Of a stretch of DNA of 5,916 bases, positions 1 to 5,916 are shown piece after piece. This stretch comes from Bacteroidia bacterium (GTDB taxonomy: Bacteria; Bacteroidota; Bacteroidia; Bacteroidales; UBA12481). Positions within the stretch are counted from its first letter, which is position 1. Every line of letters begins with the position of its first letter. The position numbers were made by a program, and so were the translations under genes. A model generated the notes under the pieces. That model had not been told where the DNA came from, ran no database searches, and was given only the letters and a program-made list of their open reading frames with translations. The DNA lies in NCBI GenBank assembly GCA_026391235.1, contig JAPLDV010000678.1, forward strand, positions 1-5,916, given 5' to 3'.

Positions 1-327
1 AAACCCGATCCCGTAGCGATGTATGAAAAATTCAAAGTCTCTTATCGGCCCGATATAACTGCGATTGATACAACATCTTACGCCGGGGCCTCCTATTATG
101 AAGCACTTTTGCTGATGGATGAAGGGAATTTTACCGAATCCACCTGGCTGTTTGAAGAGATGATCACCGTTGACACCACTTTTGGGGTAAGCCCCCGTTG
201 GTTCCTGGCCCTGATTAACTTGCGCAAAGGAGATAAGCAGTCGTGCATGGATCAGCTGGAAGCCATTAAAAACAGCGACCCCGCGTTCTATAAACAAGTA
301 GCAGAAAAACTATACCGGAAGCTATAA
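1..327 (+). CDS. C-terminal fragment of a TPR-like helical-repeat protein (5' end outside window)
   Basis: The reading frame is open from base 1, before the first ATG at 19, so this is the tail of a longer gene; 108 codons are visible. The visible protein is alpha-helical in character. It has two helix-turn-helix units of TPR type: one around YYEALLLMDEGNFTESTWLF, and a second with the pattern W-F-L-A-L-x-x-L-R-K-G-D. It ends in a lysine-rich helix finishing KLYRKL. This pattern resembles the C-terminus of Bacteroidota TPR proteins, often membrane-anchored with an N-terminal TM segment, but that part is not visible here. TPR domains bind other proteins, and no catalytic residue can be claimed. 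The stop at 325-327 overlaps the stop of the convergent lipoprotein gene by 6 bases. The coding call is firm; the TPR call is by pattern only. Confidence 0.8.
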   Translation, partial: KPDPVAMYEKFKVSYRPDITAIDTTSYAGASYYEALLLMDEGNFTESTWLFEEMITVDTTFGVSPRWFLALINLRKGDKQSCMDQLEAIKNSDPAFYKQVAEKLYRKL

Positions 328-858
328 AACTTTAGCAGTAACCACCGTAGTGAATGTTACCTGCAGGTTGAAAGTGACGTTAGTCTGGCTCGCATTACCT
401 GAAAAAGTTACAGTGACTTCCTTCTGTTCACCCAGGATCTCATTGATTTTTGTCCACTGACTGGCAGAATTGTCAAATGTTACGGCACTCCCGTTTGTCA
501 GGGGAAGATTGGCGAAATTCCATTCAGTTGATTTGGAAGGTGTAGATACCTTAAGCTTAACATCGGTTAAAGTCACATTAGCCGATAAATTGCTGATTGT
601 ACCCGTCATTCCGGTAACCTCAAAACCATTAATTCTATCCTTGTACTCTGCGAGATCTTCATTACTGAGCGGATCCAGGGTAGCGGTCGACAGAAAAGCT
701 GCGGTTGGGGACTTTAGTACGGGCGAAGAACTCGTAACTGGCAGATTTACAGTGAAATCGGTATTTATCTTAACTGTAAGAGCATCATTGATCTTTTTGC
801 AACTGCTAAGGATCAAAACCGTGAACAAGAGGCTGAGAGCAATGGTTCTTTTTTTCAT
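322..858 (-). CDS. Small beta-rich lipoprotein of unknown function
   Basis: The 178-residue product starts with a lipoprotein signal peptide: MKKR, a hydrophobic stretch of residues 6-17, and a lipobox LSSC with the acylated Cys at residue 20. Cys is followed by KK rather than an acidic run, so there is no obvious surface-export signal of the kind described in Capnocytophaga; a periplasm-facing lipoprotein is the simpler reading. The mature part is rich in Thr, Ser, Val and Asn with alternating hydrophobic residues, notably residues 80-105 and the last 30, which suggests a beta-sandwich. No enzyme motif is visible. It loosely recalls short Bacteroidota lipoproteins beginning LLSSCKK that lack an assigned function, but this is recollection only. 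It lies 57 bases downstream of the hydratase gene on the same strand, with its own possible promoter. The start is an ATG at 858-856. The 141-codon frame on the other strand is antisense noise. Confidence 0.8.
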   Translation of the reverse strand: MKKRTIALSLLFTVLILSSCKKINDALTVKINTDFTVNLPVTSSSPVLKSPTAAFLSTATLDPLSNEDLAEYKDRINGFEVTGMTGTISNLSANVTLTDVKLKVSTPSKSTEWNFANLPLTNGSAVTFDNSASQWTKINEILGEQKEVTVTFSGNASQTNVTFNLQVTFTTVVTAKVL

Positions 859-886
859 AACACTATTGTTTATTAGTTTAACATCA

Positions 887-894
887 CAAACTTA
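887..894 (-). promoter_or_regulatory. Candidate -7 element (TAAGTTTG) for the lipoprotein gene
   Basis: Read on the minus strand, bases 894-887 are TAAGTTTG, a full match to the Bacteroidetes TAnnTTTG -7 consensus. It lies 28 bases ahead of the lipoprotein ATG, so the leader would be about 20 bases. ATTG sits 22 bases further upstream, at the hydratase stop, and could act as a poor -33 element; the usual gap is 19-21. The gene could therefore be expressed apart from the hydratase gene. This is a motif match only. Confidence 0.4.
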
Positions 895-915
895 AATATG
901 TTTTCTGATTTTGGT

Positions 916-1383
916 TCAATCGGTAAAATGGTATAGGAACAATATATACCCCACGAATGCCGGCTTGGGATTGTCGAGAATTTCCATGGTAACCTTCATT
1001 CGGGTTCGTATGATACCCCGAAGGTTTGTGAGTGCATCCATAAATATCCGGATACGCACCTGGTCGTTAACCTTTACCGGCTGATTGAACTTGAAATCTT
1101 CTATACCGTAGTTTACCAGCATCTTAACCTTTTTTACATCAGCGATCTGCGCCCATAAATAGGGCAGGAGTGAAACGGTAAGATACCCGTGAGCGATAGT
1201 ACAGCCAAAAGGTGATTCCGTTTTTGCACGTTCGGGATCAATGTGGATCCATTGATGGTCGAGCGTGGCATTTGCAAATTGATCAATTTGTTGCTGGGTG
1301 ATGGTCAGATAATCTGATACACCGATTTCCTGTCCTACAAGCGTCTGAAATTCAGCCAGTCCATTTATGATCCGTGGAGTCAT
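916..1383 (-). CDS. NodN/MaoC-like hot-dog dehydratase
   Basis: From the ATG at 1383 the product is 155 residues, a usual length for NodN-type single hot-dog proteins. A 12-codon longer version would need a TTG start at 1419 and is less likely. The hydratase-2 motif is clear: Asp42 and His47 in LDHQWIHIDP match the spacing of the catalytic Asp and His of R-specific enoyl-CoA hydratases (MaoC, PhaJ). It is followed by A53 and the substrate-pocket stretch ESPFGCTIAHGYLT. The family hydrates trans-2-enoyl-CoA or related thioesters in the cytoplasm; the exact substrate is unknown. One oddity is that the residue before the catalytic Asp is Leu41, where Gly is usual in this family. No other fatty-acid gene is present in the window. 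The lipoprotein gene lies downstream on the same strand. No clear promoter was found in its upstream gap. Confidence 0.88.
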   Translation of the reverse strand: MTPRIINGLAEFQTLVGQEIGVSDYLTITQQQIDQFANATLDHQWIHIDPERAKTESPFGCTIAHGYLTVSLLPYLWAQIADVKKVKMLVNYGIEDFKFNQPVKVNDQVRIRIFMDALTNLRGIIRTRMKVTMEILDNPKPAFVGYILFLYHFTD

Positions 1384-1430
1384 AGTATTAGAAGTTAATA
1401 TTTTGCTTTCGCCTGCCAAGATAAAAAAAA

Positions 1431-1500
1431 TACCACGGAGACCCGGAGATCACAGATTTCCACTTAGATTTTCTTTTTTCTCCGTGTTTTTACGTGGCGG
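1431..1500. repeat. CCACGGAG-type degenerate intergenic repeat element with inverted ends
   Basis: The left arm is built from degenerate 8-9 base units: ccacggag, acccggag, atcacagat, then cacttagat. The right arm is its approximate inverse: ctccgtg at 1480-1486 is an exact complement of cacggag at 1434-1440, and cgtgg at 1493-1497 pairs with ccacg at 1433-1437. A pyrimidine-rich stretch lies between. From memory, intergenic elements of the CCACGGAGACACGGAG style occur in many environmental bacterial genomes; their function is unclear. No transposase or target duplication was seen. It could also act as a hairpin near the start of the hydratase transcript. Confidence 0.5.
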
Positions 1501-1506
1501 GTATTA

Positions 1507-1560
1507 TTGACGAACAACAACCATCAACACGAATAACCCCGATTATCGTTCGTTCGTCAA
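1507..1560. repeat. 9-bp perfect inverted repeat (ttgacgaac / gttcgtcaa) with nested arms
   Basis: TTGACGAAC at 1507-1515 is the exact reverse complement of GTTCGTCAA at 1552-1560. Inside it, cga-a-taa (1530-1536) can pair with ttatcg (1543-1548) with one bulged A. The element sits 21 bases upstream of the TAnnTTTG box at 1582. An operator pair for a dimeric regulator and a cruciform or RNA hairpin are both possible; the sequence alone cannot choose. Confidence 0.5.
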
Positions 1561-1581
1561 AAAGTTATTTGGCATGTCTTT

Positions 1582-1589
1582 TACGTTTG
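1582..1589 (+). promoter_or_regulatory. Candidate -7 element (TACGTTTG) for the DUF4402 genes 1-2 transcript
   Basis: TACGTTTG fully matches the Bacteroidetes TAnnTTTG -7 box. No TTTG -33 element is found at the usual 19-21 base gap; the only upstream TTTG (1568-1571) is too close. If used, transcription would start near 1596, giving a leader of roughly 110 bases, which is long enough to hold the hairpins around 1689-1770. Confidence 0.4.
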
Positions 1590-1688
1590 CCCCAATCAGA
1601 ATGATGTTTATCAAACAAAGAGACAATACCTTAAGGCAGTTGATGATATCTTGTTACCGATGGCTTAACTTGGTATCGAAAAGAACGA

Positions 1689-1770
1689 AAACGCCGGAAG
1701 GAAGCAATTATGAAAAAATTAAAACTAATAACACTCGGGATAACTTCCTTCCTGGCGTTTGCTTCCGGCG
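1689..1770 (+). promoter_or_regulatory. Shine-Dalgarno-sequestering hairpins at the start of DUF4402 gene 1
   Basis: A purine-rich SD-like sequence, AAGGA (1698-1702), sits 7 bases before the ATG at 1710; such sites are uncommon in this phylum. Bases 1689-1704 can pair with 1744-1760 within the signal-peptide codons: nine pairs (1696-1704 with 1744-1752), one bulged T (1753), then seven pairs (1689-1695 with 1754-1760). A second, exclusive pairing joins 1692-1700 with 1762-1770 (nine perfect pairs). Both bury the SD. In the first, the ATG lies in the loop. Translational control is an inference. Confidence 0.5.
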
Positions 1771-2228
1771 GAGCAACTGCACAGGTCACAGCTGCCGGAC
1801 ATATCTTCGCTGAAGTTATTGATGCCATCACGGCTTTTGAATCCTCCCCGATGAATTTCGGACGGTTCTCCACGGGCGATCAGGGCGGTTCCATTGTTAT
1901 CCCGGCCAGCGGAGCGGCCGTTTCAACCTCCAGTGTGATTACCACTGACAGCGAAATCAACCCGGCCACCTTTTCTGTCTCCGGTGCAAAAGACGCCACC
2001 TTTTCCGTTACCCTGCCCGAGGGTCCCACCACGCTAACCAGCCACACAGGTGATACCATGACGGTTACCGACTGGACCGCAACATCCGGAAAGGGCGATG
2101 ATGCATATATTCTTGCAGGGGGCATTCAAACAGTTAAAGTAGGAGCCACGCTTCAGGTTGGTTCCATTAATGATAATCCGAAGGGTATCTATACTGGTTC
2201 ATACAAAGTTACCTTCGCCTACAACTAG
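1710..2228 (+). CDS. DUF4402 family secreted protein, copy 1 (putative fibre subunit)
   Basis: The 172-residue product has a Sec signal peptide: MKKLK, a hydrophobic core, and predicted cleavage ATA|Q after residue 24. The DUF4402 pattern follows: PMNFG near residue 47, a GDQGGSIVI strand, AxFSVSGAKDATFSVTLP, GxTLQVGS, and the C-terminal NPKGIYTGSYKVTFAYN. There are no cysteines. DUF4402 proteins are small all-beta exported proteins whose role is not firmly settled; their NFG core recalls the spore-coat-U pilin-like family. The C-terminus carries the pilus-subunit signature: penultimate Tyr, Gly at position 14 from the end, alternating hydrophobics. It is about half identical to copy 3 from the NFG motif onward. 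The ATG at 1710 has an AAGGA site 7 bases upstream that can be masked by a hairpin. The function as a polymerising subunit is inferred from the tail motif and the chaperone gene nearby. Confidence 0.87.
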   Translation: MKKLKLITLGITSFLAFASGGATAQVTAAGHIFAEVIDAITAFESSPMNFGRFSTGDQGGSIVIPASGAAVSTSSVITTDSEINPATFSVSGAKDATFSVTLPEGPTTLTSHTGDTMTVTDWTATSGKGDDAYILAGGIQTVKVGATLQVGSINDNPKGIYTGSYKVTFAYN

Positions 2229-2243
2229 CCTGAAATCTCAGGT
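2228..2243 (+). other. Hairpin directly after the stop of DUF4402 gene 1
   Basis: CCTGA (2229-2233) pairs with TCAGG (2238-2242) over a 4-base loop, with an extra G-T pair outside. No T-tract follows, so it is not a classical terminator. A similarly placed hairpin follows copy 3, and the flanking bases resemble each other, so it was probably copied with the gene. Confidence 0.4.
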
Positions 2244-2416
2244 AAACTTCCAAAATATAGTAGATCATTCCAGTAAATGGAATACTTTCTATTTGTTAAC
2301 AACTTGTAATAATCAGAAAATGAGGCGAATAGGATTAACACGCCAGATTGGTATGCTTATTGTCTGTTGTGGCATAGAAAAAATTATTAAAAACAAATAA
2401 ATTAAATTTCTAAGTC

Positions 2417-2929
2417 ATGAAAACTTCAATCAAACTCTTCGCTCTCGGAATGATCCTGATGGGATTCGGTGTTAGTGTGAATGCACAGTCAACGGCTACG
2501 GCCAGCACCACTGCCACACTTGTAGTACCGATTTCTATTGCAAAAACAACTGACATGAATTTTGGAACAGTTGCAGCCAGTGCTACCGCAGGTACTGTAG
2601 CATTAGATTACATAAATGGCCGCACCGCAACCGGAGGTGCCAGTTTACCTGCTGGCTCCGTTACACAGAAAACTGCTGTCTTTACAGTTACCGGAGAAGG
2701 AAGCAGCACATTTTCAATTGCTGTTCCTTCAGCCCCAATTACACTGAATGGATCCGTTTCAGGAACAATGACCGTAGACAATTTTGTAGCTGATCTTGGC
2801 GCAGCCGCTACTCTCGTATCAGGTTCCAAGGTAATCAATGTAAAGGCTATCTTAAATGTACCCGCCAATGCAGTTGCAGGAACTTACACTAATGCAAGTG
2901 GCTTATTTGTAACTGTTAACTACAACTAA
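2417..2929 (+). CDS. DUF4402 family secreted protein, copy 2 (divergent paralogue)
   Basis: The 170-residue product has a Sec signal peptide with predicted cleavage VNA|Q after residue 23. The mature start is Thr/Ala-rich (STATASTTATLVVPISI), followed by the MNFGTV motif, AVFTVTGEGSSTFSIAVP and the C-terminal GTYTNASGLFVTVNYN. These fit DUF4402, but the protein is clearly farther from copies 1 and 3 than they are from each other. There is no cysteine. It lacks the NPKGIYTGSY block. Its tail has the penultimate Tyr, but the Gly lies 16 residues from the end, as if two residues had been inserted in the last hairpin. Codon choice looks more AT-rich than in copies 1 and 3 by eye. The start ATG follows an A/T-rich leader without an SD, typical of the phylum. 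It lies 188 bases after copy 1 and is followed by a strong terminator. It may be a different structural subunit of the same fibre. Confidence 0.85.
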   Translation: MKTSIKLFALGMILMGFGVSVNAQSTATASTTATLVVPISIAKTTDMNFGTVAASATAGTVALDYINGRTATGGASLPAGSVTQKTAVFTVTGEGSSTFSIAVPSAPITLNGSVSGTMTVDNFVADLGAAATLVSGSKVINVKAILNVPANAVAGTYTNASGLFVTVNYN

Positions 2930-2943
2930 CATTTTCCTGCCGG

Positions 2944-2995
2944 AATACAAAGAGTGCTGCCAGAGGCGGTGCTCTTTGTATTTTGGATTTTGTTT
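2944..2995 (+). terminator. Rho-independent-type terminator after DUF4402 gene 2
   Basis: AATACAAAGAG (2944-2954) is the exact complement of CTCTTTGTATT (2972-2982). The stem extends inward with two G-C and three G-T pairs to a 7-base loop at 2960-2966, giving about 16 pairs. A T-rich run follows (ttttggattttgtttta). It begins 15 bases after the gene 2 stop and separates genes 1-2 from gene 3 onward. The lower stem is palindromic and could also serve the opposite strand. Confidence 0.8.
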
Positions 2996-3018
2996 TACTT
3001 GTGTTAAGTTTATCTTTA
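2989..3018 (+). promoter_or_regulatory. Candidate promoter for DUF4402 gene 3, chaperone and adhesin
   Basis: TTTG (2989-2992) is followed 18 bases later by TATCTTTA (3011-3018), which matches TAnnTTTG at 7 of 8 positions; the expected gap is 19-21. It lies just after the terminator and about 36 bases before the chosen ATG at 3054, where a promoter for a new transcript is expected. A second near-match, tacgtttc at 3017-3024, overlaps it. Confidence 0.35.
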
Positions 3019-3053
3019 CGTTTCAGAGTCTTTTTTCAAAAGTATCAGCCGAA

Positions 3054-3575
3054 ATGAAAAAGCTTATCCTGATCATTGTTGCAATTTCCACCTTCCTGGT
3101 GCTGCCTGCTGTCCGGGTTATGGCACAGGATCGTGCAACTGCTCGGGTATCGGCAATGATCATTATACCGTTAACTGCCACAGAGTACACCTCACTGAAT
3201 TTCGGACGGGTATTTCCGGGCAGCCAGGGTGGCACTATCACGGTTAGCCCAACAGGCTATGTTGTAACCTCATCCACGGTTGTTGCCGATGCGAGTCCCA
3301 GAAATCCCGGCGGCTTTTATGTTACCGGCCAAACGGATGCCACTTTCTCGATTGCTCTGCCGGATGGTCCGGCTACCCTTACCAGTACTGATGATTCAAA
3401 AACCATGGTGGTGAGCGATTGGGTCACCGTCCCTGAAAACGGCGATGCCGGTATCAAACTCACCGGAGGCAACCAAATGGTTATGGTTGGGGCCACTCTC
3501 AATGTGGGTTCACTGGATGAGAACCCCAAGGGAATCTACACGGGTTCATACCAAATCACCTTCGCATACAATTAA
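3054..3575 (+). CDS. DUF4402 family secreted protein, copy 3 (putative fibre subunit)
   Basis: The ATG at 3054 is chosen because it opens directly into a signal peptide (MKKLILIIVAISTFLVL, cleavage VMA|Q after residue 24). The in-frame ATG at 2976 would add 26 residues, begin inside the terminator stem and hide that signal. The mature protein has the DUF4402 pattern: LNFGRVFPGSQGG, DATFSIALPDGPATLT, VGATLNVGS and NPKGIYTGSYQITFAYN at the end. Its total of 173 residues is almost the same as copy 1. No cysteine is present. The tail again shows penultimate Tyr and Gly 14 from the end. It differs from copy 1 in the N-terminal strand, where ATARVSAMIIIPL is closer to the usual DUF4402 start. The chaperone gene begins 78 bases downstream, so it may be that chaperone's closest client. 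Confidence 0.87.
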   Translation: MKKLILIIVAISTFLVLPAVRVMAQDRATARVSAMIIIPLTATEYTSLNFGRVFPGSQGGTITVSPTGYVVTSSTVVADASPRNPGGFYVTGQTDATFSIALPDGPATLTSTDDSKTMVVSDWVTVPENGDAGIKLTGGNQMVMVGATLNVGSLDENPKGIYTGSYQITFAYN

Positions 3576-3591
3576 CCTGATCTCCCGGGTT
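3574..3591 (+). other. Hairpin overlapping the stop of DUF4402 gene 3
   Basis: AACCTG (3574-3579) can pair with CGGGTT (3586-3591), including one G-T pair, over a 6-base loop. There is no strong T-tract. Position and surrounding bases match the post-stop hairpin of copy 1, although the stem bases differ. Confidence 0.35.
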
Positions 3592-3610
3592 TAGTTTCCG
3601 GATGGTGCAA

Positions 3611-3645
3611 TTCACACTCATTTTATATGTATATATTTGTGTGAA
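3611..3645 (+). promoter_or_regulatory. Inverted repeat overlapping a perfect -7 element upstream of the chaperone
   Basis: TTCACAC (3611-3617) is the exact complement of GTGTGAA (3639-3645). TATATTTG (3632-3639), a full match to TAnnTTTG, ends in the right arm. No TTTG is found 19-21 bases upstream. A start site near 3645 would leave a very short leader to the ATG at 3654, or about 20 bases to the one at 3666. An operator that blocks a promoter is possible, as is an RNA hairpin between gene 3 and the chaperone. Confidence 0.4.
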
Positions 3646-3653
3646 ATAACTTA

Positions 3654-4547
3654 ATGTTCTGCGCAATGAATACATCAGGAACAATTCTCGCCCGGTTTGC
3701 CCGTCAGGATTTTTTACGGGTATTGATTTTACTCTGTGGATTGATCATTTTACCCGGCATTTCTTATACCGGTTTGATGGCACAGGGAAACCTGCTGATC
3801 ACTCCGCGAAGGGTTGTCTTCGAAGGCACCAAAAGAAACGAGGAACTGAACCTGGCCAATACCGGTATTGATTCCGCAACGTATAATGTTTCGCTGGTGC
3901 AATACCGGATGAAGGAAGACGGTGCGTTTGAAGAGATCAAAGTACCCGATTCAGGCCAGTTTTTTGCCGATAAGTATATCCGGTTTTTCCCGCGCACGGT
4001 TACGTTGGCCCCAAATGAAGCCCAAGTTGTTAAAATGCAGTTATTCAGGACAAATAATATCCCCGCCGGCGAATACCGCTCACATGTTTATTTCAGGGCA
4101 GTTCCCAAACAAACGGCTCTGGGTGAAGAAGAAAAGCCCAAAGATTCAACAACTTTATCAGTAAAACTGGTTCCAATTTTTGGAATAACCATTCCCGTAA
4201 TCATACGGGTGGGTGAAAACACGATGAAGGTCACTCTTTCGGACCTCTCCTTTGAAATGATCAATGATACCGTGCCCAGGCTGAACCTGGCATTTAACCG
4301 TACCGGGAATATATCGGTATACGGCGATCTTGCAGTAAATCATGTATCACCCGATGGAATAGCAACTCAGGTGGGAACCATCAGAGGGATTGCTGTTTAT
4401 ACTCCGAATGTCATACGGAGGATTAAAATGGATCTGAACAGGATTCCGGTTGTTAATTTCAGCGCTGGAAAACTACAGGTAATCTACTCCGGTCAAACTG
4501 ATGCCAAACCGGTGAAATACGCCGAAGCAGAATTGCTTTTACGCTGA
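3654..4547 (+). CDS. PapD-like periplasmic pilus-assembly chaperone
   Basis: The 297-residue product (293 if the ATG at 3666 is used) has a long signal peptide, hydrophobic around residues 21-36, with predicted cleavage LMA|Q after residue 43. Domain 1 (about 46-150) follows the pilus-chaperone pattern: TPRRVVFEG (51-58), where Arg53 lines up with the subunit-anchoring Arg8 of PapD (R-x-V-F-D-G there); ELNLAN; then F-x-P-R-T-V-T-L-A-P-N-E-A-Q (112-124). The interdomain stretch FGITIPVIIRVG (176-187) replaces the LFYRP region of PapD, and I see no clear equivalent of Lys112. Domain 2 (about 188-297) is a second Ig-like beta domain. Such chaperones hold fibre subunits in the periplasm by donating a strand. 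It sits 78 bases after DUF4402 gene 3 and 36 bases before the adhesin gene, suggesting a shared transcript. The family call is good; DUF4402 proteins as clients are inferred. Confidence 0.85.
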   Translation: MFCAMNTSGTILARFARQDFLRVLILLCGLIILPGISYTGLMAQGNLLITPRRVVFEGTKRNEELNLANTGIDSATYNVSLVQYRMKEDGAFEEIKVPDSGQFFADKYIRFFPRTVTLAPNEAQVVKMQLFRTNNIPAGEYRSHVYFRAVPKQTALGEEEKPKDSTTLSVKLVPIFGITIPVIIRVGENTMKVTLSDLSFEMINDTVPRLNLAFNRTGNISVYGDLAVNHVSPDGIATQVGTIRGIAVYTPNVIRRIKMDLNRIPVVNFSAGKLQVIYSGQTDAKPVKYAEAELLLR

Positions 4548-4583
4548 CATCAGATGAGAAAAGTGCCCGAATAATTAATAATA

Positions 4584-5916
4584 ATGAAAAACAAGCAAAA
4601 TGGAAAAGCGTGGTCACCCTGCAAGTACCTTGTAATTGCTTGTTTTTTTCTTACGGTTGGCATCGCTGGCCAGGCACAAAGAACAGCCTCGGTATCCGGC
4701 AATTGGAGTAACACTGCAACATGGGGAGGGGCTGCAGTGCCCACCGCGGCACAAACAGTTACTATTAACAATGGTATAACTGTAACAGTTGATATAGCAG
4801 CGGCCTGTAATACGCTTACAACCGTAAATACTGGTACCTTAACAATTAGCGGAACTAACTCTTTAGCTGTAACTGGTCTGATTACCATGGCCCGGCCTGC
4901 GTCCAATAACACTAACTTTACCATTGCTGTAGGTGCCGGATCGCTTACTGCCGGATCACTTACAATGAGTGCGACTACAACAACCAGGAATGATATTATT
5001 TCCATTTCAACCGGCACGCTTACCATCAGTGGAGCCATTACTACAGGAACAACCGGTTGTCAGTTTATTTTTACCGGTGCGGGGAAAATGAATATCGGCG
5101 GCTCCTTTTCCAACACACCTACATTAACGACATTTTCGGGTTCAACAGTGAACTACACGGCTCTGGGTGTGCAAACGGCACTGGCTACAGCCTATAGCAA
5201 CCTTACACTTTCCGGCTCAGGTGTAAAAACATTCGCTACCACACCAACTGTCAATGGCGTACTTTCCATGGAAGGAACTGCTACAGTTACTGTTACAACA
5301 GGCGTTGTGACCTACGGCACAAATGCAACCCTTCAATACAATACGGCAACCTCCAGAACGGTCACCTCCGAAGAATGGATCAGCCCCTTTGCGGCAACCG
5401 GAGGTGTTATTATTGCCAATACAGGAACGATTACCGCAGATGGTGCCAAAGTCTTCAATGCATCGGTCCCGCTAATTATTAATTCCAATGCGACGCTGGC
5501 TACCAATAACTTTCAGGTGACCTTTGGCGGCAATTTTGTAAATGATGGCATGTTTACTGCCGGTAGCTCTCCAATCGTTATCGCCAATACCATGGCAGCG
5601 CAGAGCATTGACGGTTTTACCACAACAGGAACCGTTTCGATGACCAAAACCGGGGGTACTGCAACTTTTGCAGGCAATGTGAACGGTGGAGCATTTTCGC
5701 TAACTGGCTCCGGAGGAATCCTGAATCTCGGAACCGGATTGACCCATTCAGGTACCACGCTAACGCTCGCAGGAGCCGGACAACCTTCCGGGAGTTGGGG
5801 AGGCCCTACATCAGGGGCAACCTATATCAATTCTACCTACTTTGCCACAGCAACCGGTGTTCTGAATGTTTCCACCTCATCCTGTACCACCGGTTCCTGG
5901 CTTGGCACTAACAGCA
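4584..5916 (+). CDS. Large secreted beta-repeat adhesin-like protein (3' end outside window)
   Basis: The frame starts at the ATG at 4584 and stays open to the window edge, giving 444 visible codons. The signal peptide is MKNKQNGKAW, a hydrophobic core at 15-28 and predicted cleavage GQA|Q after residue 31. The mature protein opens with SGNWSNTATWGGAAVPTA, a motif common at the start of Bacteroidota secreted repeat proteins. It is very rich in Thr, Gly, Ser, Asn and Val, with short strand-turn units such as GTLTISG at 84-90 and 144-150, as expected for a parallel-beta or stacked-sandwich fold. Residues 396-430 (AGAGQPSGSWGG ... YF ... GVLNVS) look like the end of one module, and CTTGSWLGTNS at 434-444 like the start of another. 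Cysteines are sparse. A C-terminal secretion signal (for example T9SS) would lie outside the window. It begins 36 bases after the chaperone stop. A surface adhesin or fibre-associated role is inferred. Confidence 0.85.
   Translation, partial: MKNKQNGKAWSPCKYLVIACFFLTVGIAGQAQRTASVSGNWSNTATWGGAAVPTAAQTVTINNGITVTVDIAAACNTLTTVNTGTLTISGTNSLAVTGLITMARPASNNTNFTIAVGAGSLTAGSLTMSATTTTRNDIISISTGTLTISGAITTGTTGCQFIFTGAGKMNIGGSFSNTPTLTTFSGSTVNYTALGVQTALATAYSNLTLSGSGVKTFATTPTVNGVLSMEGTATVTVTTGVVTYGTNATLQYNTATSRTVTSEEWISPFAATGGVIIANTGTITADGAKVFNASVPLIINSNATLATNNFQVTFGGNFVNDGMFTAGSSPIVIANTMAAQSIDGFTTTGTVSMTKTGGTATFAGNVNGGAFSLTGSGGILNLGTGLTHSGTTLTLAGAGQPSGSWGGPTSGATYINSTYFATATGVLNVSTSSCTTGSWLGTNS

Follow-up and report, generated by a model that had tools for sequence, protein, structure and literature searches.

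The locus and the question it raises

What is made by a gene cluster in which several DUF4402 proteins are encoded next to a PapD-like chaperone? The question arises from a window of 5916 bases (here, the whole stretch of DNA that was analysed) whose plus strand carries three DUF4402 genes, a PapD-like gene, and then the start of a gene for a giant secreted protein. The preliminary description held that these DUF4402 proteins are chaperone clients that assemble by donor-strand exchange into a surface fibre not yet described in the lineage. The material assembled below makes it very probable that the window comes from a chaperone-usher pilus operon of a Bacteroidales-like bacterium and covers the part with the subunits and the chaperone. 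Close homologues of its proteins are found in metagenome genomes of Bacteroidales and Prolixibacteraceae. Its features are these:

1710..2228, plus strand: DUF4402 copy 1, a predicted pilin that has a signal peptide, a donor strand at the N-terminus and a C-terminal strand of the Gly-14/Tyr-2 type (PF14352, 84.8 bits, E 1e-23)
1785..1817, plus strand: predicted donor strand (N-terminal extension) of copy 1, residues 26-36, by analogy with the alternation pattern of the family
2184..2225, plus strand: C-terminal strand of copy 1, GIYTGSYKVTFAYN, from the sequence
2417..2929, plus strand: DUF4402 copy 2, predicted pilin subunit of the Gly-16 class (PF14352, 72.0 bits, E 9.7e-20)
2489..2521, plus strand: predicted donor strand of copy 2, residues 25-35, by the family alternation pattern
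2879..2926, plus strand: C-terminal strand of copy 2, GTYTNASGLFVTVNYN, from the sequence
3054..3575, plus strand: DUF4402 copy 3, predicted pilin subunit (PF14352, 80.6 bits, E 2.1e-22; AF2 pLDDT 84.7; pilin matches)
3129..3161, plus strand: predicted donor strand of copy 3, residues 26-36, by the family alternation; its beginning is disordered in the fused model
3531..3572, plus strand: C-terminal strand of copy 3, GIYTGSYQITFAYN, from the sequence; strand 137-151 in the fused model
3654..4547, plus strand: PapD-like two-domain periplasmic chaperone, predicted; many homologues begin at the position of ATG 3666
3990..3992, plus strand: chaperone Pro113, in 49/49 aligned relatives; opposite EcpB Pro60 at low probability
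4077..4079, plus strand: chaperone Arg142, candidate anchor of the subunit carboxylate; opposite EcpB Arg89 at low probability
4155..4211, plus strand: predicted G1 donor strand of the chaperone, residues 168-186 (strand 344-362 of the fused model)
4584..5916, plus strand: giant secreted repeat protein, N-terminal part, truncated where the window ends (G8 domain at 22.1 bits, slightly under the cut-off of 22.9)

All three copies stand well above the PF14352 cut-off of 25.2 bits, and PF14352 alone passed its cut-off for them in a Pfam-type domain search. The cleavage site of copy 1, before a Gln, was placed from the sequence. For copy 3, ATG 3054 is the most likely start, rather than the TTG 2976 of the mechanical ORF list.

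The C-terminal motif

All three proteins end in Tyr-Asn, as had been noted at the outset, and the Gly at -14 with alternating hydrophobics that had been described for copies 1 and 3 is likewise borne out by their ends, which have Tyr at -2, Gly at -14, and hydrophobic residues at -2, -4, -6 and -8. The end of copy 2, VAGTYTNASGLFVTVNYN, has Tyr at -2 and Gly at -16.

To place these ends within their family, 297 unique, complete DUF4402-family ORFs of 120-260 residues were gathered from related loci with an iterated profile, incomplete ORFs, other lengths and duplicate C-termini having been left out. Across this set, whose members are, of course, related and non-independent, Tyr stands at -2 in 227 and some aromatic residue in 250 (84%). 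Gly is found at -14 in 174 (59%) and at either -14 or -16 in 253 (85%), and the full motif (Gly -14, aromatic -2 and four hydrophobics) is carried by 41%. The background consisted of the 526 other ORFs of the first 81 loci, which are of all kinds and extend beyond secreted beta-sandwich proteins; here, the frequencies are 3.8% for Tyr -2, 8.2% for aromatic -2, 5.5% for Gly -14, and 0.2% for the full motif. By the same measure, 12 pilins of E. coli K-12 have Gly -14 without exception and Tyr -2 in 11 cases, with all four hydrophobics in only 3. Thus, the Gly-14/Tyr-2 pattern is common among DUF4402 proteins without being universal, and, judged by these sequence frequencies, it is more than chance.

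For seven of the 297 ORFs, the short locus that was read contains no chaperone and no usher. Gly -14 and Tyr -2 are present in all seven, and the five genomes of origin each have an usher match, four of them a chaperone match too.

Folds of the subunit and the chaperone

Chaperone-usher pilins make up 47 of the 50 Foldseek matches listed for the DUF4402 model, with CfaB among the top ones, although none reaches E 0.001 and the query-normalised TM-scores do not exceed 0.43. VIA also returns pilins, with Z below 8, which is middling by that tool's own grading; no family was ruled out on the basis of the VIA-align lists. With both tools, the pilin matches extend to the C-terminal strand of the model.

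It might be, of course, that the C-terminal pattern is the ordinary beta-strand end of a closed sandwich, and that the likeness to pilins is convergence. The middling scores of the fold matches would suit this, as would a profile-profile comparison of DUF4402 with the K-12 pilins, which is insignificant (13.9%). Convergence is hard, however, to square with an exact match at -14 and -2 that has a background rate of 0.2%, or with the N-terminal alternation and the chaperone-usher linkage described below. We consider it extremely improbable, and continue with DUF4402 proteins as predicted pilins.

The chaperone model is that of a two-domain pilus chaperone, closest to the archaic CsuC with the classical YadV near. 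CfaA is its top Foldseek match, and YadV and SfaE also match the fold. On this model, a two-domain, PapD-like periplasmic chaperone is predicted right next to the DUF4402 copies. Copy 3 and the chaperone were also folded as one fused chain, an exercise whose output is pLDDT, a pTM of 0.64, and secondary structure. Here, the last strand of the subunit is continuous (137-151) and the chaperone has a 19-residue G1 strand (344-362); pLDDT is about 63 for G1 residues 341-350 and below 50 for residues 1-12.

Sequence searches see this chaperone less readily. Its PapD_N match lies below the Pfam cut-off (E 0.016); among 49 relatives, fn3_5 matches 32 and PapD_N 28. A PDB search with the single sequence gave no matches, and one with a shallow profile (A2) gave chance matches only. 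Fragments of HisF, ranked top among PDB sequences by a deeper profile (A9, E 0.001), were likewise taken as chance. Several of the homologues already bear the name P pilus assembly chaperone PapD in one source.

What kind of chaperone is it? An invariant proline is described for the chaperones of the chaperone-usher pathway in a passage of PMC4654587. Pro113 is present in 49/49 relatives and aligns with EcpB Pro60, at an hhalign probability of only 32%; Pro51 is invariant as well. Non-classical (archaic or alternative) chaperones have a conserved Arg in strand F of domain 1 and an Arg-Tyr pair in domain 2. In our alignment, Arg is found at 142 in 30 relatives and at 144 in the other 19, with Arg142 opposite EcpB Arg89 at the same low probability, and Arg216, a candidate for the domain 2 pair by sequence column, occurs together with Tyr249 in 44/49. 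The classical Arg/Lys carboxylate pair does not stand out in the columns listed, where, by sequence, we take it to lie: Arg is at 53 in 29/49, and no column in 170-183 is dominated by Lys. The chaperone looks non-classical rather than P/type 1-like, so that recognition of the subunit C-terminus probably depends on another anchor.

The N-terminal extension

If DUF4402 subunits polymerise, a strand to be donated should be recognisable in them. It was sought in 91 subunits having exactly 25 residues from the predicted mature N-terminal Gln to the conserved Phe of the FG motif. At positions -24, -22, -20, -18, -16 and -14, 69-98% of these have a small or hydrophobic residue, against 4-12% at the positions in between. 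This predicted strand has the alternation that is expected of one filling a pilin groove. The three window copies have the same N-terminal length, and the alternation can be seen in them by eye.

Not every DUF4402 protein has the extension. It is shorter than 20 residues in 31/35 of the genes directly before an usher gene, in 5/191 of those immediately preceding a chaperone gene or a further DUF4402 gene, and in 8/44 of those where no such neighbour was seen, counts that leave out subunits without an assignable cleavage site and that rest on sites assigned by a simple rule rather than by a signal-peptide predictor. Between the first two of these groups, the difference in length is strong (Mann-Whitney p 5e-19). 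Residue -2 of 38 pre-usher proteins is Gln in 24 and Tyr in 8. A subunit that has no strand to donate can only be the first one out, which suggests that the pre-usher DUF4402 proteins are tip subunits.

The usher in related loci

The usher lies beyond the window, and was found in related loci, of which 80 were examined. A frequent order there is one to several DUF4402 genes, the chaperone gene, often a gene for a giant protein, a further DUF4402 gene, and then a gene for a large usher-like protein, of 859-1336 residues where complete. This protein was seen in 33/81 loci (the count includes the window, which has none, and many contigs that end earlier), and in 31/33 its gene directly follows a DUF4402 gene.

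Is it an usher? A shallow profile (A4) gave a 62.5% match that covered only 133 columns, and because that match was short the usher alignments were deepened before any conclusion was drawn. A 40-member profile aligned with the seven K-12 ushers by hhalign at 97.3% (E 2e-11) over 586 columns; the reversed control gave 0.3% and unrelated pairings at most 2.8%. For alignment A11, 6/44 same-frame gene pairs were left out as duplicates or for long gaps. Single-family detection is poor, with Pfam Usher matching only 3/40 of the proteins at E up to 1 (best 2e-4), and a search of PDB sequences with usher profiles A4 and A8 returned SPOR and small C-terminal domains and no usher. A SPOR domain, which binds peptidoglycan, was matched in 26/40. 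Of 34 chaperone-bearing genomes tried, taken from the 80 related loci, 33 have a match to the usher profile. In this family, a putative usher homologue is encoded together with the subunits, the window ending before it. The organism of the window would be expected, by analogy with its relatives, to have an usher, a tip candidate, and the C-terminus of its giant protein.

These data bear on whether anything is polymerised at all. DUF4402 and the chaperone-like protein might instead form a static, donor-strand-complemented surface complex, as WxL proteins and WxL-interacting proteins do in Gram-positive bacteria. Two WxLIP domains do match 11 and 4 of the 49 chaperone relatives at E up to 1; the window chaperone has no such Pfam match within that limit, and CsuC outscores WxLIP as its match, 13.4 vs 11.9. 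A static complex would have no need of the donor-strand-like N-terminus carried by most subunits, nor does it explain an usher homologue in nearly every genome tried. It is a very improbable alternative, and the polymerising, chaperone-usher reading is retained.

The giant protein

The giant gene lies between chaperone and usher genes in many loci. The T9SS type A sorting domain TIGR04183 scores over its cut-off in 10/10 chosen counterparts, which were picked from the complete ones after their C-termini had been inspected; the Pfam version of the domain matched 1/4 whole giants, below cut-off. Following the chaperone, some of the ORFs are fragments that end differently. Since the chosen counterparts finish in the T9SS sorting domain, the giant is no longer taken for a pilin-capped tip adhesin.

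Position and sorting domain together speak for a different division of labour, in which the giant is what the chaperone and the usher-like protein handle, with the DUF4402 proteins as accessories at the surface. Yet DUF4402, chaperone and usher genes adjoin with no giant between them in nine loci (L016, L021, L028, L034, L055, L058, L062, L064, L069) and also in 12 regions read, and in L076 and L078 a large ORF sits after the usher gene. Moreover, T9SS cargo is not known to need an usher. Since several loci lack a giant between chaperone and usher, the giant is not essential. Service to the giant is thus very improbable, and the DUF4402 proteins remain the preferred clients.

Linkage and distribution

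Do the three components travel together? Among 148 genomes from the class of a Chitinophaga, DUF4402 exceeds its cut-off in three, one of them the chosen centre of the sample, and it is these three that also match chaperone and usher strongly. One further genome (G082) has a weak DUF4402 match below cut-off; two others (G087, G119) have a diverged usher and no DUF4402 match. The usher profile matches 26 of the 148 at E 0.001 and only six below 1e-10, one of these (G061) through the C-terminal domain alone.

A larger sample consisted of 395 Bacteroidota genomes, from the phylum of a Pedobacter. DUF4402 is found in 63 at E 0.001 (59 over cut-off), the usher in 77 at E 1e-10, and the chaperone in 37. 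An usher accompanies DUF4402 in 58/63 genomes (Fisher p 1e-46) and the chaperone in 35/37 (p 3e-26), p values that ignore kinship and the fact that the centre of the sample is itself a carrier. The notion that five genomes have DUF4402 without an usher was dropped when their loci were read: with deeper profiles, an usher is adjacent, so that 63/63 DUF4402 genomes have an usher-profile match. The loci of these five and of the two chaperone genomes that had likewise seemed to have no usher all have DUF4402, chaperone and usher genes adjoining, as do 12/12 of the regions read, comparison regions included. With the usher-lacking genomes resolved in this way, DUF4402 without a chaperone hardly exists here. 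Of the 77 usher genomes, 19 have no PF14352 match.

The system also occurs outside Bacteroidota, on two Polaromonas plasmids that have, in a row, DUF4402, a small protein, DUF4402, chaperone and usher; their ushers match the usher profile at E 3e-120 and 5e-113, the records calling them carboxypeptidase-like. The DUF4402 family itself is large, with at least 3601 matches in one profile search.

Thus, the view of DUF4402 proteins as chaperone clients for donor-strand exchange, which had been put forward from the C-terminus alone, gains support from the pilin-like fold, the alternating N-terminus and the adjoining chaperone fold, and further from the usher homologue and the close linkage of all three.

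Comparison with known systems

Archaic pili carry subunits that are spore-coat-U-type pilins. The archaic (sigma) pili, such as Csu of Acinetobacter and CupE of Pseudomonas, differ from the system here, in which the subunits are DUF4402 proteins (with no cysteines in the window copies), many ushers have SPOR tails, a T9SS giant is often in the cluster, and the phylum is another. The alternative (alpha) pili, CFA/I and ECP, are alike in the CfaA and CfaB fold matches and the EcpB alignment, and unlike in gene content, subunit family and host lineage, the structural matches being at about 9-15% identity. Classical P and type 1 pili share the subunit Gly -14 and Tyr -2, the donor-strand logic, and the YadV and SfaE chaperone folds; no conserved Arg/Lys carboxylate pair is evident in the chaperone columns listed. 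The P/type 1 likeness first seen in the C-termini is therefore to be qualified, in that the chaperone seems non-classical and the fibre is a predicted one. Type V fimbriae (FimA, Mfa1) are also donor-strand fibres, of the same phylum; the window proteins, however, match no fimbrillin family, and the maturation of type V subunits proceeds in steps, through processing as lipoproteins and cleavage by a protease, as a section of PMC5789003 recounts.

That the fibre had not been described in the lineage agrees with the open-licence papers searched, where none was found for Bacteroidota and no paper was found under the name DUF4402; a description may exist elsewhere. Archaic pili are placed in Proteobacteria, Cyanobacteria and Deinococcus-Thermus in passages of PMC4654587 and PMC10104325, and only in a wide range of phyla in a passage of PMC9452303. 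For P. gingivalis, a passage of PMC5789003 states that no chaperone or usher genes had been described. The survey in PMC4793230, in the part concerned, left the chaperone-usher pathway out.

A proposed mechanism and its meaning

Fold similarity, motifs, gene linkage and usher homology are what was computed. Strand donation, polymerisation, the tip role and any link with the giant protein are what we infer. Together they would describe a complete, divergent chaperone-usher system with DUF4402 subunits, for which polymerisation, strand exchange and surface display are predicted.

Here, Sec would carry the DUF4402 proteins into the periplasm, where each would fold as an Ig-like pilin without its last strand. 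The neighbouring chaperone would lend its G1 strand and anchor the subunit C-terminus, probably by an arginine, in a non-classical manner. The usher, downstream in related loci, would then let the next DUF4402 subunit put its alternating N-terminal strand in the place of G1, so that the fibre would grow outwards, with the DUF4402 protein that has no donor strand, encoded just before the usher, as its tip. The giant T9SS-secreted protein of many clusters may decorate the fibre or work beside it.

A bolder version is a hybrid organelle, in which the usher of a DUF4402 fibre is tied to peptidoglycan by SPOR and the fibre displays, or cooperates with, a giant adhesin delivered by the T9SS. We regard this as a tentative idea, and a rather doubtful one. 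Were it true, two outer-membrane export machines would cooperate on one structure.

For the family, the preferred reading offers a likely function for DUF4402. It names three parts by position and motif: the usher, the donor-strand-less tip candidate, and the candidate anchor residues of the chaperone. Culturable carriers include Pedobacter cryoconitis (L056) and Chitinophaga (L040). If the reading is true, it adds a phylum to a pilus pathway that the passages cited above know from Proteobacteria, Cyanobacteria and Deinococcus-Thermus.

Ushers and subunits in related loci

SPOR domains, an unusual feature for ushers, are matched in 26 of the 40 usher-like proteins in the deeper usher alignment, as exemplified by two members:

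L014:16027-19653, usher-like protein
L101:64-4443, usher-like protein

In three related loci, the usher is immediately followed by a DUF4402 protein about 290 residues long:

L189:5938-6804, + strand
L190:9818-10711, + strand
L193:5452-6318, - strand

Because this length leaves room for an additional N-terminal domain, it is possible that these proteins are two-domain tip adhesins. Elsewhere, a single open reading frame of 1002 residues adjoining an usher (L191:5008-8016, - strand) is hit by both the chaperone and the DUF4402 profiles; this is perhaps a natural chaperone-subunit fusion.

Diverged ushers are found in two genomes (G087:C10 and G119:C41) where the profile search of 148 genomes gave no match to PF14352, the Pfam DUF4402 family. 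Their subunits may represent an unrecognised family.

Genomic setting

Two genes upstream of the cluster in the window are apparently unrelated to it:

322-858, - strand, lipoprotein-like protein with weak DUF4251 similarity
916-1419, - strand, MaoC-like dehydratase

Two Polaromonas plasmids carry the DUF4402 pilus cluster, with transposase genes nearby:

L200:5893-11234
L201:4806-10071

This plasmid location, together with the neighbouring transposase genes, suggests that the cluster has spread horizontally.
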